A stretch of DNA of 64,000 bases from a virus: IMG/VR virus record IMGVR_UViG_3300018063_000012, positions 37,318 to 101,317 of that record; one strand, written 5' to 3'. Below the pieces are notes generated by a model. It saw nothing but the letters and a program-made list of their open reading frames with translations. It did no database searches and had not been told where the DNA came from. Positions 1 to 64,000 of the stretch are shown piece after piece (positions within the stretch are counted from its first letter, which is position 1; every line of letters begins with the position of its first letter). Both the position numbers and the translations under genes were made by a program.

Positions 1-2
1 TA

Positions 3-311
3 TCCGGAGGTCCCTTGAATTGTGACTTACAACATTCAGTGAGAATTTTTACCGTAATGGGTTGTGGTGCAATGCTATTGACGGAACGTATTCCAAATAT
101 GGATGATTTGTTTATTGATGGGATCCATTTAGTGCAGTTCGATGGGGTGACTGATTTAGTGGATAAGTCTGTGTATTATTTACATAATACTGATGCACGA
201 GAAAAAATAGCAAAAGTAGGACAGAAGTTAGTATTGCAGAAACATACATTGAAGAATAGACTAATTGAATTTGAAAAAGTTATTAATGAGATAGTCTGTG
301 TTAAAGCTTAA
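3..311 (+). CDS. CgeB-like glycosyltransferase, C-terminal end (partial)
   Basis: This is the end of a gene whose start lies before the window; the frame is open from the first complete codon, so the TTG at 15 need not be a start. The visible 102 residues contain a VMGCGAMLLTERI segment, then a region around LFIDGIHLVQFD and DLVDKSVYYL, then a helical tail with a QKHTLKNR motif. That order matches the C-terminal sugar-nucleotide-binding lobe of CgeB/YkvP-type (Glyco_trans_1_2) GT-B glycosyltransferases. It heads a run of glycosyltransferase and methyltransferase genes and overlaps the next gene by 14 bases. Assignment is from motif memory. Confidence 0.6.
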   Translation, partial: SGGPLNCDLQHSVRIFTVMGCGAMLLTERIPNMDDLFIDGIHLVQFDGVTDLVDKSVYYLHNTDAREKIAKVGQKLVLQKHTLKNRLIEFEKVINEIVCVKA

Positions 312-774
312 TCTTGGATGCGGCAGTGAAGAGATATTATCCGGATACATCAATGTTGATATTCGACCAGTGCATACAGCAGTGAGAATAGATGATATTA
401 TTTATCTTTCAACCTTTGAATCTAATATAGTAGATGAAGTTCGGGCGAGCCATTGTATTGAGCATATTCCAGTTGAACATATTCAGACTGCAGTTAATAA
501 TTGGGCCCGAGTATTAAAACCAAGTGGGGTGCTATTTGTGTATTGCCCAGACGGCCATTTGATCGCCCAGGACTTAATAGACAGTAGAATTAATATTAGA
601 GATTTTTCTTACTATATTTTTGGTGCCCAGACATATAATGAAAATTTGCATAGGGCCGCATTTGATTATGAGCGGTTAGTAGATGTCGTCCAAAAAGCAG
701 GATTAACTGTAATTGGTCCCGCGAAACGTCCTAAATGTTATAGATATGAACTCGGGATTCACTGCATAAAATGA
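298..774 (+). CDS. class I SAM-dependent methyltransferase
   Basis: A 158-residue protein starting at GTG inside the end of the preceding gene. Residues 2-11 (LKLNLGCGSE) are the glycine-rich SAM-binding motif I; SGYINVDIRP follows as the acidic strand-2 motif, and HCIEHIPVEHI plus ARVLKPSGVLFVYCPDG are the motif IV and post-IV strands of Methyltransf_11-type enzymes. This compact form is common in phage and polysaccharide loci. The substrate is unknown; glycosyltransferase neighbours suggest a sugar or glycan. It overlaps the downstream glycosyltransferase by ATGA. Confidence 0.7.
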   Translation: MLKLNLGCGSEEILSGYINVDIRPVHTAVRIDDIIYLSTFESNIVDEVRASHCIEHIPVEHIQTAVNNWARVLKPSGVLFVYCPDGHLIAQDLIDSRINIRDFSYYIFGAQTYNENLHRAAFDYERLVDVVQKAGLTVIGPAKRPKCYRYELGIHCIK

Positions 775-1781
775 AAGTTGGAATTGTTGGCTACGCCAAT
801 ACCAGCGGACTGGGACAGCTGATTTTTAATTTGAAAGAAATGATATCAGAAATTGCCGGGCAGTTTATTGTAAGTCATAAAGTGAAAGATAGAGAAGTGA
901 ATTACTATCCAGCCGAATATGATTATAGGTCCCCATATTCCTGTGCATTTCATTCGGATGACTTTATGACTTGGTTTAATTCATTTAAACCCGGTGTAAT
1001 AATTTTACTCGAGACCCCTTTTAATTGGGAGATTATTCCAATATTAAAAAAAGAAGGGTGTAAGATAGTATTTATGCCGATGCTTGATTCTGTACCTCTG
1101 TCGAGAATTACTCATAGTAGTTTAATCGATTGCTGGATTGTGTGTAATCAATGGTCTAAGGATTTACTTAATAATTTAGAAAATGTTTTTTTAGTGGGAG
1201 CACCAATTAATACTAAAAAGTTTTACTATAAAACTCGAGGACTTGGCAGTGGATTATTATTACATCATGCCGGATATGCGGGTACGCGCGGGCGTAAGGG
1301 AACACAGGAGATACTGACGGCATTTGAATATATGAAGAAAATGCCAGAATATAAAGACGTTCGATTAAAGTTGTATTCCCAAACACCATTGAAGATTGAT
1401 AATAAAGATATAGACTATCATATCGGAGACGAACCGAATCAAATAACAATGTTTGAAGAAGGAGATGTATTTTTAGCGCCATCAAAAAGAGAAGGGGTAG
1501 GAATGCATATTTTAGAAGCGATGGCATCTGGATTTCCAGTTTTAACGACTAATTATCCACCAATGAATGAGTATGTAAATTGTCCGAGACTGTTAGTTAA
1601 TGCAAATATTACGATTAATAATATGAGTATAGATATTGCAGAATTATCAACTAAGATGGGGTCCGCCGCACTATCATCTTTGTCTCTAATTGGAGAATAT
1701 AATCGAAAGAGGATTGAAAAGTTTTGGTCTTATGATGCTGTGAGACCTGTGTATAAAATGATACTGGAGAGCTTAGTTTAA
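771..1781 (+). CDS. GT-B glycosyltransferase (family 4/1-like)
   Basis: A 336-residue protein. The N-terminus MKVGIVGYANTSGLG is the first beta strand and glycine loop of a GT-B fold. The C-terminal donor-binding lobe has GDVFLAPSKREGVGMHILEAMA, close to the E-x7-E signature of GT4 enzymes, followed by SGFPVLTTNYPP. A GRKGTQEIL segment near residue 176 resembles the phosphate-binding loop. It should transfer a sugar from a nucleotide donor. The acceptor is unknown: virion protein, modified DNA base and host glycan are all possible. It overlaps the methyltransferase before it by four bases. Confidence 0.7.
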   Translation: MKVGIVGYANTSGLGQLIFNLKEMISEIAGQFIVSHKVKDREVNYYPAEYDYRSPYSCAFHSDDFMTWFNSFKPGVIILLETPFNWEIIPILKKEGCKIVFMPMLDSVPLSRITHSSLIDCWIVCNQWSKDLLNNLENVFLVGAPINTKKFYYKTRGLGSGLLLHHAGYAGTRGRKGTQEILTAFEYMKKMPEYKDVRLKLYSQTPLKIDNKDIDYHIGDEPNQITMFEEGDVFLAPSKREGVGMHILEAMASGFPVLTTNYPPMNEYVNCPRLLVNANITINNMSIDIAELSTKMGSAALSSLSLIGEYNRKRIEKFWSYDAVRPVYKMILESLV

Positions 1782-1785
1782 TAAG

Positions 1786-2406
1786 ATGAAATTTGAAAAG
1801 TTGATATTACCATTTGCACCTGATGTATATTGGACTCGGGGATACTCTCACGCTATATCGAAACTTTCCGATAAGATTTCCTGTAGTGATTCGCAAGCAG
1901 AGTTACTATACAATCTGGCGTTACAATTACCTTTTCGTTCAGTGATAGTCGCACTGGGTATATGGACTGGAAAGTCGACTATTGCAATGGGAGAAGCTGC
2001 CAAAGAAAAAAGCCATCGCATATATGCAGTTGACCATTTTATGGGGAGTCCCTCTGATGAGACTAAAGACTTGTCCCAACAGAGAGATATTGCTTCCGAA
2101 TTTCAGGCCAATGTTGATAAATTTGGACTAGGACATTGGATTAGTACTATTCATTTTCCCTTTAATGAACTACTCTCTTGTTGGACAATTCCGATTGATT
2201 TAATTTTTATCGATGGAGACCACGAGTATGCCAGTGTAAATAATGATATAAATGGATGGGCGGGATGGGTTAAAGTAGGCGGGATAATAGCGGGACACGA
2301 CTACGATATTCCGGGAGTAGAGCAAGCAGTTAAAGAAAGTTTCTCAGAGTTTACGGTAGAAGATAATATCTGGATTGCTAAACGAGTGTATGACCAAAAG
2401 GTATGA
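1786..2406 (+). CDS. class I methyltransferase (Methyltransf_24-like)
   Basis: 206 residues. VIVALGIWTGKSTIAMGEAA is a motif I region that keeps the strand-loop-helix pattern although the canonical ExG is replaced by ALG. IYAVDHFMGSP is the strand-2 acidic motif, and DLIFIDGDHEYASVNNDI followed by VKVGGIIAGHDY is the hallmark of Methyltransf_24 (cephalosporin hydroxylase/O-methyltransferase-like) proteins, with the ID-GDH metal or SAM-loop acidic residues present. Probably methylates a sugar or small hydroxylated substrate. Spaced 4 bases from the glycosyltransferase upstream and overlapping the next gene. Confidence 0.65.
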   Translation: MKFEKLILPFAPDVYWTRGYSHAISKLSDKISCSDSQAELLYNLALQLPFRSVIVALGIWTGKSTIAMGEAAKEKSHRIYAVDHFMGSPSDETKDLSQQRDIASEFQANVDKFGLGHWISTIHFPFNELLSCWTIPIDLIFIDGDHEYASVNNDINGWAGWVKVGGIIAGHDYDIPGVEQAVKESFSEFTVEDNIWIAKRVYDQKV

Positions 2407-3113
2407 TGTATAATTTTTCAGTAGTGATTCCAACATATAATAGACCACACACTTTACTTCGAGCGATAGGTTCGGTATTATCCTGCGATAAACCACCAGA
2501 CTCCGAGATTGAAGTGATTGTAGTTAATGATGGCGGAAACTGGGTAGATATCGGAGGTATGACTAAAGGAAATGTAACTATTATTAATTCCCTTTCTAAT
2601 ATTGGAATATCAGCCGCACGGAATGTTGGGGTGCAAGAAGCTAAACATTCGTGGATTTGTGTATTGGACGATGATGACTGGTATCAACCAAACTATTTTA
2701 AGTTGTTAAAGAAAGCAATTATCGAACAAAGTGATAAAGAATTTTTCTATACAGCCTTCTGGGACTGGAACTGCGGAGATGAGATATACTGTTATTTTAG
2801 ACAAGCACAGTCCTTTCAGCCAGAGAAATTATCAAGAGCGATATATCGAAAGGATTTTATAGGCGCATCAACGATGAGTTTTACTAAACATGCGTGGCAG
2901 AGCGTAGGCGGATTTGATGCGGACTTACGATGCAACGAAGATTGGGACTATAAGATTAAAATGTGTAAGATGTTCGGGGCTGGAATTGTAGAGACAGCAG
3001 TAGTGAATATTACTACTCATGAAAATGGGATATATAAACAGTGTGTGAAGTCTGGTCTGGCAAAGCAGACAGAGCGCATTGTGAAAGAAAGATATAAGGA
3101 ATTGGCAGAATGA
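2403..3113 (+). CDS. GT2-family glycosyltransferase
   Basis: 236 residues. SVVIPTYNRPHTLLRAI is the classic GT2 (GT-A fold) N-terminus, EVIVVNDGG the nucleotide-contacting aspartate region, NIGISAARNVGV the donor loop, and WICVLDDDDW the DXD metal-binding motif. CNEDWDYKIK near residue 180 fits the ED catalytic-base motif. ATG codons at 2403 and 2406 are both usable. It overlaps the gene before it and is followed by a second GT2 gene with an ATGA overlap. Confidence 0.8.
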   Translation: MMYNFSVVIPTYNRPHTLLRAIGSVLSCDKPPDSEIEVIVVNDGGNWVDIGGMTKGNVTIINSLSNIGISAARNVGVQEAKHSWICVLDDDDWYQPNYFKLLKKAIIEQSDKEFFYTAFWDWNCGDEIYCYFRQAQSFQPEKLSRAIYRKDFIGASTMSFTKHAWQSVGGFDADLRCNEDWDYKIKMCKMFGAGIVETAVVNITTHENGIYKQCVKSGLAKQTERIVKERYKELAE

Positions 3114-3859
3114 CTACGATTATAATATGTGTATTCGGTAGGTCAGAACTAACTCGAAAGTCCCTGCAATCACTGATTGATAATACCGATGGATCCAGAT
3201 ATCGTCTGATTATAGTAGATAATGGTTCTGGTCCTCAGACACAACAAGTTTTACGAGACTTTCAAAACCGTATCAATTTATTGATCCTGTCCAGCCAGAA
3301 TCACGGGAAACCATATGCGTGGAATCTGGGATTCCAAGCGGCAGAGACTAATTGTATTTTTCATTCAATATCGCCATCCGAGATTTATGTGTTTGCAGAT
3401 AACGATGTCGACTACAAAAAAGATTGGCTAAATAAGATGGAGAGAGTATATGAAAGACTAAGACAGAGGAAAGAAAAAATTGGGATAATGTCAGGATTCG
3501 CATCACGGGGTGCCAAGATATTACGAGAAGAATTACTGCATTTTACTAAGGATGGACAGTCGTTGATTGATGATGCCAGCAATATACTGGCCCCAACGAC
3601 TGATAGGATAGAGACTATAAAAGTGCAAATGGTAAAGTATCCGGCCGGATGTAACTTTATGATTGGCCGAGACATACTACTAAATGAAGGACTGTTTAAT
3701 ACTGATAGACTAATTCGAGCCGTGGATACGGAGTATGCTAAATTCCTGACCTTGAAAGGGTATAGGCATTTTATAGTGCCAGGAATGGTTAATCATCTGG
3801 GAGAACATCAACGCACTTGGAAGATAGGTGCCCAGAATGAAGTGACTTTATATAACTGA
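3110..3859 (+). CDS. GT2-family glycosyltransferase
   Basis: 249 residues with the GT-A pattern: TTIIICVFGRSELTRKSL, YRLIIVDNGSGPQT, NHGKPYAWNLGFQAA, and YVFADNDVDYKKDWL as the DXD-type metal site. AGCNFMIGRDIL and AVDTEYAKFL match the acceptor-side region of glycosyltransferases that modify glycans or glycosylated DNA. It is the last gene of the tightly overlapping sugar cassette and is followed by a 52-base gap. Confidence 0.75.
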   Translation: MTTIIICVFGRSELTRKSLQSLIDNTDGSRYRLIIVDNGSGPQTQQVLRDFQNRINLLILSSQNHGKPYAWNLGFQAAETNCIFHSISPSEIYVFADNDVDYKKDWLNKMERVYERLRQRKEKIGIMSGFASRGAKILREELLHFTKDGQSLIDDASNILAPTTDRIETIKVQMVKYPAGCNFMIGRDILLNEGLFNTDRLIRAVDTEYAKFLTLKGYRHFIVPGMVNHLGEHQRTWKIGAQNEVTLYN

Positions 3860-3911
3860 AGATTCTCAAATAGACGATAACTTATTGTATAAGAAAGGAA
3901 TGGGGTAGAGT

Positions 3912-4091
3912 ATGGGTAAGACTTTTAAAGACCGTAAGGAGTTTAAGAAAAAAGTAAAACAAAAGGAGACTAACGAGAGGGATAAAAAACCAAGCCGATT
4001 CGATTGGCGCAGAGTAGTATCTGATGAAGACAGTATAGATTTAGACGATGTTGACGATAACCAGATAAACGAAGGAGATTCAAATGCATGA
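3912..4091 (+). CDS. small charged hypothetical protein
   Basis: 59 codons from ATG to TGA. The first 30 residues are very basic (KTFKDRKEFKKKVKQKE), the last 20 very acidic (SDEDSIDLDDVDD). Its 3' end contains the GGAG ribosome binding site of the next gene and overlaps its start by eight bases, which supports real translation. No family recognised; the bipolar charge suggests a disordered adaptor, which is only a guess. Confidence 0.5.
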   Translation: MGKTFKDRKEFKKKVKQKETNERDKKPSRFDWRRVVSDEDSIDLDDVDDNQINEGDSNA

Positions 4092-4287
4092 ACCGAAAGA
4101 ACCAATCCAGAAATTAATAGTAGAGGAAGTGGGCGACTCAAATATGGAAAACCGTAAATTTAAGGTGCTCTCCTGCACTAACTACTTTCCTCCTCAAGAG
4201 ATATTCACATTGCAGGAACTGAAAGACATATTTTCTAATGGTGTCCAATTGCAGATGAAGTATAGGAATTCTAAAGGGCTGATATAA
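4084..4287 (+). CDS. hypothetical protein, 67 aa
   Basis: Preceded by GAAGGAGATTCAA, a strong ribosome binding site for the ATG at 4084. A second in-frame ATG at 4144 would give a 47-residue form beginning MENRKFKVLSC. The C-terminal part (FTLQELKDIFSNGVQLQMKY) looks like one helix and a strand. No family recognised. It lies between a charged small ORF and the S49 peptidase. Confidence 0.5.
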   Translation: MHEPKEPIQKLIVEEVGDSNMENRKFKVLSCTNYFPPQEIFTLQELKDIFSNGVQLQMKYRNSKGLI

Positions 4288-4300
4288 GAACGGAGGCTGT

Positions 4301-5122
4301 ATGTTTAGAAAGTTAGCGAGAGTCATAGGACTATTTGCCTTGTTGTGCTTAGGGTGCGCGAATACATCCTGCGATACTTTTAAAGAACGGATAACGATGA
4401 AAAATCCGGATATTAAAAAAGTATACGTTGTTCACATCACGGGTAGAATATCAACAGAATGGATTCGTAGAGCAGACAGTGCTTTACGAATAGCTAATGG
4501 GGATCCCGTAATTTTCCATATTAACTCGCCGGGCGGCGGAGCATCAGAGAGCTTCCTGACAGAACACGGACTTTCACTGTTAAGGAAGAAGTATATGTCG
4601 CCAGTATATGTGTACTCAGATTACGGAATTTACTCCGGAGGATATCTAGCGGCACTTCCACTGGGCAAGATAGTTATCGCACCGGCCGGTGGGGTAGGAT
4701 CCATTGGTGTAATTAGTGAGGTTGATATAATCGTAAAGTCAGATTCTATGCGGGGAATTAAACGTATTCTATTTCGTTCAGGTAAGATGAAATGGGTAGA
4801 AGCTGGGTATTATGAATTGACACCCGAACAGACTAAGTACCTACAGAGTATCGTCGATAATGTGTACTCAATGTTTATAGATAGGATTATTGTGAATCGT
4901 CACGACGCTGTCTTTAGAGCAGTGGCTAACAGATTACATAAACAACCATCAATTGCACAAGTAGACTCTGTATTACGAGTTGTTTGTGATGGACGGGAAT
5001 ACGCACCAACCCAAGCACTTGCACTTGGACTAATAGACGGGGTTGCATATTTTGACGAGTTGTTAGAAGTAGTCAAGTATGAGAATATAATTCCGAGTGC
5101 AATGGTAGTCGATATTTATTAG
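4301..5122 (+). CDS. S49 (SppA-like) peptidase with lipoprotein signal
   Basis: 273 residues. The N-terminus is a signal sequence with a lipobox-like CLGC ending at Cys19, so the enzyme is predicted to be exported and perhaps lipid-anchored. The S49 fold is seen in INSPGGGASES near 74-84 (oxyanion turn), IYSGGYLAAL with the likely nucleophile Ser112, PAGGVGSIGV, and FRSGKMKW with candidate base Lys162 or Lys164, followed by LTPEQ as in SppA. Phage S49 or ClpP-type proteases are often prohead proteases, but the signal sequence and the 12 kb distance from the capsid gene argue for an envelope role. Confidence 0.75.
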   Translation: MFRKLARVIGLFALLCLGCANTSCDTFKERITMKNPDIKKVYVVHITGRISTEWIRRADSALRIANGDPVIFHINSPGGGASESFLTEHGLSLLRKKYMSPVYVYSDYGIYSGGYLAALPLGKIVIAPAGGVGSIGVISEVDIIVKSDSMRGIKRILFRSGKMKWVEAGYYELTPEQTKYLQSIVDNVYSMFIDRIIVNRHDAVFRAVANRLHKQPSIAQVDSVLRVVCDGREYAPTQALALGLIDGVAYFDELLEVVKYENIIPSAMVVDIY

Positions 5123-5135
5123 AAAGGGCGAGGAT

Positions 5136-5996
5136 ATGTCTATTTGGATTCTTTACCACAGAAACTGCCCGGACGGTTTTACAGCCGCTTGGGTTGCTAA
5201 AAAGGCACTTAAGACAGAGGACGATTTCGGATTTGTAAAATTTAAAGCTATGTCTTATGGTGATGATGTCCCTTCACAGATAGAAGATGGGGATAGGGTG
5301 TATATACTGGATTTTTCATTCGCCAGAGATGTGATTGATAAATTAGCTAAACGTTGTAGTGTTAAGATTTTAGACCATCATCAAACATCAGAGAAGATAC
5401 TTAAAGGACTGCCATATGCATTTTTTGATTCTAAAAAATCAGGAGCAATGATGACTTGGGATTACTTTTTCCCCGGAACTGAACCACCTCAGATTGTTAA
5501 GTATGCACAAGATAGAGATCTGTGGACTTGGGAGTTGAATGAGAGTAGAGCGATATCGGCCGCGATGCGCCTGTATGATTATGAGTTCGCTAAGTGGGAT
5601 ACTATTCACTGGAAGTTAAATAACGACTTTAGTGGAATGGTGCGAGATGGAGAAGTGGCACTTTTGCTAACACATCAAACCGTATCAATGATGATTAAGA
5701 ATTGTCTTTGGGCGAAGATTGGAGATTATATGGTGCCAGCAGTAAACTCAGCCTGCTTTATGAGTGAGGTGGGTAATCGACTTTTAGATGAATATCCGGA
5801 TGCACCCTTCTCAGCATACTTTTTTCTGACCGGTAAGGGACAGGAACACTGGGGCTTGCGAGCGGACGGGAAAGTAAACGTTGCACAGGTGGCGGAGAGA
5901 TATGGGGGCGGTGGACATAAGAACGCGGCCGCATTTATAGTTGGGTGTAATACGATTGATGTGTATTCGTCCGAAGAGATGCAAGAGTTTGCATAG
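5136..5996 (+). CDS. DHH-family phosphoesterase (NrnA/pAp phosphatase-like)
   Basis: 286 residues. HRNCPDGFTAAW near residues 8-19 and VYILDFSF near 55-62 carry the metal-binding aspartates of DHH enzymes; the signature LDHHQT follows at 79-84. The C-terminal DHHA1 substrate-binding domain ends in YGGGGHKNAAAF. The family hydrolyses nanoRNA, pAp or cyclic dinucleotides; which one applies here cannot be told. A cyclic-dinucleotide role in disarming host signalling is possible but unsupported. Confidence 0.8.
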   Translation: MSIWILYHRNCPDGFTAAWVAKKALKTEDDFGFVKFKAMSYGDDVPSQIEDGDRVYILDFSFARDVIDKLAKRCSVKILDHHQTSEKILKGLPYAFFDSKKSGAMMTWDYFFPGTEPPQIVKYAQDRDLWTWELNESRAISAAMRLYDYEFAKWDTIHWKLNNDFSGMVRDGEVALLLTHQTVSMMIKNCLWAKIGDYMVPAVNSACFMSEVGNRLLDEYPDAPFSAYFFLTGKGQEHWGLRADGKVNVAQVAERYGGGGHKNAAAFIVGCNTIDVYSSEEMQEFA

Positions 5997-6005
5997 TAAG
6001 TAGGG

Positions 6006-6037
6006 ATTGCAATTTGCATAAAATATTGCAATTTGCA
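6006..6037 (+). repeat. two direct repeats ATTGCAATTTGCA upstream of a sigma-54-like promoter
   Basis: The 13-mer ATTGCAATTTGCA occurs at 6006-6018 and again, exactly, at 6025-6037, 19 bp apart. They lie 55-85 bp upstream of the GG-N10-GC element at 6091, where activator sites of sigma-54 promoters usually sit. Role as a binding site is inferred. Confidence 0.6.
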
Positions 6038-6090
6038 AAGGGTTTAGTTTTCGATGGCGTGTAAGTCATTGCCCCGGTGATGGGCAGAAC

Positions 6091-6106
6091 TGGCACGCCA
6101 TCTGCA
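6091..6106 (+). promoter_or_regulatory. sigma-54-like promoter 1
   Basis: TGGCACGCCATCTGCA has GG at 6092-6093 and GC at 6104-6105, the exact GG-N10-GC spacing of -24/-12 promoters. It overlaps one arm of a perfect 9-bp inverted repeat (GATGGCGTG at 6053-6061, CACGCCATC at 6094-6102), which may be an operator. The predicted start lies near 6117, followed by the AAGGAAGG ribosome site of the gene at 6136. Confidence 0.65.
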
Positions 6107-6135
6107 TTCTGTAAGGGGTGAAAGGAAGGTGTCAA

Positions 6136-6333
6136 ATGAAAGAGCTGACTATAGAAGAAATCGTCGAGATTGACGTCATACTTAAAGAAAAGAAAATGGC
6201 TGACTTTCTGGACGAGGAGTTCCGGATCCGGATTTCACCGGAAATGGCAATGAGGATTGGGATTGATACTGCCAGGGCAATCTATATGCAGGGTGTATGG
6301 GCTGGGGTCCGGGTGGCCAAAAGGATGAAATAA
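6136..6333 (+). CDS. hypothetical protein, 65 aa
   Basis: Start chosen because GAAAGGAAGGTGTCAA precedes this ATG. The protein is mostly helical by eye, with acidic (KELTIEEIVEIDVI) and basic (RVAKRMK) ends, and no recognised domain. It is a single-gene unit between two sigma-54-like promoters and uses more CGG and GGC codons than most of the phage. Confidence 0.6.
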   Translation: MKELTIEEIVEIDVILKEKKMADFLDEEFRIRISPEMAMRIGIDTARAIYMQGVWAGVRVAKRMK

Positions 6334-6364
6334 CAAATAAAGAAAAATTGGATTCAGGCAATAA

Positions 6365-6434
6365 AGTATGGGAATAATCGCATAGTTTTTGCACAGTCAT
6401 AGGTGTAACTTGTTGTGTCCCTTAGGGCAGTGAT
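6365..6434 (+). repeat. 70-bp exact repeat, copy A (terminator plus promoter upstream region)
   Basis: This 70 bp is identical to 42619-42688. Its left end forms a short hairpin (TATGGGA / TCGCATA at 6367-6384, one mismatch) followed by GTTTTT, a weak terminator for the gene before it. Its right end holds the dyad CCCTTAGGG and abuts the GG of a sigma-54-like promoter. It also contains TTGCAC-N8-GTGTAA, a possible activator dyad. Confidence 0.85.
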
Positions 6435-6450
6435 TGGCACGGGTATTGCA
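6435..6450 (+). promoter_or_regulatory. sigma-54-like promoter 2
   Basis: TGGCACGGGTATTGCA is a full match to the TGGCACR-N4-TTGCA consensus, with GG at 6436-6437 and GC at 6448-6449. The transcript would start near 6460 and reach the AAAGGAAGG ribosome site of the gene at 6481. Confidence 0.75.
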
Positions 6451-6480
6451 GTAGTATAGGGTAGAGAAAGGAAGGTTGAT

Positions 6481-7017
6481 ATGGCAGGCATAACAGAAAA
6501 GCAATGCAGTCCAAATACCGGATGTGGGCAGACCAAGCCCATTAGCGCATTCTTCCGGTCATCCAAAAGTCCGGACGGGTGGTATTATAAATGCACGGCG
6601 TGTCATAAGGCCGGTGTCGGTAGCCGTGGTCCGCGGAAGGCAAAGGCCAAGATTCAAAAGGTGAAACTGGAAGGGCTGTCTGGATTGCAGAAACAGATTG
6701 CTACGGAATTGGTGGAAGGTACTAAAGATTACGGGATCCCACCGATGCCTACGGAGTGGACGTTAGAAACCATTCAGAGGTATGTGCGTAATCTGATGAT
6801 TCAGGAAAGGGCGCAGGGTGGTGCATTTCATCCGTTTACTAAACTGTCCATGATCGAGTGGAAAAAACGGCTGGTAGATAAGGTCGGCAAGGATGAGGCC
6901 GACAAGTTTATCAGCGAGGTGCAGGCTGGGCTGGAAGTGGCACAGGAACCAGTACCGGTAGTCGTTAGTCCAGTGGTGGGCAAGCACTCAGTAAAACGTA
7001 AAGGATTTAAACAGTAA
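6481..7017 (+). CDS. zinc-ribbon protein, 178 aa
   Basis: Residues about 8-42 form a four-cysteine ribbon: CSPNTGC, then a KPISAFF turn and SPDGWYYKC-TAC. The same C..C-x-F-x-G-x-C..C pattern occurs at the N-terminus of endonuclease VII-type proteins (see 23041 and 49190), but no HNH core follows. The rest is basic at residues 42-65 and helical, with PTEWTLETIQRYVRNLMI. Probably binds nucleic acid; possibly an early regulator, as it is the first gene after a sigma-54-like promoter. Confidence 0.6.
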   Translation: MAGITEKQCSPNTGCGQTKPISAFFRSSKSPDGWYYKCTACHKAGVGSRGPRKAKAKIQKVKLEGLSGLQKQIATELVEGTKDYGIPPMPTEWTLETIQRYVRNLMIQERAQGGAFHPFTKLSMIEWKKRLVDKVGKDEADKFISEVQAGLEVAQEPVPVVVSPVVGKHSVKRKGFKQ

Positions 7018-7037
7018 ACCAGAAAGGGTGGACTGAA

Positions 7038-7244
7038 ATGAAACCGTGGACAAAAGAAGACTTCGATCGGGCCGGGTATAACGAAGGTACGCCAGTTGTA
7101 GTGCATCCAGAGAACGTGATTGTGGTACCCGAACCAGTTCTGGAAGGACAGGACTTGGTGCAGGGGGCAGTCGAAGTGTCGTTTGAGGATTTTGAACTGG
7201 AAGGTCGTAAGATGCAGTGGCGCGTAGAAAGGCACAGGTATTAA
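7038..7244 (+). CDS. hypothetical protein, 68 aa
   Basis: Has an AGAAAGGGTGG ribosome site. Mostly beta by eye, with alternating VVVHPENVIVVPEPV and an acidic centre, ending in basic RMQWRVERHRY-like residues. No family recognised. Second gene of the operon read from the promoter at 6435. Confidence 0.55.
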   Translation: MKPWTKEDFDRAGYNEGTPVVVHPENVIVVPEPVLEGQDLVQGAVEVSFEDFELEGRKMQWRVERHRY

Positions 7245-7245
7245 G

Positions 7246-7437
7246 ATGAAAAAAGAACGGCAGTGGAAGACGTATAGGATTACGATTGAAGAGCAACTGA
7301 ATCAGGTCAGTAAGACTGGCTGGCGGGTCCGGGCAAAACGATATGTATATACTAATGGGGGGTGGGTATCAGCAATTTATGAGGCATTCACCCTAACTAA
7401 GTATATTCTCTTAGACCAACTCAAAAAGAAAGGATGA
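7246..7437 (+). CDS. hypothetical protein, 63 aa
   Basis: Starts one base after the preceding stop. Basic and beta-rich (QWKTYRITIEEQL, GWRVRAKRYVYTNGG); it could be a small fold of its own. No family recognised. Its last codons overlap the AAAGGATG ribosome site of the next gene. Confidence 0.55.
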   Translation: MKKERQWKTYRITIEEQLNQVSKTGWRVRAKRYVYTNGGWVSAIYEAFTLTKYILLDQLKKKG

Positions 7438-7441
7438 CTGA

Positions 7442-8998
7442 ATGGGTATGAGAAAGGCAGGGATAGGCGACGTGAAAACGATGCAAGGTGCCGCACAGTC
7501 GCTTCTCACAGGTATCAAGCAGAAGATGGGCATCTTAACTACGTGCAAGCATAATTCAGTTAATTGGGTAATCACAACGGAAAGAGTCATCTGCGTGGAC
7601 TGTGAACGGTCGATGCAGAGGGCATATAAGATGTGCCTAAATGTTGCTAAGCTTCTTTGGGTCCTTTTATTTTTGGTGAGTGGATGCACCAAACGGATTA
7701 CTAACGTGATGTGTAATCCACAGGAAGTGTTCACGGTTGTAGCCTCACTGCCATCCGATTCATTGACGGATGCGGCACCGGGACTTCAGACCGCAATCAA
7801 TTCCTTGCCAGCGACTGGTGGTGAAGTTCGGATTGAAGATGGGGTGCATTTAATTGCCAGCAACTGGTCAGTGAATAAATCCAATGTATCACTACGTGGA
7901 ACCAGTATGTTTACTTGCGTACTGAAAGTAGCGGATAGCTCTAATCTGAATGCTGTCAATATTGCGAATCACAACCGGAACATTGAGCTCAGTGAGTTTC
8001 AAATAAATGGTAATAAAAATACACAATCAAGTATCTGGTGTGTAGGTGTGAATGCAAACGGTAACGATATTTATGGTGTCAAGACCAAATATTTGTGGAT
8101 TAGGAATACTAAAAACGCAGGTATTATCTTCGCTAATGGTGCATCAGATGGGGAAGTGTATCGGTGTAGGATTGATTCAACTGGACCGACTGGGAATACA
8201 AGCGTAAATACAGGTTTTGGTGTTCACATTATATCCGGATGTAAGAATATCTGGGTGCAGGAAAATACATTTACTGGCACATCAGCTACGGCCTGCGTGA
8301 GGGTGAATAATGGGTGCAGAGTAATTCGCATTCTGGATAATGGATTTTATAATAATGACCATTCAGGATACGCAGACCGTCGGGCAGTATTTGTGGATGG
8401 CCCCTTAACACGTTGCTGGGATGTGATTGTGTCAGGTTCCAAGATTAAAGGGATGGACGAGAATGGTCTCTTCTTGAATGATATCGATGGGCTGACTGCA
8501 GATGATAACGATATAGATAGTACCGGGTATAACGGTATAGAAGTGAATGGTTCTACAGATATAAAGTTGCGCCGCAATGATATGAACAGGTGTCGTGGGG
8601 AAGGAATGTCCTTGAACCAGAATAAGGGCGCACTGTTAGAACAGAATACGAACATCAACTGCGGCAAGCGCGGGATCCACGTGTACGCGGCAGGGAATGA
8701 TTCAACAACGGATATCGTACTGAACGATAATCATTGTTATAGTAATAGCGACAGCATACTGAACACATGGCACGGGATTGAGATTGGTGTGTCATATCCG
8801 GCCATAGCGCGTCGAATAACGGCAACTAATAATGATTGCGTAGACCAGGGGATTGTGAAGTCCCAGAAGTATGGGATGCAGATTACGAACGACGTTGATT
8901 ACTATATACTGAAGGATAATATCCTGAATCCGAATGCGACGGGTGGGTTGAATGACGGTGGTTACGGAACGCATAAAACGGTTGAGGGGAATCAGTAA
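7442..8998 (+). CDS. right-handed beta-helix protein with internal lipoprotein signal
   Basis: 518 residues. From about 110 onward, stacked N-rich turns (GNDIYGV, NNGCRVIRILDN, IDSTGYNGIEVNGSTDI, LNDNHCYSNSDSI) give the pectate-lyase-like right-handed beta helix used in tailspikes and glycan-degrading enzymes. Residues 1-63 hold a short CKH...CVDC cysteine cluster. Starting at Met64 (7631) is a textbook lipoprotein signal: hydrophobic KLLWVLLFLVSGC with lipobox VSGC. An AGAGGG sits eight bases upstream of 7631, so the mature product probably starts there and the longer form may be an in-frame fusion with a small upstream gene. An enzyme or shield displayed on the host envelope fits better than a virion tailspike, because it is far from the tail genes. 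Confidence 0.7.
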   Translation: MGMRKAGIGDVKTMQGAAQSLLTGIKQKMGILTTCKHNSVNWVITTERVICVDCERSMQRAYKMCLNVAKLLWVLLFLVSGCTKRITNVMCNPQEVFTVVASLPSDSLTDAAPGLQTAINSLPATGGEVRIEDGVHLIASNWSVNKSNVSLRGTSMFTCVLKVADSSNLNAVNIANHNRNIELSEFQINGNKNTQSSIWCVGVNANGNDIYGVKTKYLWIRNTKNAGIIFANGASDGEVYRCRIDSTGPTGNTSVNTGFGVHIISGCKNIWVQENTFTGTSATACVRVNNGCRVIRILDNGFYNNDHSGYADRRAVFVDGPLTRCWDVIVSGSKIKGMDENGLFLNDIDGLTADDNDIDSTGYNGIEVNGSTDIKLRRNDMNRCRGEGMSLNQNKGALLEQNTNINCGKRGIHVYAAGNDSTTDIVLNDNHCYSNSDSILNTWHGIEIGVSYPAIARRITATNNDCVDQGIVKSQKYGMQITNDVDYYILKDNILNPNATGGLNDGGYGTHKTVEGNQ

Positions 8999-9174
8999 TG
9001 ACTCAGGCACAGGCACTGCAGAAGTTAGAAGATATGTCGGACGAGGACTTTATGTCATTCCTAAATAATCTTCCTATGAGGGTTCAGTTGTGTGTTAAAG
9101 GTGGATTGGTGGACTGGAGAGAGGTCTTACCAGGATGGTATATCAAACAAAGAAAGGAAGGTAAAGTAAAATGA
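8998..9174 (+). CDS. hypothetical protein, 58 aa
   Basis: ATG overlaps the previous TAA (TAATG) and its TGA overlaps the next ATG. It contains an acidic helix (LEDMSDEDFMSFLNNL) and a LVDWREVLPGWYIKQRK tail. No family recognised. A GG-N10-GC string occurs inside its first codons but is judged accidental. Confidence 0.6.
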   Translation: MTQAQALQKLEDMSDEDFMSFLNNLPMRVQLCVKGGLVDWREVLPGWYIKQRKEGKVK

Positions 9175-9560
9175 AACTGATTTATGAATGCGGAGATAAG
9201 GTTAAGATTGAAAAGAATCATTCGCACTGGGCCGGTCGAGAGGGGTATATTACCCAGATTTTACAGAGAGCCGGAAATGAAACCGAATATTCTGTAAAAT
9301 TGGATGATGTTATTCTAAAGTTGACATTCTACAAATGGGACTTTGAAAATGATAGTCCGAACAGAGGGGGATATCAGGCGAAGTTTTACCACATTGATGT
9401 GTACCGGTGTATTCGGACTGAACTGAAATCCTCTAAATATCTTCTGGACTCCATCTTCTTGAATAAGAAGCTGGAAGCCACCAGTGAGCGCGCAGAAAAC
9501 TCGATTGAATTCCGGGTGAATAACAGTATCTACGGAATTGAATTCGAAGAAGTGAAGTAG
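9171..9560 (+). CDS. hypothetical protein with KOW/SH3-like N-terminus
   Basis: 129 residues. GDKVKIEKNHSHWAGREGYI near residues 8-27 resembles a KOW or SH3-like barrel as found in ribosomal and NusG proteins. The remainder, with RCIRTELKSSKYLLDSIFL, is helical and unknown. Good ribosome site AAAGGAAGG. An RNA or translation link is only suggested by the barrel. Confidence 0.5.
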   Translation: MKLIYECGDKVKIEKNHSHWAGREGYITQILQRAGNETEYSVKLDDVILKLTFYKWDFENDSPNRGGYQAKFYHIDVYRCIRTELKSSKYLLDSIFLNKKLEATSERAENSIEFRVNNSIYGIEFEEVK

Positions 9561-9561
9561 T

Positions 9562-10116
9562 ATGTCAGAACAGAAAAACATAAATATGTTGGCGAATGCA
9601 CTCGGTAAAATACGAGAGGCCTGTGCCGAGCTTGAGAAATTAGCTAAGACGGACTTTCAATTGATTGATGTATCACTGACTGAGACATATGAAGTGACTA
9701 ATGCACTATCATATTGTGTTGCAGTTTTACGTAGGGATAGGGTAACGATTACACCCGGCACACTCGGTAACACATTTATTAGACCAGAAAAGAAAGCACC
9801 AGAAGATAAGACAAAGGTTTACGGTGGTCCGGCTTGGGTGAAGGGTCAACACTATCGCGCCATAGTTCGGGTGAGATTCGATAAACAGGCAGTAGACGCA
9901 CTTAAACCATATCAAGTACGAGCATACTACTTTAAGAAGTATTATGCAAAGACCGGTAATGAAAAGGAACTGGAAATTGCTAAAGAGATTGGACAAGTGT
10001 ACGTGTCAAAGTATACCCATAGCGGAGAAGGGGATTATATAAAAGTGCAAGTAGTTGATACAGACCCGGCTTGGCAGAGCGGACAAGAACCATATACGGA
10101 AGGTGATTCGAAATGA
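9562..10116 (+). CDS. hypothetical protein, 184 aa
   Basis: N-terminal helix (NMLANALGKIREACAELEKLA), then a mixed region with YGGPAWVKGQHYRAIVRVRF and a C-terminal beta part IGQVYVSKYTHSGEG. No family recognised. It starts one base after the previous stop and overlaps the next ATG by four bases. Confidence 0.6.
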   Translation: MSEQKNINMLANALGKIREACAELEKLAKTDFQLIDVSLTETYEVTNALSYCVAVLRRDRVTITPGTLGNTFIRPEKKAPEDKTKVYGGPAWVKGQHYRAIVRVRFDKQAVDALKPYQVRAYYFKKYYAKTGNEKELEIAKEIGQVYVSKYTHSGEGDYIKVQVVDTDPAWQSGQEPYTEGDSK

Positions 10117-10286
10117 ACGGTAGATGTGGCTGGTGTTATGCAGATGAAGAAGATGTGCGGATGGTGCAGTTGACTCATAGCACACGGTCAGGCATCTGGC
10201 AGGAACATAAACCGGTAGGCAAGGACTGTCGTGTGCATCTACGTGGATTTTTTCGCTATGTGAGAAAGGTAAAAGTGACCAAATGA
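10113..10286 (+). CDS. small zinc-finger-like protein, 57 aa
   Basis: CGWC near residues 5-8 and DCRVH near 39-43 give a C-x2-C...C-x3-H set that could hold zinc. The C-terminus is basic (RYVRKVKVTK). Overlaps both neighbours by ATGA. No specific family recognised. Confidence 0.55.
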   Translation: MNGRCGWCYADEEDVRMVQLTHSTRSGIWQEHKPVGKDCRVHLRGFFRYVRKVKVTK

Positions 10287-10477
10287 AAAAGGTAAGAGAA
10301 TGTCCGGGATGTCATCAGCCATCGCGGCGTATGATGACTCATTCACCAAGAGGCGAAAAATTGCAGTGCAAGATATGCTCTAAATGCTGGTGCAAGGTTT
10401 ATAATGTACCAGCACACTATAAGATAGCAGGTCAATCTAAAGCGATGCTGAAACTAGAAGGCATCTCGAAAGGATAA
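10283..10477 (+). CDS. small zinc-ribbon protein, 64 aa
   Basis: CPGC at residues 7-10 and CKICSKCWC at 29-37 form a likely zinc ribbon. Basic overall. Second consecutive cysteine-rich microprotein; probably nucleic-acid or protein binding. No named family. Confidence 0.6.
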   Translation: MKKVRECPGCHQPSRRMMTHSPRGEKLQCKICSKCWCKVYNVPAHYKIAGQSKAMLKLEGISKG

Positions 10478-10480
10478 GAT

Positions 10481-10762
10481 ATGCGTAGGTGGTGGATGAT
10501 ACAGGTACTTGACCATATTGGATTTAAGAAGTACGTAACCAATCTGGTGAAGCGAACTAACTGTTATGAAGTTGGATTCAGTGGCCACGGGAAATCCGGA
10601 CTGGATGACATACTAATTAAAGAACATCAACTGAAACCACTGAATAAATTCGAGAAGTGGCTGATGGCGAGATATATTATTGAGATTAAAAAGTTCCACG
10701 CTAAAGTATGGCAGGAAGTATGCTTAGAAGTACTTGGCGAGGATCCGGAGGATTGGTATTAA
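10481..10762 (+). CDS. hypothetical protein, 93 aa
   Basis: Helical protein with a C-terminal VWQEVCLEVLGEDPEDW. The AGGATAAGAT before the ATG is a usable ribosome site, and its 3' end (GATCCGGAGGATTGG) supplies the Shine-Dalgarno of the next gene. No family recognised. Confidence 0.55.
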   Translation: MRRWWMIQVLDHIGFKKYVTNLVKRTNCYEVGFSGHGKSGLDDILIKEHQLKPLNKFEKWLMARYIIEIKKFHAKVWQEVCLEVLGEDPEDWY

Positions 10763-10763
10763 A

Positions 10764-10958
10764 ATGGAAGTCGGACGTGTCGAGATACGAATTGAACCAA
10801 ATGTCAGCAAGACTAAACTGAAGTTTATACTGACCATCTACGAAGGCAAGATAGACGTTTCATATGAATCCGGAGTTCACCATAAGCGAATACTGCTAAC
10901 TGGACAGCATATCATCTACGAGGGTGCAGAGAGCCAACAATGGGTAGAGTACTGGTAG
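10764..10958 (+). CDS. hypothetical protein, 64 aa
   Basis: Start at ATG 10764, one base after the previous stop, using the GGAGG inside the preceding gene. Nearly all beta by eye (GRVEIRIEPN, LKFILTIYEGKIDVSYES). No family recognised. Confidence 0.55.
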   Translation: MEVGRVEIRIEPNVSKTKLKFILTIYEGKIDVSYESGVHHKRILLTGQHIIYEGAESQQWVEYW

Positions 10959-10988
10959 AGATTGCTAAATTAATTAGGGAGAGTTAAG

Positions 10989-11357
10989 ATGGAGACTAAT
11001 CAGGGTATGGCGATAGCGGTTGATATGGCAAAGAAGAAAGGATTGATGCGGGTCCGTAGAGAGACATTGATTGGATTTAAGAGATGGTTAAAGAGTAAAA
11101 TGACTACTGTTATAGCCGATACGCAATCAACAGAATTGAAGTTTGACTATGAAGATGTGTTACTGATTGTAGACTTCGCACTGGAACAATCGAAAGATAT
11201 CAAGCAATATAGAAAGGCACTAGAAGAGAATCTTTACTTGTTTAAAAATAGTTGCGGATTCTTTGGACGAGGTGCCAGCAGAGAAAGGGCGGAGAGAATT
11301 TGCAAAGTTTTATATGGTCACGAGGATGTTGGGATGATAAAATGGGGGAAGAATTAG
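10989..11357 (+). CDS. hypothetical protein, 122 aa
   Basis: Mostly helical and basic at the N-terminus (AKKKGLMRVRRETLIGFKRWLKSK). Preceded by TAGGGAGAG ribosome site after a 30-base gap. No family recognised. Confidence 0.55.
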   Translation: METNQGMAIAVDMAKKKGLMRVRRETLIGFKRWLKSKMTTVIADTQSTELKFDYEDVLLIVDFALEQSKDIKQYRKALEENLYLFKNSCGFFGRGASRERAERICKVLYGHEDVGMIKWGKN

Positions 11358-11394
11358 AGTTAGTAGATTCCACTATTCGGTAATCACTAAACGG

Positions 11395-11760
11395 GTGACT
11401 GTAGACCTAAAGAGAGACGATAGGAAGATGATAAAGATACTAAAAGTTGAGGATGGCACCGAAATGAAAGAAACTGAAGTGAAGGGTGTCCTGACTAACT
11501 ATCAGATACTTTTGGTGCAGAAACAACTCCAGAAAATAGTTGACTGCGAAGGCGGCGAGTTTGAGAAAGGGTGGGATACTGTAACTCTGGTACTGAAAAT
11601 GGTCGGCGGGATCCCGTTTGATTGCTGGTGTCCAGACTGTATGAAAAAGTTGGCAAATGTCAATGACTTAATTCAGAGACTTATGGCGCTTAATGTTAAG
11701 TCGAGAGAAAAACTACTTGCGAAATTCTCCCTGAAAGTTTTGGTTCCAACTAATGGATAA
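11395..11760 (+). CDS. hypothetical protein, 121 aa
   Basis: Start uncertain: GTG at 11395 gives 121 residues, ATG at 11428 gives 110. A CWCPDC motif near residue 78 may bind zinc; the rest is helical. Last gene before a 79-base spacer and the MAW-family array. No family recognised. Confidence 0.5.
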   Translation: MTVDLKRDDRKMIKILKVEDGTEMKETEVKGVLTNYQILLVQKQLQKIVDCEGGEFEKGWDTVTLVLKMVGGIPFDCWCPDCMKKLANVNDLIQRLMALNVKSREKLLAKFSLKVLVPTNG

Positions 11761-11839
11761 GACTTCTTCTTATAAGTCTATGTGCCATAAAGATTATTCT
11801 GTATCATTATTCTGTATGATAGAACGGGAGGGTGACTAA
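11761..11839 (+). promoter_or_regulatory. spacer before the MAW array with hairpin and direct repeat
   Basis: Holds a small hairpin (GACTT / AAGTC, 11761-11778), a tandem ATTATTCTGTAT repeat, and a TATGAT that could be a -10 element just before the GGGAGGGTG ribosome site of the first array gene. No clear -35. Confidence 0.35.
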
Positions 11840-12079
11840 ATGGCTTGGAGTGAAGCGGCAAGAGCCGCATCGGCGGCAGTTAGACGACAACGTGGTAAGA
11901 AGATTACACCCATGCGACGGAAAGAGCCAGCATATGCTCGAGTAAGCAGGGTGCTGAGAAAGTTGCATCGGGAAAAAACGAAAGCGGACATCCCTTATCC
12001 CAATGCAAAAGAAACAAGTCGATTTAGAACTTTGCAAAAAAGGATTCGTAAAGTTAAGAGTTATACAGTCAAAAGGTAA
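11840..12079 (+). CDS. MAW-family small basic protein 1
   Basis: 79 residues, over a third Arg or Lys. Residues 1-20 match the family signature MAW(S/T)(D/E)xARxASA..RRQRGKK. The core is a basic helical segment, and unlike most members it ends in KSYTVKR, not RGGR. First unit of a tandem array and preceded by the only free-standing ribosome site of the group (GGGAGGGTGACTAA). Function unknown. The position between small genes and the lysis/head genes suggests a late, possibly virion-internal, DNA-binding protein. Confidence 0.7.
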   Translation: MAWSEAARAASAAVRRQRGKKITPMRRKEPAYARVSRVLRKLHREKTKADIPYPNAKETSRFRTLQKRIRKVKSYTVKR

Positions 12080-12081
12080 AG

Positions 12082-12132
12082 ATGGCTTGGTCAGATGCGG
12101 CACGAGCCGCCAGCGCTCAAGTTAGACGTCAG
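12082..12132 (+). repeat. 51-bp identical 5' end shared by two MAW-family genes
   Basis: The first 51 bases of members 2 (12082-12132) and 8 (13923-13973) are identical although the downstream cores are unrelated. Such identity could mediate homologous exchange or deletion between units, and suggests recent copying of the 5' end. Confidence 0.85.
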
Positions 12133-12315
12133 CGGGGTAAGAAGATTATACCAAAAAGACAAATAAAGAGATCGCTAACTAAAAGGTATACTCCAGTTCA
12201 ATTGGAACGCATTAAAGCTGGTCGCCCCCATAAGGGTCGTGAAGGTGGGCTAACAAGACGAGAACATAAAAAAGGTATTAATAGATATGTTCAAATTATG
12301 CGAGGACAAAGATAA
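12082..12315 (+). CDS. MAW-family small basic protein 2
   Basis: 77 residues. The first 51 bases are identical to those of member 8 at 13923, after which the two sequences differ completely. Core holds KRYTPVQLERIKAGRPHKG, resembling a fragment of a basic helical domain. It ends MRGQR, and those codons plus TAATG overlap the next start. Function unknown. Confidence 0.7.
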   Translation: MAWSDAARAASAQVRRQRGKKIIPKRQIKRSLTKRYTPVQLERIKAGRPHKGREGGLTRREHKKGINRYVQIMRGQR

Positions 12316-12605
12316 TGGCCTGGAGTGATGAAGCGAGAGCGGCGGCGTTAGCTAAAAGAAAGGCGAGTCCTAAAAATCGTCAGAGTAATAGGAAACGGGT
12401 GCTAAGTCCATATGGGAATATGAAACGTAAACAGACAGCAGGAATTCTATTCAAACGCAAACAAGCGTATCAAGTAGTGCAAGGGTTAAAGAAACAATTC
12501 ACTAAAGCTTTAAAGACGGGTAATGAAGCCCGCGTAAGGACATTACGTAAAAGATATCAACGAGTGAAAGATACTGGATTTTATATTAGTCGGGGAGGCA
12601 GATAA
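12315..12605 (+). CDS. MAW-family small basic protein 3
   Basis: 96 residues. Signature MAWSDEARAAALAKRKA; ends in RVKDTGFYISRGGR. Its codons for RGGR (CGGGGAGGCAGA) are the ribosome site for the next gene. The stub at 13595 shares this C-terminus, so a second copy of this type once existed. TAATG overlap with the gene upstream. Confidence 0.7.
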   Translation: MAWSDEARAAALAKRKASPKNRQSNRKRVLSPYGNMKRKQTAGILFKRKQAYQVVQGLKKQFTKALKTGNEARVRTLRKRYQRVKDTGFYISRGGR

Positions 12606-12947
12606 ATGGCTTGGTCAGATGCCGCAAGAGAGGCTTCAGCAAGAGCACGTAAAGGGGGATTTGGTAGATTACGTGCGGCAGTAGATAAAAGACGTAAACA
12701 ACAATTAGAAGGGAGTAGTGTACTATCCTTAAAAAATATTAATCAACTTAAACGGATTCGTAATCGTCAAGCTCGTCGAATTGAATCTAAAGTTAAAAGT
12801 TTACGAGCTAAAGCTACTGGCACATATGCCGGACACCCATCAGATAGACGAGCGCATAGAGCAAACTTAAGACTTCGTAAATTACAAAGCTCTAAATCAG
12901 GAAGTATGGCTGGAGTTAATTGGCATATAAATAGAGGTGGACGGTAA
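12606..12947 (+). CDS. MAW-family small basic protein 4
   Basis: 113 residues, the longest of the array. Signature MAWSDAAREASARARKG, then a strongly basic coiled region (NQLKRIRNRQARRIESKVKS) and the tail WHINRGGR. Its stop overlaps the next ATG as TAATG, and AGAGGTGG in its last codons acts as that gene's ribosome site. Confidence 0.7.
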   Translation: MAWSDAAREASARARKGGFGRLRAAVDKRRKQQLEGSSVLSLKNINQLKRIRNRQARRIESKVKSLRAKATGTYAGHPSDRRAHRANLRLRKLQSSKSGSMAGVNWHINRGGR

Positions 12948-13270
12948 TGGCTTGGACAGACGAAGCCCGTAGAGCATCTGCTTTAGCAAGAATTAATCGC
13001 GGACCTAAACGTGCTAAATATGAACGTGTTATCCGTAAAGTTGATAGGGCGATTAAGAATGACCGTCAAACTATTAATAATATGCAAAAAGTTATTGCTG
13101 GAATGCGGAAGGTTAGACCGGCGATAAGGGAAGTTCAGAAAGCACAGAAACAGTTAGGTAAATATTCTAAACGGTTCCAAATAAATAAAAAGAGGGCATT
13201 GAGAGTGAGACTACGATATCCCGGTTTTTCAGGTTATAAAGGAATTGATATAGCTAAAGGAGGCAGATAA
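12947..13270 (+). CDS. MAW-family small basic protein 5
   Basis: 107 residues. Signature MAWTDEARRASALARINRG; basic helical core (ERVIRKVDRAIKNDRQTINN) and tail IDIAKGGR, whose codons contain AAAGGAGG, a perfect Shine-Dalgarno for the broken copy that follows. Function unknown. Confidence 0.7.
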   Translation: MAWTDEARRASALARINRGPKRAKYERVIRKVDRAIKNDRQTINNMQKVIAGMRKVRPAIREVQKAQKQLGKYSKRFQINKKRALRVRLRYPGFSGYKGIDIAKGGR

Positions 13271-13591
13271 ATGGCTTGGTCAGATGCGGCACGAGAGGCC
13301 TCAGCAAGAGCACGTAGAGGAAACAGACGGATTAACCCTACTGTAGCAGTAAGTAGAAGTAAAGGGATTTCGTAAGCTTCCGAAGGACAAAGAGAGGTAA
13401 CTATAACTGGACGCCGTTCCTGGAAGGCAAAGATATACCATCCGGGGAAGGGGTCACTGAAAAGACTTAGAAAACTTATTAGAGCAAGTAAAAAGAGTGG
13501 AAATGTCAAAAATGAGACACGGAGACCGCTGCGATACACAAAAGGAGCTACTAAATTACATACATTTTTTCTAATTAAAGGTGGTCGTTAA
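13271..13591 (+). pseudogene. MAW-family copy 6 broken by an in-frame TAA
   Basis: Starts MAWSDAAREASARARRG under a perfect AAAGGAGG site, but reads TAA after 34 codons (13373-13375). Downstream, the same frame stays open for 71 codons, is equally basic, and ends LIKGGR, the family tail. Total length of 106 codons without the stop fits the family, so this is a single nonsense change rather than two genes. A 34-residue product may still be made. Readthrough is possible but TAA is the ordinary stop throughout the window. Confidence 0.7.
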
Positions 13592-13594
13592 AAA

Positions 13595-13651
13595 GTGGTA
13601 TCAGAAAGAGTAAAAGATACCGAACATTATATTATTAGAGGTGGACGATAA
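13595..13651 (+). pseudogene. C-terminal stub of a MAW-family gene
   Basis: In frame with the broken copy before it, an 18-codon stub reads SERVKDTEHYIIRGGR and matches the end of member 3 (RVKDTGFYISRGGR). The signature half is missing, so it is the remainder of a deleted copy. It keeps AGAGGTGG just before the next ATG, which would explain why the stub survived. Confidence 0.6.
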
Positions 13652-13923
13652 TGGCTTGGGGACCTGAGGCAAGAGCGGCTAGTGCTTTGGCTAGACGAAC
13701 GAGCAGAGGATTTGCAAAATTAAATAGACAGAAACGTTTAACTCTTAAACATGCATCCAAATTGACAATGTTACATAAGAAGCTTTCTGGCATAGGTAAT
13801 GTAATAGGTAAAAATCATCCTATGTATAAGATCGCCCAAAAACGGTCAGCAAGAGTGTTTCGTAAATTACAATCACTGAAAAGTAAACGTCCAGAATATT
13901 TTGTGAGTAGAGGTGGACGGTAA
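13651..13923 (+). CDS. MAW-family small basic protein 7
   Basis: 90 residues. Signature varies to MAWGPEARAASALARR. Basic helical core and tail YFVSRGGR; the tail codons (AGAGGTGGACGG) precede the next TAATG. Function unknown. Confidence 0.7.
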   Translation: MAWGPEARAASALARRTSRGFAKLNRQKRLTLKHASKLTMLHKKLSGIGNVIGKNHPMYKIAQKRSARVFRKLQSLKSKRPEYFVSRGGR

Positions 13924-14255
13924 TGGCTTGGTCAGATGCGGCACGAGCCGCCAGCGCTCAAGTTAGACGTCAGAGAGGTAAGACTCTAACTGGATCTAAA
14001 TTAACACCGGCAGGTGCTAAACCATTACAGAAACAGTTAGCGCGACTACGCGTCACAAGACAATCCCAGCGGAGAAACGCATTAGCAGATTTTAGGCTTA
14101 AACATGTCACCAAAACTTCACCCGGAATGCGAAAAATATCATTTGCTGAACGCAGGAAATTTTTGAGAGGATATAGAGGGACTAAAGAGAAAATAAGTAA
14201 AACATTGAAACGATTGAGATTCGTTAGAAATGCATCTAAGAGAGGGGGCAGATAG
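13923..14255 (+). CDS. MAW-family small basic protein 8
   Basis: 110 residues. First 17 codons identical in DNA to member 2. Core contains PLQKQLARLRVTRQSQRRNA and a PGMRKISFAERRKFLRGY segment; tail NASKRGGR, encoded by AGAGGGGGC that serves as ribosome site of the next gene. Last unit of the main array. Confidence 0.7.
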   Translation: MAWSDAARAASAQVRRQRGKTLTGSKLTPAGAKPLQKQLARLRVTRQSQRRNALADFRLKHVTKTSPGMRKISFAERRKFLRGYRGTKEKISKTLKRLRFVRNASKRGGR

Positions 14256-14256
14256 T

Positions 14257-14559
14257 ATGAAGGGACGACCAATTAAATCATTTACCGGAGCGCAATCAAA
14301 TGTTCCATTAGCCGCCGCAGGTGAAAAGTTTTTGTTATATGGTTTTACATATGTTGGTACTGGAACCGGAAATTTAGCGGGATTAAACGATACGTTTTAT
14401 TTCGCATCATCTACAGCAGGTGATATGAGATCGGAAAATTTTGAGGAACCTATTGAATTAATTGGTCCCGTTCTTTTAACTATAACTACAGGGGGTAATT
14501 TAACTCTTGTGGGTAAAGTACTTAAGGAGATTGCGACTGGTAAGATAGGAACAAACTGA
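14257..14559 (+). CDS. hypothetical beta-rich protein, 100 aa
   Basis: Start at ATG 14257, preceded by AGAGGGGGCAGATAGT. Glycine- and threonine-rich beta pattern (YGFTYVGTGTGNLAGLND, LLTITTGGNLTLVGKVL), like small head-decoration or fiber domains. No family recognised. It sits between the MAW array and the lysis genes. Confidence 0.55.
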   Translation: MKGRPIKSFTGAQSNVPLAAAGEKFLLYGFTYVGTGTGNLAGLNDTFYFASSTAGDMRSENFEEPIELIGPVLLTITTGGNLTLVGKVLKEIATGKIGTN

Positions 14560-14568
14560 GGATTAGTA

Positions 14569-14937
14569 ATGAATGGGAAGGATATAAAATCACTGGAAGA
14601 ACTGGTAGGACATTTTATCGAGTTTAAAGAAACAGTGAAAGAAAGATTAGATAGGATTGAAAAGAAGGCAGATAAAGCGGCAAATTTAGCAGAGTCAATA
14701 GCTACGACTGTTAAATCAGATATGCAAACCCTGAAAGATAGTATTAACTCTACAGAGACTGAATTAAAAAATCAAGGAAAGACATTTACCATATTAGCAC
14801 AGATTCCTAAAGTCGCACGTATTATCATATCAATCTTCGTTGCATTCGGCGGATTGGCTGTGGTAGCATTCCTCATTAATAATTGGAGTAAAATAATCTT
14901 CTGGTTTAAAGGTAAGCTTGGAGCTGGGGGTCTATAA
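14569..14937 (+). CDS. membrane-anchored coiled-coil protein (possible holin/antiholin)
   Basis: 122 residues: amphipathic helix region 8-75 (ERLDRIEKKADKAANLAES), then one strong membrane segment near 84-104 and a short basic/hydrophobic tail (WFKGKLGAGGL). The layout resembles single-pass phage lysis-regulating proteins. It directly precedes a two-segment membrane protein and the endolysin. Confidence 0.55.
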   Translation: MNGKDIKSLEELVGHFIEFKETVKERLDRIEKKADKAANLAESIATTVKSDMQTLKDSINSTETELKNQGKTFTILAQIPKVARIIISIFVAFGGLAVVAFLINNWSKIIFWFKGKLGAGGL

Positions 14938-15219
14938 ATGGAACTGATGAACAATGTAATAAAGGCCAAAGAATCCTTTAAACGACTGGAGTTACATAAA
15001 TCTATCAGAGAAAACTACAAGAGTAGGAAGTTTATTTCCTTCTGCGTAGTCTGGTCCTTCGGAAGCTTGATGTTTTATATGAAAGCGATGACCGCCGCTG
15101 AATGGATCGGATTCTCCGAATGGCTATTAGGTATATTTTTCTTTTTCAATATCGCCGACAAATCGGGGTTACTGGGGATGATTAAGAAACAGGATAGCGA
15201 TACTGAGAGATTGAAATGA
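14938..15219 (+). CDS. putative holin, two membrane segments
   Basis: 93 residues, with hydrophobic stretches near 32-50 (ISFCVVWSFGSLMFYM) and 57-72 (EWLLGIFFFFNIADKS) and charged ends. Size, topology and position just upstream of the endolysin support a class II-like holin. It starts directly after the previous stop and its TGA overlaps the ATG of an HNH gene that separates it from the endolysin. Confidence 0.6.
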   Translation: MELMNNVIKAKESFKRLELHKSIRENYKSRKFISFCVVWSFGSLMFYMKAMTAAEWIGFSEWLLGIFFFFNIADKSGLLGMIKKQDSDTERLK

Positions 15220-15677
15220 AGTCTATAATTCAGATAGAAAAAGATAGGGAGTATCAACGACTTTATAAAATAAAGAAGTCTATAATTCAGATAGAAAAAG
15301 ATAGGGAGTATCAACGACTTTATAAAATAAAGAATAGAGATAAGATTAATAGTCAAGTCCAAGCGTGGGTTAAAAATCATCCTGACTATTATCCCGAATA
15401 TAGGTGTCAGTATAAGTACCAAATATCATTTAAAGATAAACAAGATATGCTGATTAACCAGAATTCTGAATGTGCTATCTGTAGACAATTACTACAGATA
15501 GATAAAGCGTTTATTGACCATGACCACAAATCAAGTAAGATACGAGGATTACTGTGTTATAATTGTAATATGGGGATAGGTCATTTACATGATTCTATAG
15601 TTGTTCTTGAACAAGCTATTGAATATCTAAAAATATATGCTACGGATACTTCTACAACGACTAAAGATAAAAGGTAA
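15216..15677 (+). CDS. HNH/endonuclease VII-type homing endonuclease with duplicated N-terminus
   Basis: 153 residues. The core CAICRQLLQIDKAFIDHDHKS then RGLLCYNCNMGIG is the zinc-linked beta-beta-alpha site of recombination endonuclease VII-like enzymes: IDHDH gives the catalytic His, with CxxC pairs around it. The first 38 residues after Met are two exact copies of a 19-residue unit beginning KSIIQIEKD, from a perfect 57-bp tandem duplication. It is wedged between holin and endolysin and overlaps both. Confidence 0.8.
   Translation: MKSIIQIEKDREYQRLYKIKKSIIQIEKDREYQRLYKIKNRDKINSQVQAWVKNHPDYYPEYRCQYKYQISFKDKQDMLINQNSECAICRQLLQIDKAFIDHDHKSSKIRGLLCYNCNMGIGHLHDSIVVLEQAIEYLKIYATDTSTTTKDKR
15219..15332 (+). 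repeat. 57-bp perfect tandem duplication in the HNH gene
   Basis: 15219-15275 is repeated without change at 15276-15332, keeping frame (19 codons per unit). No differences between copies, so the event is recent or the copies are kept alike by recombination. Confidence 0.95.
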
Positions 15678-16290
15678 TTCCGCATACATAAAAGTGGATC
15701 CAACCGGTTTTGTGGTGCCAGAGAAGGCGCTGCTTTATCCACCGGCCGCAAAAGCATTCAATCAATACTTAGATTGGATGGCCGCAGAAAGAGAACTACA
15801 CCCATTGGTAAATGACTGCTTTCGTAGTCCACAGGAGCAGATTGAAATTAAGAAAAAGAAACCGACTCTGGCATACTTGCCCGGTCAATCAGGTCACAAT
15901 TGGGGGATCTCTGTAGATTTATCTACGGCATTACTACGGCAAGAGGCGACTAAGAATGGGATTAAATATGCGACTATGAGAGAAGACTTAGCACGCTTCG
16001 GGTGGACACCATCACCTAAAGAGGCGTGGCATTTTAATTTTCTAGAAGGACGCGCTGGAATTCAGGATTGGGTATCCTTTAAATACGGGACGGCCTGGGA
16101 CGGTGCAGATGATTTACCGGCGCATGATCTTCAACAGGCATTGCAGAAGTTAGGATACTATAATTTCGATACTATTAAAGCTGTTCAAGCATTCCAGAAA
16201 GACTATATGTTAGATATCGACGGTAAGGTCGGTCCTAACACCCGTAAGGTTTTACTAATAGCTACGGCAGAACTCTCTATCATTTCCTAA
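15637..16290 (+). CDS. M15 peptidase endolysin with peptidoglycan-binding domain
   Basis: The catalytic domain resembles VanY/L-Ala-D-Glu peptidases: LVNDCFRSPQEQ, then SGHNWGISVDLS with the zinc His and Asp, and KEAWHFNF with the final His. The C-terminal part, QQALQKLGYYNFDTIKAVQAFQ...DIDGKVGPNTR, is a PG_binding_1 three-helix domain. It cleaves peptide cross-links or stems at lysis. The start is uncertain: ATG 15637 lies inside the HNH gene, and the conserved part begins near GTG 15694 (VDPTGF). HNH insertion may have replaced the original start. Confidence 0.85.
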   Translation: MLRILLQRLKIKGNSAYIKVDPTGFVVPEKALLYPPAAKAFNQYLDWMAAERELHPLVNDCFRSPQEQIEIKKKKPTLAYLPGQSGHNWGISVDLSTALLRQEATKNGIKYATMREDLARFGWTPSPKEAWHFNFLEGRAGIQDWVSFKYGTAWDGADDLPAHDLQQALQKLGYYNFDTIKAVQAFQKDYMLDIDGKVGPNTRKVLLIATAELSIIS

Positions 16291-16360
16291 GCTCTAACAT
16301 ACTATATTTTTAATTATTCTAAATTAGACATCGTTTCCTAAGTTATACTTCCTATTTTTA
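16279..16360 (+). promoter_or_regulatory. imperfect direct repeat upstream of the scaffold gene
   Basis: ATCATTTCCTAAGCTCTAAC...TATTTTTA (16279-16312) recurs as ATCGTTTCCTAAGTTATAC...TATTTTTA (16330-16360). A hairpin CAGAATCC / GGACTCTG follows at about 16362-16383. This 137-base spacer precedes the scaffold and major capsid genes and is a good candidate for a late promoter and its control sites; no sigma-70 match is convincing. Confidence 0.45.
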
Positions 16361-16427
16361 CCAGAATCCTAAACGGGACTCTGTATATAGTTATGACAAT
16401 CACTTAAATAACCCATGAGGAGGCTTT

Positions 16428-17252
16428 ATGTCACAGACAAAAACTGAAGACGAATTGAAGAAAGAGGCGGAGGAAAAAGCACAGGAAGAGGCGAAGGCTA
16501 AAGCCGAGGCTGAAAAGAAAGCTAAGGATGAGGCAGACGCGAAGGCTAAAGCAGAGGCAGAGGAAAAAGCTAAAGCAGAAGCCGAGGTTAAGAAACAGCT
16601 TGATGATTTAGTTAAGCGTGGAATTTTGAAGAAAGAGGGCGGGGTATTAGTTGAGGCGAAGTTTGACCCAACTTTGACACCAGCCTACAAAGAGTTAAAC
16701 ACAACGGTAGTTCAGAAAATAAGCGCCGCAACAGATAGAGTTGCACAACTCGAGAAAGAGTTGGAAAAGACTTCAAATGTCCTTAAATCAAAAGAGGATA
16801 TGGAAGCGGCAGACAAACAGCGGATGACCGAGGAGTTGAGTAAATTGAAAAGTGACTTGACGATTGAAAATCAAAAGGCTCGCGAAGCCGGGATTCAATT
16901 GCTGAAGACGCAAACTGCGGTAAAAAAGGGATTGCCCTTTAACTTCTTGGCGTATGTAACTGGAGAGACGGCCGAGGCGATTGAGGCCTCAGTTGAGAAA
17001 GTAATGGGAGATTTCGCTCTTCAAGCGAATAAATTTACTAAAGAACAGTTACAAGCCGCAGAGGCCGCGGCCGCAGAGAAGGCAAGCAAGGAGACCGAGG
17101 AGAAACTAAAACCTCGGGGTAAATCAACCCAGAATGCCGCTGAACCGGGACATATCTTTACTCGCGAAGAGATTAGAAGAATGACCTCGGCTGAATTTGC
17201 TGCAAACCGAGTCGATATCCTGCGCCAACAGAGCGAAGGATTAATAAAATAA
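16428..17252 (+). CDS. prohead scaffolding protein (coiled coil)
   Basis: 274 residues. Residues 5-62 are a low-complexity Ala-Glu-Lys helix (KAKAEAEEKAKAEAEVKKQL), followed by more coiled coil (ATDRVAQLEKELEKTSNVL) and a C-terminal basic/acidic tail. Such highly charged helical proteins directly upstream of the capsid gene are scaffolds that shape the prohead and then leave. Strong GAGGAGG ribosome site. Confidence 0.7.
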   Translation: MSQTKTEDELKKEAEEKAQEEAKAKAEAEKKAKDEADAKAKAEAEEKAKAEAEVKKQLDDLVKRGILKKEGGVLVEAKFDPTLTPAYKELNTTVVQKISAATDRVAQLEKELEKTSNVLKSKEDMEAADKQRMTEELSKLKSDLTIENQKAREAGIQLLKTQTAVKKGLPFNFLAYVTGETAEAIEASVEKVMGDFALQANKFTKEQLQAAEAAAAEKASKETEEKLKPRGKSTQNAAEPGHIFTREEIRRMTSAEFAANRVDILRQQSEGLIK

Positions 17253-17267
17253 ACGGAGGATTAGACT

Positions 17268-18560
17268 ATGCCCAGTTCATTAGGTAGTCAGAATTTAGCA
17301 CCCAACATTGCGGAAGCTTTTGGTAAACTTGTACCAGAAGTGTTTTCGCAGGAAATCGAGTTGAAGACTCGGGAATTGGGGTTTACCCGATTTCGGGATT
17401 TTGTAGTTTTGAAAGAGGATCTGCAGAAAGATCCAGGGAATTCTCTTCACATTCCTAAAGTAGCTGAATTGCGTGGTGCGCAGAGCCTCGGTCAGACTAA
17501 AATTCTGGCTGGGTCCGGTCAAGCTATTAACACTGGCTTTTTGACCCTGACTCCGACTGAATTTGGTGATGAGATTCAAATCACCCAGTATGCTGGCCTT
17601 GTATCGCCATCTGATTTGGTAGATATGGCACGTGAACTGTTAGCCCGTCAGGCTCTGAAGTCTGAAAATTTTACAGTTCGTGACGTTATGTTCGGAGCTT
17701 CCGCTAACCGGCGTTTCGCTGGTGGTGTGGCCGCGAAGACTGACGTTACCGCAGATTTAGACAAGGATGATATCGACGCTGTAGTCGAGAACCTTGAGAA
17801 CAACGAGTCTTTGAAATGGGCAGGAGAAACCTTTATGGGTTTCATCCATCCGTTTGCGAAAACGGTCATTTTGAATGATGTTGTGAGCGCCGCTGTGTAT
17901 CAGGCCGCAGTCGGTGGACAGCTGTATGCTGGTGAGATTGGTATGGTAAATAGATGCCGGTTTATCGAATCTTCCTACGTTCCTCAGGATGCATATTCTG
18001 CGGCTGGGTTGGCTTCGGCCGGTTCCTCCGGTATTACGATCGCTGATGCCAATGGTTATACTTTGGCTCCGAATCTGTGTCGAGCGGAGACGATTACCTT
18101 TACGTATACTGCTTCTGGAGATTCTTGGGCCGTGTCCGGTTCCAAATCCGGAGCGCGTAAAGCCGCTCTTTTTACTTCGACTGATAACCCGAACGATGCT
18201 ACGAAGAGTCCTGTGGTGGCGAAAGCCGCGTCATATACTGACGGTAACGCAACGACTTATAAAGTGGCGTTGGCTGTGGAAGATGAAGATGGGAATACGA
18301 TCGGCTACGATGTTGTACTGAACGCTGGCGCTATGACTGGCGCGGCCTCTGATGACACCGCTACATTGCTGATTGTGGTTCATACCTTGACTTCTATTTT
18401 CGGTCAGAGACATCTGGCCTTCGGTGTGATTAAGCCAGTTACCTTCTTGGGTGCTGAGGCATTTGACTATGGACGTATCGTGGGCATAGCTTGGAACGCG
18501 TTTTGGGCATGCGACTTTCTTCATAAATCATATGGATATGTCATGCAGGCTCTAAGGTAA
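17268..18560 (+). CDS. major capsid protein, N4-gp56 family
   Basis: 430 residues. Segments such as GQTKILAGSGQAINTG, TPTEFGDEIQITQYAGLVSP, GEIGMVNRCRFIESS and GQRHLAFGVIKPVTFLGAE...DYGRIVGIAWNAFWA are typical of N4-gp56 capsid proteins (HK97 fold). Residues about 255-370 form a Thr/Ser/Gly-rich insert (TASGDSWAVSGSKSGARKA) that looks like an added surface domain. Codons favour GCT, GGT and CGT, in keeping with high expression. Followed by a strong hairpin. Confidence 0.85.
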   Translation: MPSSLGSQNLAPNIAEAFGKLVPEVFSQEIELKTRELGFTRFRDFVVLKEDLQKDPGNSLHIPKVAELRGAQSLGQTKILAGSGQAINTGFLTLTPTEFGDEIQITQYAGLVSPSDLVDMARELLARQALKSENFTVRDVMFGASANRRFAGGVAAKTDVTADLDKDDIDAVVENLENNESLKWAGETFMGFIHPFAKTVILNDVVSAAVYQAAVGGQLYAGEIGMVNRCRFIESSYVPQDAYSAAGLASAGSSGITIADANGYTLAPNLCRAETITFTYTASGDSWAVSGSKSGARKAALFTSTDNPNDATKSPVVAKAASYTDGNATTYKVALAVEDEDGNTIGYDVVLNAGAMTGAASDDTATLLIVVHTLTSIFGQRHLAFGVIKPVTFLGAEAFDYGRIVGIAWNAFWACDFLHKSYGYVMQALR

Positions 18561-18599
18561 TTGAATAAGGATAATTAAGTAGTTAGTTGTATACATATT

Positions 18600-18626
18600 G
18601 GCCGGGCCGGTTAAACCGGCCCGGCC
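18600..18626 (+). terminator. GC-rich hairpin after the capsid gene
   Basis: GGCCGGGCCGG and CCGGCCCGGCC form a perfect 11-bp stem with a TTAAA loop, followed by ATTTGTG rather than a T-tract. It probably attenuates or protects the abundant capsid mRNA; complete termination is uncertain. Confidence 0.8.
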
Positions 18627-18651
18627 ATTTGTGTTAGAAAGGAGAGATAAT

Positions 18652-18837
18652 ATGGATACGAATAAACCAAACCAGAATATAGGTAACGCTAAGAAACATA
18701 GAGTATTGGTAGTGAAGGATGAGTCCTTTGAATATGGTCAGACAAAGAAAAACTTTTTTCGCGGACAGTTAATCAATATTGAACATGAACTATATGATAA
18801 ACTTAAGACAGCGGGGATTATAGTAGACGCTCCGTAG
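18652..18837 (+). CDS. hypothetical structural-region protein, 61 aa
   Basis: Start at ATG 18652, preceded by AAAGGAGAGATAAT. A basic N-terminus is followed by beta pattern VLVVKDESFEYGQTKKNFFRG and a helix. No family recognised; it lies in the head-to-neck segment. Confidence 0.6.
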   Translation: MDTNKPNQNIGNAKKHRVLVVKDESFEYGQTKKNFFRGQLINIEHELYDKLKTAGIIVDAP

Positions 18838-18846
18838 GAGTTTTAA

Positions 18847-19368
18847 ATGCGTGTTTTTGAAGCCAAACAAGGCGATACCATCATTCTGGAAAAGATCTTC
18901 GTTCGTAATGACCAGTTAAAGATAGCTTCGTCCGATGTATTAGTTTTTGTATTTGCATTACCAAGCGGATTTGAGCAGGCACCAATAGAAACATACGGAA
19001 ATTACATAGGAGAGCCTTTTATAATAGGTGAGAAGGCGGTACTAAATACTGTGACTAATCGATATGAATATAGTTTGCAGGTCGGACAGTCCTGGGGATT
19101 GGGAACATACTTAGTCCGCTGGAATGCAACCATAGAGTCCGGAAATATATTTGAATGGGACCGCCTAATGATTATTGGAGCGACAACTCAGGATATAGCG
19201 GACGTGATGGCGATGCCTAATTCTGTAACTGCTAATGGAATATCAGTTGATTATAGTCAGAAATTAGATAATCTAACAAGCCAAAGACCAATTGATGTTG
19301 GACAAATATCCAAAGATAGAGCCAGAGCAGTTCCGGATATTAGAAACAAGGACTATAAGAGAAAGTAA
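18847..19368 (+). CDS. head or neck protein, beta-sandwich-like
   Basis: 173 residues, beta-rich (DTIILEKIFVRND, WGLGTYLVRWNATIESG), with a charged helical tail DRARAVPDIRNKDYKRK. Same place as head-completion or decoration proteins in related gene orders. No specific family match made. Confidence 0.5.
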   Translation: MRVFEAKQGDTIILEKIFVRNDQLKIASSDVLVFVFALPSGFEQAPIETYGNYIGEPFIIGEKAVLNTVTNRYEYSLQVGQSWGLGTYLVRWNATIESGNIFEWDRLMIIGATTQDIADVMAMPNSVTANGISVDYSQKLDNLTSQRPIDVGQISKDRARAVPDIRNKDYKRK

Positions 19369-19796
19369 TGGGAATACAGTATTTATCGGAAAAACAAATA
19401 CGGCAGATGAAGATAGACTTTGAAAAGTCTGTTTTGATTGCCGGTTTTGATATTACATATAAGAAGTTCGAGAACTTAAATGAATCGGATCCTCTATATG
19501 ATGGAGAACGTAAAAAGAAGGATTTAATATATCGGAATGTCAAGATTAAAGCCCTTGTGAATCTGAACCCTCGGGCGTGGGTGACAGATGACTTGGGTAA
19601 TAGGAAAGATATAGATGCACAATTTACTATAGCTGCAAAGTCATTTGAGGATTTGCAGTTGGACGCGGTGGATGCAAGAGATAGGGTTGAGTTTGGAGAC
19701 GAGGAGTATATTATAATACAGATAAGAAAAGGTCCGCTTCCGATGGGAGAGGTATTATCATATATGTTATCCTGTAAAACAATGGTGGGAATCTAA
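19368..19796 (+). CDS. head-tail connector/neck protein
   Basis: 142 residues with mixed beta structure (DLIYRNVKIKALVNLNP, RVEFGDEEYIIIQIRKGPL). Length and position, one gene before an HK97-gp10-like protein, fit a neck or connector. TAATG overlaps link it to both neighbours. Confidence 0.5.
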   Translation: MGIQYLSEKQIRQMKIDFEKSVLIAGFDITYKKFENLNESDPLYDGERKKKDLIYRNVKIKALVNLNPRAWVTDDLGNRKDIDAQFTIAAKSFEDLQLDAVDARDRVEFGDEEYIIIQIRKGPLPMGEVLSYMLSCKTMVGI

Positions 19797-20296
19797 TGAT
19801 TAAAGTCACCATAGAAAAAAATGACCTTGATAAACTTAAATCATTATTTTCTGCATTAGGGGAGAATGCTCCAAGAGCCGCCGATGGACTTATGCAGACT
19901 ATAGCATCAGATTTGAAGTTCGCCTTTAAACAGAATCTATGGGAACGTAAACTAAAATTGGAACCACTTAAACCATCATACTTACAGAGTAAAGTTGCAA
20001 TGGGTAGGTTTCCACAAATATTGATTAGCACAAGTCAAATGGTAGCGTCGGTAGAATCTCGAAAATTAGAGAACTTTGTATACTTTATTGGAGTACCATC
20101 AGGGAAGGTGCATAAAAAGACAGGTATTAAATTGAGTGATTTGGCGATGATACATGAGTTCGGTTCAATTGCAAGAGGTATACCACCACGTCCAGCTTGG
20201 ACATTGACAGCAGTGCGATTTGAGAAACAGGTGCCAAAGATAATTGATAAGTTCCTAACTAAGTTCGCTAAAGATTTACTAGCAGGTAAAGTATAA
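19796..20296 (+). CDS. gp10-like / virion morphogenesis (tail completion) protein
   Basis: 166 residues. The MIHEFGSIARGIPPRPAW segment near 121-138 is the trademark of HK97-gp10/Mu gpG-like proteins that join heads and tails (HExG..IPxRP). Preceded by an amphipathic helix (KLKSLFSALGENAPRAADGL). Its TAA overlaps the ATG of a MAW-family gene. Confidence 0.75.
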   Translation: MIKVTIEKNDLDKLKSLFSALGENAPRAADGLMQTIASDLKFAFKQNLWERKLKLEPLKPSYLQSKVAMGRFPQILISTSQMVASVESRKLENFVYFIGVPSGKVHKKTGIKLSDLAMIHEFGSIARGIPPRPAWTLTAVRFEKQVPKIIDKFLTKFAKDLLAGKV

Positions 20297-20619
20297 TGGC
20301 TTGGACAGAGGCCGCAAGAGCCGCGAGTGCATTAGTTAGACGACAGCGTGGTAAGAAGATTACTCCAATAGGAGATAAGAAATTTGCCGGACTTAAACTA
20401 AAAGCAACTGGAAAATCACTAACGAAAAGAGTACCGTTCGGTATTAATAGAGCGGGGAAGACTGTATATACAAGAGTGCCGATAAAACCAAACCTGAAGT
20501 ATAAGAATAGGAAATCTAATCAACAGAAACCCTTTGTTCCAAGTGGTAGATTTTATAACGTGGTAGGACGCCACGGCTGGAAGAAGAGGATTAAAAATAC
20601 AATAAAGTTGGGCGGATAA
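20296..20619 (+). CDS. MAW-family small basic protein 9, in the tail module
   Basis: 107 residues. Signature MAWTEAARAASALVRRQRGKK, near-identical over 20 residues to array member 1, followed by a different basic, Pro/Asn-containing core and the tail KLGG. It stands alone 6 kb from the array, between the gp10-like protein and the tail terminator candidate, so the family is tied to virion assembly regions. Confidence 0.7.
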   Translation: MAWTEAARAASALVRRQRGKKITPIGDKKFAGLKLKATGKSLTKRVPFGINRAGKTVYTRVPIKPNLKYKNRKSNQQKPFVPSGRFYNVVGRHGWKKRIKNTIKLGG

Positions 20620-20620
20620 G

Positions 20621-21238
20621 ATGGCGGACTACGCTGATATTTTAAATATATTTGTAAAAGTTGACCAAGCTATCAAAGACGTTGTTCACGAGAAATTGAT
20701 TATCCTGCAGGGAACTAATATGGAGACTAAGATACCAGCACGGATCCTTGGGGTAGAAGAAGAATTTAACTCCGCCAGCTATCCATCATTTATAGTTAAT
20801 CCCTTAGATGTACGACTTGACCTAAGGAGGTTTAATGATGAACGTCAAATCGAAGATGCAACATCGCTGACTAAAAGAGTGAAAGCACCAAAACAACCTT
20901 ATCTGGCGACTTACATTGTGTCGGGATTTGCCCAAAATATGCGAGTCCTCAGAGAGATGCAGTTTTTTCTTGCGTCGGCCTTTCCGGTAAATGGATTCAT
21001 AACTATAAATGGAACGGAGGATATCAGGATTGACTTAAAGTCACAGGATAGTAATGTGGACTTTCCGAATAAGGAATTTGTGTCCAGAATGATTCTGGAT
21101 GCTTGGATACTACTTGATGTTGATGTCACAGGAGAATTAGTGAAACGAGTATATAATACTATTACTATTTCATTCCATAATCAAGACGGACGGTCAGCAG
21201 TAGTTGATACAGAAGACTTTAGTTGGGATGTATCCTAA
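20621..21238 (+). CDS. probable tail terminator/completion protein
   Basis: 205 residues with N-terminal helix (ILNIFVKVDQAIKDVVHEK) and beta segments (YPSFIVNPLDVRLDLRRF, ATYIVSGFAQNMRV). Just before the sheath gene, the usual place of the tail terminator in myoviruses. Assignment rests mainly on position. Confidence 0.5.
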   Translation: MADYADILNIFVKVDQAIKDVVHEKLIILQGTNMETKIPARILGVEEEFNSASYPSFIVNPLDVRLDLRRFNDERQIEDATSLTKRVKAPKQPYLATYIVSGFAQNMRVLREMQFFLASAFPVNGFITINGTEDIRIDLKSQDSNVDFPNKEFVSRMILDAWILLDVDVTGELVKRVYNTITISFHNQDGRSAVVDTEDFSWDVS

Positions 21239-21252
21239 GAGGAGATTCTAAT

Positions 21253-21516
21253 ATGTTGAGTCGCAGAAAGAAAAAAGATGTAGCCATAGAACGAGCGAAA
21301 GCTATTAAAGAATTGAAGGTCGATGTGCCAGATGTGATACTAAATAATCAGGCATCGCCCATAGATATATGTGGCAAGAATGGAAAATCTATTCTTGTGC
21401 TTGAACCTTACGGGAGTGTCACTCTGAGTGATAGCTTGAAGGAAACGCTGAATAACAGCGAACAGTATAGAAACCTAATAGCCAGAGGAATTTTGGCAAA
21501 GGTGAAATACCAGTAA
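21253..21516 (+). CDS. hypothetical protein, 87 aa
   Basis: Start at ATG 21253, with AAGAGGAGATTC upstream. Basic N-terminus (MLSRRKKKDVAIERAKAIK), then a beta part (KSILVLEPYGSVTLSDSL). Small proteins just before the sheath are frequent in myoviruses, but I cannot name it. Confidence 0.55.
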   Translation: MLSRRKKKDVAIERAKAIKELKVDVPDVILNNQASPIDICGKNGKSILVLEPYGSVTLSDSLKETLNNSEQYRNLIARGILAKVKYQ

Positions 21517-21530
21517 CGGAGGAATGACTT

Positions 21531-23039
21531 ATGACAATTGGGATTAACATAACAGAGTTGGTGTCGCAAGGTTCACCGGTCTTAGAAGGTGATAACGAAC
21601 TGACTCCGGGATTCTTGGTAGTGTCTAAACGAGGCCCGGCTGACTTTCCAATACTGATTACCAGTATGAATCAATTCAAAAGACTATTCGGTGAGCATAC
21701 TACTGCCGGATACGGAGCTTATGTTTTGGAAGGTTATTTTTTGAACGGCGGAAGAAAAGCTTTTGTGAGTCGTATAGTTGGCTCCGGTGCCGCGGCTTCC
21801 GCGGTTACATTGGTCGATAGAGCCAGTACGCCATTGGACACATTGACGATTGAAGCTGGATATAAAGGACGACTTGACAAAGGAACTTGGGGGGATAATC
21901 TATCGGTAGCTATTACTGATAACGTAGACGATACCACTCTGTTTGACTTAGAAGTACTTCTCTCCGGTGTGACTAAAGAAGTATGGCGAGGAGTGACTCC
22001 TGCGACAGCTGTCACAGCAATAAATGACTCTGTATCAGGTTCCGAATATATCAAAGCGACTAACGAGAACTCTACTTCAACAGCACCGGATAATAATCCA
22101 GCAGTCGGAAGTTCAAACTTAAGTGCCGGTGTCGCAGGTTCCGCCCCGGCCGTTACAGCATATAATGGAGTGCAGGCTGACTTTACAGGGGTGTATGCTT
22201 TCGATGCACTTGATATTAGTCATCTGGCTAATGCGGAGTCGACTGATGCAACGCATTTAGATAATCTGCGAGATTATTGTTCAGCGAGAGGAACCATTCT
22301 TGGAGTGGCCTCTATTCCAGTTGCATCAACTGTGTCTTCCGCTAAGACATTCGGACAGGCATTGCAAATTTCAAATGCTTATATGGCACTGTATGGCGGA
22401 TGGGTTTTGGTGAGTGACCCAATTGGTTCGGGTCCTAATCCACTTAAATGGGTGTCCCCGGTTGGACATGTCCTTGGAGTATATGCCAGAACATTGCGTG
22501 ACCGTGGAGTGCATAAAGCCCCGGCTGGTGTAACAGACGGCCAGCTAAAAGGAGTTTTTGATATTGATATGGATGTGAATAATGATACAGACTTGACAGA
22601 CTTAGCCACTAATGGTGTGAATACGCTTAAGGCAGTGCCAGGTTATGGTAATTGCGTTCTGGTGTCCAGAACTCTCTCCAAAGATGTTCGGTGGAGATTC
22701 GTGAACGTTCGGAACTTGTTTAACTATGTAAAACGGGCGCTGAAGAATGGATTGGCTTTCGTTCAGCAAGAACCGAATGATGGGGTGCTAAGGGCGAAGG
22801 TTAAGAATAACACTGTCCTTCCTTTTATGCGCACTTTGTTTCAGGCAGGAGCTTTTGGGTCCGGTAAATTTGAGGACTTGGTAAGTATCATTTGTGATGA
22901 ATCTAATAACCCGCCAAACGAGATTGAGTTGGGAAATTTCCATCTGGATATGACTTTCTTCCCAAGCAAACCAGCGGAGAGTATTTTCATCTCTGTAGCC
23001 CAGCAACAGACAGGTAGTTCAGCCGCGTCCGAGACTTAA
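21531..23039 (+). CDS. contractile tail sheath protein
   Basis: 502 residues. Begins ITELVSQGSPVLEG with FLVVSKRGPADFPILITSMNQF near 30-50 and YGAYVLEGYFLNGGRKAFVSR; these and the C-terminal WRFVNVRNLFNYVKRALKNGL with AVFxEPND-like VQQEPND match sheath proteins of phages and contractile injection systems. The C-terminal part inserts into neighbouring subunits and drives contraction. Confidence 0.9.
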   Translation: MTIGINITELVSQGSPVLEGDNELTPGFLVVSKRGPADFPILITSMNQFKRLFGEHTTAGYGAYVLEGYFLNGGRKAFVSRIVGSGAAASAVTLVDRASTPLDTLTIEAGYKGRLDKGTWGDNLSVAITDNVDDTTLFDLEVLLSGVTKEVWRGVTPATAVTAINDSVSGSEYIKATNENSTSTAPDNNPAVGSSNLSAGVAGSAPAVTAYNGVQADFTGVYAFDALDISHLANAESTDATHLDNLRDYCSARGTILGVASIPVASTVSSAKTFGQALQISNAYMALYGGWVLVSDPIGSGPNPLKWVSPVGHVLGVYARTLRDRGVHKAPAGVTDGQLKGVFDIDMDVNNDTDLTDLATNGVNTLKAVPGYGNCVLVSRTLSKDVRWRFVNVRNLFNYVKRALKNGLAFVQQEPNDGVLRAKVKNNTVLPFMRTLFQAGAFGSGKFEDLVSIICDESNNPPNEIELGNFHLDMTFFPSKPAESIFISVAQQQTGSSAASET

Positions 23040-23040
23040 G

Positions 23041-23514
23041 ATGAAGATTTGCTCTAAATGTAGAATAGAGAAAGAGCTCTCCGATTTTGGATTAGATAAC
23101 AGAATGAGACTGGGGAGAAGATCCGCCTGTCGGGAATGTAATGCTAAATTTAAACGAGAGCAGTATTCTAAAAATAGAGAACAAATTTTAATAGACGTTA
23201 AAAAATACCAAGCAAAATATCCAGAAGTGGGATTAAACGCCACTTTGAAACGGTCATATGGAATAATGAGTAAAGATTGGGATAGGATGTTTAATACCCA
23301 AGAAGATATGTGTGCAAGATGTCATAAACTAATGGATAGAAATAAGAGAAGAGAAATTCACGTCGACCATAATCATTTAACTGGACAAGTGCGAGCTTTA
23401 ATCCACCGCAGGTGTAACCTTTTGATTAGTGGAGTAGATGATAAGGATGAACTAAAGTTGTCGCTAGAATACTTGAAAAAGTATGATAGAGAATGGGCTA
23501 TGGAGGTTAAATAA
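23041..23514 (+). CDS. recombination endonuclease VII-like HNH enzyme
   Basis: 157 residues. An N-terminal zinc ribbon (ICSKCRIEKELSDFG...CREC) precedes the HNH core CARCHKL...IHVDHNHLTGQVRALIHRRC. The HVDHNH and RRCN elements are the catalytic and zinc residues of T4 gp49-like enzymes. It lies between sheath and tube, one or two bases from each, so it is a free-standing homing insertion rather than part of tail assembly. Confidence 0.85.
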   Translation: MKICSKCRIEKELSDFGLDNRMRLGRRSACRECNAKFKREQYSKNREQILIDVKKYQAKYPEVGLNATLKRSYGIMSKDWDRMFNTQEDMCARCHKLMDRNKRREIHVDHNHLTGQVRALIHRRCNLLISGVDDKDELKLSLEYLKKYDREWAMEVK

Positions 23515-23516
23515 TT

Positions 23517-23975
23517 ATGACAGAGAAGTGGAAAGGTAATCATTTCGTAGTAGAGATTGACGGGATTCAGTCCCCAACTATAGATGCCGTGCAGGGATTG
23601 TCAATGGGATCCACTACGGCACTTGAAATCGTGGATGCGGGAACTAATTTAATTGATAAGATTAGCTCCGGGATTGTAAAATTCGCACCACTTATTTTGA
23701 TGCGTAATATGGACGGTTCACCGGCTGACCAAGCTTTTATTGACTGGTTTAAAGAGATGTTTGATTTGACTGACCCTATTGCATCACTGGGGAGTAATAC
23801 CAGACGGAATGGTGCAATTGTTAAAAGGGAATTCGGTCAAGAAGTCCTACGCATAGGATTTGTAGGTGCATGGATTCGTGAGATGACACTCGGCGACCTG
23901 ACTTCAAATGCCGAAGATCTGTGGAAAAGAACTATTACATTAGAACACCAAGGATTATTCGAAACAATATCGTAA
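23517..23975 (+). CDS. tail tube protein
   Basis: 152 residues. GNHFVVEIDGIQSPTIDAVQGL at the N-terminus and LGDLTSNAEDLWKRTITLEHQGL at the C-terminus match phage tail tube (T4 gp19-like, Phage_T4_gp19) proteins. It forms the inner tube enclosed by the sheath encoded just upstream. Separated from it only by an HNH gene. Confidence 0.85.
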   Translation: MTEKWKGNHFVVEIDGIQSPTIDAVQGLSMGSTTALEIVDAGTNLIDKISSGIVKFAPLILMRNMDGSPADQAFIDWFKEMFDLTDPIASLGSNTRRNGAIVKREFGQEVLRIGFVGAWIREMTLGDLTSNAEDLWKRTITLEHQGLFETIS

Positions 23976-23994
23976 ATTAAAACAGGAGGAATGT

Positions 23995-24213
23995 ATGGAA
24001 AATTTTACAGGTAGTAAGATGGACGATTCCGGAAAGTTGCCCCTTAGTCAAGCCGGTGACGGGAAAAATATGAGTCCAGAGGCTGGAAATCAGGGAGACC
24101 CCTCGAGCGCCGGACCGACTAAAGAAGCCGCCGCATCCGGTAATCTTGATAGTGTTGTTGGTAATAAGGGGGACGAGTCAAGCAATAAACCATATAATAA
24201 AACCGGTAATTAA
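23995..24213 (+). CDS. hydrophilic low-complexity protein, 72 aa
   Basis: Preceded by ACAGGAGGAATGT. Rich in Gly, Ser, Asn, Lys and Pro with no predicted core; disordered. GNQGDPSSAG recurs loosely as GNKGDESSNK. Unknown role in the tail region. Confidence 0.5.
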   Translation: MENFTGSKMDDSGKLPLSQAGDGKNMSPEAGNQGDPSSAGPTKEAAASGNLDSVVGNKGDESSNKPYNKTGN

Positions 24214-24285
24214 GATTCGGAAGACTTGTGTCCAAAAAGAATAAGAAACGCAAAAGGAAATCACTTAAATAAAAGGAGAACTACA

Positions 24286-25202
24286 ATGGACTTTACATTA
24301 CCAATCGGTGTTCAGAAAGACGGAAAGACGATTAAGAGCATGGAAGTTAAGGAACTGGATGGATATGCCAGAAGGATCCTAACGGACATCAAGAAGAATA
24401 AGAATGCGGCTAAAGTTGTGACCGGTCTTCTAGGGCATTGCCTTATGGTAGATGGAAAGTCTATTGGTGATGTATTAGCACAGAGGATGTTTGTTGTAGA
24501 TAGGAATGCGGCACTGGTCGCCCTGCAGAGGGAGTCTAACGGAGATAACGTGGTCGCGCATTATAACTGTGTATGGTGCAATCAGGGATTTGAATTTGAG
24601 GATAATCTGGCACTACTTGACTGTCAGATACTTCCTGAAGGAGAACTACTTGAAACTGTAACAGTGCAACTCGATAAGGGATTTAAAGATTCTGAAGATA
24701 ATGTCCACAGAGATGTAACGATGAGAGTGCCGACTGGACAGGACGAAGAGGTAACTGCGCATATGTTTTTGGAGAGCTATCAGCAATGGTGCTCGACTAT
24801 TATAATTCGACTGACTACTAAATTCGGTGATTTAGATATGGATAAATTCGCTGGACTCGGTGTTAAAGTTATCGACGCAATATCCGCCCGGGATATTGAT
24901 AAATTGATTGCGGCAGTGAATACCGAGCTCCCGGGGTATAAAACTAAGCACGATGTCATTTGTGCTAACTGTCAAAAAGTTGTGACAGTAAGTCAGGATA
25001 TGTCAAGTTTTTTCTTGCCGAATCAAATGGTGAATATGCGATAAACGAGGTTATATATTTGCTGGCCAGTAAATATCACTGGGGCTACGAGGAGATCCTG
25101 CGAATGCCATATCAAGCAATTGATTGGCACTTTAATAGATTGATGAGAGATCTGGACGCAGAGAAACGCGCAGTAGATGAGATTAAGAGTAAAAACCGGT
25201 GA
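24286..25202 (+). CDS. tail assembly chaperone, gpG/gpGT type with -1 frameshift
   Basis: The zero-frame product ends at 25044 (252 residues, ATG 24286 with AAAAGGAGAACTACA). At 25008-25014 the heptamer T TTT TTC sits in register for -1 slippage; after it, the -1 frame stays open to TGA at 25200-25202 and adds 59 residues, including INEVIYLLASKYHWGYEEIL and MPYQAIDWHFNRLMRDLDAE, typical of gpT-type extensions. That ORF has no good start of its own. The fused protein would be 305 residues. G/GT chaperones bind the tape measure before tube assembly; the tape measure starts 6 bases later. The G part carries CVWC and CANC, a possible zinc pair. Confidence 0.8.
25008..25014 (+). promoter_or_regulatory. 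-1 ribosomal frameshift site TTTTTTC
   Basis: Codons read AGT TTT TTC TTG in frame 0, so T-TTT-TTC fits the X-XXY-YYZ rule with re-pairing on TTT-TTT. It lies 30 bases before the zero-frame stop. No strong hairpin was found just downstream by eye. Confidence 0.75.
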
Positions 25203-25208
25203 TGAGGA

Positions 25209-26714
25209 ATGGCTACAGGACAAGAATTCGGATTTGGCTTTAAACTGACGCTCAATGACCAACTAACAAATTCATTAAAAACTGCGGCCGCTGGAATTAA
25301 CCAATTTTCAGGTCAATTCAACGGATTTATTAGTTTAGTGAAGTATGCAACAAGCGCACTAGTTGGCTTCTACGCAACATCACGAGTAATTCAACAGATT
25401 CGCCAATTGCTATACTTCGGTCAGGATCTGGAACAGAAACAAGTTCAGTTGCAAGCACTGACTGGTTCCTTGAAAGAGGCCAGAGGTCTCTTTGAGTTCG
25501 CCCGGAAGAAGGCGGAGCAGTTACCATTCGGAAGTATCACAGAGATTCTCGGTGCAATCAAAGCTATGAATCTTTTCGGATTTAGCGCCCAAAAGCATTT
25601 TGATGCTATAGCTGGACTTGCCGCTGTCTCCGGTGAATCACTTGAATCAGTCGTATATAATCTGAACTTCTTTACACAGTCCGGATTTGCACGCGGGCTT
25701 GCGCGTATGGGCGTGAACGTAAAGGAACTGCAAAAAGCTACCCATGGATTAAGGGCAGGTACTGATGAATTCAGAGAGGCAACTATCAAATTCATTGGAA
25801 GTCAAGAGAAGTTTAAGAATGCAGTCAGTGTGCAGAGAAATACTCTGGCCGGTCTACGAGATGATATTCAAGATGTCTTTGAAGCGTTTAAATTAGATAT
25901 CATAGGATTGAATAAAGAAGGTGGATTACTGGGTGGGTATAAGAGATTCCTGCGACAGATTAGAAACTTTCTGGTAGAACATAAAGAAGGATTGAAACAA
26001 ATAGCAGTATCTATCGGTCGAGTCCTTGGCGGTGTATTTGATATACTTGGACAAGCATTTACAAGAATGACTAAGAGTTTTGGTGGGTGGATTGATTCAA
26101 CAGGGAACATGTTTAAGACTAATCAGGACTTGATTACTCAATTTTTATTTTGGATAGGACTGATTGAGTTGAGAATCGAGGGCATAATGAAAACAGCATG
26201 GGAATGGATGAATAAAATAGCTGATGCTCTGGGCGGCTGGAAAGCAGTTAGTGCTGGACTGGCCGTAATGGTTGCCGGAACTGGCATAGCGACTTTAGGT
26301 TCCTCCATGGTAACACTGGCATCTGCATTAGGGTTATCCTTAGGACCTATGGCGCTGTTAGCGGCCAATTTGTTTATATGGTCCGATGTTGTAATTCAAT
26401 GGCAACACTTAAAAAAGTCAATGTCAGATATGACTTGGGGAGAGATTGCTCAGTCAATAGGATACTACAGTAATTTAGGCGGATTAATGGAAAGTGTAAA
26501 GGGCATTCCTTCCGCCGGAAAACAAAGTATTACTCCAGCTGAATCAACCGCCGCTACAGAACGCATACATGAAATTACAATCGGAACCGTGCATAATCAT
26601 TATGATAATGCCGACCCGAATAAAGCACCAGCGCATGCAACTAAAATGATTGATAGCCTAAAAAATAAACGTGGGGGAGAACAATCGAACCCATCAATAA
26701 GAAATAGAGATTAA
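25209..26714 (+). CDS. tape measure protein
   Basis: 501 residues, directly after the frameshifted chaperone. N-terminal GFKLTLNDQLTNSLKTAAAG and long helical stretches (LKEARGLFEFARKKAEQLP, GAIKAMNLFGFSAQKHFDA) are typical of tape measures; a hydrophobic segment near 345-390 (LAVMVAGTGIATLGSSMVTL) could cross the host membrane during ejection. By the usual 1.5 angstrom per residue, the tail would be short, about 75 nm. Confidence 0.8.
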   Translation: MATGQEFGFGFKLTLNDQLTNSLKTAAAGINQFSGQFNGFISLVKYATSALVGFYATSRVIQQIRQLLYFGQDLEQKQVQLQALTGSLKEARGLFEFARKKAEQLPFGSITEILGAIKAMNLFGFSAQKHFDAIAGLAAVSGESLESVVYNLNFFTQSGFARGLARMGVNVKELQKATHGLRAGTDEFREATIKFIGSQEKFKNAVSVQRNTLAGLRDDIQDVFEAFKLDIIGLNKEGGLLGGYKRFLRQIRNFLVEHKEGLKQIAVSIGRVLGGVFDILGQAFTRMTKSFGGWIDSTGNMFKTNQDLITQFLFWIGLIELRIEGIMKTAWEWMNKIADALGGWKAVSAGLAVMVAGTGIATLGSSMVTLASALGLSLGPMALLAANLFIWSDVVIQWQHLKKSMSDMTWGEIAQSIGYYSNLGGLMESVKGIPSAGKQSITPAESTAATERIHEITIGTVHNHYDNADPNKAPAHATKMIDSLKNKRGGEQSNPSIRNRD

Positions 26715-26728
26715 GGGGGTGAATTAAT

Positions 26729-26911
26729 ATGCCAGAAAAAGAAGGATATGGCTCTTTGAAAACTAATGAAACATTTCAAACGGACCCCGGAGAGACACTC
26801 TTCGGCGATATGGAAGATATGCACGATGTTAATTGTCCCGCATACCAGAATGGGATGGGTGCAACGTGTAACTGTAATAAAGATGCGCAGGATATGCAGG
26901 AGAGTGAGTAA
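26729..26911 (+). CDS. small acidic protein, 60 aa
   Basis: AAGGGGGTG ribosome site. Acidic, with CPAYQNGMGATCNCN near residues 36-50, a possible metal-binding cysteine set. No family recognised; lies between tape measure and baseplate genes. Confidence 0.5.
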   Translation: MPEKEGYGSLKTNETFQTDPGETLFGDMEDMHDVNCPAYQNGMGATCNCNKDAQDMQESE

Positions 26912-26913
26912 CA

Positions 26914-27495
26914 GTGAGTCAGCATAAAGCGGTACGAGGTTTCTTAGCAAATATAAAAAGTAAACCACCACTGATTATTCTTTTTCAGTGGAATCCTACT
27001 GATGTTAAAGAATCAAGAACAGTTAAGTATGCGGATGTGGAGTTGGGTGGATATCAGGCGCCGATACAAGTATTCTCCGCTGGCGGTGCAACTACATACA
27101 GCTTTCAATTAACATTAGATGCGACAGAAAATAGTCGAATTTTTAATGTCTTTAGAGTTGATTTACCGCTGGTAGGTATAGGCGCTACTGTTAGCGCTCT
27201 GAAATCATTTACATATCCGGCGAATGATAAACTACTGAAATTCCTGCAATCAAATTCAGTAGGAGAACCGCCAGCATGCTATTTTGGATTAGGGAGTAAG
27301 GTGATGCGAGGTAGGATTCGGAGCTTACATATAAACTATAAACTGTTCAGTCGACTACTGGTGCCACTCCAAGCAACTGTAGACATAGAATTTACAGTTG
27401 ATGAATATGGCGTCTGGTCAAAGATTGACGCAATCTATCGTCGGATTACATCTACGGCCAATCCCGCGTTGGGCGGCTTCGGAGGATTAATTTAA
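26914..27495 (+). CDS. baseplate/CIS-tube-like protein
   Basis: 193 residues from GTG. PPLIILFQWNPTDVKESR and GGATTYSFQLTLDATE resemble the N-terminal CIS_tube-like domain found in tube-cap or LysM-linked baseplate proteins of contractile systems (Pvc7/T4 gp53 neighbourhood). The LysM-like part is encoded as the next gene. Position between tape measure and hub agrees. Confidence 0.6.
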   Translation: MSQHKAVRGFLANIKSKPPLIILFQWNPTDVKESRTVKYADVELGGYQAPIQVFSAGGATTYSFQLTLDATENSRIFNVFRVDLPLVGIGATVSALKSFTYPANDKLLKFLQSNSVGEPPACYFGLGSKVMRGRIRSLHINYKLFSRLLVPLQATVDIEFTVDEYGVWSKIDAIYRRITSTANPALGGFGGLI

Positions 27496-27771
27496 ATGCC
27501 AAGATTTGATAACAGTAAGATTGAGTATGATATTGATATTAAAGTATCGATTCGACCGATACGACTCAATATAAATATTCCAGCCAGCCAGACATTTCAG
27601 ACTGTGATTGAGGCCGGAGATACTATTGATGCGATTGCTTATAGAATATACGGAAGCTCAAGACTGTGGTGGATTATAGCAGATTTGAACGGATTGATAC
27701 ATCCTCTTTATATTGAACCGGGAACTAGAATAAAATTACTTCTGCCAAGATTTGTGGAGCTATATATTTAA
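27496..27771 (+). CDS. LysM-like baseplate protein
   Basis: 91 residues. TVIEAGDTIDAIAYRIYGSSRLWWIIADLNG is a LysM-type motif (GDT..IA...YG....W..I...N), followed by PGTRIKLL. In other contractile tails LysM domains are fused to the CIS-tube-like protein; here they are two genes. Probably positions the hub on the tube rather than cutting the cell wall. Confidence 0.75.
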   Translation: MPRFDNSKIEYDIDIKVSIRPIRLNINIPASQTFQTVIEAGDTIDAIAYRIYGSSRLWWIIADLNGLIHPLYIEPGTRIKLLLPRFVELYI

Positions 27772-29316
27772 ATGCAAGCTATCTGTCACGTGTATGTGAG
27801 TAAGGGCGGGAATGAACTGCCATCCAGTAAGTTAAAGGGGATAGGTAAGTTAGTACCACAGTTACTAAAAAGAAAGCTGTCGAGCCAATTTAGTATCTTA
27901 CAGAGACATAAAGCAACGGATGAGAATGCACTAGATTGGAGTCAGTGGGTAGAATCCGTAGTAGTGCATCAATCTGATTTGAAGATTCCAGCGGCGACAG
28001 TAAATATGCAAGATCCATATTTGTCATATTATGACTACTTTGTGCCCGGACAATTCATTGAGATTCACTTGGGTTGGAATACTGGGTCCGGAGAAGTTGG
28101 ACCCGTATTTAAAGGATTGATTGAAAAAGTTAATTTCAGTCTGAAGAGCGATGGGAAATCAACCGTGAGTCTGGTATGCTTAGGAGATGAAATTGCACTG
28201 ACAACCGGTAAAAGTGCATATAATAGTTTTAGTTCTTCAGCATCTTCCGGCGATGGCGGATTAGTAAATATTGCGGGTGAAGAAGTATCTTTCGATAGTC
28301 CAGATGGGGTTGCGGATGCACCAGAAGTAGCATCATCAACAGTTAATGATATCCAGAAAAATATAAAAGAGATAACTGATAGAGCGGGTTTACAATTGGC
28401 ACCAATTCAGAGTGTGCGTATGAAGGTAGAAAGTAATCGTAACTCACAGGAGATTTCAGATTCAAAGACAGACCTTCGAAGACTATATGAAATGGCAGAA
28501 GAGCATTACGCGGTCTGGTACTTAACAGGAAAGACTTTACACTTTGTAGATCTGGTAGATTTTGTTAGAGGAAGAGTGCCGTCATATACGGTCGTGTTTA
28601 ATAATGGAGAGAATCAAGGCGATTTAGCTACGTCAATTTTTGGAAGTATGAATACTGAATCACTGATATCATATGGGAACGCCGAAGATAGAGCACTATT
28701 TCATCCTGATGGGAGGAGATTGCAGATGTTAGCCGATACAGTCGAAATTTCTGATTATCGCTCTGTCAAGGAATTTATACCTAAGTATGCAACTAACTTA
28801 AATCCAGAAACTGGAATATTGACGGTGTATAGTGATGGAGAACCAGAACCAAAATACTATCGATGGAATGCAGAGAAAGTTCAGCACGGAATAGAGACTG
28901 ATAAAGAGAAGTTTGACAACTTTACAAAGACACTTGGCGTAGATGCACTTAGAGGTAAAAATCGTATAAACGAAATTAAACAGTATATGGACGAGATAGT
29001 GCCTAAGAAAGAGGCGCCAACGGATAGAAATAATAAAGATAAAGTAGAGAGAGCTAAAGCTCCAATCGACTTTATGGGTAATGGACTAAAAGTGACACTG
29101 CCATTCGGCTCATGGAAAGTTAGAGCTATTGATTCAATAGAAGTGGTCGGGATATCAAGATATTCCGGGGTGTACTTTGTGTCCGAGGTAGAGCATAACT
29201 GGAGTCACGAGGGATATAAGCAGTCAATGACACTACAGAGAGTGTTTAATGTTGGCAAGTTCCTGAAAGAATCAGGACTAGATACATTTCAACTGAGACC
29301 ACCATTCGGATTCTAA
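27772..29316 (+). CDS. baseplate hub protein (gpD/gp27-like)
   Basis: 514 residues. VHQSDLKIPAATVNMQDP and PGQFIEIHLGWNTG...FKGLIEKVNFSL match the first beta barrel of phage late-control gpD/T4 gp27 hubs; LRRLYEMAEEHYAVWYLTG and a C-terminal WSHEGYKQSMTLQRV fit the rest. It forms the trimeric hub between tube and spike. Confidence 0.8.
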   Translation: MQAICHVYVSKGGNELPSSKLKGIGKLVPQLLKRKLSSQFSILQRHKATDENALDWSQWVESVVVHQSDLKIPAATVNMQDPYLSYYDYFVPGQFIEIHLGWNTGSGEVGPVFKGLIEKVNFSLKSDGKSTVSLVCLGDEIALTTGKSAYNSFSSSASSGDGGLVNIAGEEVSFDSPDGVADAPEVASSTVNDIQKNIKEITDRAGLQLAPIQSVRMKVESNRNSQEISDSKTDLRRLYEMAEEHYAVWYLTGKTLHFVDLVDFVRGRVPSYTVVFNNGENQGDLATSIFGSMNTESLISYGNAEDRALFHPDGRRLQMLADTVEISDYRSVKEFIPKYATNLNPETGILTVYSDGEPEPKYYRWNAEKVQHGIETDKEKFDNFTKTLGVDALRGKNRINEIKQYMDEIVPKKEAPTDRNNKDKVERAKAPIDFMGNGLKVTLPFGSWKVRAIDSIEVVGISRYSGVYFVSEVEHNWSHEGYKQSMTLQRVFNVGKFLKESGLDTFQLRPPFGF

Positions 29317-29317
29317 G

Positions 29318-30214
29318 ATGAGTATGTTATACGGAATCTATCGAGCCAGAGTAATAGCTAATAAGCATAAAGCTAAAGACGGGAATATTTATGTGAGATT
29401 GGTTAATCAAGAATTAATTAGCCAACCATTCTGGGCCTCGCCCGCATTCCCTAATGGACAATTCTTTGTCCCATTTGTTGGAGATGTGGTGTTTGTAATG
29501 TTTGAAGAAGGTTTCATTAAATCGCCACTTTATATGTTCCAAGCATTCCTACCGGGTAAAGAACCAAAAGAGATAAGTGAAAACTATCCATCCCGGAGAA
29601 TGATTAAGACTAAAAAAGGACATAAAATTGAATTTGAGGAAACTAATCAGAAAGAATTTGTAAGTATTACATCGGCACCCAAACTTGGAAAGTCACACAA
29701 TATTATATTGGATGTTGAACAAGATGAGATTCGAATTACCCACTCTTCCGGCAAGAGCTCGATTGTAATGGGTAAGGACGGAGTAGTTACACTTATCACA
29801 GGGGTACTAACTGTAGAGACTAAAGATGTGAACTGGCAATCAGAAAAGGTAAGCTGGAAAGCCGGTGATATACTGGAGTTTACAGATAAAAATGGTAATA
29901 AGTTGACTAAAGATAAGAATGGTATCATACTGAAAGATAAGAACGGAAATAGAGTGTTGATGGACTCTAAGGGATTTAAGATTGTAGATAAGTTTGGCGG
30001 ATTCATAGAGATGAAATCCGGCAAGATTACTATCACATCCAAGGGAACAGTTGTATTAGCTAATGGTACTAAAGGTGTTGTAAGAGCAGGTGATTCAGCC
30101 CGGCCGCATACTCATAAGTTTGTGTTGTCATCACCAACGGGTCCGGTTAGTGGGCAGATTCTACCTACGAGTGTAAAATTTGATGTAGTTTCACAAAGAG
30201 TAAAAGCAGGATAA
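29318..30214 (+). CDS. baseplate spike protein (gpV/gp5-like)
   Basis: 298 residues. An N-terminal OB-fold domain (YVRLVNQELISQPFWASPAF, PFVGDVVFVMFEEG) is followed by GHKIEFEET and a run of short beta-helix turns such as DKNGNKLTKDKNGIILKDKN. The tail RAGDSARPHTHKFVLSSP with clustered His may hold an iron or zinc ion in a PAAR-like tip. It pierces the outer envelope. Confidence 0.8.
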   Translation: MSMLYGIYRARVIANKHKAKDGNIYVRLVNQELISQPFWASPAFPNGQFFVPFVGDVVFVMFEEGFIKSPLYMFQAFLPGKEPKEISENYPSRRMIKTKKGHKIEFEETNQKEFVSITSAPKLGKSHNIILDVEQDEIRITHSSGKSSIVMGKDGVVTLITGVLTVETKDVNWQSEKVSWKAGDILEFTDKNGNKLTKDKNGIILKDKNGNRVLMDSKGFKIVDKFGGFIEMKSGKITITSKGTVVLANGTKGVVRAGDSARPHTHKFVLSSPTGPVSGQILPTSVKFDVVSQRVKAG

Positions 30215-30215
30215 G

Positions 30216-30584
30216 ATGACACTAAAAGGATTTAGATTTCCGGTAGCAGTCTCCCCAACACGAGGACAGATGCTAACTACAGAAGAGAGAAGGCAGATTG
30301 AAAGCGATCTGCTTTTACTGCTTGTGACTGAACCCGGATCCAGACCATTTCGTAGAGATTATGGTGTCGGAATTTCCTTGCTCTTACAGGAACCGAATGA
30401 CCAGATGTTACAGACACTGATGAAGAGACTAATTATCGAAGGCATTACTTTGTTTGAACCGAGGGTTGTAATTAATGATGTTCAGTTCAAAACAAATGAT
30501 TCGACACTGACGATTATTCTGGTGTATGAACTACAGGCAAACGAACAGGAGAACACCGCCGAGTTTTCATTTCCAAAGAGGTAA
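30216..30584 (+). CDS. baseplate wedge protein (gp25/gpW-like)
   Basis: 122 residues. LTTEERRQIESDLLLLLVTEPGSRPFRRDYG is close to the GPW_gp25 family core, with RPFRRDYG the expected EPG.R......G element. It builds wedges with the J-like protein encoded next. Confidence 0.85.
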   Translation: MTLKGFRFPVAVSPTRGQMLTTEERRQIESDLLLLLVTEPGSRPFRRDYGVGISLLLQEPNDQMLQTLMKRLIIEGITLFEPRVVINDVQFKTNDSTLTIILVYELQANEQENTAEFSFPKR

Positions 30585-30589
30585 CGTAT

Positions 30590-32113
30590 ATGACTAATAA
30601 AATAGACTACACCGCTAAAGACTACGATAGTATACTGCAGGCATTGCTGGCACGTAAGAAAGATAAGTTACCGGCATACACTAACGAATCGTCTTCAGAT
30701 TTTGGTGTTTTCCTACTGGAGATGTTTGCAATGCTTGGCGACATGCAATCATACTATATAGATAGAATCGCAAACGAGTCTTTTATCAATTTGTGTAAAG
30801 AGAGACCATCAGCATTGAAACTGGCAGAGTTAATTGGATATACACCCCAAGCGACTCAACCAGCAACTGTAGATGTAAGATTTACATTGAGTACGAATCC
30901 TTCCGGCACAACTATTCCTGCAGGAGATGAAGTTCAGGTTCCAGCATCTAATGATGAGCCAGAAATAAATTTCTATGTACCTACGGACTTGGTAATTACG
31001 TCAGGAAATCTGACAGGTACCATTACTTGTAATCATGGAACCGCCGAGGCGGATACCTTTGTGGGTGATGGGACTCCAAATCAACAGTATCATTTAAGTC
31101 AGAGCCCTGTATCCTCGGGTAGTATTAAGATTGTAATTAGCGCATCGACCTGGACTCCAGTTCAGTATTTTTCTGATAAGGGGCCGACGGATAAAGTGTA
31201 TAAGATAATTGTCCAAGAGGATGACTCTGTAATTATCCAATTTGGAAATGGTATCAATGGGGATATTCCACCGAATGTAACAGTAATAGATATTACATAT
31301 AAGCGTGGCGGGGGAGTAGGATTTAAAGTCTTAGCTGGCGCTATTTCAGTATATGTAGGTTCAGTTAGCACAGTATCCGCAGTGATTAATTTGTCCGACG
31401 GTACGGACGGAACAGAGAAAGAGGCACTTCCTTCGATTAGAGTATTAGCACCAGCTTCCCTGAAGACTATGGATAGATGCGTAACCGTAGACGATTTTGA
31501 AACGGAAACATTAGAAGTATCGGGTGTCCAACAAGCAAATGCAAGAGAATATGGTGGGTTCGTTCGCATTTCGATTATTCCTTCCGGGGGTGGGTCGCCT
31601 TCCGAATCATTAAAGCGGAATGTATTTTTAGCACTCAAATCCAAAAAGATGCTTGGGACACAATTTGTGGTGGTGGATCCACTGTATATTCCCATTGATA
31701 TAACCGTATCCGTAGCAGTTGAACCTGGATTTATTCAATCCGTGATTCAGGGTAAAGTAGTAGCAGTGATTAATCAATACTTAGATTACTCACAGAGAGA
31801 CTCCGTGGGAGCATATTTTCAATCCTTTGGTAAGGATGTATTTTTATCAACTTTGTATCGCCTGATTGACTCGATCGATGGAGTGAGCAATTCTAGTATT
31901 ACACTGCTAAAGAAAGCATCTGAACAAGGAACAAGCACAGGTAATATTACGATTGAGGATTTGGAAGTGAGACAATCCGGAACTGTTACTGTGTCTGTGT
32001 CACAAGGACAGACACTGGTAGCATTCGAAGACCAGGTTAGAACTGTGTTAGAACCCCAAAAGATTGAACCAGTCAATCTGAAAAATATAAAAGGTAGGAT
32101 TGTAAAGGATTAA
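30590..32113 (+). CDS. baseplate J-like wedge protein
   Basis: 507 residues. DYTAKDYDSILQALLARKKD and SSSDFGVFLLEMFAMLGDM, then SALKLAELIGYTPQ, match the Baseplate_J/T4 gp6 family, as do RVLAPASLKTMDRCVTVDDFE and ILVEVxDxxGVS-like LIDSIDGVSNSSI near the end. It forms the inner ring of the baseplate. Confidence 0.85.
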   Translation: MTNKIDYTAKDYDSILQALLARKKDKLPAYTNESSSDFGVFLLEMFAMLGDMQSYYIDRIANESFINLCKERPSALKLAELIGYTPQATQPATVDVRFTLSTNPSGTTIPAGDEVQVPASNDEPEINFYVPTDLVITSGNLTGTITCNHGTAEADTFVGDGTPNQQYHLSQSPVSSGSIKIVISASTWTPVQYFSDKGPTDKVYKIIVQEDDSVIIQFGNGINGDIPPNVTVIDITYKRGGGVGFKVLAGAISVYVGSVSTVSAVINLSDGTDGTEKEALPSIRVLAPASLKTMDRCVTVDDFETETLEVSGVQQANAREYGGFVRISIIPSGGGSPSESLKRNVFLALKSKKMLGTQFVVVDPLYIPIDITVSVAVEPGFIQSVIQGKVVAVINQYLDYSQRDSVGAYFQSFGKDVFLSTLYRLIDSIDGVSNSSITLLKKASEQGTSTGNITIEDLEVRQSGTVTVSVSQGQTLVAFEDQVRTVLEPQKIEPVNLKNIKGRIVKD

Positions 32114-32114
32114 G

Positions 32115-33851
32115 ATGGCTTTAGACCTAAAGAAGATTATTCCATACGGAGTACTGGCTACAGATAAAAACGGAGACCTGGCTAAGCTGATAGATGTTTT
32201 CGGGGCATACTATGACGACCTGAAAAAAGATGCTGATGGGGTACTTAATAATTTAGGTATTGATGATTGTCCGCCATACTTGCTAAAACATATAGCTAAC
32301 TATCTAAGGGCTGAACTATTTAGTTTAAATATGTTTAAGAATCCAACATTTGAACTGGATGCAAATAATGATGGCTTTGCAGATAATTGGAGTCTATACG
32401 GAACACCAGCACCAACTGCAGAATTCAAACAGAACTCGCGTGGCCATACATACCAACGAGTATTTACAACTGCCGCATCCTGCGGAATACGACAGACCAT
32501 TGCAGGTTTAGATATATCTAAACGAGTAATACTGACCGTGAGATGTAGGGTTAACACACCCAATGCAGTACTATTCTTTGGAACAGTAGACGGGACCGGT
32601 CTGGGTATCGGGATAAACTATAGTGAGAATTTATCAGAGTGGAAGACATATAGCTGTTCATTTGTGCCAACATTGGCATCACATGAGATTGGGATAGGAA
32701 ACTTCTCCGGCGGTAATGTTAACTTCGATGTGGACTTTTTCTTTGTTGACTATCTTGATGAGATAGATAAAATGAAACAGTGGATTAGAAATTGTGTATC
32801 CGTGTATAAAAAGAAAGGAACTAAACAAGCACTGATAGATGTGGTTCAGTATTTGACAGACTGGACACCAACTATTACAGAGAACTTTGTATCGAAGTTT
32901 TTTCAAGTATACAACTGGGAAGGAAGTAACTACCTTAATCAAGTACCAGTATTTAATGTGGAGATTACTGATATAGATTCCGGAGATAGACGCACACTGA
33001 CTGTTGATGTATTATGGGGAGATGACCCAACCGGTCAATCGAATGTCGGCCTCTGCATTATTCCTAATCCAAGTTTTGAAGAAGTGACTTCACCACCAAC
33101 ACCAGATTACTGGATAGCAGTGGGTTCACCGACATTGGCTATTGTGAAAGGATTTAAAGGTAAAAATGCAATTAAAATTACGCCAAATGATACAGCGAAG
33201 GGACTGAAATCTACAGCGATTCAATTAGACGGTGGTAGTGATTATACTTTTACAGTCGCAGTGAAGAAAGTATCCGGGAGCGCACCAACTATTAAGTTAA
33301 GGAATACGACAGAAAGTACGGATGATATTATCCTTACGCTAACGGATGTAACAGACGAGTTTCTGGTATATACTGTAACCGATACGATTACAGGATCCGG
33401 AACTAAGAACTGTGAGGCACATCTACTCGGGAATCTAGGAGATGTTTTTGAGGTGGATGAAGTACTGGTAAAACCTGCCAGTCAGTTTAGCTTTGACTAC
33501 TGGTGTTGGCTGGAACCGGACACTCTATCCGGCACTAACTTGAGACAGAAGAATCACGTAGAAAGTATTTACATTAGCTCCAGTCCCGGCGGAAGTCAGG
33601 TCCTTTTAGGAGAAGATGTAGCAGGAAACTGGACTACAGGAAGATTAAAGGGAATGACTTGGGAGATGCAGTCTATTGAATCAGAGATAGACGCAGGAGC
33701 TTATTATTATTTTGAGACTGGGGTAGAGAAAGAAATAGTAGTAACATTAAGCGGAACATCACCATTGATAGATGATGCTCGAAAGGAAATGCTCGAGACT
33801 ATCCTTTTAAATTATCTGCCTGTGGGAGTGATTTTAACGATTCAATACTAA
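32115..33851 (+). CDS. tail protein I-like, with carbohydrate-binding-like domain
   Basis: 578 residues, longer than P2 gpI. The N-terminus (LLKHIANYLRAELFSLNMFK) and KKKGTKQALIDVVQYLTDW are gpI-like. Inserted regions such as NPTFELDANNDGFADNWSLYG and IPNPSFEEVTSPPTPDYW look like two CBM-type beta-sandwich domains. The protein probably links the baseplate to the fiber gene downstream. Confidence 0.75.
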   Translation: MALDLKKIIPYGVLATDKNGDLAKLIDVFGAYYDDLKKDADGVLNNLGIDDCPPYLLKHIANYLRAELFSLNMFKNPTFELDANNDGFADNWSLYGTPAPTAEFKQNSRGHTYQRVFTTAASCGIRQTIAGLDISKRVILTVRCRVNTPNAVLFFGTVDGTGLGIGINYSENLSEWKTYSCSFVPTLASHEIGIGNFSGGNVNFDVDFFFVDYLDEIDKMKQWIRNCVSVYKKKGTKQALIDVVQYLTDWTPTITENFVSKFFQVYNWEGSNYLNQVPVFNVEITDIDSGDRRTLTVDVLWGDDPTGQSNVGLCIIPNPSFEEVTSPPTPDYWIAVGSPTLAIVKGFKGKNAIKITPNDTAKGLKSTAIQLDGGSDYTFTVAVKKVSGSAPTIKLRNTTESTDDIILTLTDVTDEFLVYTVTDTITGSGTKNCEAHLLGNLGDVFEVDEVLVKPASQFSFDYWCWLEPDTLSGTNLRQKNHVESIYISSSPGGSQVLLGEDVAGNWTTGRLKGMTWEMQSIESEIDAGAYYYFETGVEKEIVVTLSGTSPLIDDARKEMLETILLNYLPVGVILTIQY

Positions 33852-33887
33852 ACTGATATAGATAAGATAGACGGTATACTAAAAGAT

Positions 33888-34499
33888 ATGAAGAATATGC
33901 TGAAAAGCTGTCAAATTGACGGATGCAACCTAAAGTATTGGGCAAAAGGATTATGTAAAGCACACTATTTGAAAGAAGATTATAATAAAAGATATATTCC
34001 GCACCCTGTAATTTGTATTAAAAAACTATGTATAATTGAAAGGTGCCAACTTTTTAATTACGCATACGGATACTGCGCATATCACTATCGAAGGACAGTT
34101 CAATATAGAGAATTAGTAAAAAAGAACTTAGACAAGTGTAGAAGGGAACTGTCGACAGGAACACTGTTTAAGAAAATGAGAGAGAATAGTAAAAGTAGAA
34201 AATGGAATTTAAATTTTACATTCAAAGAATTTGAATGTTGGTATAAATATGTCGATAGAATCTGTGAGTATTGTAGAATTAATAACAACGATATACTGAT
34301 AATGACCGGTAAAATTTTGGGCATAGATAGGAAAGATTCTGCACTGCCATATACACTACGAAATATCTGTATATGCTGTGAACTATGTAATAGAGTAAAA
34401 AGTTCTATACTATCTTATGAAGAAATGCTAATTGTGGGAAAGATAATAATGACTCCTAAATGGAAATTAAAACTAGAGGTGCCAGCATATGGGAATTAG
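33888..34499 (+). CDS. HNH homing endonuclease
   Basis: 203 residues. Two N-terminal zinc clusters (CQIDGC...CKAHY and CIIERC...CAYHY), a basic middle and a C-terminal CEYCRIN...LGIDRKDSALPYTLRNICICCELCNRVKSS, the HNH-like site with Asp in place of the first His and Asn in CNR. Inserted between tail protein I and the tail fiber and overlapping the fiber start by 11 bases. Confidence 0.75.
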   Translation: MKNMLKSCQIDGCNLKYWAKGLCKAHYLKEDYNKRYIPHPVICIKKLCIIERCQLFNYAYGYCAYHYRRTVQYRELVKKNLDKCRRELSTGTLFKKMRENSKSRKWNLNFTFKEFECWYKYVDRICEYCRINNNDILIMTGKILGIDRKDSALPYTLRNICICCELCNRVKSSILSYEEMLIVGKIIMTPKWKLKLEVPAYGN

Positions 34500-36360
34500 T
34501 CGAGATACGTTTAACGAAGGAAAGCGGTATATAAAAGTGATAAAAAATCAAGGAACACCCGCAGTTGATTCTGAATTAAATGAATTGCAGGATATTCGGC
34601 GTTATGAACTACTGCGGCTGATAGCATTCTTATTTGCTGACAGAACTTTTCAGAATGCGGCAACCGGATTCTATGGATTTGAGATATTGGAATCCCAATC
34701 AAGCCCCGTCAATAACTTTACTATCAAAGCTGGTGCCGCATTAGTGAATGGAGAACGGATAAACAACCCAGCAGATATTGAATATATAGCGCAAGAAACT
34801 GCCGCAACATTAACACCGCCCGGAGCCGGAACACGCAATGATCTGATATATTTGCACGTGTTCTATGCGGAAGTTGGTATAGCCAACGATTCTAATCTGG
34901 CATTAGTTACGCCTAATGGTTCGATAGAGACGTCCAAGAGACTTGTCCAGAAATGGTTAGTTAAAGTAGCCCAAGGAAGTGCAATACCAACCAATGATTC
35001 AGAAAATAATTATTTTCAATTAGCGGAAGTGGTGCGGACAACTTCTACATCGATACTTCAGTCTATGATTAGTAATACTGCAAATTTGGTAGGTGTACCA
35101 GCAATTCCTAATCAAATAGATATTGTAACTGGATATGATGGAGAAGATATTGTAGATACTACTTTACTCGGGTTTAATGAAAGTCGACCAAGAACAACTT
35201 TTGTCAGAGTCTTCTGGGGAGATACCGGTTCGGGGACAGGTGCCGATAATTCATTTACGATTAATTCAAATCGAGCCGGTAGTTACGAATCTAATGAGAT
35301 GATTGAACAGATTTTAACAGATGCTAATGGCGATAAGTTCGAAGTGTCCGCCAATACACCAAACGTACTAACAGTGGCAGGAACCCCAGCATCCGGAAAC
35401 TTTATGCTCGGTCCGGATGCAGAGTCCTATATTGTGATTTTGATTCCATTGGTGAATGGGGTTGAACAGTTAAGTAGGGCAATTACTAAAGAAGTGTCTA
35501 TCAAGGGATTATCCGGATTAAATAAGTTTTCAACAGAGATGCAAGCCGAATTTAATGGGTTACTTTCCGGTGTGGAGTATAACGTTTATGTGGCATCCCA
35601 AGGAGTTGATGTTAACCAGCGCTCAGCATATTCCGCGCCAGTGTCTATCCAAGCAGGCGGAACAGAACAGATTGAAATGGAATCAATTGTTATTACGGCG
35701 CAGAACTACGGAGTAGATGTAACGTGGCCTAAGGTAGAAGGTGCCGCATTTTATGAGTATTGCTGGAATGAAGATAACGTAATCGCAGATTTTAATAATC
35801 CAAGACATAAGTCTGGCTCCACAGATGCAACGACTGTAGCCATTAAAGCACAGGCGGGTAAGATTATTCAGGTAAGCCTACGAGCGATTGATTCAACAGG
35901 CAAGGTATCATCTAATATTCAGAGTTCGTCCGGAACTGCGGGCGGCATAGCTATTGACCGAAACGTAAAGATGATACCCGTATACTTTAAAGTATTGGCA
36001 TCAGATATTACTAAAGCTAATCGATTGATTGCAGAGATTCCTACAGAGAATGCTGTCGAGATTATTCGGATGACAGCATCATTGAAATCCGTGACAGTGG
36101 GCATTCCAAGTAGTGTCGGTGGCGGAAAACTTCGGGTTTATAGACAAGGGGACGAATCCGGGGCAGTGTCCTTACTTCCAGACTCAACCGGTCTTAAAGA
36201 CCAAGCCGGAGACTTGATTATACCGGCGGCGGCTACGCTGGTCCTCGATGCATGGGATCCAGCGTGGGATATTTCTACACCAGATACTTTCCCAGCTATC
36301 GAAGGTGTACTAACAGTATATTATTTGGAAGGGGAATTCATAAGTAGAGCGAGTGAGTAA
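34489..36360 (+). CDS. tail fiber / adhesin
   Basis: 623 residues. The N-terminus SRDTFNEGKRYIKVIKNQGTP followed by DSELNELQDIRRYELLRLIA matches the baseplate-attachment domain (DUF4815-like) of phage fibers. Later IEMESIVITAQNYGVDVTWPKVEG and IQVSLRAIDSTGKVS suggest fibronectin type III domains; the C-terminus (AGDLIIPAAATLVLDAWDP) should face the receptor. End of the virion cluster; a terminator follows. Confidence 0.75.
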   Translation: MGISRDTFNEGKRYIKVIKNQGTPAVDSELNELQDIRRYELLRLIAFLFADRTFQNAATGFYGFEILESQSSPVNNFTIKAGAALVNGERINNPADIEYIAQETAATLTPPGAGTRNDLIYLHVFYAEVGIANDSNLALVTPNGSIETSKRLVQKWLVKVAQGSAIPTNDSENNYFQLAEVVRTTSTSILQSMISNTANLVGVPAIPNQIDIVTGYDGEDIVDTTLLGFNESRPRTTFVRVFWGDTGSGTGADNSFTINSNRAGSYESNEMIEQILTDANGDKFEVSANTPNVLTVAGTPASGNFMLGPDAESYIVILIPLVNGVEQLSRAITKEVSIKGLSGLNKFSTEMQAEFNGLLSGVEYNVYVASQGVDVNQRSAYSAPVSIQAGGTEQIEMESIVITAQNYGVDVTWPKVEGAAFYEYCWNEDNVIADFNNPRHKSGSTDATTVAIKAQAGKIIQVSLRAIDSTGKVSSNIQSSSGTAGGIAIDRNVKMIPVYFKVLASDITKANRLIAEIPTENAVEIIRMTASLKSVTVGIPSSVGGGKLRVYRQGDESGAVSLLPDSTGLKDQAGDLIIPAAATLVLDAWDPAWDISTPDTFPAIEGVLTVYYLEGEFISRASE

Positions 36361-36401
36361 ATCAGAAGGACTGTCTGATTATTCTAATCAAATTGGTATC
36401 C

Positions 36402-36436
36402 ATAACCGGAAGGCAGAGATAGGGTCTTCCGGTTAT
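36402..36436 (+). terminator. hairpin at end of the tail operon
   Basis: ATAACCGGAAG and CTTCCGGTTAT form a perfect 11-bp stem around a 13-base loop, followed by TGTCTTATTG. A smaller hairpin (ATCAGA / TCTGAT) lies at 36361-36379. Marks the boundary between structural and replication genes. Confidence 0.75.
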
Positions 36437-36494
36437 TGTCTTATTGAGACTATTGGCAGATATACGCATACATTAACAGAAAGGATGTGATGTA

Positions 36495-36674
36495 GTGAGT
36501 AGCATAGTTGTTAAAGAGGGCGAGGGTATTGAAAGCGCTCTTAAGAGATTCAATATAAAAGTCGAAACTGACGGCATACTAAAAGACTTAAAAAAGCACG
36601 AGGCGTTCATACCGTGGTGCAAAAGAAGGAAGGTCTCTAAGCGTGAACGTGTCCGACTTAAAGAGTCTGACTGA
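36495..36674 (+). CDS. rpsU: ribosomal protein bS21
   Basis: 59 residues from GTG, with AAAGGATGTGATGTA upstream. IVVKEGEGIESALKRFNIKV and DGILKDLKKHEAFIPWCKRR align with bS21 (V.V.E.E....ALRRFKR...K.G...E.R....Y..P...R), and the C-terminus is the basic KVSKRERVRLKES tail. bS21 sits at the 30S platform near the anti-Shine-Dalgarno and helps start site choice; phage copies are known in large phages and are thought to bias ribosomes to phage mRNA. It overlaps the next gene by 32 bases. Cys42 is unusual. Confidence 0.8.
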   Translation: MSSIVVKEGEGIESALKRFNIKVETDGILKDLKKHEAFIPWCKRRKVSKRERVRLKESD

Positions 36675-38178
36675 TATTGATTTAATAATACCAGATAATT
36701 TTATTGGAATTCCCTACGACTTCCAGAAGGTGGGTGCCGCCTTTTTAGTAGCCAAAGATAGATGTCTACTAGGGGATAGTATGGGACTTGGCAAGACTAT
36801 ACAATCACTTTTAGCAATGTGTATACTAAAACGCATAGATAAATTGCCAGCACGAGTACTTGTTGTAACCGTAAACTCCGCGGTGTTTCAATGGGAAAAA
36901 GAATTTAAGAAATTTACGACCGGATATAATGTACTCACGGTAACTGCTAAATTAAATCCTACCGAACGAGCCAGCTTCTATGGTAATCTACCAGAAGAAT
37001 GTGTTATGATTACAAACTATTCGCTGATGAGAATAGATAATGAGTTCATCTTACAATTGGGATTTAAATTAATTATATGGGACGAGTCAGCTATTTTCAA
37101 AAATTATAAGAGCAAGACATTTAAAGCCGCCCAGGATTTAAGTATGGCGGCTGAACGGTCATGGGCATTATCAGCGTATGCGATGCCGAATAATCCATTT
37201 GAGTTATTCGGAGTATACTCTGTAACTGTGCCAGACTTATTCGCCCGATATTATGGGACAAGACGATTTGATGGGATTACAAAGTTTAGAGAATTGTATA
37301 CACTTGAAGAGCCAATTATTGGACGAGGCGGAGTACCAAAAATGACGGAACAGGGATATATCATAAAACAGACAGTAGGATATAAAAACTTGGATAGATT
37401 AAAACAACGCATATCACCATTTTATATTGGACGCACATATGCAGATGTAGCCGTTCAAGTTCCTAGTCTGATTGTAAAAGAAGCTAATTTAGAAATGACT
37501 AATACTCAAAGAGCACTATACTATGAAACAGAACATGGAATAAACGGTAAGATTCCAATGGATATGATATTGGCTAAATTTGTCGCTCTCCAGCAGATAA
37601 GTAATGGAGTAGATTTTTATAAACATACTAAAGGCACGGATGTATCACCAAAAATAGAAGAGATTAAAAGATTCCTATCCGAAGAGTTGGAAGAGGAAAA
37701 GATAGTAATATTCTCTAAGTTTCGACAGTTTATTGATATACTTGAAGATGAATTGAAGGAGTATTCCCCAGTCAGAATTACTGGCGACGAGAGTATTGAT
37801 GAACGAGAACGTAATAAGGAAAAGTTTACTAACGACCAGAACTGCCGGGTCTTACTGATGACACAAGCGGGCGGATTCGCCCTGAACTTACAAGCCGCCC
37901 GGGTGATGATGTTTGTAGACCTACCATTTTCTTTTGGAATGATGGAGCAGATAATTGGGCGTATTCGCCGGATTGGAAGTGAACACGAGGTAGTTGTAGC
38001 TGTATTCCTAATGATGAATGATAGCTTGGATAGGCACGTCCTCGATGTTTTACGGTCTAAAAAAATGATAATTGAACAAGTTATGGGCGGACGAGATGTA
38101 TTAGATAATGTTGCCCAGAATGACATCAAAGAAATACTAAAACGTAGATTGGAAGAGAAAGGTCAAGATGTGTCCTAA
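36643..38178 (+). CDS. SNF2-family DNA helicase/translocase
   Basis: 511 residues. PYDFQKVGAAFL, Walker A GDSMGLGKT near 44-52, IIWDESAIFKN as the DExx box, SAYAMPNNPFELFG as motif III, KIVIFSKFRQFIDILEDEL, and motif VI QIIGRIRRIGS identify an SF2/SNF2 helicase as found in many phages near replication genes. GTG start at 36643 uses an AAGGAAGG inside the bS21 gene. No accessory domain is visible. Confidence 0.85.
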   Translation: MNVSDLKSLTDIDLIIPDNFIGIPYDFQKVGAAFLVAKDRCLLGDSMGLGKTIQSLLAMCILKRIDKLPARVLVVTVNSAVFQWEKEFKKFTTGYNVLTVTAKLNPTERASFYGNLPEECVMITNYSLMRIDNEFILQLGFKLIIWDESAIFKNYKSKTFKAAQDLSMAAERSWALSAYAMPNNPFELFGVYSVTVPDLFARYYGTRRFDGITKFRELYTLEEPIIGRGGVPKMTEQGYIIKQTVGYKNLDRLKQRISPFYIGRTYADVAVQVPSLIVKEANLEMTNTQRALYYETEHGINGKIPMDMILAKFVALQQISNGVDFYKHTKGTDVSPKIEEIKRFLSEELEEEKIVIFSKFRQFIDILEDELKEYSPVRITGDESIDERERNKEKFTNDQNCRVLLMTQAGGFALNLQAARVMMFVDLPFSFGMMEQIIGRIRRIGSEHEVVVAVFLMMNDSLDRHVLDVLRSKKMIIEQVMGGRDVLDNVAQNDIKEILKRRLEEKGQDVS

Positions 38179-38725
38179 ATGCAAGGGTGCAAAGCATATA
38201 GAAACTAAAAAAGGTTGGCAGAGATGCACACGCTGTTTTTATGAGGCAGAGTATAGATTTTTTAGAAATTGGTTAGGAATTATAGATACAGAGATTGAAG
38301 CTCCCAAAGTATCAGCCGAATTGATCGGGAAGAACCTAAGGTTTAAACCGGGATGCATAACTGCTTTCGGAGTGATGGCCGAATATGTAAAACAACAAAA
38401 ACGCATCCAAACCGTCTTTTCATTTGAGATTAAGAACGAAAGTTTAGAGGGCGGATACTTTGCCAACTTTCGGTGGTCCGATGTTTTGCTGGTGGACTTA
38501 AAACGAACGATTCCAAATGCATTCCTGCCCTTGTTTCTGATGGAGATGTCGTATATGAGAGACAAACTCGGCAAAATAACCTTATGGATGTATGATAAAG
38601 ATTGGTATAATACCAAGAACGCAATGGTGGGATTGATAAAAAGTCCACTTAAATCATGGGAAGAAGCGGGTACGAAGTGTAATGATTTTGTTGAGTACTT
38701 AACTCAAGTTCGGGAGATAGAATGA
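38168..38725 (+). CDS. zinc-ribbon protein, possible degenerate helicase loader
   Basis: 185 residues. N-terminal CPKCKGAKHIETKKGWQRCTRC is a zinc ribbon. The rest resembles an AAA+ loader layout, with SDVLLVDLKRTIPN where Walker B would be and FLMEMSYMRDKLGKITLWMYD as the next strand, but no Walker A is present. Directly upstream of the DnaB-like helicase and overlapping it, which is where loaders sit. The loader idea is an inference only. Confidence 0.5.
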   Translation: MCPKCKGAKHIETKKGWQRCTRCFYEAEYRFFRNWLGIIDTEIEAPKVSAELIGKNLRFKPGCITAFGVMAEYVKQQKRIQTVFSFEIKNESLEGGYFANFRWSDVLLVDLKRTIPNAFLPLFLMEMSYMRDKLGKITLWMYDKDWYNTKNAMVGLIKSPLKSWEEAGTKCNDFVEYLTQVREIE

Positions 38726-40272
38726 TACAAGAGAAGAAATTGGAACGGTCAGGACTAAATAATGCAATCGAATGTCTCCAGCTTTTGTTAGCGGATCCAA
38801 CGGGTGAGCATAAAGATAAAGCACAAAAGATACTTGGGCCGTTAAACCCATTCCAAGAAGGAGGGAAGATTATATACTCTGTCATTCAAGCACAGTATGC
38901 TGAAGATAGAATTCCGACTCTGCAGACAGTCCTGAATCTATTTGAGGATAAGAATTCCCAATTCCATTTAGATATGCAGAATATGTATGTAGTGCAACGC
39001 ACGATAGATACTCTAAAAGAGTATAAGGCAGAGAAATATAATATTGACCATTCACTGGCCTGTGTACTTCGAGACTATAAAATTCGGGAGATACTACGGA
39101 TTCAAGAGATGGCACTTAAGATTCGGACAGAAGGAATTACTATTAAAGGAAAACTCCTGCAAGGATTCGATGAGGCAGAACGGTACGAATCTTCTGAAAA
39201 AGCTAAGTTCCTTGATTTAACTCATAGGGGAACTAAGGAAGGTTCACCGCAAGATACCGAGGCGATGCGGAGAGAGTATGAGAAAAGTAAAAGTAATGAT
39301 AATGTTATAGGTACTTGCACAGGATTGCCATCAATCGATTTGGCCACGTATGGTGGAAAAGGCGGAGAATTCTGGCTGGTGTCTGCATATGCACAAGAAG
39401 GTAAATCACAGATGCTCATTAATATGTCATATCATGCCGCTATTGAAGAAGGTAAAACAGTTGTATATGCTTCCGCCGAGATGCCATACTCACAAGTTGC
39501 TAGACGCTTCTGGGCGCGACATACTCGCCACGACAAGTTTAAGAGTAGGGCTTTCCTGACATATCAAGATATTAGATATGGGAAACTAAACCCCGCAGAC
39601 GAGGATCTGTATCTTAATGAAGTGGCAGAAGACTTCGGACATCCAAAAGAGAACGGGTATGGTAAAATAATTATTATACAGTGTCCGGGATGGAGTATTG
39701 GAGATTTGAAGAAAAGGCTAGAAGAGTTGAACAAGGAAACACCGATTGATGCCGTGTATATTGACTATTTGCAGTTGCTTACTTCATCACTCAGGATTCG
39801 GGAACCACGACAAGATTTAGAAGAAATGTTTAGGGAAACTAAAAGATTGGCACTAAGTTTCGGGTCCGGGGAACAATTGCTGGTAGTATCAGCCCATCAG
39901 ATACGGCGCGAGGATAGGAAGAAATTCGCTGAAACTAAAAGGAAAAAGAAACCGACCGACCCTGCTGAAACGGAAGACCAAGTTGAAGAAGAATATTTCC
40001 TTTGGAGTTTAGGTTCAACGGCAGAGGCAGAACGAAGTCCGGATGTATGTATCTGGCTATTACGGTTGCCTGCGTATAAGGAAAAGGCGGAAGTTAAAAT
40101 AGGACAAAATAAAAATAGAGATGGGGATTGCGCAAGACCGCAGTTCTATTTTGAGAATTATGCCGCAAGTTATATCGGACCTCTTGAAGAGGATATATCT
40201 AAGAAGACTCAATCAACGATAGATACCGAGAATGGGATAGCAGAACCAGAGGACGAGAATGAGGTCGAATAG
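38722..40272 (+). CDS. replicative DNA helicase (DnaB-like)
   Basis: 516 residues. The C-terminal RecA-like domain has GTCTGLPSIDLATYGGKGGE, Walker A AYAQEGKSQ near 225, VVYASAEMPYSQVARRF, Walker B VYIDYLQLLTS, and LLVVSAHQIRRE as motif 3. The first 190 residues are helical and would hold the primase-binding part. It unwinds DNA ahead of the polymerase as a hexamer. Confidence 0.85.
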   Translation: MIQEKKLERSGLNNAIECLQLLLADPTGEHKDKAQKILGPLNPFQEGGKIIYSVIQAQYAEDRIPTLQTVLNLFEDKNSQFHLDMQNMYVVQRTIDTLKEYKAEKYNIDHSLACVLRDYKIREILRIQEMALKIRTEGITIKGKLLQGFDEAERYESSEKAKFLDLTHRGTKEGSPQDTEAMRREYEKSKSNDNVIGTCTGLPSIDLATYGGKGGEFWLVSAYAQEGKSQMLINMSYHAAIEEGKTVVYASAEMPYSQVARRFWARHTRHDKFKSRAFLTYQDIRYGKLNPADEDLYLNEVAEDFGHPKENGYGKIIIIQCPGWSIGDLKKRLEELNKETPIDAVYIDYLQLLTSSLRIREPRQDLEEMFRETKRLALSFGSGEQLLVVSAHQIRREDRKKFAETKRKKKPTDPAETEDQVEEEYFLWSLGSTAEAERSPDVCIWLLRLPAYKEKAEVKIGQNKNRDGDCARPQFYFENYAASYIGPLEEDISKKTQSTIDTENGIAEPEDENEVE

Positions 40273-40717
40273 CGTAGGAACAATATGGGAAGTATTTGAA
40301 CGAGCAGGTGGCGAATTAACTCGGCCGCACGGAACCAGTCAAATGATTAGATGTGTGTTTCATAGCGACTCAATTCCTTCTGCCAAAATATATAAAGAGT
40401 TTGAAAAGTTCGTATGCTTTGCCTGCCGGATTGCATATACTGCTACTCAATTCTGGCAGAAGTATGAAGGAAAAATACCGGAGAAAAATGTAGATGACTC
40501 ACTTATGGTTTTGGTTAATGTGTTTGAAGATAAAATGAGGCCTAAACTTAAAAGACTACTGTCAAAAGATAGAAACAAAGTTGTTGAGGTATATGGAGTA
40601 TTAGATTTAATAAGAATGCAACTTAAGGAGAGTAAGAAGATGGAGACTGACTATTTGTGGAATCATCTTATGAACTTAGATAAGTATGTTACGGATTGGT
40701 GGAAGAATGAAAAATAA
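40259..40717 (+). CDS. CHC2 zinc-finger protein (primase-like fragment)
   Basis: 152 residues. MIRCVFHSDSIPSAKIY and FVCFACRIAYTATQF give C-x2-H...C-x2-C, the DnaG CHC2 finger that recognises priming sites. No TOPRIM catalytic core follows; the C-terminal half is helical. Either a true stand-alone finger paired with a polymerase elsewhere in the genome, or a reduced primase. It overlaps the helicase gene by 14 bases. Confidence 0.65.
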   Translation: MRSNSVGTIWEVFERAGGELTRPHGTSQMIRCVFHSDSIPSAKIYKEFEKFVCFACRIAYTATQFWQKYEGKIPEKNVDDSLMVLVNVFEDKMRPKLKRLLSKDRNKVVEVYGVLDLIRMQLKESKKMETDYLWNHLMNLDKYVTDWWKNEK

Positions 40718-41189
40718 AAGGACTGTTAATATACTAACTTTGGCCCGAGCCCCATTAGCTATACTGAGTGATAAAGAACGTTATATGGTACTCAAAGACT
40801 TATTGATAGCAGAGGACCGTGTTTTTGGAGATAGGATGAGTTTGTTTCTGATTGTTAATTCAATTCTCTTAGTTGGATTCAGTCAATTAAAATTGCAGAT
40901 TCCAGTGATAACTTTAATTGGTATGGTATTAGACCTGATTTGGTTTTATGTCGGATGGATGTCATATAAAGCCCACTTATTCTGGAGTGATGAAATGGTG
41001 GTATTAGAAGAAAGGGCCGAAGGGACAATGATGGCTAACTTACAAGGTATTATTGGAAAGCGTAGAGATAGGTATCCTAAAGTAATGCCACTAAAAAAGT
41101 GGCATATAATGTCATCTACGGCGATACTTTCTAAAGCATTGCCGATACTATTTTTCGTAATGTGGACATATTTATTATTGATGGGATAG
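40707..41189 (+). CDS. integral membrane protein, 160 aa
   Basis: Start chosen at ATG 40707. Hydrophobic segments near 43-60 (LFLIVNSILLVGF), 66-85 (VITLIGMVLDLIWFYVGWM) and at the C-terminus (ALPILFFVMWTYLLLMG); soluble acidic loop between. No family recognised. Overlaps the primase-like gene. Confidence 0.6.
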   Translation: MKNKRTVNILTLARAPLAILSDKERYMVLKDLLIAEDRVFGDRMSLFLIVNSILLVGFSQLKLQIPVITLIGMVLDLIWFYVGWMSYKAHLFWSDEMVVLEERAEGTMMANLQGIIGKRRDRYPKVMPLKKWHIMSSTAILSKALPILFFVMWTYLLLMG

Positions 41190-41193
41190 ATAA

Positions 41194-41493
41194 TTGACTA
41201 TATTTCCAAAATGTCCACGGTGTCAAAGGTTAGTTAAAGCTAATGTACCAGCGAGAGTTAATGGTATTATATGGGGGGCATATTGTAAGGCATACTACGA
41301 TAGAACTAAAGAACAACGAGCCGGAGAGTGTTTTTTAATATGTCCCTGCGGCAATAAAGAATTAGTAGATGAAAAATACTGGTTTCAAGGACAATGCACT
41401 ATATGTTTAATAGTGGAGAGGAAGAATGTCGATTTTACAAAAGCTGACACATTTGCGGAACCCAGAACCGGTAGACTTGTCCCAAAAACTTAG
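41194..41493 (+). CDS. cysteine-rich protein, 99 aa
   Basis: TTG start likely. CPRC near residue 7, CFLICPCGN near 47 and CTIC near 68 make two zinc ribbons. Shares 68 bases with the next gene in another frame; both have plausible ribosome sites. No named family. Confidence 0.5.
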   Translation: MTIFPKCPRCQRLVKANVPARVNGIIWGAYCKAYYDRTKEQRAGECFLICPCGNKELVDEKYWFQGQCTICLIVERKNVDFTKADTFAEPRTGRLVPKT

Positions 41494-41668
41494 CGGTGCG
41501 GTATTCTTTGATAAGCTTTGGTTTCAAGCTTGGTATCAGGAAATAGTGACAGGCGAGATTGATATCAGAGATATGGCCGGGGCCGGTTGTTTCTTAAAAG
41601 GTCAGGATGCTGTATTAGTAGTTGAGGCACAGTATCTGTATAAAAAGAACCAAATGAAGAGGAAGTAG
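41426..41668 (+). CDS. hypothetical protein, 80 aa
   Basis: ATG preceded by GTGGAGAGGAAGA. Mixed helices (KLWFQAWYQEIVTG, RDMAGAGCFLKG). No family recognised. Last gene before a strong terminator. Confidence 0.5.
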   Translation: MSILQKLTHLRNPEPVDLSQKLSGAVFFDKLWFQAWYQEIVTGEIDIRDMAGAGCFLKGQDAVLVVEAQYLYKKNQMKRK

Positions 41669-41675
41669 TCAACAC

Positions 41676-41701
41676 AGTATGGGATAAAGTCCATACTTTT
41701 T
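41676..41701 (+). terminator. rho-independent terminator
   Basis: AGTATGG and CCATACT form a perfect 7-bp stem with loop GATAAAGT, followed at once by TTTTT. The left arm matches the start of the 70-bp repeat at 6365 and 42619, so all three hairpins share ancestry. Confidence 0.8.
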
Positions 41702-41756
41702 GTGATGTGACTTAGCATAACCCATTGTTCCCGTTAAGGGTATTATTAATTAGAGC

Positions 41757-41772
41757 TGGCATAAGGTCTGCA
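41757..41772 (+). promoter_or_regulatory. sigma-54-like promoter 3
   Basis: TGGCATAAGGTCTGCA has GG at 41758-41759 and GC at 41770-41771. Upstream, TTGTTCCCGTTAAGGG is a diverged form of the TTGTGTCCCTTAGGG seen in the 70-bp repeat. The start would fall about 2 bases before ATG 41785, so the first mRNA would be nearly leaderless; weaker case than the other sites. Confidence 0.5.
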
Positions 41773-41784
41773 TTACCAGTAGGT

Positions 41785-42021
41785 ATGAAGATTACAGCAA
41801 TCATAACGCCAAGGCAACCGATAGAACTGGAACGGTTAGAACTGGCAATCGAGAGATGGCTGTTAGAACGCGATTCAACTGGCCAGAAAACTAATTTTAT
41901 GGCAAAGAACGGAGTAGTATATTTGACATTAAATGGGCTAAACGATGAACAGGCCGCCAATATGAAGTCGTTCCTTGAAGGTGAATGGGGCGGAGTATGG
42001 GCAGAGGTGATGTGGTTATGA
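41785..42021 (+). CDS. hypothetical protein, 78 aa
   Basis: Start at ATG 41785 (AGTAGGT directly before). Sequence begins MKITAIITPRQPIELERLEL and has IERWLLERD and YLTLNGLNDEQAANMKSFLEG, a compact alpha-beta fold by eye. No family recognised. First gene after sigma-54-like promoter 3. Confidence 0.5.
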   Translation: MKITAIITPRQPIELERLELAIERWLLERDSTGQKTNFMAKNGVVYLTLNGLNDEQAANMKSFLEGEWGGVWAEVMWL

Positions 42022-42233
42022 CTGGTGATGCTCACCGGGTTAAACGCTGGATGCCATATATGCTGGGTTGCGCTTGGTGTAGACGCGGTTTTCTGGTGGT
42101 CCGCAGGATCCAACTCCGGGTACCCTTTACTTATGGGTTGTTTAGGTCACACGGCATCTGTGACGCGTGTTCAGAAGTGCAGATGGGCGAAGTGCATAAG
42201 TGTAAAAAAGTGAAACAAAGGAAGGAAGATTAG
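42018..42233 (+). CDS. small zinc-ribbon protein, 71 aa
   Basis: CAWC near residues 18-21 and CDAC near 47-50 form a ribbon; the C-terminus CKKVKQRKED is basic. ATGA overlap with the preceding gene. Codon use is GC-rich like its neighbours. No specific family. Confidence 0.55.
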   Translation: MTGDAHRVKRWMPYMLGCAWCRRGFLVVRRIQLRVPFTYGLFRSHGICDACSEVQMGEVHKCKKVKQRKED

Positions 42234-42237
42234 AACT

Positions 42238-42489
42238 GTGAGCGGAAAATTCTCTGACAAACAAAGGCACCGAACGATATATCTTAATCCGGTGCTGAAG
42301 AAGAAACAATTTAAACTGACAGTCGACTTTCCTTTTGAATGCGAGGATAAAATGACTGTTGATGAAATGAATAAACGTATTTGCCAATGTCTCCAAGATT
42401 GGCTGGGATCTAATCGAGTAGTAAAAACTGAACTGTTAGATGAACTAACGGGGAATAAGGCGGCGATTGAGATTGGTGAACCAGATTGA
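42238..42489 (+). CDS. hypothetical protein, 83 aa
   Basis: GTG start following AAAGGAAGGAAGATTAGAACT. KKKQFKLTVDFPFECEDKMTVDEMNKR is a beta-then-helix pattern. No family recognised. Last gene before a 246-base regulatory spacer. Confidence 0.5.
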   Translation: MSGKFSDKQRHRTIYLNPVLKKKQFKLTVDFPFECEDKMTVDEMNKRICQCLQDWLGSNRVVKTELLDELTGNKAAIEIGEPD

Positions 42490-42618
42490 AAGCCTGAGGC
42501 ATAGTGGCACCGGCACGCTATGTGGGTTAGTTGAAAGTCCGGTATGAATTAAGAGAAATGCCGGGCCCGGATATTGGGTAGTCGAAGGGCCCGGTTTAGT
42601 ATTGGTATTGGACAGCAT
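42490..42618 (+). promoter_or_regulatory. non-coding spacer with hairpins
   Basis: A hairpin with CATAG / CTATG arms at about 42503-42523 and an 8-bp stem CCGGGCCC / GGGCCCGG at 42561-42594 followed by TTTAGT, likely a terminator for the operon upstream. Nothing coding is visible. A small RNA is possible but unsupported. Confidence 0.5.
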
Positions 42619-42688
42619 AGTATGGGAATAATCGCATAGTTTTTGCACAGTCATAGGTGTAACTTGTTGTGTCCCTTAGGGCAGTGAT
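42619..42688 (+). repeat. 70-bp exact repeat, copy B
   Basis: Identical base for base to 6365-6434. Carries the weak hairpin (42621-42638) plus GTTTTT and the CCCTTAGGG dyad, and ends two bases before the GG of promoter 4. Two such copies 36 kb apart can be targets for recombination as well as shared regulation. Confidence 0.9.
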
Positions 42689-42689
42689 A

Positions 42690-42705
42690 CGGCACAGGAC
42701 TTGCT
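42690..42705 (+). promoter_or_regulatory. sigma-54-like promoter 4
   Basis: CGGCACAGGACTTGCT has GG at 42691-42692 and GC at 42703-42704, with CTTGC at the -12 box. Downstream are GGGGGG and the AAAGGAAGG ribosome site of the gene at 42736. It shares its 70-bp upstream region with promoter 2. Confidence 0.65.
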
Positions 42706-42735
42706 ATATAGGGGGGTATGGAAAGGAAGGAAACG

Positions 42736-42981
42736 ATGACTAAGCGTCAGGCAATTAAGAGAGCCAAAGAGATGACAATGGGTTGCTGGTGGCCGTCCAG
42801 GCCATTTTCGAGCGTGGCGGATTGCAAGGCGGGGCCGAACTGGGAAGCCATTAAAGAAGAGTTGAAGGTCTTGACAGAGATGGCGAGGACTTGCCGCCAA
42901 AACGAGGCCGAGGCCAGCGAATACGAAACTGTCGCGAACCTTTTACCCACTCAAAATTATAAGAAAGGAAGGGTATCATAA
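42736..42981 (+). CDS. hypothetical protein, 81 aa
   Basis: Start at ATG 42736 behind AAAGGAAGGAAACG. Basic N-terminal helix (MTKRQAIKRAKEMTM) then acidic C-terminal helix. No family recognised. Precedes the DUF932 gene with a one-base overlap; both use GC-rich codons. Confidence 0.6.
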   Translation: MTKRQAIKRAKEMTMGCWWPSRPFSSVADCKAGPNWEAIKEELKVLTEMARTCRQNEAEASEYETVANLLPTQNYKKGRVS

Positions 42982-44045
42982 TGAAACAAGGACGCACTGT
43001 GCAGGCACTGGCACTGGAAGTCGACCGTCAGCGTAAAAGCAAACGGGACTTCTTAGTAGCAGAACCGGAGATGTTAATGGTGGCGGATAATAGGCTGCCA
43101 CGGTTGGTACTTCCAGGAAACAATAAAGACGGTTCCGAACTGGAATTCGGAATTACAAATCTGGCACACGACCAGATTGCGATGCGGTTGGATATCCCAC
43201 GGAAATACTACCAGAGAATGATGAACGAATATCCTAATCTGCTTTCCGCGAACGTTAACGGCTGGTTACAGCGGCAGAATAGGGGACAGCGTTTGATTCG
43301 GACTCTGGACGGAAAAGTCAGGGCGTATTTGTCTAACCGGTATCGGCCGCTGGATAACTATGGCTTGCTTGAGGCGATACTGCCTATTTTGCAGGCTGAA
43401 GGGATGTCTATCATGTCCTGCGAAATCACCGACAAAAAGATGTATATCAAAGCCGTGAACGAAAGGGTGCAAGGTGAAATTACGAAGGGCGATATCGTTC
43501 AGGCTGGTGTCATCATTTCCAATTCAGAAGTGGGTTGGGGATGCTTATCGGTCGAAGGATTTTTGCTTCGGCTGGTGTGTCAGAACGGTATGGTGCTGCC
43601 AGACCGGGTAATGCGGAAGTATCATAGCGGCGGACGACTTACCGCTGATATAGAGGATGGGATGTTGTGGGAAGATGATACACGCAAGGTCTCTGATGCG
43701 GCCATATGGCTCCAGACTCGGGACTTGGTGAAGGTGACCATATCCGATAATAATTTTATCTGTCAGGTGGAACGGCTGAAGAAAGCGGCCGGGATTGAAC
43801 TGCCACCTCAGATTGAGAAGGTTGTGGAAGTGACAGCCAAGATGTATTCCTTTGACGAAACTGAAAAAGCTGGCGTCCTTTCGCACCTAATCAAAGGTGG
43901 TGACTTGTCTATGTGGGGATTGGCTAACGCCGTCACCACTCAGGCAGGTGTCACCGAGAGCTACGATAGGGCGACTGAACTGGAACGGGTAGGCGGAGAG
44001 ATAGTTGAACTGCCGCTGTCCACGTTTAAATTCAGCGATAACTAA
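42981..44045 (+). CDS. DUF932 phage/plasmid-like protein
   Basis: 354 residues. Matches DUF932 (TIGR03299-type) proteins: NLAHDQIAMRLDIPRKYYQRM, LIRTLDGKVRAYLSNRYRPLDNYGLLEAI, IISNSEVGWGCLSVEGFLLRLVCQNGMV are recognised stretches. The family is common on phages and plasmids and its role is unknown; some are linked to expression early in infection. Under sigma-54-like promoter 4 and closed by a strong hairpin. Confidence 0.75.
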   Translation: MKQGRTVQALALEVDRQRKSKRDFLVAEPEMLMVADNRLPRLVLPGNNKDGSELEFGITNLAHDQIAMRLDIPRKYYQRMMNEYPNLLSANVNGWLQRQNRGQRLIRTLDGKVRAYLSNRYRPLDNYGLLEAILPILQAEGMSIMSCEITDKKMYIKAVNERVQGEITKGDIVQAGVIISNSEVGWGCLSVEGFLLRLVCQNGMVLPDRVMRKYHSGGRLTADIEDGMLWEDDTRKVSDAAIWLQTRDLVKVTISDNNFICQVERLKKAAGIELPPQIEKVVEVTAKMYSFDETEKAGVLSHLIKGGDLSMWGLANAVTTQAGVTESYDRATELERVGGEIVELPLSTFKFSDN

Positions 44046-44057
44046 ACAGGATAATCA

Positions 44058-44089
44058 GATGGGCTGGGTCCGCAAGGATCCAGCCCATC
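44058..44089 (+). terminator. 14-bp hairpin with GCAA loop
   Basis: GATGGGCTGGGTCC and GGATCCAGCCCATC pair over 14 positions (one G-U) around a GCAA tetraloop, a stable GNRA loop, followed by ATTATT. Likely ends the DUF932 operon. Confidence 0.8.
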
Positions 44090-44106
44090 ATTATTGAGAG
44101 GATAAG

Positions 44107-44313
44107 ATGACTAAACTGTTCGGAGTAACTCGAAACGGATTGATGATATTTATGTCCATAGATGAAGTAATGGTGGATAAGGTGGCGTCTAAATTTCGTC
44201 AGATGTATCCGACAGATAAAGTACTGTCAGGGGAAGTGGATTTACGCGAGCCGCACTCTGATACTAATTTACCGAGGCTGTATGCACACAAAGCAGAGGA
44301 ACAGACTGCTTAA
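44107..44313 (+). CDS. hypothetical protein, 68 aa
   Basis: Short alpha-beta protein (LFGVTRNGLMIFMSIDEVMVD). Ribosome site GAGAGGATAAG. No family recognised. First gene after the hairpin, ahead of the transglycosylase. Confidence 0.5.
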   Translation: MTKLFGVTRNGLMIFMSIDEVMVDKVASKFRQMYPTDKVLSGEVDLREPHSDTNLPRLYAHKAEEQTA

Positions 44314-44321
44314 CGGAGGCT

Positions 44322-44897
44322 ATGATGATGACCAAAACCAAAAATAAGATTAGGATGACGATACTGTTTCTCTTTATATTGTTTAGCGCTTGGATGTGGC
44401 CGGGAACAATTTCACAAGATGATCCCATAAAGGCACAGAACCAGATTATGAATGAATGGAAGGATAGGATTCAAATGTCCTTTCCTGATTTGACAGATAA
44501 ATCCTGCGAATTGATATGGAGCTATGCACTACAATATCAGATAAATCCAACATTGATACTATGCTGGATTGAAGTTGAATCTGGATTTGATTCACTGGCC
44601 ATCAGTAATAAAGGGGCAGTAGGTTGGCTACAGTTGAAGTTGTCCACAGCGCGACAGTATGATTCAACTCTCTCCAGACGCGATCTATATTTGACTGATG
44701 TGAATGTGGAGATAGCCTTAAAACATTTTACCTATCTGATGAACAGATATGATGACGATGAGGCGATGGCTTTCACTGCATACAATATGGGTGAAGGTCG
44801 ACTAAAACAGATACTGGACTCTGGTAAACATCCACGACTGCGGTATTATAAAAAGATAAAGAATCTGTTTGAAGAAACCGAAGGGGGACAGGTGTAA
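44322..44897 (+). CDS. membrane-anchored lytic transglycosylase (SLT)
   Basis: 191 residues. Hydrophobic anchor or signal at 11-27 (RMTILFLFILFSAWMW), then the SLT fold: WIEVESGFDSLAISNKGAVG with catalytic Glu86, GWLQL, and FTAYNMGEGRLKQIL. It would cut peptidoglycan glycan strands, either at lysis or at DNA entry. Three ATG codons in a row follow CGGAGGCT. Confidence 0.8.
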   Translation: MMMTKTKNKIRMTILFLFILFSAWMWPGTISQDDPIKAQNQIMNEWKDRIQMSFPDLTDKSCELIWSYALQYQINPTLILCWIEVESGFDSLAISNKGAVGWLQLKLSTARQYDSTLSRRDLYLTDVNVEIALKHFTYLMNRYDDDEAMAFTAYNMGEGRLKQILDSGKHPRLRYYKKIKNLFEETEGGQV

Positions 44898-44898
44898 T

Positions 44899-45186
44899 AT
44901 GGCAAAGAAAGAAGAACTTAAAAACCAAGCCAAACTTTTAAGTGAACAGATTGGAACACACGAGAGTAAGATTCTGAAGATATTAACTAATCCTAAAGCG
45001 TCTGTGAAAGGAACACAGGAATTCAAAAAGCTCGGATATCTGGAATCACAACAAGCGAGTATGAGGAAAGAATTGCAGAAGGTTAAGCAGAAATTGGCAC
45101 CCAAACCACAGGAACAGCCGGCACAGATTGAAGTGAAGAAATCGGATAGCTCACTACCATTTGAGATTACATCACAGAAGAAATAA
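44899..45186 (+). CDS. coiled-coil hypothetical protein, 95 aa
   Basis: Helical, basic (KKEELKNQAKLLSEQIGTHESK, QASMRKELQKVKQKLAP), then a Pro/Gln-rich disordered stretch PKPQEQPAQIE. No family recognised. Overlaps the next start (TAATG). Confidence 0.5.
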   Translation: MAKKEELKNQAKLLSEQIGTHESKILKILTNPKASVKGTQEFKKLGYLESQQASMRKELQKVKQKLAPKPQEQPAQIEVKKSDSSLPFEITSQKK

Positions 45187-45293
45187 TGATAATCGCTATT
45201 ATAGCATTAGCTCTTTTCATACTGATATATATACTGGGCAATTGGATAGAACAGAAGATAAGAAGAAAGGATGACATATGCAGATACTTATAA
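45186..45293 (+). CDS. single-pass membrane microprotein, 35 aa
   Basis: Starts MIIAIIALALFILIYILG, one membrane segment, followed by a basic stretch EQKIRRKDD. TAATG coupling to the gene before. Could be part of a small lysis or spanin-like pair with the following gene, which overlaps it by 16 bases. Confidence 0.5.
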   Translation: MIIAIIALALFILIYILGNWIEQKIRRKDDICRYL

Positions 45294-45424
45294 TCACAAA
45301 CATCCCACTATTATCAATTTTCTGTAGTGGTGTAATATTGTTTTTAGTAGCCGCATTAGTAAGCGGCTGGCTGAATAAAAGGAATCAACAGAGATTACAT
45401 CGGAAGTATGACCAAAGAGATTAA
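45278..45424 (+). CDS. single-pass membrane microprotein, 48 aa
   Basis: ATG with AGAAAGGATGACAT upstream. One strong membrane segment (SIFCSGVILFLVAALVSGW), then a basic C-tail [16 protein letters not shown]. Overlaps both neighbours. Proximity to a transglycosylase suggests an envelope role. Confidence 0.5.
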   Translation: MQILIITNIPLLSIFCSGVILFLVAALVSGWLNKRNQQRLHRKYDQRD

Positions 45425-47261
45425 TACATTTGACGAAAGTAGGTCAGTAACCTTTCCTGCCTGGTATGGCCAGCGAGAATACCAGGGAATTAGCGATTTA
45501 GAATCCCTAAAAATTTGGATTGACAAACTAAAAGAATATCAGTATCTGGCCTGTGACTTAGAGACATCGGGGTTGGATAGTCGGACAGATAGAATCCTTG
45601 GGATGGGACTTTCCTGGGGTCCGGGACACGGAATCTTTATTGATATTGAAGCTATTGGTAATGTGGCATTTTTTAATTTGAAACCACTTTTACTGAATGC
45701 GACTTTACTCGGGTATAACTTTAAGTTTGATATGGCATTCCTGCGTCGGATGGATATTGAGATTGAGAAATATGAGGATGTTCAGATTCTGGTCTTTATG
45801 TCGGATCCAAACGAAGGGATGACTGGGCTAAAAGATGCCGGACAGAAGTTCCTTGGATTAGAAACAGTTGAATTGAAGAGCTTCTTTGAGAAGAAACAGC
45901 CAATAGATTTTACAATGCTGTCATGGGAAACTAAGATACTGTATGGTTCAGCCGACGTTGATTTGACTTTCGCAGTATGGGAACATCTGGCACCACTAAA
46001 AAAAGCACAACCACTGATATGGCAGATGGAGAATAGACTAATTAAAGTATTACAGAATATGAACGAGCGTGGCATACTTATAAATCCAGATGAATTTGCC
46101 AGACAATCTAAAGTCATTCAAGAACGGATTGATTCACTATCGCAAGAGATTTTTGATGAAGCCGGACAAACCTTTGATTTGGACTCACCCAAACAAGTGA
46201 ATTATATTTTGTTTGAAAAGTTAGGTTATAAGGCTACAGGTAAGAAAACTAAAACTGGACAGAATGAGACCGGGAAGATGGCCATGAAGATGTTATCATC
46301 CCAGTATCCTATTTGTGGTAAGATAGCAGAGTGGAAAAGTTTAGCTAAGATTAAGTCTGGGTTTATTGATAAGATGCCAGCTATTGTAAACCCATTGACC
46401 GGTCGTGTGCATACGGAACTGATAGGGTGTAACGCATCGACAGGCAGACTGTCATCCAAGAATCCTAACTTACAGAATGTCCCGGCAAGCTTAGACGACG
46501 CTAAAAAACAAGTGTATGATGTCCGACGTGGATTTATATCGTCACCGGGATTTGTGTTTCTTGACTGCGATTTTTCTCAGATTGAACTCCGCGTTGCGGC
46601 ATCTATGTCCAGAGAACCAATCTGGATAGATGCATATCGTAAAGATAGAGACTTACATTTAGAAATGGCAACCCGAATGTACCATCAGCCAGCAGAGAAA
46701 ATTACTAAACAACAAAGACAATTTGCTAAGAACGGCAACTTCGGTCTTTTATATGGACAGTCAGCATATTCATTTGCTAATATGTACCAGATTCCTATTG
46801 AAGAGGCAGAGAAGATATATGGCCTTTGGTGGTCTACAGTGCCGACATTAAAACGTTGGGTAGCAGACGAGATTGAAAGGAGTCGAAGACGAGGATTTGC
46901 TACGACCTATTTCGGTAGACAAAGAAAAATGGTCGGCATTCATTCCCAAGAACAGAAATGGCGTAAACATTGGGAGAGGAATGTAATTTCACATATTATT
47001 CAGGGAGGAGCGGCGGATGTAATGAAACTGTCACTGATTAATCTGGAGAAGAATATTAAACAAGCAGAACTCGGACAAGATATTCAAATGTTACTTAGTG
47101 TTCACGACCAGGTACTTTTTGAAGTAAGAGAATCACGCATAAACGAGGCTGTGAAGTTAGTGCGCAACTCGATGGAATTGAATATCAAAGATTGGGTGCC
47201 CTTGAAAGTGGATGCCAAAACCGGCTTAACTTGGGGTAGCGGAAAGAAGGTAGATAAATGA
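45408..47261 (+). CDS. family A DNA polymerase
   Basis: 617 residues. The 3'-5' exonuclease has ACDLETSG (Asp50, Glu52), and [10 protein letters not shown]-like spacing follows. Polymerase motif A is [15 protein letters not shown] near 385, motif [15 protein letters not shown] near 437 with Phe rather than Tyr at the sugar-selecting position, and motif [13 protein letters not shown] near 563, where Gln567 replaces the usual Glu of HDE. It lacks a 5' nuclease domain. It copies the phage genome with the clamp and helicase encoded nearby. Confidence 0.9.
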
Positions 47262-47791
47262 TTACTATAATGACTGACGAGAGGTTTATGAGGATGCCCT
47301 GTGAGATAGCTACGCAAGCAGAAGCGGAAGAGATATGGACTAAGCTCATAGAGTCCCTTGTGGATAGAGATGGATGGGGTATGGCCGCGAACCAGATAGG
47401 AATACGGAAACAAGTAGCCATTATTACTTACGCAGGCAAGACGATTAAGTTACTCAACCCAAAGATTTTAGAAATGTCTGACCCTGTAGTATTTAAAGGT
47501 GAGGGGTGCTTCTCTATCCCACATTATAATTTAGATACTATTCGATTCTCCAAGATTGTATTTGAGCATGAAGTAGATGGAGAACGCAGAAAGTACTATG
47601 TAACCGAGGCAGATGGACATCTTGCGGCAATACTTCAGCACGAGATCGACCATCTACAGGGCAAGTTGATGATTGACCATAAACAAGTGCCATTTAAAGC
47701 CAATAGTCCTAAAGTAGGTCGTAACGAAACTTGCATCTGCGGTAGCGGTAAGAAGTATAAAAAATGTTGTTTGGGAGGTGTATATGAGTAG
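47258..47791 (+). CDS. def: peptide deformylase fused to a SEC-C zinc motif
   Basis: 177 residues. PDF motif 1 [10 protein letters not shown] (39-48), motif 2 EGCFS (82-86), and motif 3 HEIDH (128-132) supply the metal ligands Cys84, His128 and His132 and the catalytic Glu129. Residues 152-175 add [20 protein letters not shown], a full SEC-C motif as found at the end of SecA. Phage PDFs are known; this fusion is unusual. It removes formyl groups from new proteins, and SEC-C may dock it to a partner. The start overlaps the polymerase stop by four bases. Confidence 0.85.
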
Positions 47792-48110
47792 ACAAATCGA
47801 ACCAACAGGCAATCGGATTTTAATAATGGAAAAAGATTATGAACCGTATAATGAATCAAAAATAATTATAGCTGGTAACAGAGCAAAAGAAAATCGAGGC
47901 ATAATTTTACGTGTTGGTCCCGATGTGACTAACTCCAAGTTACGGCCAATGACTATAATATTTTATAATAAAGCGGGAATATCACTGACATCCGACAAAG
48001 GGACTAAATGTATGATAATAGAAGAGAGCTCAATCTGGAGTATAGAAGAACAGACCGCAACTAAAAATCCAACACCAACCGAATTAGCAACAAGCGAAGA
48101 GTTCATATAG
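47784..48110 (+). CDS. GroES-like co-chaperonin
   Basis: 108 residues from ATG 47784 with GGGAGGTGTAT before it. [15 protein letters not shown] corresponds to the I.P..DRV.V start of Gro[13 protein letters not shown] to its G.V..VG.G strand, and the C-terminal [14 protein letters not shown] to the closing strand. The region 42-65 is short for a mobile loop that binds GroEL. Adapts host GroEL to phage capsid folding, as T4 gp31 does. Overlaps the deformylase gene. Confidence 0.65.
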
Positions 48111-48131
48111 ATATGAGAAGAGGGTAAGCAC

Positions 48132-48872
48132 ATTTTTGACTTTGGGATTAAATCGTCGGCTTCATACGGTCAACAGAACCCAGAATACTTAGGATACTGG
48201 GCTAAAGAAGTGATGAAGTTTAAAGCATTTTCATTTACTGACCTATTTTCTATTTCCCATAATGTATATATTCCATTTGTGTCAACTACTAAGTGTCAGT
48301 ATATAAATGGTTCCGAATTTTATTGTAACATAGATGGACAGAGAGTTGACTTGCTATTTGTTGGATTTGATGTAACAGATGACTTAGTAAGATGGGGAAA
48401 CAACGCTAACAAAGTAAGAACTGCGTATCAAAAAGAACTGTCAGAGATACCAGACTTTCAAGATTCTTGGATTAGACCGGCCGAATTTCAAAAACATGTG
48501 ACTAAAGAAATGCTGAGAGAGTATGTTAAAACACTTCCCGACTATAGATTAACAATAAAAGAGTTTCAGAAAGCCGGCGCGAGTGTAATATTAAATAGAG
48601 TTCCTTTCGCTGAAAGTTGGAATGATAAGCTAAAGGCAGTAAAACGCGTAGGTGACTTGGGTTGTATGGGCATAGTGGTCTTCCGTGATGTTTCTAACTA
48701 TGAAGATGAAAGTGAGGAAGTCGGAGATGCTATCGACTTCTGTGGAATGCTGAAAGCGTTGCCTATTGTGGCATCTGGGATTTATGCTGATTATGAAACC
48801 TGGTCAATCTTTGGGGCCGAGGCAACAGATACTTTTGATTGGTTAACTGACAAAGTGACTTCAAGACTGTAG
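48132..48872 (+). CDS. hypothetical protein, probable non-standard start
   Basis: The frame is open from 48117 without ATG, GTG or TTG until GTG at 48210, but the codons before it read as protein (DFGIKSSASYGQQNPEYLG) and an AGAGGGT ends seven bases before an ATT at 48132, so an AUU start is plausible. From 48210 the product is 220 residues: a central basic helix region (FQDSWIRPAEFQKHV), and a C-terminal half with CMGIVVFRDVSNYED and ALPIVASGIYADYETW, beta-strand rich and possibly barrel-like. No family recognised. Alternatively, the gene's start has been lost. Confidence 0.5.
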   Translation: MFDFGIKSSASYGQQNPEYLGYWAKEVMKFKAFSFTDLFSISHNVYIPFVSTTKCQYINGSEFYCNIDGQRVDLLFVGFDVTDDLVRWGNNANKVRTAYQKELSEIPDFQDSWIRPAEFQKHVTKEMLREYVKTLPDYRLTIKEFQKAGASVILNRVPFAESWNDKLKAVKRVGDLGCMGIVVFRDVSNYEDESEEVGDAIDFCGMLKALPIVASGIYADYETWSIFGAEATDTFDWLTDKVTSRL

Positions 48873-48884
48873 AACTAAAATAGA

Positions 48885-49172
48885 ATGGTACGGATAAGTG
48901 AAACAGTAGGACGACGTAAATATTTGCGGTCGTCAATTGCGGCTAATGAGCAAGCTGATATAAGTTGCTCTGAAACTATAGACATTCCAGATGGGATGGA
49001 TATTGAAAAGGCGCGGATGCAGTTACTATTAAAACTGGAACTACATTGTCTCTTAGGTTTCTATATTAAAGGGTATATCAAACTGAAAGGATACTTAGAG
49101 GAAAAAGCAGAGCTTGAGAAACGATTTGATGATGCGCTTGTCCTAATGAGGGGCGAGCCAATAATGGCGTAA
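48885..49172 (+). CDS. hypothetical protein, 95 aa
   Basis: Contains RRKYLRSSIAANEQ then a long helix MDIEKARMQLLLKLELHCLLGF and a charged C-terminal helix. No family recognised. Its start follows weak AACTAAAATAGA. Confidence 0.5.
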   Translation: MVRISETVGRRKYLRSSIAANEQADISCSETIDIPDGMDIEKARMQLLLKLELHCLLGFYIKGYIKLKGYLEEKAELEKRFDDALVLMRGEPIMA

Positions 49173-49189
49173 CAAACAAAGGAGAACTA

Positions 49190-49423
49190 ATGTTAAAGAA
49201 ATGCTCTAAATGCAAAGCTGAAAAGGACGAGTCTGAATTCGGAAAGAATAAGACACGACCAGACGGCAAGCAGATATGGTGCAAAGGTTGCTTTTCAGAA
49301 TATTCCTCTGGAAAGAAAGCTAAAAAAGCGGAACAGAAAGCACCAGAGGCTGAACAGCCTGCGATAGAATCCGCTGTGGCCGAAGTTTCCTCGGCTCCCG
49401 AAGTCCAAGCACAGACCGAGTAA
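49190..49423 (+). CDS. stand-alone zinc-ribbon protein
   Basis: 77 residues. MLKKCSKCKAEKDESEFGKN and KQIWCKGCF form the same ribbon as the endonuclease VII-like protein at 23041, but an Ala/Glu-rich disordered tail (EAEQPAIESAVAEVSSAPEV) replaces the nuclease. May be an inactive relative that competes for or targets DNA junctions; this is inference. Confidence 0.6.
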   Translation: MLKKCSKCKAEKDESEFGKNKTRPDGKQIWCKGCFSEYSSGKKAKKAEQKAPEAEQPAIESAVAEVSSAPEVQAQTE

Positions 49424-49426
49424 CCG

Positions 49427-50008
49427 ATGGACAGAAAGTATACTCCAGAAGCTATCACAGAAGTCTATCGAGAGCTGACAGAGATAAAACAATTTTCTTT
49501 GCCAGATTCCCTTTGGGAAGGTGGACTGTCAGTGTATAAGACGTCTGTGGGTAAATTGCGGCAAAAACAAGACCGGCTGACTTCAATGGAGATGGAGATA
49601 CAGCAGGAGTACGCAAAGGTTAATCGTCAGTATTTTGTCCTTATTAAACTGATGAGGGCCGAGACCGAGAGAGCTCTAACGGATCCAGATGTAAAGATTG
49701 AACGTTCAATCTGGGCTAAGCGGAAAAAGGCAGACCAGAAAGTTCAAGCTAAATATGGAAACGATATAGACGATGTGAAAGTCTATTTAGAAGAAGTATG
49801 CGGTCTGAAAGAAGCGGTGCATCTGATTTATTCGGATTTAAGTAGGGGAAGAACTGACTTAAAGATTCAGGTGCGATTGCTGGAAATGGAAGCCGGAGCC
49901 AACGGCATGTTGAATCACCCACCAATAGGGACGCAGGGAATTTCCAAAAAACAAGTAGACGATAGTGAATGGAATAAATTAAAAGACAAAAAGGAAGAGA
50001 GCAGATGA
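49427..50008 (+). CDS. coiled-coil hypothetical protein, 193 aa
   Basis: Helical with KLRQKQDRLTSMEMEIQQEY and IKLMRAETERAL, then VYLEEVCGLKEAVHLIYSDL. Ends very basic or acidic. It overlaps the HU-like gene by ATGA. No family recognised; a recombination accessory is possible from context. Confidence 0.5.
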   Translation: MDRKYTPEAITEVYRELTEIKQFSLPDSLWEGGLSVYKTSVGKLRQKQDRLTSMEMEIQQEYAKVNRQYFVLIKLMRAETERALTDPDVKIERSIWAKRKKADQKVQAKYGNDIDDVKVYLEEVCGLKEAVHLIYSDLSRGRTDLKIQVRLLEMEAGANGMLNHPPIGTQGISKKQVDDSEWNKLKDKKEESR

Positions 50009-50328
50009 AGACACAAACAAAAGGAAAAACCAAGAAAACTAAATCAACGACTTTCGGTATAAAGACGATTGTGAATCATATAGCTGATAGATTTCATCAA
50101 ACTAAGTTAGTCGCTAACCGACTGGTTCAGGATGTAATTCAGCTGATGTTCGAGACTACGATTGAAGACGGTAGGTTGAGACTCCCTAATGGCTACGGGA
50201 CTTTGAAGGTAAAGAAGTTAAAAGCCCGCGTTGCGCGTAACCCCCAGACGGGCGAGTCTGTGAACGTTCCCGCCAAGACGAAGATTGTCTTCCGTCAGGG
50301 CAAGACACTTAAAACGCTCCTGTCCTAA
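50005..50328 (+). CDS. HU/IHF-like DNA-binding protein
   Basis: 107 residues: a basic 20-residue N-terminal extension, then IVNHIADRFHQTKLVANRLV and LRLPNGYGTLKVKKLKARVARNPQTGE, the beta-arm region of HU (NP-TGE at the tip), and VFRQGKTLKTLL. DNA bending may serve replication, packaging or the sigma-54-like promoters, which often need IHF-type loops. Confidence 0.85.
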   Translation: MKTQTKGKTKKTKSTTFGIKTIVNHIADRFHQTKLVANRLVQDVIQLMFETTIEDGRLRLPNGYGTLKVKKLKARVARNPQTGESVNVPAKTKIVFRQGKTLKTLLS

Positions 50329-50362
50329 TCGACAAGAGCAACTAAAACAGGAGAGATGATAG

Positions 50363-51058
50363 ATGCCTACGATAGGTTGGGATGATGAAACAGTCCGCTT
50401 GACCGATACTACCTTCTTTAAGGGTGAACTCGGACCGCAGAAGCGGATTTATGTAGCTGGATTTGAGAACTTGACTATGGAGCGCGTCCACTACTTCGAA
50501 GATTTACGGCAATACGTGAAGTGTAATTCCACTTATGAATTGCAGGATGACTCCAAGGGTGGTAAGAAGTGGGTGAAGACTAGGAAAAGCCTTTGCTGTG
50601 AAGTGAACGCCCCAGCCGCACGGTTCGCAACGGTAGTGGCTGTTTATGATGTCAACAAGAAGGGTGAATTGCGGTCGAAGGATTTTGAGTTACAGATTTG
50701 GCTGTTCTCCGGTGCCAAGTTCGGCCAACTTAAAACTCTGAATAAAGAGTTTCCTTTCAAAGACCACGATTTGCTCATTACTTGCACAGACGAAGATTTC
50801 CAGAAGCTGACTATTATGCCATCAAAGGATTCCCTGATTGCGAAGGATCCAAAGTGGTCCGCCGAGGTGACTGAAGCTTTGGACGAGTATCCGCACACCC
50901 TGGAACTGGAGAAGTTTCTGGGGAAGGCTGTGTCTGAAGAAGACTTGCAGTTGTCGCTTGGTAAGGTTGAGCCCGGTCCGGAGACTAAGTCAGAAGAAAA
51001 TGACTTGGATACTGTGATGAGTAAGATTACTAAATCAGGAACGCCAACAGCTAGTTAA
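50363..51058 (+). CDS. probable single-stranded DNA-binding protein
   Basis: 231 residues. A central beta region (RFATVVAVYDVNKKGELRSKD, LQIWLFSGAKFGQLKTL) looks like an OB fold, with the C-terminus very acidic, as in SSB tails that recruit partners (GPETKSEENDLDTV). Strong ribosome site ACAGGAGAGATGATAG and GC-rich codons suggest abundance. Between HU-like and membrane genes in the replication segment. Fold assignment is provisional. Confidence 0.5.
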   Translation: MPTIGWDDETVRLTDTTFFKGELGPQKRIYVAGFENLTMERVHYFEDLRQYVKCNSTYELQDDSKGGKKWVKTRKSLCCEVNAPAARFATVVAVYDVNKKGELRSKDFELQIWLFSGAKFGQLKTLNKEFPFKDHDLLITCTDEDFQKLTIMPSKDSLIAKDPKWSAEVTEALDEYPHTLELEKFLGKAVSEEDLQLSLGKVEPGPETKSEENDLDTVMSKITKSGTPTAS

Positions 51059-51059
51059 T

Positions 51060-51650
51060 ATGAGATACCACCGAATGAGCGATACTGACTATCGGAAATT
51101 CATCCGGAATGCACTTGTGATGTCTTTGGGAATCATGATCTTAACGATTCTATTGGGCATAGGAGTGGCAGACGGACAAGTCATTAAAAGATATCAGGGT
51201 TCGCATAGAAGTGGTCAGATAGACAAGTTACTAAAGGAGTCCAGACGATTCATCGTGCCTTATGAATTGAGTAGAGATATGTGGTCTGAAACGTGGGATG
51301 TGGACTCGGTGCCAACCCACGTTTTTGTACTTTACTCTGTATGGGATGACTCTACGGCAGATGCGCGACTTGTAGATTCCTCTGGAGAACAGGACTCTGC
51401 CCGGGTTGCAAAAGCGATTACTACATATATGGTTGGCTTGCAAAACGTAGTCCAGCGGTTTATTCAGAACTATAAAGATACGACTGAATTCAAATATTTC
51501 GCCGTGGAGATTGGATGGGCATCTGGTTATAGCCGATTCAATTTTCATATACTTGAATTCGGATACTATAAAAGTTGCCAGTGTATATTTACTACTTGGG
51601 ATGATGTTATGGAGTTTAATAACATCATCTTCATCGGGCAAACAAACTAA
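51060..51650 (+). CDS. signal-anchored extracytoplasmic protein
   Basis: 196 residues. One hydrophobic segment at about 18-38 (ALVMSLGIMILTILLGIGVA), with VADGQ as a possible signal peptidase site, then a soluble mixed domain (THVFVLYSVWDDSTADARL, YFAVEIGWASGYSRFNFHIL). No family recognised. Faces the periplasm or outside. Confidence 0.5.
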   Translation: MRYHRMSDTDYRKFIRNALVMSLGIMILTILLGIGVADGQVIKRYQGSHRSGQIDKLLKESRRFIVPYELSRDMWSETWDVDSVPTHVFVLYSVWDDSTADARLVDSSGEQDSARVAKAITTYMVGLQNVVQRFIQNYKDTTEFKYFAVEIGWASGYSRFNFHILEFGYYKSCQCIFTTWDDVMEFNNIIFIGQTN

Positions 51651-51661
51651 GGAGATTAAAT

Positions 51662-51922
51662 ATGATGGGATTTTTTCAAGGAGTATTAGGTTTATCAGGA
51701 ACGGTCTGGATTTTGTTGGCGATACTTTTGAACGTCAAAAATCGTCTTAAAGATAGACGACAATTAAGTAAGTCAGAAAAGTATTACTACTATCTGAATC
51801 TAGCTGGCGGAATCGCACTTTTTGGATACTTAATTTCCATTGCTTCCGTAATTTATGCTTTTCTGAATGCGTGCTGGATGGGAGCATCAATTTTGGTACT
51901 GAGAAAGAAAGGCGTACTGTAA
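51662..51922 (+). CDS. two-segment membrane protein, 86 aa
   Basis: GFFQGVLGLSGTVWILLAILL and ALFGYLISIASVIYAFLNACW are two likely membrane spans separated by a basic loop KNRLKDRRQLSKSEKY. No family recognised. Pairs with the anchored protein upstream. Confidence 0.55.
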   Translation: MMGFFQGVLGLSGTVWILLAILLNVKNRLKDRRQLSKSEKYYYYLNLAGGIALFGYLISIASVIYAFLNACWMGASILVLRKKGVL

Positions 51923-51928
51923 ACGACG

Positions 51929-52669
51929 ATGTTGAGTGTCGGTCTGGATTTATCATATCGAAGAACGGGCATATGTGTCAGTTGGCAATTTCCTGAGTGG
52001 CCCGGTCCGTGGCCGAATAACTTTCTTTCCATTACAAACATCCTTAAAACTAATCCGGGATGTGTCTTTGAACGGACATTGGCAATTAAACGCTGGGTCC
52101 GAGAGACTGTTTCACAGCATATCGGGAAACAAGAGGGTGATAACTACGGAGTGATTGTAGTAGAAGGAATAGCCCTAAGCGGTTCAACTGGTGTGATGAT
52201 GTCCGGATTGCAGGTATCAGTAGTTACTGACTTGTATGAGAAGTTTACAGAGATTCCGATACTAATCATTCCACCAACATCACTAAAAATGTATATCGGA
52301 GTTGGAGCAAGGGACGGGAAGAAACCAATCGTGCAAAAGTGTCGTGAAGAAATATGTATACCTACGCTTCCTGATGTCAGACCTATAACGCGGATTACAA
52401 CGGATGAGGCCGACGCCTTCTTTATGTCTAAACTTGGAATAGAGTTTCTTAGGGAGTGCCTAAATGATAGAGGGACGGTTAGTAAGTCTGCATATCATAC
52501 ACTATTTCAGGCAGTCAGAAATAAAAAAGGACAATTAAAAGGACTGGCGTATAGAAATAATGAATATCTGATTATGCCCCGGAAAGTGACAGCACTAACT
52601 GAAAAGATTGAACTGACGATAAGCAAACACCTACAAAAACGTAAAGCACAGATAGAAGGGACGAGATAG
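51929..52669 (+). CDS. RuvC-like Holliday junction resolvase
   Basis: 246 residues. MLSVGLDLSYRRTGICV is the first strand with the catalytic Asp7 of RNase H-fold RuvC proteins; IVVEGIALSGSTGVMMSG gives the second acidic residue (Glu), and ITTDEADAFFMSKLG the C-terminal DEADA acids. Poxvirus- and phage-type RuvC proteins look alike. It resolves branched DNA before packaging. Confidence 0.75.
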   Translation: MLSVGLDLSYRRTGICVSWQFPEWPGPWPNNFLSITNILKTNPGCVFERTLAIKRWVRETVSQHIGKQEGDNYGVIVVEGIALSGSTGVMMSGLQVSVVTDLYEKFTEIPILIIPPTSLKMYIGVGARDGKKPIVQKCREEICIPTLPDVRPITRITTDEADAFFMSKLGIEFLRECLNDRGTVSKSAYHTLFQAVRNKKGQLKGLAYRNNEYLIMPRKVTALTEKIELTISKHLQKRKAQIEGTR

Positions 52670-53395
52670 ATGATTACTTATCCTAAAATTGAGTGTCTAT
52701 ATAATCGGGATAAGACTACTTTTCAAGTAATCCCTACTGAATTGCGGTGCCCAGAATTTGGACTGGTAACGGACTGGCAATATACAGAAAAGATAGACGG
52801 GCAGAATATTCGCATCTGTATCCAAGACGGGGAAATTAGTTATCGCGGACGAACTGATAACGCAGAGTTTAAAGGTAAAGGCGCAGTCTTAATTGAATTC
52901 CTGAAAACACACTTACCAATAACCAAATTCCTCAATGTATTTGACTTTCCTTTGTTTCCGGGATTACAACCGGTGCAACCGGAGATAGTTCTTTTTGGTG
53001 AAGGATATGGACCGGGGATCCAGAAAATTGGCGGACAATATCGAAAAGAAGAACCCTCATTTAGACTGTTTGACGTGAATATAGGCGGTGTCTGGCTGGA
53101 TTGGTCACAAGTAGAAGAGATAGCAACTAAGATCGATATTAAAACAGTACCGGTATTGTGGAATGAGACAGTATTGGTAGGACTTCCTAAAGATGAATGG
53201 GGACTGAAGTATATAATTGGTACTTGCGGCGACCAAGATGAAGATGGGATGAGTAAAGTCGCATATGAAGAGAGCGGTAATTTTATTCAGGCAGAAGGAA
53301 TCATCGCTCGGACTAAGCATATACTACTAAATAAATATGGACAACGTGTAATGTGGAAACTTAAATTTTCTGACTTTAGAGAGGGCAAAAGATGA
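52670..53395 (+). CDS. RNA ligase (Rnl2-like nucleotidyltransferase)
   Basis: 241 residues. QYTEKIDGQNIRI contains the KxDG adenylation motif I, ISYRGRTDNAE motif Ia/III-like, LFGEGYGPGIQ motif III, FIQAEGIIARTK motif IV and RVMWKLKFSDF motif V. It probably seals RNA nicks, for example host-cleaved tRNA. Starts one base after the preceding gene. Confidence 0.75.
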   Translation: MITYPKIECLYNRDKTTFQVIPTELRCPEFGLVTDWQYTEKIDGQNIRICIQDGEISYRGRTDNAEFKGKGAVLIEFLKTHLPITKFLNVFDFPLFPGLQPVQPEIVLFGEGYGPGIQKIGGQYRKEEPSFRLFDVNIGGVWLDWSQVEEIATKIDIKTVPVLWNETVLVGLPKDEWGLKYIIGTCGDQDEDGMSKVAYEESGNFIQAEGIIARTKHILLNKYGQRVMWKLKFSDFREGKR

Positions 53396-53544
53396 AGATA
53401 CCTAATTTTACAGCAGAAGATTTTGAAGTAGGAATCTGGGCGATAGGGGCAGTGTGTATTGGAATTTTGTTTAATTCAATTTGCGCAGGAGTACTTGGAT
53501 TCATAGGACTACGTTACATATGTGTTGTTGTGAGAGGATACTGA
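53392..53544 (+). CDS. membrane microprotein, 50 aa
   Basis: Overlaps the ligase stop (ATGA) and the DeoC start. One membrane segment (WAIGAVCIGILFNSICAGVLG) is followed by a second short hydrophobic stretch. No family recognised; probably translation-coupled. Confidence 0.5.
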   Translation: MKIPNFTAEDFEVGIWAIGAVCIGILFNSICAGVLGFIGLRYICVVVRGY

Positions 53545-54236
53545 TGAAGTATGTGACTAAGTATGTCGATGCAACCTTTTTGAAACCATCAACTGCAGGA
53601 CTAACGGATTTCAAGTCTATTGTGGAACAGAATAAGTTTGCAAGTATAGTGACTTTTCCAATGTATGCACAAGAGTTTGATCCAGCAATAGTTAATTTGA
53701 GTTGCGTGATTGGATATCCATATGGCATAGGAGGCTTCATCGAGAAAGAAGGAGAAGTTATGGTGGCTTCCCAAGCTGGCGCTAATGAGATTGACTTTGT
53801 TTTTAATCCAGCATATATTCAGCATAGAGATAAAGAGAAATTTGACTATGAATTGGATTTGGCATTGACATCAGGATTTAATCTGGTTAAATTTATTATT
53901 GAATGCCGTGTCCTGACTGAAGAGGATGTGAAATGGGTGCTCACGGGATTGGGTCCGAGTGTTAAAGAACAAGGATTACCAGAGAACTATTTACTAAAGA
54001 ATTCGACAGGTATAGATTGGACCGGATTCAAAAGTAATTATGCCGGTCAAACATTTGATGACCTTTTAAATATGGATAGAACTGCAAAAGTAAATGGACT
54101 TGTGTATAAGTTTAAAGCCGCTGGCGGGATTAATAGTCCAATGAGTGCGGTCGATGTGTTATGGCTAGCAAAAGATAATCAGATTGATATTCAGCGTATC
54201 GGAATAAGTCACATTGACGGATTCCGGAGGGAGTAA
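53544..54236 (+). CDS. deoC: deoxyribose-phosphate aldolase
   Basis: 230 residues from ATG 53544. DeoC motifs: KYVDATFLKP, VIGYPYG, NEIDFVFN with Asp84, LLKNSTGIDW with the Schiff-base Lys152, and FKAAGGI with Lys191. Splits 2-deoxyribose-5-phosphate into acetaldehyde and glyceraldehyde-3-phosphate, so deoxynucleoside sugars feed energy metabolism. It is an auxiliary metabolic gene between an RNA ligase and RecA. Confidence 0.9.
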   Translation: MKYVTKYVDATFLKPSTAGLTDFKSIVEQNKFASIVTFPMYAQEFDPAIVNLSCVIGYPYGIGGFIEKEGEVMVASQAGANEIDFVFNPAYIQHRDKEKFDYELDLALTSGFNLVKFIIECRVLTEEDVKWVLTGLGPSVKEQGLPENYLLKNSTGIDWTGFKSNYAGQTFDDLLNMDRTAKVNGLVYKFKAAGGINSPMSAVDVLWLAKDNQIDIQRIGISHIDGFRRE

Positions 54237-54238
54237 AA

Positions 54239-55279
54239 GTGGCGAAACAGACTTTAAATGAAACAATTAAAATGTTACAGAAAGAATATGATTCTATAAT
54301 TCCAGACCTTACCGGGATTACCAAGATATTCCCGCATATTCAATCTGGAAGTCTTGTAGTGGATTTATTGACCGGGATTAACGGATTTCCAATTGGACGT
54401 ATTACCGAGATAGCGGGTGAATTTAGTTCAGGAAAAACTACTCTAGCACTTCATGCCGCCGCAGACATTCAAAAGATGGGACGAGTAGTTGTGTATGCGG
54501 ATTGGGAACAGGCGCTAGATGTGAACTATGCTAAAGCATTAGGGGTGGACTTAACTCCAGTGGAAGAGGGCGGAAAATTTATTTTATTGACACCGGAAAC
54601 TCTTGAAGATGGGTGGGAGGCTTTACATCACTTGCTACAACATAATGAGATTGGATTGGTAGTATTGGACTCCGTATCAGCCATGATGCCTAGAGATATG
54701 TTTAATGAGGATATGGAAGCCAGTCATCGCATAGCCCTGCAAGCATCACTGTTAAACAAGCAATGGATTAAGCTGGTGCAGGAATGTCGGAATATTGACT
54801 GCGTAGCCTTGGTGCTCAATCAGATGAGAACTACTTTTAAGACGACACCGTATGGAACGACCGTCTCAGAAGAATCAACTGGCGGTGTCGCACTTAAATT
54901 CTATTCGTCTATTCGAATCTTCCTCAAGATATCCGGACGGATTAAAGGTTCGGTTTTGAATCAGGTATCACAGATAGAAGAGGAAGGAGTGATTGGCCAG
55001 AAGGTAACGGCTACCTTTCGTAAGAATAAGATGGGGAACCCACTTCGCGCCGGTCAATTCTTTGTGAGATATGGCACGGGTGCAGATAATATTTACTCAC
55101 TGATGACTGTAGCGATTGAGAAGGACTTGATTAAACAGACTGGAGCATATTTTATTGTGCCCGGTATGGAGAAGAAAGTGCAGGGAATGGAACAGTTGAG
55201 AGCATATCTGGAAACTAATAAGGAACTATGTCAGTCATTGGCGACTGAGATAGGATGGGATACTAAATATTTCAAATGA
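54239..55279 (+). CDS. RecA/UvsX-like recombinase
   Basis: 346 residues from GTG. Walker A GEFSSGKT at 60-67, VVYADWEQALD near 86, LVVLDSVSAMMPRD as Walker B, QWIKLVQECRNIDCVALVLNQMRTT covering loop L1 and the Asn motif, GGVALKFYSSIRI near L2. It makes presynaptic filaments for recombination-dependent replication. It overlaps the SbcC-like gene by four bases. Confidence 0.9.
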   Translation: MAKQTLNETIKMLQKEYDSIIPDLTGITKIFPHIQSGSLVVDLLTGINGFPIGRITEIAGEFSSGKTTLALHAAADIQKMGRVVVYADWEQALDVNYAKALGVDLTPVEEGGKFILLTPETLEDGWEALHHLLQHNEIGLVVLDSVSAMMPRDMFNEDMEASHRIALQASLLNKQWIKLVQECRNIDCVALVLNQMRTTFKTTPYGTTVSEESTGGVALKFYSSIRIFLKISGRIKGSVLNQVSQIEEEGVIGQKVTATFRKNKMGNPLRAGQFFVRYGTGADNIYSLMTVAIEKDLIKQTGAYFIVPGMEKKVQGMEQLRAYLETNKELCQSLATEIGWDTKYFK

Positions 55280-56334
55280 AATATAAATTACATATCGAGA
55301 ACTTCCAGAGTATTAAAGAAACGCTCCTCGAGATAGAGGGGCTGACTATCCTATATTCACCTAAAAGTAACGTTGGGAAAAGTTCCGTAGTCCGGGCATT
55401 ACAGGGCGTACTCTTTGGTAAGTCTTTTCGGGGAATGGTCACTAAGGGGGCGAAAGCTACTAAGGTTATCTTTGGATGGGATGTGGATGATGATAAGCAC
55501 CTGATCGCCTGGAATAAAGGCGATGGGATTAATTCCGTCAAAGTAGATGGGACGATGTTTGATAAACTTGGGCAGAACTATCCTGAAGAGGTGAAGAAGC
55601 TTGGATTTAGACATCCTAATATTGAGGGAATGGAGATTCCACTACAGATACGGGAACAATTTGATAAAGCATTTCCTATGAACCTAACCTCATCTGACTT
55701 GGGAAGAGTCGTGTCGCAGATAGTTGACCTTAGTGAGATGAATGAGACTATTAAGAGAGCATTGGGAGATAAAAGTAAGTTAGCAAGCACCAAAATATTC
55801 ATACTATCTGAACTAGAATCAATGGATAAAAAGTTATCACAATTGGATAAGGTGCCAGACTTGGCGGTTGCCGTTACTCAAATGGCACCAACTGATTTAA
55901 TGGACAAAGAAAATCTTCTGAATAAACTACAAGAACTATATCTGAGATTGAAGATGCTTAAAGAGCAATCAGGTATCATACAGAAGAATATGCCAACGCT
56001 TCCAGTCATAGATAACACTATTATTAAAATTACTAACCTGGAATCAATCAAGAACTTAGCACAGAAATATCAAGTATTAAAACGTGCAGAACAAGCGGCT
56101 AAGCAGATGCCGTCCGTATCAGAACTTTATAAAATGCGGATTAACGTAAGAGATGAACTACAGACAGTAAGCAAACTAATGGAACTAAGAACATATGATA
56201 TTAATAGAGGATTTGTATATGTAGACCAGCACAGGATTGAGACGAAGATAGTAGAATGTGTTAAAGAACGAGAAGCCCTTGGTTATGTGCCCTGTGATGT
56301 ATGCTCGGGAACCGGAGTAATTCAACGAATATGA
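55276..56334 (+). CDS. SbcC/Rad50-like N-terminal half with zinc hook
   Basis: 352 residues. HIENFQSIKETLLEIEGL and SPKSNVGKSSVVRALQGVLFG form the N-lobe Walker A (Pro in place of the first Gly). Then a helical coil to about residue 335 and at the very end CDVCSGTG (340-347), a CxxC zinc hook like that of Rad50. No Walker B or signature. The C-lobe is encoded at 58904, so the ATPase is split. The SbcD partner follows. Confidence 0.8.
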   Translation: MKYKLHIENFQSIKETLLEIEGLTILYSPKSNVGKSSVVRALQGVLFGKSFRGMVTKGAKATKVIFGWDVDDDKHLIAWNKGDGINSVKVDGTMFDKLGQNYPEEVKKLGFRHPNIEGMEIPLQIREQFDKAFPMNLTSSDLGRVVSQIVDLSEMNETIKRALGDKSKLASTKIFILSELESMDKKLSQLDKVPDLAVAVTQMAPTDLMDKENLLNKLQELYLRLKMLKEQSGIIQKNMPTLPVIDNTIIKITNLESIKNLAQKYQVLKRAEQAAKQMPSVSELYKMRINVRDELQTVSKLMELRTYDINRGFVYVDQHRIETKIVECVKEREALGYVPCDVCSGTGVIQRI

Positions 56335-57314
56335 ATCCTAAAATAAAAATTATATTTGTTGGAGACGTGCATCTATCCGAACGCAACCCGTTGGCGAGGA
56401 GAGATGATTATAATGAAGCCATTCTAAAAAAGTTAGAGCAAGTGTATGCACTGGCTTTAGAACAAAAGGTTAGCGCAGTAGTATTCCTTGGAGATATGTT
56501 TCACCTGAAAGCGCCGTCTAAGAACTCTTTTAAATTGGTGAACAGATTAGTTAAATACCTGAGACGCTTTTGGAGAGCTAATATTCCAGTAATACTTTTA
56601 GTAGGAAATCATGACTTAATGTATGGCGATTTAGCATCGATTCCACGACAGCCCATTGGGATATTGCGTGAGATGGACGGGATATTTACTAATCTGCGAC
56701 TCGGGGCCGAAGGAATGGATATAAACCTTACAGGACTTGATTTTTCAAATGAACCAATGGATAAGCAGTTAGAATATATTCAAAGTATTCCCCGCATAGC
56801 TAAATATAACGTCGTGTGCGTGCATACCAATATCGTTAGTGGGGATACTCTGTTTAAAGAAGCGGGGATTAAACTGGACGAGATTACTAATACAAATATT
56901 GACCTGATTGTGAATGGGCATATTCATTTCCCGACTATAATTGGACATAATAAAAGTGATATTATATATGTTCAGCCGGGTGCCATCAGCCGAGGCACAT
57001 TGGATACTGAAAATCTATCACGGGATGTGAATATAGTAATGATTGGATTCGATGAGAATGGGATTAAACATAAAGTGATTAAGTTAGACATCGAACCAGC
57101 CGAAAAGGTATTTGATTTGACTAAACGACGGAGTGAGAAAGAAGTAAGCTCTAAAGTTGAAAGCTTTGTGGAATCACTCAGCCAGTTTGCAAATGTAAAA
57201 GCTACAGGGGATGACTTCATCAGTTTTCTAGCACAGATGGATTTAGATAATAATGTTAAAGAATTGGTGACTGACTATCTTAGTGGTGGGTGTATAAACG
57301 TAGACAGTTTATAA
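56331..57314 (+). CDS. SbcD/Mre11-like nuclease
   Basis: 327 residues from ATG 56331. Metallophosphoesterase motifs FVGDVHL, VFLGDMFH, LVGNHDLMYG, VCVHTN and VNGHIHFPT contain the two-metal ligands; YVQPGAISRG fits SbcD. It trims DNA ends with the Rad50-like halves. ATGA overlap with the N-half. Confidence 0.85.
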   Translation: MNPKIKIIFVGDVHLSERNPLARRDDYNEAILKKLEQVYALALEQKVSAVVFLGDMFHLKAPSKNSFKLVNRLVKYLRRFWRANIPVILLVGNHDLMYGDLASIPRQPIGILREMDGIFTNLRLGAEGMDINLTGLDFSNEPMDKQLEYIQSIPRIAKYNVVCVHTNIVSGDTLFKEAGIKLDEITNTNIDLIVNGHIHFPTIIGHNKSDIIYVQPGAISRGTLDTENLSRDVNIVMIGFDENGIKHKVIKLDIEPAEKVFDLTKRRSEKEVSSKVESFVESLSQFANVKATGDDFISFLAQMDLDNNVKELVTDYLSGGCINVDSL

Positions 57315-57326
57315 AAAGGAGAGAAT

Positions 57327-57608
57327 GTGGCTACGAAGATAGGTCAACTAGAAGTCTGGCAGAATCTGCAAGAGCGAGAGAAAGCTTTGCAGTTAGAACT
57401 TGCCAAAATTGAGGAACGGAAGAGGGTTATAGATGAACAAATTCAATGTGTGAAGACTGAACTAACACAATTGGGAGTGAAACCAGAAGAGTTGGATATT
57501 ACTATCTTCAATCTTGAACAGCAAATTGAACTTGAACTTTCTAATTACGATAAATCTTTGACAGAAATCGAAGAAAAAGTTAAACAGGTAAAAATTACCA
57601 TAGTATAA
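57327..57608 (+). CDS. coiled-coil protein, 93 aa
   Basis: GTG start after AAAGGAGAGAAT. Almost all heptad helix (REKALQLELAKIEERKRVID, QQIELELSNYDKSLTEIEEK). Lies between SbcD and the clamp, so it may be a detached piece of the Rad50-type coil, though it has no CxxC (one Cys only). Confidence 0.55.
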   Translation: MATKIGQLEVWQNLQEREKALQLELAKIEERKRVIDEQIQCVKTELTQLGVKPEELDITIFNLEQQIELELSNYDKSLTEIEEKVKQVKITIV

Positions 57609-57618
57609 GGAGAGGATA

Positions 57619-58917
57619 ATGCTTAAACTAACTGTAGATAGAAAAGATTTGCTCACCATCTGTAAGGCACTGATGGGTGCAACAGAGGAAACCGCAAAGT
57701 ATCCTTTGCACGGGTGCTTCCTGTTTGAAGTGACAGAACCTTCGTTTGTGACCATATATGCATTTAACGGTACTGAATACGGGTCCGGGAAAGTAGCACT
57801 CCTTGGGGAGAGCGAGAATGGTGAATTTGTTGTCAATGCTAAAGTGATGACAGACTATTTGACCGCTGCCGATAAAGCCCAGCAAGTGAGCTTAGAGCTT
57901 GATGTGAATGGTAAATTGATACTTAGATCTAAACGGGGAGATAAGAAAATGAATACTTTTCCGACTAAAGATTTTAAGAAGTTCACTGAAACTCCAGAAT
58001 ATAGCGGAATCGATATAGATGCGTCCCAATTCCTGTGTGCATTAGAACGAGCCGCGGGTTTTGTAATTACAGAAGGAATTACTAACCGGGTGCAAGCGCA
58101 GGTCATCTGCACAGGTAGTAAAATGCGAGCTATGAACTCCAAGGGTATTTATGAAGAGGACGTGGAGAGTGCTGAATTACGTGTGCCAGAACCTAGACTG
58201 CTAACTGTGATTGAATTCCTAAAAGCTGTCGGTCAAGTAACCGTTAATGTCGGTCAGGTGAAAGACCTATATGTACTATCAGTGCCAGAATATGAATTGT
58301 CAATCGTCTACCGTGATACAGTAAGAGGAGACTTTCTGGAAGAATTCGAAAGCCTGCAAAAAGTAGCCGAGACGGGTGTGATAAATGTTGAAATTGACAA
58401 AGCTGAGTTAGAAAAAGCATTTGATATCGTTCGGATTGGTCATTCCGGTGAGGAACGCATTAGTGTAACAGTGGCACCGGCAACTTCCAAGGCCGCCCGT
58501 TTCACACTGTCCATCAAAACCAGCATTTTGGAATCAGAAGAACACGTGATGTGTAACTATACCGGTAGTGAATCACGCACTTGGATCCTTGATATCGATG
58601 CCCTTGAATCTACTTTGAATGCAATTGAGAGTCAGAATGTGAGTTTCAATTTCGGTTCAAAGACCTATAAAGTCTTTGAACAGATGATTGACGGTGCCCG
58701 GTCTAAGGTCATCGTGAATCCGCACTATGAGGCTTTGAAAGCTCGAGTTACGCCAAAGATTGCAACAGAACGGGTGAAGAAGACTAAAACAGATACCACA
58801 CCCAAGAAAGTTAGTGATGAAGAGAAGGCCGCCCGATGGGCCGCCCAGAAAGCAGTTGACGACGCTAAGGGTGAGGAGTTCGAGAACTTTCTAGAAACTA
58901 TGGATGTCAAACAGTAA
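57619..58917 (+). CDS. sliding clamp-like protein (beta-clamp type)
   Basis: 432 residues, longer than bacterial DnaN (about 370). It opens MLKLTVDRKDLLTICKALMGA like DnaN; further strands FVVNAKVMTDYLTA, VSLELDVNGKLILRSKRGDK, and FPTKDFKKF follow the three-domain clamp order. The extra C-terminal 60 residues are charged (TDTTPKKVSDEEKAARWAAQ). It holds the polymerase on DNA; no loader genes are seen here. Strong ribosome site AAGGAGAGGATA. Confidence 0.65.
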   Translation: MLKLTVDRKDLLTICKALMGATEETAKYPLHGCFLFEVTEPSFVTIYAFNGTEYGSGKVALLGESENGEFVVNAKVMTDYLTAADKAQQVSLELDVNGKLILRSKRGDKKMNTFPTKDFKKFTETPEYSGIDIDASQFLCALERAAGFVITEGITNRVQAQVICTGSKMRAMNSKGIYEEDVESAELRVPEPRLLTVIEFLKAVGQVTVNVGQVKDLYVLSVPEYELSIVYRDTVRGDFLEEFESLQKVAETGVINVEIDKAELEKAFDIVRIGHSGEERISVTVAPATSKAARFTLSIKTSILESEEHVMCNYTGSESRTWILDIDALESTLNAIESQNVSFNFGSKTYKVFEQMIDGARSKVIVNPHYEALKARVTPKIATERVKKTKTDTTPKKVSDEEKAARWAAQKAVDDAKGEEFENFLETMDVKQ

Positions 58918-59536
58918 ATTACTAAAATCAAGATACGATGCACTTAAAGCAGATACTAACCTATTGCTTGAAGTGCAGTCGTCACTATTGGCTAAACACC
59001 ATAAGCTTCTGTCAAAGTTGGAGCGCGTCGAAGGATACGAAATTCTTGTAGGCAAAGCAGTTGAGGTTTTAGACCAACTGAAAGATGCTAAAGAACGGGC
59101 ATCTAAAGGAGTTGTCGAGGACTTGATTAGCTACGGACTAAATGTAATTTTTGATGAGCAAGATAAATTTAGTATAACTATGGAGACCAAAGCTCGAGCC
59201 GTTTATGCATATCTGGGATTGGGTGAAGAGAAACAAGACCTAATCAAATCAAAGGGCGGCGGGTACGTCGACCTGATTAGTGTGCTAATGGTCCTAACTT
59301 TGATGTTAAAAGAAAAACCAGCATTGCGTAGATTCATAGTGCTGGATGAGAGCTTTAGTGAAGTAGGAAAGGAACATCTTGAACGTGTAGGAGAATTTTT
59401 GAAATTCCTTGTTGAAAAATTACAGGTAGATATCCTTATGATTACTCACAGTGAACAACTATTAGATTACGCAGATATACTATATTATGTTGATAAAAAA
59501 TCTGACGGCTATTCAACTTTTGAGAGGAAAAAATGA
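58904..59536 (+). CDS. SbcC/Rad50-like C-terminal half
   Basis: 210 residues. A coil at 1-75 (LLLEVQSSLLAKHHKLLSKL) then the ABC signature-like SKGGGYVDLISVL (116-128), Walker B RRFIVLDESF with Asp148 and Glu149, a D-loop and H-loop THSEQL with His182. This is the missing half of the ATPase at 55276; no Walker A is present. Overlaps the clamp gene by 14 bases. Confidence 0.8.
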   Translation: MSNSKLLKSRYDALKADTNLLLEVQSSLLAKHHKLLSKLERVEGYEILVGKAVEVLDQLKDAKERASKGVVEDLISYGLNVIFDEQDKFSITMETKARAVYAYLGLGEEKQDLIKSKGGGYVDLISVLMVLTLMLKEKPALRRFIVLDESFSEVGKEHLERVGEFLKFLVEKLQVDILMITHSEQLLDYADILYYVDKKSDGYSTFERKK

Positions 59537-59676
59537 TAAGAGGACTTCAGCCGACTCTGATAGTGGTAGATGATATCATAATCGACGACAAACATAAGTG
59601 TATTTTCCTCGGTGGGAAATGTCCTAAATGTGGAGCCAACGACCCTAACTGGGGTAAGGGTAGCTGGAGGGATTAA
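59533..59676 (+). CDS. CPxC zinc microprotein, 47 aa
   Basis: ATGA overlap with the Rad50-like half. CIFLGGKCPKCGANDP holds a Cys pair plus one more Cys, a minimal zinc site. No family recognised. Confidence 0.5.
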   Translation: MIRGLQPTLIVVDDIIIDDKHKCIFLGGKCPKCGANDPNWGKGSWRD

Positions 59677-60228
59677 ATGCACGTACTAACAAGAATACCA
59701 CAGATTACAGGATCCAAAAATACAGGATCCAAAACTATCTTTGCGCTAATCTGTGACTATGATAATATTGTTTTAGCATTAGATTCAGGACAAAAACTAT
59801 TAGAAGGTACCAAATCATGTCCGAAATGCGGAGAATTTGTGCAATTTAAACAGTCCAAAAACCCAGATACTTGGGTGCAACTTGATACAGGAGAACTGAC
59901 CTTTGCTGAGTATGAAGCTGAAGTTGCAGGTACTGAAATATATAAAGATGCTGGAGAAGGAAATTGCCTCTATCCCATACTCGGTCTGGCAGGGGAGACT
60001 GGAGAAGTCTGTGAGAAGATAAAGAAAGTCTGGAGAGATAGTAATCTGGCAATGACTGATGAGCAGTGTGAAGATATCCTAAAAGAATGCGGCGATGTGC
60101 TATATTATCTGATGCGGATTGCTAATGAGTTGGGATCCACCCTGTCAGAAGTGGCCGCACTGAACATTAACAAACTACAGAGCCGTAAAACCCGAGATAA
60201 GCTTGGCGGGTCCGGGGATAACAGATGA
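59677..60228 (+). CDS. MazG-like nucleotide pyrophosphohydrolase
   Basis: 183 residues. The C-terminal half has LAGETGEVCEKIKKVW and ILKECGDVLYYLMRIAN, the ExxE and ExxD metal-binding helices of MazG, and SRKTRDKLGGSG as the tail. An N-terminal CPKC segment is additional. Phage MazG hydrolyses dNTPs or (p)ppGpp-like alarmones. Its 5' end contains a twofold ACAGGATCCAAAA repeat. Confidence 0.75.
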   Translation: MHVLTRIPQITGSKNTGSKTIFALICDYDNIVLALDSGQKLLEGTKSCPKCGEFVQFKQSKNPDTWVQLDTGELTFAEYEAEVAGTEIYKDAGEGNCLYPILGLAGETGEVCEKIKKVWRDSNLAMTDEQCEDILKECGDVLYYLMRIANELGSTLSEVAALNINKLQSRKTRDKLGGSGDNR

Positions 60229-60404
60229 AACAGGCGACTATTAAATTCTCTACAATAGAGAAAGCAGTAGATACTTTATACTATAATCCAAAAGACTTTA
60301 ATGAAGTGAGTTCAAAAGAAATAATTCAATGCACACGAGAAGATATAGAAGTCTGCATCCAGAAGTTAATGGCTAAAGCAGGCGTAAAAATACTAACTAT
60401 ATAA
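60225..60404 (+). CDS. hypothetical protein, 59 aa
   Basis: ATGA overlap with the MazG-like gene. KQATIKFSTIEKAVDTLYYN then a helix with IQCTREDIEVCIQKLMAK. No family recognised; two cysteines only. Confidence 0.5.
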   Translation: MKQATIKFSTIEKAVDTLYYNPKDFNEVSSKEIIQCTREDIEVCIQKLMAKAGVKILTI

Positions 60405-60418
60405 AGAAAGGACTAAAA

Positions 60419-60877
60419 ATGAAAAAACAAGAACAGCAAAGAATACTTAATCAAATGCAAGCCGGACAACAGTCTAAACTTGTAAAAACGCCGCATCAAC
60501 AAATCGATGAATTACATACTCACATGCCGCAAGCGCTTGGGATACTGAATAAGAATCAGTACTTAACAGCCCTCCAGATTGAAGAATTGAAGGATACGAT
60601 ATTGGTGCTTTTACTGATGATGAAGGATATGGCAGACGCACAGAAATTACCTGTCAAGTCTATAAAGGAATACGCAGAGAAGATTCAGTCTGACCGGGCA
60701 GAGTTTCAGAAGATGCAGGAAGAGGCACAGAAAGCCGCCGCTGAAGGGAAACAGCTGGATGCGCCGACCGAGAGTCAGGAACCGACCGGGAGTTCAGAAG
60801 AGACACAGAAGCCGGAGGAAGGTAAGGTAGACGCCGAACCCCAGACAAGCACTATAATCTTGACTGATAAGGACTAA
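60419..60877 (+). CDS. hydrophilic hypothetical protein, 152 aa
   Basis: Gln/Glu-rich with a central helical ALQIEELKDTILVLLLMMKDM and a disordered, acidic tail of Glu, Pro, Thr and Ser (PTESQEPTGSSEETQKPEEG). No family recognised. Just before tRNA-Arg. Confidence 0.5.
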   Translation: MKKQEQQRILNQMQAGQQSKLVKTPHQQIDELHTHMPQALGILNKNQYLTALQIEELKDTILVLLLMMKDMADAQKLPVKSIKEYAEKIQSDRAEFQKMQEEAQKAAAEGKQLDAPTESQEPTGSSEETQKPEEGKVDAEPQTSTIILTDKD

Positions 60878-60882
60878 AATGA

Positions 60883-60950
60883 GGGGGCGCTAAAGGATAG
60901 CCGTCGGTCTTCTAAACCGACTAACGAGAGTTCGAATCTCTCCGCCCCTA
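60883..60950 (+). tRNA. tRNA-Arg (UCU), short D arm
   Basis: Acceptor GGGGGCG pairs with CGCCCCT (one G-U) and A73 follows. The anticodon arm TCGGT-CTTCTAA-ACCGA has TCT at 34-36, reading AGA, the commonest Arg codon of this phage by eye. The T arm GAGAG-TTCGAAT-CTCTC is standard. The D region is only 14 bases (stem GCT/AGC at best), so the tRNA is 68 nt and not typical. No CCA is encoded. Confidence 0.8.
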
Positions 60951-61190
60951 TTGACTAAAGAAGAAATGGACAAGGATAGAGAAGATATTGTCAGGTGGCT
61001 CACGTGCAAAAAGTGTGGCCAGACATTCGGGAATACTGTCAAACTAAATGACAAGGAACATACGCTGACTTGTTTCTGTGGAGAATCAGTCACACTGAAC
61101 AATGACTTATCGCCAATGTATGGAATCCCACAGCCCGGAACTACACTGACTTTCTTCATCAAAGACGCAGAACCACTAAAAGGAGATTGA
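60951..61190 (+). CDS. zinc-ribbon protein after the tRNA
   Basis: TTG at 60951 directly follows the tRNA; ATG at 60966 is an alternative. LTCKKCGQTF and CFCGESVTL hold two Cys pairs. 79 residues otherwise unknown. No ribosome site is visible, so its start may rely on tRNA processing or lie at 60966. Confidence 0.5.
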   Translation: MTKEEMDKDREDIVRWLTCKKCGQTFGNTVKLNDKEHTLTCFCGESVTLNNDLSPMYGIPQPGTTLTFFIKDAEPLKGD

Positions 61191-61192
61191 CT

Positions 61193-61399
61193 ATGTTAAA
61201 ACAAATCGTGCAGACAGTAGAGCAGGTAGCCACTGCAACGTTAGTATTCTTTTTTTACTTGATTGGAAACGATATCGCCGGGTCCGTTGCTCTGGTAGCA
61301 CTGGTAATAAATCAGTTACGGATTGACTTGAATCAGAGTCCTGTCCTTGTATCCCGGCGTTGCTGTTCCGATTCAGGTAAGTGTACTAAATCCAAGTAA
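61193..61399 (+). CDS. small membrane protein, 68 aa
   Basis: Start at ATG 61193 after AAAAGGAGATTGACT. One hydrophobic span (ATATLVFFFYLIGNDIAGSVALV) and a Cys-rich C-terminus RRCCSDSGKCTKSK. No family recognised. Confidence 0.5.
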   Translation: MLKQIVQTVEQVATATLVFFFYLIGNDIAGSVALVALVINQLRIDLNQSPVLVSRRCCSDSGKCTKSK

Positions 61400-61420
61400 G
61401 TACTCTGACAGGGGATTAAC

Positions 61421-61436
61421 TGGCACACAATATGCA
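61421..61436 (+). promoter_or_regulatory. sigma-54-like promoter 5
   Basis: TGGCACACAATATGCA has GG at 61422-61423 and GC at 61434-61435. The string ATGGCGTGTA just downstream (61441) also occurs upstream of promoter 1 (6054). The region after it, down to the GTG of the first metallopeptidase, has no gene. Confidence 0.65.
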
Positions 61437-61498
61437 TACTATGGCGTGTAGATTGAGGAAGTAGACAGTAAGTAGCAGACAGACAGGGAGCATATAGG

Positions 61499-62158
61499 GT
61501 GGATAGAAAAGGAGAGTACCAATTGAGTGACTATAAGGGTAATGTAGTACCGAACGATATTCTATTCGAGCTGACTAAAAAGAGCATAAACCATACACGT
61601 GCAAAGAGTTGCTGGGGTTATGAACTGCTCGCTTCCGACTATAAACTTAACGAAAGGAACTGCGACCGCTTCACAGAAACCGACCGCCCGTCATTACTAA
61701 ATAATACTACTGACCTACCACGCACGACTTGGCAAGTTGAGGCACAGTGTGATGCGATTGCAATGGCTTACTGGCCGGACTTTGAGGAGTTCACTTTTAC
61801 AATTGACTACTTTAAACCATCCAAATCACTACGATATATTCACTGGGCGAGTACCAGAAATCTGGAGATATCTTATTCAGGCGTAAAGTTAGGAAGGAGA
61901 CCAGAACTGATATTGAATATGGTTTTGCTGGATCCAAGCATTCCGGACTATGTAGTTGGATTCATACTATACCACGAGTTATTGCACTTCTTTATGCAAG
62001 ACTTTTCACATAAACACTCAACTGAATTCATAGCTGAACTATATGACTATAAATGGTGTTGGGACGCAGAGTTATGGATGCGTGATAATCCGGCACACGT
62101 TTTGCTTCTACAGAGAGAGATGAATGAGAAGAATAAAGCAGGGACTAAAGATGCCTAA
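61499..62158 (+). CDS. SprT-like zinc metallopeptidase 1
   Basis: 219 residues from GTG. FILYHELLHFFMQDF near residue 155 is the HExxH site and KHSTEF provides a further His; EFIAELYDYKWCW continues as in SprT-like or M48-type proteins. The N-terminal half is unusual, with RTTWQVEAQCDAIAMAYWP. First gene of the sigma-54-headed operon. Substrate unknown. Confidence 0.7.
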   Translation: MDRKGEYQLSDYKGNVVPNDILFELTKKSINHTRAKSCWGYELLASDYKLNERNCDRFTETDRPSLLNNTTDLPRTTWQVEAQCDAIAMAYWPDFEEFTFTIDYFKPSKSLRYIHWASTRNLEISYSGVKLGRRPELILNMVLLDPSIPDYVVGFILYHELLHFFMQDFSHKHSTEFIAELYDYKWCWDAELWMRDNPAHVLLLQREMNEKNKAGTKDA

Positions 62159-62735
62159 ACCAGAAGACTACCTTTCATTCGAAGAGCTGCTGAAGATATC
62201 ACGATATGTTTTCTATGATTACTTCACGGACGACCGCAAACTGATATTGATGGGAAGGCCATTTGTCTCCAACTCAGTCAAGACCGGAATATGCTTTGCG
62301 AAGGTCTGTGAGCAAATGATTACGGACACGAATCCCTTAGTCTATCCGAACGTGTATCTGACTCGACAAGTTTTCACACTGCACTTGAACTATGCACTGT
62401 TTTTGCGGCTGGTGCCATTGGAAGTACTAATCGGCACCATCATCCACGAGGGCATCCATATTCGACTACAAGAGTTCGATGGCCACGACCATTCAAAAGA
62501 ATTTCAGGAAATGGCCGACCGATACTTTCAGGTGCAGAGAGCGGATGACTATTTGAATGCAAATATTAAGATTTTCAAGAAGGGGCATCCGCAGATAGTT
62601 GAAGACTTTCGCCGGTTTATGATACAGATGAAAGGGAACTGGCCGACTGAATTAACACTTAAAGGGGTTCACTACGACAGAGATGATGTCAATATGGATT
62701 TACTCGGCACGGTACTTGCACAAGAGAAAGGTTGA
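62151..62735 (+). CDS. SprT-like zinc metallopeptidase 2
   Basis: 194 residues from ATG 62151. GTIIHEGIHIRLQEF with HExxH, then GHDHSKEFQEMADRYF, parallels the first peptidase (HELLH...HKHSTEF), so the two are likely diverged paralogues. Overlaps its partner by eight bases. The pair may act as a heterodimer or have different targets; unknown. Confidence 0.7.
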   Translation: MPKPEDYLSFEELLKISRYVFYDYFTDDRKLILMGRPFVSNSVKTGICFAKVCEQMITDTNPLVYPNVYLTRQVFTLHLNYALFLRLVPLEVLIGTIIHEGIHIRLQEFDGHDHSKEFQEMADRYFQVQRADDYLNANIKIFKKGHPQIVEDFRRFMIQMKGNWPTELTLKGVHYDRDDVNMDLLGTVLAQEKG

Positions 62736-62736
62736 T

Positions 62737-63888
62737 ATGAAAAAATTTACACACCTTAAAGGAATAAAACATAAATGGTGCGGCGGTATTCATCAAAAGT
62801 TTGTTCCTATATCTGGATGGGACAAGAATAAACGTAAATCAGATGGATTACAAACGCAATGTCGGGAATGTATCAATCGATGGAGACTGGGAAGGAAAGA
62901 AATACATACTAAACGATTCCTGAAAGAAGCGAAACAAAACGCACTACTGATGATTCACTTTGTCTGGAACGCATCAAATAAGATTGTAAAGAATATGATG
63001 GAGGCGGCATTAATAATGTTTCCTGCTCTAAAAGTATTAGTGATGACAATACCTAAAAAGGGGAAAACCTATCATCGACAAATAGAAGCTAATCTTAAAG
63101 TGTTTGCTGACAGACGATATATACTTAAATTTGCAGTGCCCGAAGGATTGAAACTTTTCGGAGGACTAACTGAAGATATGGTATTTAGATATCCACAGAA
63201 ACTATATCGGAATGTGCCAGCGACACGCAACTTCCTCGGGCCTCTGTGTCATATATTGGCGGATGATGATCCGGGAGAATGGAATAATATACAAGAGAAG
63301 TATCTTCCACAATGGGGAATTGTGTATAGAATACCTTGTCCAGATGGCCCTTTGGCATGTAAAGTCCATGAGATTCAGATGGCTCCAGATGTATCATATG
63401 TTTATAGTGCTATTAAGATGATGATAGGAACCTCGGCTGGATTAACATTAGGCGGAAATAATTTAACCAGACGGGATACGAATCCTTATGATACTGAACA
63501 AGGTAGGCGGACACATCACAGCCTATTAGAGACAACTCAAAGTCCTGTCGCTATTAATTCTGTTCCTAAAGGAATGGTATATCAGTATAAGCAAACTCCC
63601 CAAGTGAAACATAAGTTTCATGAAGATAATATGATTCGGATTTTAGAGTTACTAAAATACGGACGAAAATTTGTCTCCGAAGTAATGCGTAATGTAAGAA
63701 TGTCGTACGCTGTTAAACCACAAAATAAGTATAAAAAGAAAAAAGAGATTGAAGAAATCAATAAGATTTACCCGGGTATGATGAACATCCAGAATGCACT
63801 ATTAAAACGGTATAAGACGATGACTTGTGCAGTGCCACTTAATGCAACGATTAATGTGCCAGCACACCTCATAATAACTGCAAAATGA
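62737..63888 (+). CDS. hypothetical protein, 383 aa, zinc-knuckle N-terminus
   Basis: Start at ATG 62737. WCGGIHQKFVPISGWDKNK and QTQCREC resemble the ribbon of the endonuclease VII group with one Cys replaced by His (C-x3-H, C-x2-C). The next 300 residues match nothing I know: PKKGKTYHRQIEANLKVFAD, KLFGGLTEDMVFRYPQKL, VPKGMVYQYKQTPQV. Basic C-terminus (KPQNKYKKKKEIEEINK). Third gene of the metallopeptidase operon. Confidence 0.55.
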   Translation: MKKFTHLKGIKHKWCGGIHQKFVPISGWDKNKRKSDGLQTQCRECINRWRLGRKEIHTKRFLKEAKQNALLMIHFVWNASNKIVKNMMEAALIMFPALKVLVMTIPKKGKTYHRQIEANLKVFADRRYILKFAVPEGLKLFGGLTEDMVFRYPQKLYRNVPATRNFLGPLCHILADDDPGEWNNIQEKYLPQWGIVYRIPCPDGPLACKVHEIQMAPDVSYVYSAIKMMIGTSAGLTLGGNNLTRRDTNPYDTEQGRRTHHSLLETTQSPVAINSVPKGMVYQYKQTPQVKHKFHEDNMIRILELLKYGRKFVSEVMRNVRMSYAVKPQNKYKKKKEIEEINKIYPGMMNIQNALLKRYKTMTCAVPLNATINVPAHLIITAK

Positions 63889-64000
63889 GACACATACACA
63901 TCAAAGATGCACTGCTTGCCTTTGCGGCCGGGATCCTTGTAACGCTAGCACTACTGACTATAGTCATAGCCATTTGTGAGACAATTCGACCGGCACAAGA
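63885..64000 (+). CDS. membrane protein, N-terminal part (partial)
   Basis: ATGA overlap with the previous stop. Begins MRHIHIKDALLAFAAG and continues as a single hydrophobic span ILVTLALLTIVIAICE, then runs off the window. No family can be given. Confidence 0.5.
   Translation, partial: MRHIHIKDALLAFAAGILVTLALLTIVIAICETIRPAQ

Follow-up and report, generated by a model that had tools for sequence, protein, structure and literature searches.

A short N-terminal tag shared by otherwise unrelated basic proteins of uncultured phages, a probable signal for packing cargo into the virus head

Uncultured phages encode small basic proteins which share a 16-residue N-terminal segment, MAW(S/T)(D/E)(A/E)ARxA(S/A)AxARR, followed by cores of many unrelated types. 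This tag is found in about 35 uncultured phage contigs, with up to seven copies in each and about 90 distinct proteins, and is probably an address label by which proteins are packed into the virus head and delivered to the host. Our preferred reading, to which we give a probability of roughly 0.6, is that of a capsid-targeting tag with swappable injected effectors, resembling the internal proteins of phage T4 in function while the tag itself is unrelated to theirs. In this scheme we infer the head location, the injection, the effector role and the binding partner.

The window analysed here is a stretch of 64,000 nucleotides, bases 37318–101317 of a virus record of 101,317 bases (G000). The complete record carries 11 tagged genes, 10 intact and one broken. 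Eight intact ORFs of 77–113 aa, all starting with MAW, lie in the window (Table 1), and two others, both starting with MTW, are located outside it at G000:15674 and G000:27491. The ORFs bear out the arrangement described in an earlier note on this DNA: a head-to-tail array (11840–14255) of at least seven intact genes, for which we count seven, together with a copy interrupted by an in-frame stop, the tail remnant of another and a further copy at 20296. The DNA pattern specifying the tag has eight matches in the window compared with 0.00 in dinucleotide shuffles.

Table 1. Tagged genes and head and tail genes of the window (window coordinates)
Feature	Position	Strand	Properties
Tagged gene 1	11840..12079	+	79 aa, pI 11.8
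Tagged gene 2	12082..12315	+	77 aa
Tagged gene 3	12315..12605	+	96 aa, C-terminus SRGGR
Tagged gene 4	12606..12947	+	113 aa, C-terminus NRGGR
Tagged gene 5	12947..13270	+	107 aa, C-terminus KGGR
Broken tagged gene	13271..13591	+	single in-frame TAA at codon 35 (13373-13375); rest open to KGGR end at 13591
Stub	13592..13651	+	C-terminal tail alone of another copy (..HYIIRGGR, stop); KVVSERVKDTEHYIIRGGR
Tagged gene 6	13651..13923	+	90 aa
Tagged gene 7	13923..14255	+	110 aa, C-terminus RGGR
Head scaffolding protein	16428..17252	+	phrog_233, E 6.5e-7
Major head protein	17268..18560	+	phrog_1357, E 1.1e-14
Neck1/tail completion protein	19796..20296	+	5′ of solitary tagged gene
Solitary tagged gene	20296..20619	+	107 aa, immediately 3′ of Neck1-like gene
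Tail sheath (contractile-tailed phage)	21531..23039	+	phrog_23, E 1e-45

Pairwise comparison separates the tags clearly from the cores. Tag z-scores range from 5 to 18 in all pairs. The claim that the middles of these proteins show no alignment holds for 42 of the 45 core pairs and has to be softened for the remaining three (12606–13651, 11840–12315 and 11840–12606), which align weakly (z>3) in a Lys/Arg-rich C-terminal stretch. The cores do not come together as one ordinary fold in the wider collection either, where 93 distinct tagged proteins fall into 83 core groups (BLAST, E<0.01; a few marginal or partial). None of the window cores has a convincing family in Pfam, PHROGs or NCBIfam.

The array genes share a second feature which the earlier note had overlooked. 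Of the seven intact genes five, and likewise the broken copy and the stub, have a C-terminal (R/K)GGR. The codons of this motif make up the Shine–Dalgarno-like sequence of the gene that follows and its TAATG or TAAATG junction, so that this second constant end may serve to couple translation instead of acting as a protein motif. Similarity in the tag region can also extend to the DNA. Over 61 nt the tags of 12082 and 13923 have 97% identity while their cores are unrelated, the tag DNA of 12947 is common to both remote copies (G000:15674 and 27491) and the tag of the broken gene at 13271 appears to combine the 12082 and 12606 types as a mosaic. Because near-identical or mosaic tag DNA sits on unrelated cores, the tag may be a recombination joint, with recombination as the possible origin of the mosaics.

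Long DNA-identical stretches of this type and the conserved junctions could indicate that what the 5′ ends share is a feature of the nucleic acid, such as a translation-initiation region, a recombination site or a homing target, of which the peptide is a by-product. This explanation is largely refuted and we consider it highly improbable, since the amino acids are kept while the codons vary freely across copies and phages. Among 78 proteins from contigs whose GC content ranges from 41 to 69%, each of the four Ala codons is found at A7 and A10 and each of the six Arg codons at R8 and R15; several codons are also used for each fixed Ala and Arg of the tag within this phage. A translation-level cause of the shared 5′ ends was rejected on the same grounds. 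No model of the NUMOD-type DNA-binding motif of homing endonucleases matched at the thresholds used.

At the protein level, the near-fixed positions outside the search constraint are A10 (97%), A/S11 (100%) and R15 (99%); the DNA pattern itself required A10 in the copies it retrieved, though not in the other copies on the same contigs. W3, A7 and R8 belonged to the search pattern and their invariance is partly due to selection; they are likewise present in the window copies, which had been found on first reading of the DNA. Conservation along the tag has a helix-like period (p 0.03). In a structure model of the 13651 protein (pLDDT 80), the Arg-rich tag forms the start of a helix (residues 5–52) that runs on without a break and is followed by a second helix (57–78). 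The earlier note had considered that the tag might belong to a known catalytic domain, and none was recognised in Pfam, PHROGs or NCBIfam. Four words spelling the tag were absent from the open-access literature searched.

The tag recurs widely among uncultured phages. Scored with a profile of the tag, most copies in 34 records reach E-values of 1e-8 to 1e-12, and 11 copies lie in this phage; the tag is borne by unrelated basic cargos, almost always at the very N-terminus. A degenerate DNA pattern matched 55 stretches of viral contigs and a corrected, broader pattern 64, both partly by chance; arrays found with the broader pattern include 4–7 matches in one stretch. A misregistered control pattern, in which the second Arg is placed one codon early, matched 33 stretches with one match each, as against up to seven per stretch in the correct register. 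The single match in cellular genomes (L062) was to the misregistered pattern and hence provides no measure of the absence of the tag from cells. One pattern match, in L033, was judged by eye to be the C-terminus of a portal-like protein and was excluded. Variant tags also occur: at least seven tagged genes surround TerL in L106:1045-4795 with the form MAW(S/G)(A/Q/V)KARxA(A/S), and several tagged ORFs in L038:8381-9750 begin with MW, the second residue being missing.

Searches for related loci by whole-protein alignment of the tagged proteins gave no match because the tag alone is shared. A tblastn search of 50,697 phage records with five tagged or cargo sequences identified no tagged cultured phage, short tags being poorly seen by tblastn. 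Among isolated relatives defined by portal or MuF (Nanhaivirus R5C, R26L and Pan1, Caulobacter phage DMCA and Vibrio phage KF6), no tagged ORF was present in the regions examined.

The tagged genes occupy the late strand, where they are scattered among the genes for terminase, portal, MuF, scaffold, capsid and neck proteins. The array of this phage lies upstream of the scaffold and capsid genes and one of the copies outside the window is upstream of the terminase and portal genes. From ORF lists partly named by eye, the gene order is TerS-[three tags]-TerL-portal-x-tag-MuF-scaffold-MCP in L031 and TerS-TerL-tag-x-portal-tag(ParB-like)-tag(ART-like)-MuF-scaffold-MCP in L027. PHROG profiles confirm the MuF of L027 and a TerL adjoining the tags in L049, L022 and L106, and L057 includes a tagged gene 3′ of the Neck1 gene, the same position as that of 20296 in the window. 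MuF (PF04233) is found in 12 of the 34 records, at a median distance of 0.9 kb from the tags. It occurs in six of the seven records of at least 30 kb compared with a published 35% of tailed phages (p 0.009), the published figure having been obtained with a wider set of MuF profiles (PMC5576092).

This neighbourhood bears on a second alternative, in which the tag acts inside the infected cell as a localisation or DNA-binding motif (at the host nucleoid, a replication site, the ribosome or a membrane site) and the proteins are late host-takeover or moron products that stay outside the virion. We judge it quite improbable. The tag does contain an Arg-rich helix, the tagged proteins are known from genomes of uncultured phages alone, and many small orphan phage genes are non-structural. 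However, the tagged genes stand in between those for head and neck proteins and the compared tags are on the MuF strand in all 12 records with MuF, relatives of the cargos are fused to a portal, and late products would be short of time to act in the producer cell.

The cores are extremely basic, 99% of them having a pI above 9 as against 34% of other phage ORFs of similar size (median pI 11.7 versus 7.7, p 3e-25). Three cargo types are found elsewhere within virion or polyvalent proteins. The first, in L015 and L031, has a GVEVKT motif which by eye is like that of PD-(D/E)XK nucleases and shares 37–44% identity with the domain at the C-terminus of a portal in L064 (phrog_146, E 2.3e-54). The second, in L011 and L027, is ParB-like (PHROG 1033, best E 3e-5, two members matching) and has 20 untagged relatives, most of which are domains of longer proteins. 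The third, which is the neighbouring cargo in L011 and L027 and also occurs in others, includes a YHGT-type segment and is a probable ADP-ribosyltransferase, an assignment made weakly from a Pfam match of one member (E 0.004) and from gene position; a structure model of the group had a pLDDT of 44 and gave no Foldseek match. In L137 an untagged relative of the ParB-like cargo carries an ART-PolyVal domain (E 5.9e-16) on the same polypeptide, and in the tagged phages L011 and L027 tag-ParB and tag-ART-like proteins are the products of neighbouring genes. According to published work, domain types of this kind belong to the head or are counted with the proteins that are injected (PMC5512222).

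A simpler role for such basic proteins would be that of protamine- or H1-like DNA-condensing or counter-ion proteins, tag and cores alike binding the packaged DNA with no effector function in the host. The basicity of nearly all cores is consistent with this, as are the H1-like, Lys/Arg-rich cargos of L020 and L060 and the helical hairpin modelled for the window protein. The ParB-, nuclease- and ART-like cargos, in contrast, are folded enzyme-like domains related to portal and polyvalent domains, and 83 core groups represent more diversity than the neutralisation of DNA needs; we therefore regard this role as unlikely, while leaving it a real chance.

Two further sequence features were noted. 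Directly after the MuF gene of this phage, outside the window, is an untagged, very basic gene of 79 aa (L006:13894-14133, that is G000:33894-34133) with the motif GARFRTLEASAAKGGASNPAAVAATAGRMKYGREGMARLS, and a related segment is included in a 517-aa tagged protein of L104. In L064:1333-5549 the sequence GGPGSGRYP(A/K)GS precedes the portal-fused nuclease-like domain and is found twice in the following MuF-like protein; it is possibly another shared linker.

In T4, Ip1–3 are unrelated except for an N-terminal leader that directs packaging; after injection they inhibit different restriction enzymes (PMC12373910), and the first 10 residues of IPIII suffice for packaging (PMC9026906). As with IPI–IPIII and Alt, a short N-terminal segment is here common to small, basic, hypervariable and otherwise unrelated proteins of one phage, the genes form clusters in the late region and the cargos include a probable ADP-ribosyltransferase. 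At about 16 residues, however, the tag exceeds the T4 capsid targeting sequence in length; it is rich in Arg and Ala around its invariant W, and the tagged genes are dispersed between head, neck and terminase genes in several phage lineages. The T4 tag is cleaved, whereas the S77 prohead protease (PF03420) was found in none of 11 records here, in a search without positive control. A ClpP-type protease was likewise found in none of the 11 and an S78 protease in only one of 34 records; this phage encodes an S49 peptidase-like protein (window 4301-5122) with a lipoprotein-like N-terminus. Removal of the tag as in T4 is thus not indicated, and with no recognised prohead protease in most records the tag may stay on the protein. 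Family profiles in Pfam, PHROGs and NCBIfam gave no match of tag or cargo to the T4 internal-protein family. The array would be like the T4 internal proteins in function, which does not imply membership of that family. The analogy with T4, already drawn in the earlier note, is strengthened rather than proven by the recurrence of the tag on unrelated basic cargos, the position in the head module and the portal and polyvalent relatives of the cargos.

Two other systems share part of this organisation. Like the polyvalent proteins (Iyer et al. 2017, PMC5512222), which are predicted to be packaged and injected, the tagged proteins include ParB/Srx-like and ART domains. Polyvalent proteins, however, are very long polypeptides with at least two effector domains each, whereas the tagged proteins are separate, each with its own tag, and most are 50–230 aa with one core. 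Like MuF polymorphic toxins and portal-fused effectors (Jamet et al. 2017, PMC5576092), they combine a constant, probably capsid-associated N-terminus with a variable C-terminal cargo, their genes adjoin those of the portal and MuF and the nuclease-like cargo forms a portal C-terminus in L064. In contrast to those systems, the constant part is a 16-residue tag without a MuF or portal domain, MuF (PF04233) being the product of a separate neighbouring gene, and there are many copies per genome.

Under the head-targeting reading, an amphipathic, Arg-bearing tag helix would recruit small basic cargos to the phage head during its assembly, through binding to a component of the head or to packaged DNA. 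The cargos would then travel in the virion and enter the host together with the genome, to act there as early effectors. Each gene would form a cassette in which a variable core stands between the constant tag and, in this phage, a constant RGGR end; this end would supply the ribosome-binding site of the next gene and shared tag DNA would allow recombination to exchange or duplicate cargos. Among the points against head targeting is that one and the same tag goes with scaffold and capsid proteins that apparently differ, which would be unexpected of a signal that binds the scaffold. Conservation of the tag among phages whose scaffolds apparently differ would favour DNA, MuF or the portal as its partner over a lineage-specific scaffold.

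The tag could even represent a second, independently evolved capsid-targeting code, in which one short, uncleaved tag serves many effectors in unrelated uncultured phages and is moved by recombination, a proposal that we hold tentatively and at somewhat less than even odds. If true, it would be a modular alternative to the fusion of effectors with portal, MuF or polyvalent proteins, and metagenomes could be mined with it for phage effectors that are injected. Protein loading into the heads of phages other than T4 is poorly known. A tag recognisable in sequence would list injected effectors, including anti-defence proteins, directly from metagenomes and would provide a short, testable packaging signal outside T4.

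The surroundings of the array include some additional ORFs. The MuF gene is separated from the tag array by a cluster of glycosyltransferase-like and methyltransferase-like ORFs (window 298-3859 and L006:14938-16694). At the start of an HNH-like ORF (window 15216-15677) about 19 residues (KSIIQIEKDREYQRLYKIK) are duplicated in tandem almost exactly, and further HNH-like ORFs are found at L005:12082 and L005:14302 and beside the tag array of L020.
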